6,219 nt of DNA. It comes from an uncultured Lachnospiraceae bacterium (GTDB lineage Bacteria; Bacillota_A; Clostridia; Lachnospirales; Lachnospiraceae). Below the pieces are notes generated by a model, which was not told where the DNA came from, did no database searches, and saw only the letters and a program-made list of their open reading frames with translations. The DNA lies in the NCBI GenBank assembly GCA_947175285.1, contig CAMWMM010000310.1:1-6219 (forward strand). Reading direction: 5' to 3'. This document shows, in pieces, positions 1-6,219 of this stretch (within the stretch, counting starts at the first letter, position 1; each line of letters begins with the position of its first letter). A program made the translations under genes and the position numbers.

Positions 1-33
1 TAGAAAGATAAAAAGGGTTAAGCAGGTAAATAT

Positions 34-720
34 ATGAACGAAGAAACGTTTAAGATTGCGCAGGCAGAGGGGGAACAGACCGGTGGACTGCAGATTAATG
101 TGACCTCGGATATCGGACTTGTCCCAATCAGGAATGCCGTGATTTCCATTTCATATACGGGAACGCCGGAGACAACACTGGAAACATTGGAAACGGATAT
201 ATCCGGGCAGGCGGAGGAGGTACAGCTTTCTGCACCGCCTCTGTCCTACAGCCTGACGCCGGAATCGCCGATGCCGTATTCGGAATATAATGTGACCGTA
301 GAGGCGCCGGGATATGAACCGGTAATGATTTCCGGTGTGGAGGTATTACCGGATGTAACCGCCGTGCAGAATATCCGGATGACGCCGACAGAAACGTCAC
401 AGGGAGCGGAAGAAATTATTACGATTCCCGACCATACACTGTATGGAGATTATCCGCCGAAAATTCCTGAGGATGAAATTAAACCGATGGATGAAACCGG
501 TGAAATTGTTTTAAGCAGAGTTGTCGTACCGGAATATGTTGTTGTGCATGACGGTGTACCCTCCGACAGCAGTGCGCCGAACTACTATGTGAGATATAAG
601 GACTATATTAAAAACGTAGCCTCATCTGAAATTTATGCCACTTGGCCGGAAAGTTCCATTTACGCCAATATTCTGGCGATTCTCTCTTTTACGTTAAACA
701 GGGTATATACGGAGTGGTAG
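34..720 (+). CDS. sleC: SleC-like spore cortex-lytic enzyme, 5' half only (interrupted gene)
   Basis: SleC is the clostridial germination enzyme that degrades spore cortex peptidoglycan after the CspB protease activates its zymogen. This 228-residue product matches the N-terminal half: an Ig-like/carboxypeptidase-regulatory-like beta region at about residues 18-118 (YSEYNVTVEAPGYE, GVEVLPDVTAVQ), the linker HTLYGDYPPKIPEDEIKP (134-151), VPEYVVVHDGVP (165-176), and the start of the SpoIID-like catalytic domain (DYIKNVASSEIYATWPE, 190-206). Glu199 lines up with the SpoIID-type catalytic Glu. Family members are roughly 420-440 residues long, so about half is missing: the rest of the catalytic fold and the C-terminal peptidoglycan-binding part. 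The frame ends at TAG right after TEW, where homologues continue with Tyr. ATG 34 is preceded by an in-frame TAA at 19-21 and only a weak AGG ribosome site at 24-26. The family call is from recalled homologues and is firm; calling it an interrupted rather than a dead gene is inference from the adjacent recombinase. Confidence 0.88.
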   Translation: MNEETFKIAQAEGEQTGGLQINVTSDIGLVPIRNAVISISYTGTPETTLETLETDISGQAEEVQLSAPPLSYSLTPESPMPYSEYNVTVEAPGYEPVMISGVEVLPDVTAVQNIRMTPTETSQGAEEIITIPDHTLYGDYPPKIPEDEIKPMDETGEIVLSRVVVPEYVVVHDGVPSDSSAPNYYVRYKDYIKNVASSEIYATWPESSIYANILAILSFTLNRVYTEW

Positions 721-734
721 GGAAATCACCGCTC
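712..734. other. Predicted recombination junction (attL-like) of a serine-recombinase element in sleC
   Basis: Coding similarity to SleC stops at the Trp codon 715-717. The next codon begins TA, as a Tyr codon would, but reads TAG. This suggests the shared core includes gagtggta (712-719) and that foreign sequence begins by about 720. The junction is also an imperfect inverted repeat: gagtggt (712-718) can pair with accgctc (728-734) with one G-T wobble around a 9-base loop. Partial dyad symmetry is common in serine-integrase attachment sites, but the centre (723) lies right of the predicted crossover, so the symmetry may be incidental. The exact crossover cannot be fixed without the other junction. 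Confidence 0.5.
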
Positions 735-2367
735 ATTCGGGGTAAAAATATTTTCCCGGTATCCGAAAGCAAATCAAAATTTGTTCTTTTGTAACTTCTA
801 TGCGTTCTACCAGCTTGTTGACAAGAACTCTTTGTGTTTCCTTATCTGCTTTGATAAAAACCTCCTGCCATGTCGGCATACGGTATTCTTCCTTTTGCAT
901 TTGAGAGATGCCGGTTTCTTTTTCCTGTATTTGCTTTTCCAGAAAAGTACGTTTCTCTTCGAGCCTGCGGATTGCGGAGGCAGTTTCTTCTATAGATAAT
1001 GCAAAACTCCCGTTTACGGCGTCAGGAATAAATTCCTGCATGGCATAAATATTTTCAGTTGTTTTTGCTATTTCTTTTTGTAATTTTTTCTTTTCTGATT
1101 CCCATATTTTATATTTGTTATCATAATGATGAAAGATAATACCGGAGACGCTTTTTTCTTTTTGCAGCAGTTCAATATGTACTGCGAGACAGTTAAGTAC
1201 AATATTTTCTATTCTGTCGGCGCGAAGCAGGATGTTTGGATGAGACGTGCAGCCGTCCGGAGATGCTTTGCAGCAGTAAGCGCGTATTTTTTTGGAACGT
1301 TTTTCGTTACTGCCTTTTATGTGCCAGTAATGATACTTTGTGCCGTTTGTCATTTTTTTCCCGCAAAGGGCACAGTACATGACGTCAATGAGTGGCAGCA
1401 TACCGTCATTTCTTGCAATAACGCTTACATTCTCTACAGGATAGGCGGAGACTTGCGCATATTTGGCAGCACGCACTTTTCGTTTCTCCTGTGTTTGATT
1501 CCAAAGGGAGGGGGCGATAATCTGTATTTCCTTATTGGGCATATCCGCTTTTATCCAGTCGCTGCTGTCCAGTCTGTGATAACTTCCGTTTATGCGTTCG
1601 CGGCGTTTATAGGCGGTATAACCGGCATAAACAGGGTTTTTTAAAATACTGCTTATGGTGCCTGATTTCCAGGTATCAATGGGAGCTAATGTTCGATAAT
1701 AGTTATTTTCATTTAAAAGCTTTGCAATTTTGACACAGCCTAATTCCAGATGGCAGGAAAGATGATAGATATATTTGACGGCGTCTGCCTGTGCGGGAAT
1801 GATTTCCAGTTTGTGCAGCGCCCGTCCATGCTTGCTGAGCTGTCCGGAATATATCAGGCGGTATCCGTACGGCGCCGTACCGCCCATAAATTTTCCCTGC
1901 CGTATCAGCTTCCCTGCCGTATCCTTTACGCGCATCCCCGTATCGGAGCTGCTTTTTTGCGCATTTCCGTAACGGAGCGCCAGCATCATCTGTCCCATAA
2001 TATCGCTGCTTTCCGGGGAAATACAGCCGTCTTTTACCGTGTAAATATCAACGCCGAAGCTTTTTAAGTGCATGACATAGGCACCGATTTCCCACATGCG
2101 CCTGCCGATTCTGTCATCTTTATAAGCAGCCAGAATATCATATTCATGATTTTCGGCATCAGTAAGCGCTTCCTGCAAAATTTCTCTTTGACTGACAGAA
2201 TTTCTATAGCCGCTGTTACTTCCTTCATAGTATTCTTTTTCGTCCAAAACCCAGTCATTATGTGTTTCTATGTAATCCAAAACAAGGCGGCGCTGTACCG
2301 ATAAATCACCGTCACAGTCCAGCTGTTGATTAGAACTGACCCGTAACAGAATGCGTACTCTTTTCAT
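733..2367 (-). CDS. Large serine recombinase (site-specific integrase/excisionase)
   Basis: A 544-residue recombinase of the large serine family, which cuts and rejoins DNA at paired att sites through a 5'-phosphoserine link. The catalytic domain has RVSS (residues 9-12, nucleophile most likely Ser11), the QRR that follows, and the DDRIGR motif (84-89) with its conserved arginines. A recombinase domain follows (about 160-300, GGTAPYGYR, NPVYAGYTAYKRR), then a zinc ribbon with Cys332, Cys335, Cys365/366 and Cys373. A long coiled coil (about 415-495) follows, as in integrases that control synapsis direction. The start at 2367 is preferred over upstream codons in the same frame because GGAGGA lies 7 bases upstream and the sequence homologous to resolvases begins there. 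It overlaps the upstream 61-codon gene by ATGA, so translation is probably coupled. Its stop lies 12 bases from the sleC TAG and points toward it. No frameshift or lost catalytic residue is seen, so it should be active. SpoIVCA of the B. subtilis skin element is the functional analogue suggested by context, not by proven orthology. Confidence 0.95.
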   Translation of the reverse strand: MKRVRILLRVSSNQQLDCDGDLSVQRRLVLDYIETHNDWVLDEKEYYEGSNSGYRNSVSQREILQEALTDAENHEYDILAAYKDDRIGRRMWEIGAYVMHLKSFGVDIYTVKDGCISPESSDIMGQMMLALRYGNAQKSSSDTGMRVKDTAGKLIRQGKFMGGTAPYGYRLIYSGQLSKHGRALHKLEIIPAQADAVKYIYHLSCHLELGCVKIAKLLNENNYYRTLAPIDTWKSGTISSILKNPVYAGYTAYKRRERINGSYHRLDSSDWIKADMPNKEIQIIAPSLWNQTQEKRKVRAAKYAQVSAYPVENVSVIARNDGMLPLIDVMYCALCGKKMTNGTKYHYWHIKGSNEKRSKKIRAYCCKASPDGCTSHPNILLRADRIENIVLNCLAVHIELLQKEKSVSGIIFHHYDNKYKIWESEKKKLQKEIAKTTENIYAMQEFIPDAVNGSFALSIEETASAIRRLEEKRTFLEKQIQEKETGISQMQKEEYRMPTWQEVFIKADKETQRVLVNKLVERIEVTKEQILICFRIPGKYFYPE

Positions 2368-2549
2368 ATGCTTTCCTCCGGTTCTGCCTGTTCTATTACG
2401 GCTTGCTGCAGAATGTTGTGGATTTCTTCGCGGATTTTCTCCCATTCCTTACTTTGCGCCTCATTCCCCGGCAAAGCATCTGGAAACTGTAGTGTGACTG
2501 CAGGCTGTTTTGAAGAAGTGTCAGCTTGTTGATAAATTATTGCTTTCAT
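2364..2549 (-). CDS. Small protein translationally coupled to the serine recombinase
   Basis: A 61-residue acidic product starting MKAIIYQQ, with LQFPDALPGNEAQ in the middle and a predicted amphipathic helix near the C-terminus (EWEKIREEIHNILQQAV). No membrane segment or cysteine is present. The ATGA overlap with the recombinase start argues that it is a real gene expressed as a unit with it. I do not recognise a named family. Small genes of this size beside serine recombinases can encode directionality factors (SprB of SPbeta is 58 residues) or merely drive translational coupling; either role is inference here. Its own ribosome site is weak (AGGA about 12 bases upstream), and its start codon sits inside a 12-base palindrome. 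Confidence 0.65.
   Translation of the reverse strand: MKAIIYQQADTSSKQPAVTLQFPDALPGNEAQSKEWEKIREEIHNILQQAVIEQAEPEESI
2374..2379 (-). promoter_or_regulatory. Ribosome binding site that sets the recombinase start
   Basis: Read on the minus strand this is GGAGGA, 7 bases before ATG 2367 and inside the last codons (Glu-Glu) of the upstream small gene. It is the strongest Shine-Dalgarno sequence of the minus-strand pair and decides the 544-residue start over a longer frame of 570 codons. Confidence 0.8.
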
Positions 2550-2555
2550 ATGAAA
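2544..2555. repeat. Perfect 12-base palindrome over the start of the small recombinase-linked gene
   Basis: The sequence tttcatatgaaa is perfectly symmetric and contains the start codon of the 61-codon gene (minus strand). It could be a small operator, or a chance result of the MKA… start codon context in AT-rich DNA. No second copy was seen elsewhere in the window. Confidence 0.3.
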
Positions 2556-2583
2556 TCCCGTTCCTTTTTTGTTACATCCTATT

Positions 2584-2611
2584 TTGAGATGCTCTGATTC
2601 ATTCGTATATT
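2584..2611 (+). promoter_or_regulatory. Possible weak sigma-A promoter (TTGAGA, 16, TATATT)
   Basis: TTGAGA (2584-2589) and TATATT (2606-2611) are separated by 16 bases and would start transcripts just before the ribosome-site-led nine-codon frame at 2632. Both hexamers deviate from consensus and the surroundings are AT-rich, so this may be chance. Confidence 0.3.
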
Positions 2612-2631
2612 TTACAGAGAGGAGAATGAAT

Positions 2632-2661
2632 ATGAGGTCAAAAAATGTAAAAAAATACTAA
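2632..2661 (+). CDS. Possible nine-residue leader peptide
   Basis: A good ribosome site (gaggag, 2619-2624) lies 7 bases before ATG 2632, which opens a frame of nine codons, MRSKNVKKY, then TAA. An alternative in-frame ATG lies at 2626. The peptide is basic and resembles the first residues of the secreted protein downstream (MNNVKKSMKK), so this may be a decayed duplicate of that gene's start or a true leader peptide. Only the ribosome site and the possible promoter upstream support it. Confidence 0.2.
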   Translation: MRSKNVKKY

Positions 2662-2687
2662 AAAATGAGAAAATCAAAAAGTGGATA

Positions 2688-2716
2688 ATGACTTTTAAAA
2701 AACGGCATGATATAAT
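2688..2716 (+). promoter_or_regulatory. Strong sigma-A promoter with extended -10 for the secreted-protein gene
   Basis: ATGACT (2688-2693) is followed after exactly 17 bases by a perfect TATAAT (2711-2716), and TG at 2708-2709 gives the extended -10 form TGnTATAAT. A-tracts lie upstream as a possible UP element. The predicted start near 2723 gives a leader of about 160 nt before ATG 2882. Confidence 0.72.
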
Positions 2717-2777
2717 AACACTGCAAAAAGAAAAACAAGCGGATGCGAAGCAGACATTTGTTTTTCTTGCAGTGTTA
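2716..2777 (+). ncRNA. Long hairpin at the 5' end of the mRNA leader
   Basis: Two nested perfect arms make one long stem. Positions 2716-2726 pair with 2767-2777 (11 bp). After a three-A bulge (2727-2729), GAAAAACAA at 2730-2738 pairs with TTGTTTTTC at 2758-2766 (9 bp). The loop (2739-2757) has its own mini-hairpin, tgc-gaa-gca (2744-2752). The outer arm begins at the -10 box, so only the part from about 2723 would be in RNA. No U-tract follows, so it is not an intrinsic terminator. It may stabilise the transcript's 5' end or be part of a larger regulatory leader. Confidence 0.6.
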
Positions 2778-2833
2778 ACGAGCAAACGTCCGATGCAATC
2801 GGACAGGGAGCGCGGAGCGCGTGTTTGCGAGTT
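2777..2833 (+). ncRNA. Compact three-way-junction RNA structure in the leader
   Basis: GCAAAC (2782-2787) pairs with GTTTGC (2823-2828). Outside it, GA (2780-2781) faces GA (2829-2830), a tandem sheared G-A arrangement, closed by AAC/GTT (2777-2779 with 2831-2833). Inside are a perfect 7-bp hairpin (GTCCGAT, loop gca, ATCGGAC, 2788-2804), a linker aggga, and a GC-only hairpin (GCGC, loop gga, GCGC, 2810-2820). Three helices plus tandem G-A pairs in a long 5' leader resemble a structured cis-regulatory RNA. I compared it from memory with c-di-GMP and other common riboswitch cores and see no match. It could instead be a dispersed GC-rich palindromic repeat. Confidence 0.5.
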
Positions 2834-2839
2834 TTATAA

Positions 2840-2847
2840 CATACAAT
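2840..2847 (+). promoter_or_regulatory. Sigma-E-like -10 box upstream of the secreted-protein gene
   Basis: CATACAAT matches the sporulation mother-cell sigma-E -10 consensus (CATACA-T), which would fit a window with a sporulation gene. The -35 area 13-15 bases upstream (within the GC-rich hairpin and gtgttt) lacks the usual ATATT-like element, so this is weak. Confidence 0.2.
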
Positions 2848-2881
2848 CCGCAATCTAAAATTCATATAATGAGGAGAAATT

Positions 2882-4546
2882 ATGAATAACGTTAAAAAAA
2901 GTATGAAAAAAATCATGATAAGGATAGCAGTAATAGCAGTCTTTGCTTTAGCGATAGGCGTATTCCATACTGCTGACAATACCGTACTTTCCGTCGAAGC
3001 GGCAGGCAGACCTGTCAAAATCGACTCTTGCCTGATTTCCGGCGGCAATGTTGTCTGCCAGCTTAGTGCGAGCAGCATTCCATCGAGTGATGACGGAAAA
3101 TTTTACATCTATGCAGATGAAGTATACATGGACGGTCCGACCGGCACCATGGTAGCTTCCGGCGGAGCCGGAACATCGGTTTCTATCAGTTTTCCGCTTA
3201 ATTATAATACGGCACAATCCAATTTGAGCCGTAAGTTTATAGTAGCGGTAAAACAGGGCGGGCACATGGTTCAGGTGAGCGATGAGCATTATATTACGAA
3301 TCCGGAAGCAATTGCGGCATATACATCCGCACGGAAAAATGTAGGCATTAAAGGGATTCTGCCCGATTTAAACAAGGCTTCCAAAGAAGAATTGCAGGCG
3401 CTTGGCATACAGCAGGTTGTTTATAATATAGCCGTTGACGAGATTTGTTCGGATGCTTCCCAGCCGGGATCCATTCCGTTTACTTATAACGGAACGACTT
3501 ACTATTTTAACGGCGGAAGAATGGCAAGTTTTGACTCTATGATAAAAAGCTTGAATGCATACGGCATTCAGGTAACACTCGTACTTTTGAACCGCGGAGA
3601 AGGTGATTTTTCACAGGATTTGATTCATCCGATGGCACGGGACGGCTTCGAATCTCCGGGTTATGCGCTCAATGTGGCGGATGCGGAGGGAACGAATCAT
3701 CTAAAAGCCATTGGTGCATTTTTGGGACAGCACTATTCGGGACAGACAGGATGCGGACAGGTAGATAACTGGATTTTAGGAAATGAAGTGAATGCCCGCA
3801 CGGAATGGTGGTATACAAACTCCACATCTCTTGATTTTAATGTAGGTATTTATGTGAAAGCATTCCGTATCATTTATAATGAGATGAAAGGCATGAATGC
3901 CAATGTGCAGATATACAATTCCATCGATCAGGAGTGGAACAGGAAATCCAATCCGGGAAGTTTCCTTTCCAGAGAATATTTAGACCAGTTTAATTACTAT
4001 ATCAATCGTGAGGGCAATATCGACTGGGGACTTTCTTTCCATCCGTATAATTCACCTCTGTATGATCCATATGCATGGAACGGTCCGGAGGTATGGGTAA
4101 AAGAAAACCTTGCCACACCGTATATTACGATGCAGAATATTGACCTTTTGGTAAATTATATGCACCAGAGCAATTTCTTAAATCCGGCAGGTGAGGTTAG
4201 AAGCATTTCTCTTGCGGAAATCGGCTTTACTTCCAGTTTCGGTACGGAGAAACAAGAGGCTTCCATAGCTTACGGTTATTTGAAAGCGGCTTCGCTTCCT
4301 GATATAGATGCTTTCATGCTGTTTAGACAGACAGACGATGCCCACGAAATGGAAAGTCATTTAGCGCTTGGTTTATATGATTTGAATGGCAATAAGAAAC
4401 CGGCTTATGAGATTTATAAAAATCTCGGCACGGCAAATGAAGCGTCTGCAAAAGCAAGGGCTTCAGAGATTATCGGTATGGATATTGATGAGATGATTAG
4501 TCAGAATATCGTATGGACGAGAAGCGGAACCGGAGTGGTACAATAA
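2882..4546 (+). CDS. Secreted TIM-barrel protein, DUF5722/glycosidase-like
   Basis: A 554-residue exported protein. The N-terminus has lysines (5-10), a hydrophobic core (about 11-28, IMIRIAVIAVFALAIG) and a likely signal-peptidase site near VEAAG (38-42). Residues about 45-140 form a small beta-rich module, followed by a barrel-like catalytic region (about 150-520). That region carries WILGNEVNA with Asn301-Glu302, SFHPYN with His387, and SLAEIGF with Glu446. An Asn-Glu on one strand and a second Glu about 144 residues later are typical of clan-A glycoside hydrolases (acid/base and nucleophile), so a polysaccharide- or cell-wall-acting role is plausible. The assignment to DUF5722 is from memory, and the substrate is unknown. 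ATG 2882 follows gaggag by 5 bases. No LPXTG or C-terminal anchor is present, so it is probably released. It is a single-gene unit with its own promoter, leader and terminator. Confidence 0.8.
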   Translation: MNNVKKSMKKIMIRIAVIAVFALAIGVFHTADNTVLSVEAAGRPVKIDSCLISGGNVVCQLSASSIPSSDDGKFYIYADEVYMDGPTGTMVASGGAGTSVSISFPLNYNTAQSNLSRKFIVAVKQGGHMVQVSDEHYITNPEAIAAYTSARKNVGIKGILPDLNKASKEELQALGIQQVVYNIAVDEICSDASQPGSIPFTYNGTTYYFNGGRMASFDSMIKSLNAYGIQVTLVLLNRGEGDFSQDLIHPMARDGFESPGYALNVADAEGTNHLKAIGAFLGQHYSGQTGCGQVDNWILGNEVNARTEWWYTNSTSLDFNVGIYVKAFRIIYNEMKGMNANVQIYNSIDQEWNRKSNPGSFLSREYLDQFNYYINREGNIDWGLSFHPYNSPLYDPYAWNGPEVWVKENLATPYITMQNIDLLVNYMHQSNFLNPAGEVRSISLAEIGFTSSFGTEKQEASIAYGYLKAASLPDIDAFMLFRQTDDAHEMESHLALGLYDLNGNKKPAYEIYKNLGTANEASAKARASEIIGMDIDEMISQNIVWTRSGTGVVQ

Positions 4547-4583
4547 AAAAGCGGCAATTCCATTTAAGGGATTGCCGTTTTTT
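4547..4583 (+). terminator. Rho-independent terminator after the secreted-protein gene
   Basis: Stem CGGCAATTCC (4552-4561) pairs with GGGATTGCCG (4568-4577), with one T-G wobble and a 6-base loop, followed by six T (4578-4583). A-run 4545-4550 on the other side gives it a two-way look. It starts directly after the stop codon. Confidence 0.92.
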
Positions 4584-4616
4584 AACTATAGTTTTGCTAT
4601 GAAGGAGAATAAAGAA

Positions 4617-5141
4617 ATGCATAATTATATTTTAGAAACGCAACGACTAATTTTAAGACCTTTGACAGTTGCCGATAGCGACGCTGTATTTCAGTGGGTT
4701 GGTGATGAACGTGTTGCAAGATATATGGTTTACAATACATATACATGTATAAATGAGGTTATAGATTGGCTTACTTCACTCCAAAAGCCAAGTGAAGATT
4801 ATCATTTTGGTTTCGTAAGAAAGGAAGATATGTGTTTAGTGGGAAGCGGAAGTATAGGACCAGATGCAGAAAGAAATGATTACTGGGGATTTGGATATAA
4901 CTTTCGACAGGATTGCTGGGGAAATGGGTATGCAACCGAGGCTGTAAAGGCTATGATGAAATTTGCATATGAATATTTCGGAATTACAAGGTTTTCCTCA
5001 AGTCATGCAGAACCAAATAAAGCATCAGGTCATGTGATGGAGAAATGCGGACTTCATTTTGTAAAATATGGGCAATTTCAAAAATTGGATGGTAGCTGTA
5101 AGATGCGTTCGATGGAATATGAAAATGAAAATTTTAAGTAA
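4617..5141 (+). CDS. GNAT-family N-acetyltransferase (RimJ/RimL type)
   Basis: A 174-residue single-domain acetyltransferase that would move an acetyl group from acetyl-CoA to an amine (protein N-terminus, antibiotic or small metabolite; substrate not predictable). It has the Acetyltransf_3 opening LETQRLILRPLTVADSDAVF (residues about 6-25), a central WGFGYN strand, the acetyl-CoA pyrophosphate loop CWGNGYATEAV, and the C-terminal block NKASGHVMEKCGLHFVKYG. The start at 4617 is chosen because AAGGAG (4602-4607) lies 9 bases upstream; a longer frame begins at 4572 inside the terminator. Only about 18 bases separate the terminator from the ribosome site, leaving no room for a normal promoter, so it depends on read-through or on a promoter overlapping the terminator. 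It is clearly richer in A and T than the gene before it, consistent with separate acquisition. Confidence 0.88.
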   Translation: MHNYILETQRLILRPLTVADSDAVFQWVGDERVARYMVYNTYTCINEVIDWLTSLQKPSEDYHFGFVRKEDMCLVGSGSIGPDAERNDYWGFGYNFRQDCWGNGYATEAVKAMMKFAYEYFGITRFSSSHAEPNKASGHVMEKCGLHFVKYGQFQKLDGSCKMRSMEYENENFK

Positions 5142-5205
5142 AGAAGCCGAAATAAATGTTGATTGGGAGTTGCTTCACAAAATAGATGAAGATATGGTAA
5201 GGTAA
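5125..5205 (+). CDS. Short reading frame overlapping the GNAT 3' end, probably a gene fragment
   Basis: ATG 5125 opens 26 codons (MKILSKEAEINVD… to KIDEDMVR) in another frame, overlapping the last 17 bases of the acetyltransferase gene. The product is hydrophilic and reads like protein sequence (WELLHKIDED), but there is no clear ribosome site and no recognisable family. It may be a truncated start of a lost gene, or noise. Neighbouring fragments make loss more likely. Confidence 0.25.
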   Translation: MKILSKEAEINVDWELLHKIDEDMVR

Positions 5206-5256
5206 ACAACTTCCGGTTTGTAAAAAATAGAAAAATCCGAAGGAGATAAGCGAAAA

Positions 5257-5516
5257 ATGCAAAAGGTTATCGTCATAGGTTGTTCTGGCAGCGGAAAAAG
5301 TATATTTTCAAAAGCACTTTTATGGAGCGGCTGCACCAAACTTTGGAAAAAGAAACTTATGAATTTGTGGAGTTTATTAAGAATTACAACTCTGTAAGCA
5401 GACCTGCAGTGATGAAATTACTGCACAAATATTCTTACAAACGCATTATCATCTTTAAAAACAGAAGCGATGCTAACGAGTTTCTCTCTCAAATAGTATA
5501 TATTGGAATTTTGTAG
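5257..5516 (+). pseudogene. FlaR/adenylate-kinase-like P-loop NTPase with internal deletion
   Basis: ATG 5257, 11 bases after AAGGAG, begins MQKVIVIGCSGSGKS with a perfect Walker A (GCSGSGKS, residues 8-15), the usual start of small FlaR-like nucleotide kinases. The frame then turns to unrelated residues and stops at 5395-5397. In another frame, from about 5320 to 5516, the typical C-terminus of the same family appears (ETYEFVEFIKNYNSVSRP, KLLHKYSYKRIIIFKNRSDANEFLSQ). Family members are about 170-180 residues, so roughly 100 middle residues (Walker B, lid, substrate site) are gone, with a frame shift at the join near 5318-5325. The two ends being adjacent points to one deletion event. It is non-functional as a kinase. 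The C-terminal piece opens at ATG 5280 but has no ribosome site. Confidence 0.8.
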
Positions 5517-5529
5517 GAGAAAAATCCTT

Positions 5530-6099
5530 ATGAAACATGATATAAATTTAAACATTCATTACTCTGCCCCTGAAGAAGTGTGGGAGAAAATAGATAATAT
5601 ATATAGAACTATGCCATATTGGAGTAAAAAGGATGATTGTCCCCGTTGGGTTGGAGATGATATAGATTTATGGGCGTCTGTTGAACCAAGTGGAATACAA
5701 ATAGCCGGTACAATGCCGGAAAAGATTTGGAATGAGTGGTATAATACTCTTAAAAACAAATTGTCAGAAGCGCTTGGTTATAGCATCGGAGAGCCTGAGG
5801 AAGGGTTTAAATTCAAGTATTGGAAACCATTTGAGAAAAACTATTCAGATATTAAAAGCATTGATGCAAAAGGAATTGTTTTTAATGATTATTCAACATT
5901 TTACTGGGAGCAGTTTGAATATAGAGAAAGAGATATTACGGCTAAACCTCCATATTTTGTATTCAGATCGAAATATATAGAGCTTCGTATATTTTTTGAT
6001 GAAACCGGATTGTTTTCAAAAAGGGAAAATAGACAGAATTTTCTCGATTTTCAAGCAAAACTTACAGCCATTGGGTTGAGTACACGGGATTTGTCATGA
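5530..6099 (+). CDS. Conserved protein of unknown function, 189 residues
   Basis: A soluble, acidic-aromatic protein with no signal peptide or membrane segment. I recall similar hypothetical proteins in gut Firmicutes sharing an opening like NIHYSAPEEVWEKI, then MPYW (about 27-30), WVGDDIDLWASVEPSG (about 40-55), and a C-terminal part with DITAKPPYFVFRSK and FLDFQAKLTAIGLSTRDLS. No function can be named. Its size, its solitary cassette-like setting and its spread among accessory regions would suit an immunity or defence accessory protein, but that is inference. The start at 5530 is preferred over 5503 because AGGAG (5515-5519) lies 10 bases upstream; this ribosome site overlaps the stop of the kinase remnant, so the two were probably once co-transcribed. 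Base composition is AT-rich, like the two genes before it. Confidence 0.75.
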   Translation: MKHDINLNIHYSAPEEVWEKIDNIYRTMPYWSKKDDCPRWVGDDIDLWASVEPSGIQIAGTMPEKIWNEWYNTLKNKLSEALGYSIGEPEEGFKFKYWKPFEKNYSDIKSIDAKGIVFNDYSTFYWEQFEYRERDITAKPPYFVFRSKYIELRIFFDETGLFSKRENRQNFLDFQAKLTAIGLSTRDLS

Positions 6100-6129
6100 A
6101 AATCTAAGGAACCCAGTCGCGCGAACTGA

Positions 6130-6219
6130 TTCAAATATTCTAATAAAAATAAAGAGGGTTATCCTCGATATGAGGAGTTTGTAGGTATTCAAGCGGTAAA
6201 AGAATATATTGAAGAACAA
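6130..6219 (+). pseudogene. Start-less reading frame running off the window, possible gene remnant
   Basis: After a TGA at 6127-6129, thirty codons stay open to the window edge (…NKEGYPRYEEFVGIQAVKEY…), with protein-like composition but no ATG, GTG or TTG start placed after a ribosome site. It reads like the interior of a protein that lost its beginning. A GC-rich near-palindrome (cagtcgcgcgaactg, 6115-6129) stands just before it in AT-rich DNA and may mark a junction. The family is not recognised. Confidence 0.3.

Follow-up and report, generated by a model that had tools for sequence, protein, structure and literature searches.

Why should the gene for a spore cortex-lytic enzyme stop part-way through, a few bases from a site-specific recombinase, and is such a gene dead or could it be put together again? 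The question is raised by the window analysed here, a 6,219-nucleotide stretch of DNA from an uncultured Lachnospiraceae bacterium, in which an open reading frame on the plus strand (34-720) runs for 228 codons and closes with RVYTEW and a TAG. Bases 34-717 correspond to the 5' part of a sleC of 421 codons, intact over codons 1-228 and then cut at YTEW|YR, and only the first bases of the TAG at 718-720 are common to the intact gene; the sleC leader (1-33, plus strand) lies in front, and in relatives a sigmaK-like promoter is found just upstream, a region mostly outside the window. The first-pass annotation had reported that a complete large serine recombinase (LSR) starts within 12 bases of this end. 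The completeness and the distance are right, but the orientation is not: the LSR (733-2367, 544 aa) is on the minus strand, its coding bases being 736-2367 and its stop codon 733-735, 12 bases past the sleC stop, so that it is the stop codon rather than the start that faces the sleC junction. The protein has the Pfam domains Resolvase, Recombinase and Zn_ribbon_recom (the last scoring 25.0 bits, marginally short of the 25.3 required) and clusters with LSRs from the sleC elements of two other genomes, G001 and G002.

Overlapping the LSR start is a 61-aa open reading frame (2364-2549, minus strand), a candidate recombination directionality factor. Farther along on the plus strand are a DUF5722 protein with a hydrophobic N-terminus (2882-4546; PF18989, E 8.9e-131), which recurs in relatives as cargo or as a neighbour of sleC, a GNAT acetyltransferase (4617-5141; PF13302) and a 189-aa protein without a Pfam match at 0.01 (5530-6099), the last two being members of the element only if its right end lies beyond them. 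Between these two, at about 5257-5400, lies what by eye is likely a gene remnant, the beginning of a P-loop (IGCSGSGKS) that quickly drops out of frame. The left attachment site, attL, can be placed approximately at 698-743 from the junctions of 33 elements and from empty sites, and consists of a sleC arm, a core GT at 717-718 and the element arm AAATCACCGCTCATTC. No second copy of the right-hand arm was found in the 6,219-base window with up to three mismatches allowed, so that attR and the 3' half of sleC lie beyond 6219 or have been lost. A second gagtggta at about 4532 was considered as attR and rejected, as it codes for the conserved C-terminus (GTGVVQ) of the DUF5722 protein.

The relatives of this gene are informative. 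A scan with the 228 residues gave at least 597 pattern matches, at least 567 of them confirmed, and the best 80 loci were analysed. The frame had been described from the window alone as intact up to RVYTEW at a point where homologues continue, and indeed 53 of the 80 are uninterrupted to about 421 codons or more. In 26 others the sequence diverges just after RVYTEW, at the window's own codon (site 1), leaving 5' frames of 228 to 300 codons whose length is set by the element side; in one more (L062) the SleC sequence is abandoned near residue 304. That the gene is sleC is best judged from a full-length relative, L010, which matches the 'Spore cortex-lytic enzyme pre-pro-form' (PDB 9h68) with E 1.5e-139 and contains PG_binding_1 (3.3e-15) and SpoIID (0.0013, under its cut-off); it has the features of SleC over its full length, of which the window's half is only a part. 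In L093 (genome G017), where sleC is cut near residue 304, several LSR-like open reading frames are seen, and one LSR frame extends into the 3' part of sleC.

A downstream sleC half of about 200 residues on the same strand had been anticipated, and in the relatives it is there: a 193-codon 3' half was located for 25 of the 26 site-1 loci, in 16 of them on the same contig and strand as the 5' half and in nine on a different contig. For the remaining locus (L072, genome G022), which lies among short contigs, no 3' half was found. When the halves are joined, 23 of 25 sleC1 cases read on in frame for 192-193 codons to the normal stop; in G014 there is a stop 30 codons into the 3' half and in G013 the frame is lost near the end. 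Presumably the window's own genome has a 3' half as well. The split genomes have no second close copy of sleC, and many carry a paralogue, sleC2, that is about 43% identical.

The DNA between the halves has the anatomy of an integrated element. The 16 complete site-1 elements range from 1.36 to 14.2 kb, and 13 contain an LSR at or near an end; the elements of G003 (L003), G019 (L066) and G024 (L075) lack one even when searched with 27 LSR queries. Over all the elements, sizes go down to 1.4 kb, or to 1.9 kb for those with an LSR. In a tblastn search, the window LSR had no match in the available flanks of any of the 53 intact sleC loci; with 26 of 80 loci cut at one codon, this exceeds what chance would give. 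Across 33 element junctions attL reads GGARTGG|T and attR, where visible, G|TA, with GT in all. Four pairs of loci (L018/L017, L022/L023, L004/L005 and L008/L015, 84-96% identical in nucleotides) supply empty sites and display an exact switch from gene to element. The core gagtggta first suggested is longer than these sites allow: in three of the pairs, only 3-4 bases (G|TA or GG|TA) are common to attL, attR and the empty gene, and in the remaining one 13 are. The attP arms of 31 elements are on average more palindromic with their own partner (11.1 of 20 positions) than with those of others (9.6). A small open reading frame with a common V.LQFP/VTVEFP motif precedes 22 of the 26 LSRs whose start is readable (13 were aligned). 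Those of the small proteins that were scanned gave no Pfam or NCBIfam match, and a model, with a mean pLDDT of 64, was too weak for a fold search; the small protein encoded in front of the LSR is probably the directionality factor.

Two kinds of cargo recur. DUF5722 is downstream of the sleC 5' half in the window and in L001, L002, L003, L007, L008, L013, L069, L073, L074, L075 and L078, and it is also near sleC in L012, L015, L034, L036, L046 and L068; the best match of its model (mean pLDDT 68) is to PslG-type glycoside hydrolases. The other is a secreted-looking repeat protein of 354-397 aa, found in L066, L003, L007, L012, L095, L097, L145 and L149, which in L066 (10842-12035) is the sole retained open reading frame of at least 60 aa in an element of 1.36 kb.

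How common are such interruptions? A draw of 100 genomes from the family to which G001 belongs includes 68 with a sleC match: 49 are uninterrupted (including G092, which reaches only residue 400, and G070 and G120, each with a flagged stop), 11 are split, four have ambiguous contig breaks (G077, G100, G102, G124) and four have only weak or paralogous matches. Thus 11 of 60 scorable genes are split, three at codon 228/229 (G068 with only its 3' half visible) and eight at about 291-297, and an LSR is present in all 11, the open reading frame being only 285 aa in G073 and cut by the contig end in G068. In a set of 41 relatives of G001, five have the cut at codon 228 (G001, G006, G007, G014, G015) and one, G162, has it at about 294-301; a second set, 41 relatives of G019, contains nine genomes cut at codon 228 and once more G162 with the other site. 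IMG/VR contributes 13 sleC loci, broken at codons ~291-307 (ten), 172 (two) and 406 (one); among the ten is G135, in which both halves are present, 39 kb apart. LSR matches adjoin the junction in four of the ~291-307 breaks (L137, L138, L140, L141), and a resolvase-like frame adjoins the breaks at 172 and 406, recognised from a match in L132 and L142 and by eye in L144. No relative of the window LSR itself was confirmed in IMG/VR. Taken together, the break positions in the family survey and in IMG/VR indicate that sleC has been hit at no fewer than four sites.

The condition of the split halves speaks to whether they still function. Between nearest neighbours, median dN/dS of the 5' half is 0.042 for split genes (n = 23) and 0.036 for intact ones (n = 49), and for the 3' half 0.021 (n = 21) and 0.024 (n = 43). 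Twenty-four split 3' halves contain no stop, where L062 is represented by a 76-codon piece and G013 and G014 are not included. The split halves are under purifying selection as strong as that on intact genes. Part of the divergence may predate insertion, so that pairs in which element and gene have been inherited together carry more weight. For G001 and G002, LSR dS is 0.21 against sleC values of 0.20 and 0.30, with dN of 0 in the 3' half; for G021 and L073 it is 0.92 against 0.54 and 0.79, with a 3' dN of 0.024. As LSR and sleC have diverged to a similar extent in both pairs, selection has probably acted on the gene while it was split. The LSR of the sleC2 element (see below) likewise keeps pace between G019 and G020, at 0.66 against 0.56 and 0.65 for sleC1.

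Mobility is also evident. In G011, G013 and G015 the LSR dS of 0.04-0.20 is far below that of sleC (0.94-1.57), and hence the element has moved sideways. L092 (G011), L022, L043, L047, L050 and L053 have 39-40 of 40 element-side attL bases identical next to sleC sequences that differ; on this sequence identity, the six species with the G011-type arm represent recent horizontal spread of one element, which is 12 kb in L092. Both long vertical residence and transfer therefore occur. On a FastTree phylogeny of sleC, the split label requires 15 changes, at least 11 of them forced by well-supported branches. The window groups with L001, L002, L003, L007 and L012 (support 88), all split, and the elements within this group differ, carrying an LSR of clade A, one of clade B, or none. 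The metagenome-assembled genomes containing L001, L002, L003 and L011 bear titles (Clostridium, Bacillus, Ruminococcus, Muribaculaceae) at odds with the positions of these loci on the tree, and the titles seem to be misnomers.

We consider it rather probable that the window shows the left end of a gene-intervening element, driven by its LSR, within sleC and, as part of the same proposal, that a skin-like excision switch operates in the mother cell, which is the best reading of the data; we infer the mother-cell timing. In vegetative cells sleC would be cut in its SpoIID-like region, and with the cut at YTEW|YR no whole enzyme could be made. During sporulation the LSR and a directionality factor, probably the small protein, would act in the mother cell, cutting the element out at the GT core and joining the sleC halves in frame; sigmaK-driven transcription of the joined gene would then deliver SleC into the spore, and the forespore germline would retain the element.

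The skin-like arrangement was already the central suggestion of the first-pass annotation, and in the relatives its anatomy, att sites, reading frame and selection hold up; what did not emerge is a sporulation promoter for the LSR. Ahead of sleC, a sigmaK-like pattern (AC-N15..17-CATANNNT[AG]; applied at the sequence level to 80 loci that are related to each other) is seen in 61 of 80 loci, where shuffling gives a mean of 1.0 and at most 3. In C. difficile, sleC is listed among the sigmaK targets (PMC5025042). Before the LSR operon or small open reading frame, the sigmaK pattern occurs in two of 26 cases (shuffle mean 0.63) and is not enriched, and the sigmaE pattern occurs in none of 26 (shuffle mean 0.28); before DUF5722, the sigmaK pattern occurs in none of 13 and looser -10 patterns in three and two of 13. 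Of the 26 split genomes, 23 have spoIVA and 25 have a sigmaK-like gene as a single open frame, scoring below the curated cut-off in every case.

A joined allele also occurs in nature. The protein P0310, from a 1333-base metagenome contig, is identical to the joined sleC product of G019 (28-4) at 343 of 346 residues (76-421), the junction included, and may come from a copy freed of the element by excision or from a strain that does not carry it. Its first five residues, MLFRS, resemble a translated sequencing adapter, and we take them to be probably not natural. The protein collection is reduced to single representatives of 90% clusters, and scoring covered the candidates with the most words in common with the query; among the matches listed, no protein was more than 90% identical to the joined G001 sleC product. 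IMG/VR contained no joined attP of the G011 element that would be the trace of a circle.

Several other accounts of the split gene have to be set against the mother-cell switch. It might be that these are plain insertions, in which phages and small integrative elements use sleC simply as a conserved attB, SleC function being either lost or left to sleC2. The IMG/VR records, broken at three sets of codons, fit this account, as does the recent passage of the G011-type element between species; sleC2 is moreover intact in many split genomes and could cover germination in some. Set against it are the medians of 0.02-0.04 for dN/dS in both halves and the lack of stops, which extend to cases in which LSR and gene have co-diverged, and the expectation that a dead 3' half should decay, as two of 25 may have begun to do. 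Plain inactivation in the relatives is disfavoured, and as an explanation of the locus we judge plain insertion unlikely. It is, we think, distinctly improbable that excision happens without developmental control, the element being lost occasionally in growing cells so that a minority of lineages is germination-competent in a form of bet-hedging. The missing sporulation promoter, the existence of a joined allele in P0310 and the frequent change between split and intact states on the sleC tree would all suit such a scheme, but vertical co-inheritance of element and gene is harder to sustain if the gene is rescued by excision in the germline, and the matches listed include no intact G001-like allele above 90% identity.

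That both halves are conserved could also mean that they are made as separate polypeptides that reassemble, an idea to which we give very little credence as the cut falls within one domain and exactly at the LSR core, the 3' half starts in mid-frame, and the LSR frame of several elements enters the 3' half. Finally, most of the records are metagenome-assembled and nine of 25 pairs of halves are on different contigs, as might result from faulty assembly or binning. An artefact of this kind has a negligible chance of accounting for the same codon in 26 loci, including two (L066, L073) in records not titled as metagenome-assembled; the control gene spoIVA, matched in 65 of the same 100 genomes and in one stretch in 63 (G068 is short at its start and G123 has adjacent pieces), is in two distant pieces in none of the 65.

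The mother-cell switch has precedents, from which the sleC elements differ in several respects. In the skin element of B. subtilis and C. difficile, as here, an LSR element splits a gene of the mother cell, sigK; in C. difficile, according to PMC5025042, excision is by an LSR and a directionality factor whose gene, CD1234, is under sigmaE and SpoIIID. The sleC elements target a germination enzyme rather than a sigma factor, are as small as 1.4 kb, and in 25 of 26 genomes coexist with a sigmaK-like gene that is itself unsplit. SPbeta, whose precise excision rebuilds the spore-envelope gene spsM in B. subtilis (PMC4191935), is a prophage, whereas most site-1 sleC elements are far smaller and the prophage records break sleC at other sites. 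According to PMC5595907, gin in gerE of B. cereus is non-phage, uses serine recombinases with an extra factor, GirX, and has a short shared core; however, gin is 28.6 kb with three recombinases, whereas the sleC elements are mostly small and occur in many species with two LSR clades. According to PMC10747680, yin in yabG of C. botulinum, for which the intact gene and the circle were seen, is prophage-like, was reported as unique to one strain, and had both its integrated and its excised form at every time point; the same paper notes that the YabG protease processes pre-pro-SleC in C. difficile, and that the sporulation gene spoVFB is interrupted in B. weihenstephanensis by vfbin, from which the sleC elements differ in target and host.

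In these texts (PMC4191935, PMC5595907, PMC10747680), the known targets of intervening elements are sigK, spsM, spoVFB, gerE and yabG. The remark made at the outset that sleC is not known as a described target agrees with the open-licence PMC literature, where titles, abstract starts and passages do not name it as one. What appears to be new is the germination-enzyme target, the several LSR clades and sites, the very small units, and possibly a shared control of split paralogues. If the switch is real, programmed DNA rearrangement would govern germination capacity itself, and not just sporulation, in gut commensals that form spores and are carried between hosts by them. Annotation would label sleC as broken in the split genomes, and it probably is not. 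With two LSR clades converging on one codon and further sites in the same gene, there are many independent cases in sleC with which to test why sporulation genes attract elements.

The paralogue adds a further dimension. In six genomes (G003, G019, G020, G022, G024 and G026) sleC2 too is interrupted, at the homologous codon, and each of the six sleC2 elements contains a full LSR, in the same direction as sleC2, preceded by a small open reading frame of the common kind; five of these elements can be followed from end to end on one contig and measure 1.9-3.0 kb, small enough to be cloned whole. No intact LSR was seen in the sleC1 element of these six genomes, where the views of G020, G022 and G026 are incomplete: the three complete sleC1 elements lack an LSR, and G020 has only a relic of 34-43 residues. 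In 16 genomes with sleC2 in one piece, the sleC1 element shows an LSR in every case, although the contigs of G010, G012 and G014 end after no more than the C-terminal part of it, and for four of the one-piece genomes (G139, G141, G142 and G146) this was predicted beforehand and found in all four. Genomes without a sleC2 match (G006, G008, G016, G021 and G025) have their own LSR, as do G005, in which sleC2 is broken elsewhere across two contigs, and G023, in which the paralogue is unclear.

The presence of an LSR in the sleC2 element when none is intact in the sleC1 element suggests that one recombinase system per genome acts on both genes, although kinship among the cases lessens the weight of the count. 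It is tempting to speculate that sleC1 and sleC2, cut at the homologous codon, are served in trans by a single sleC2-borne unit of small open reading frame and LSR, a proposal we put forward tentatively and think somewhat doubtful. The att arms offer a mixed picture, in which the similarity of sleC1 and sleC2 arms is 21.8 of 40 within genomes and 18.25 between them, and an arm's own partner ranks 8, 15, 3, 3 and 4 of 29, where the comparator G058 is out of register. Read-through from the sleC2 promoter could turn on the small open reading frame and LSR in the sleC2 elements. Were the shared unit to prove real, a single developmental recombination system would license the whole cortex-lytic equipment of the spore. 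A different kind of doubling is found in G006, where the sleC1 element (L091) contains two full LSRs, each from a different clade, and looks like one element stacked upon another at a single site.
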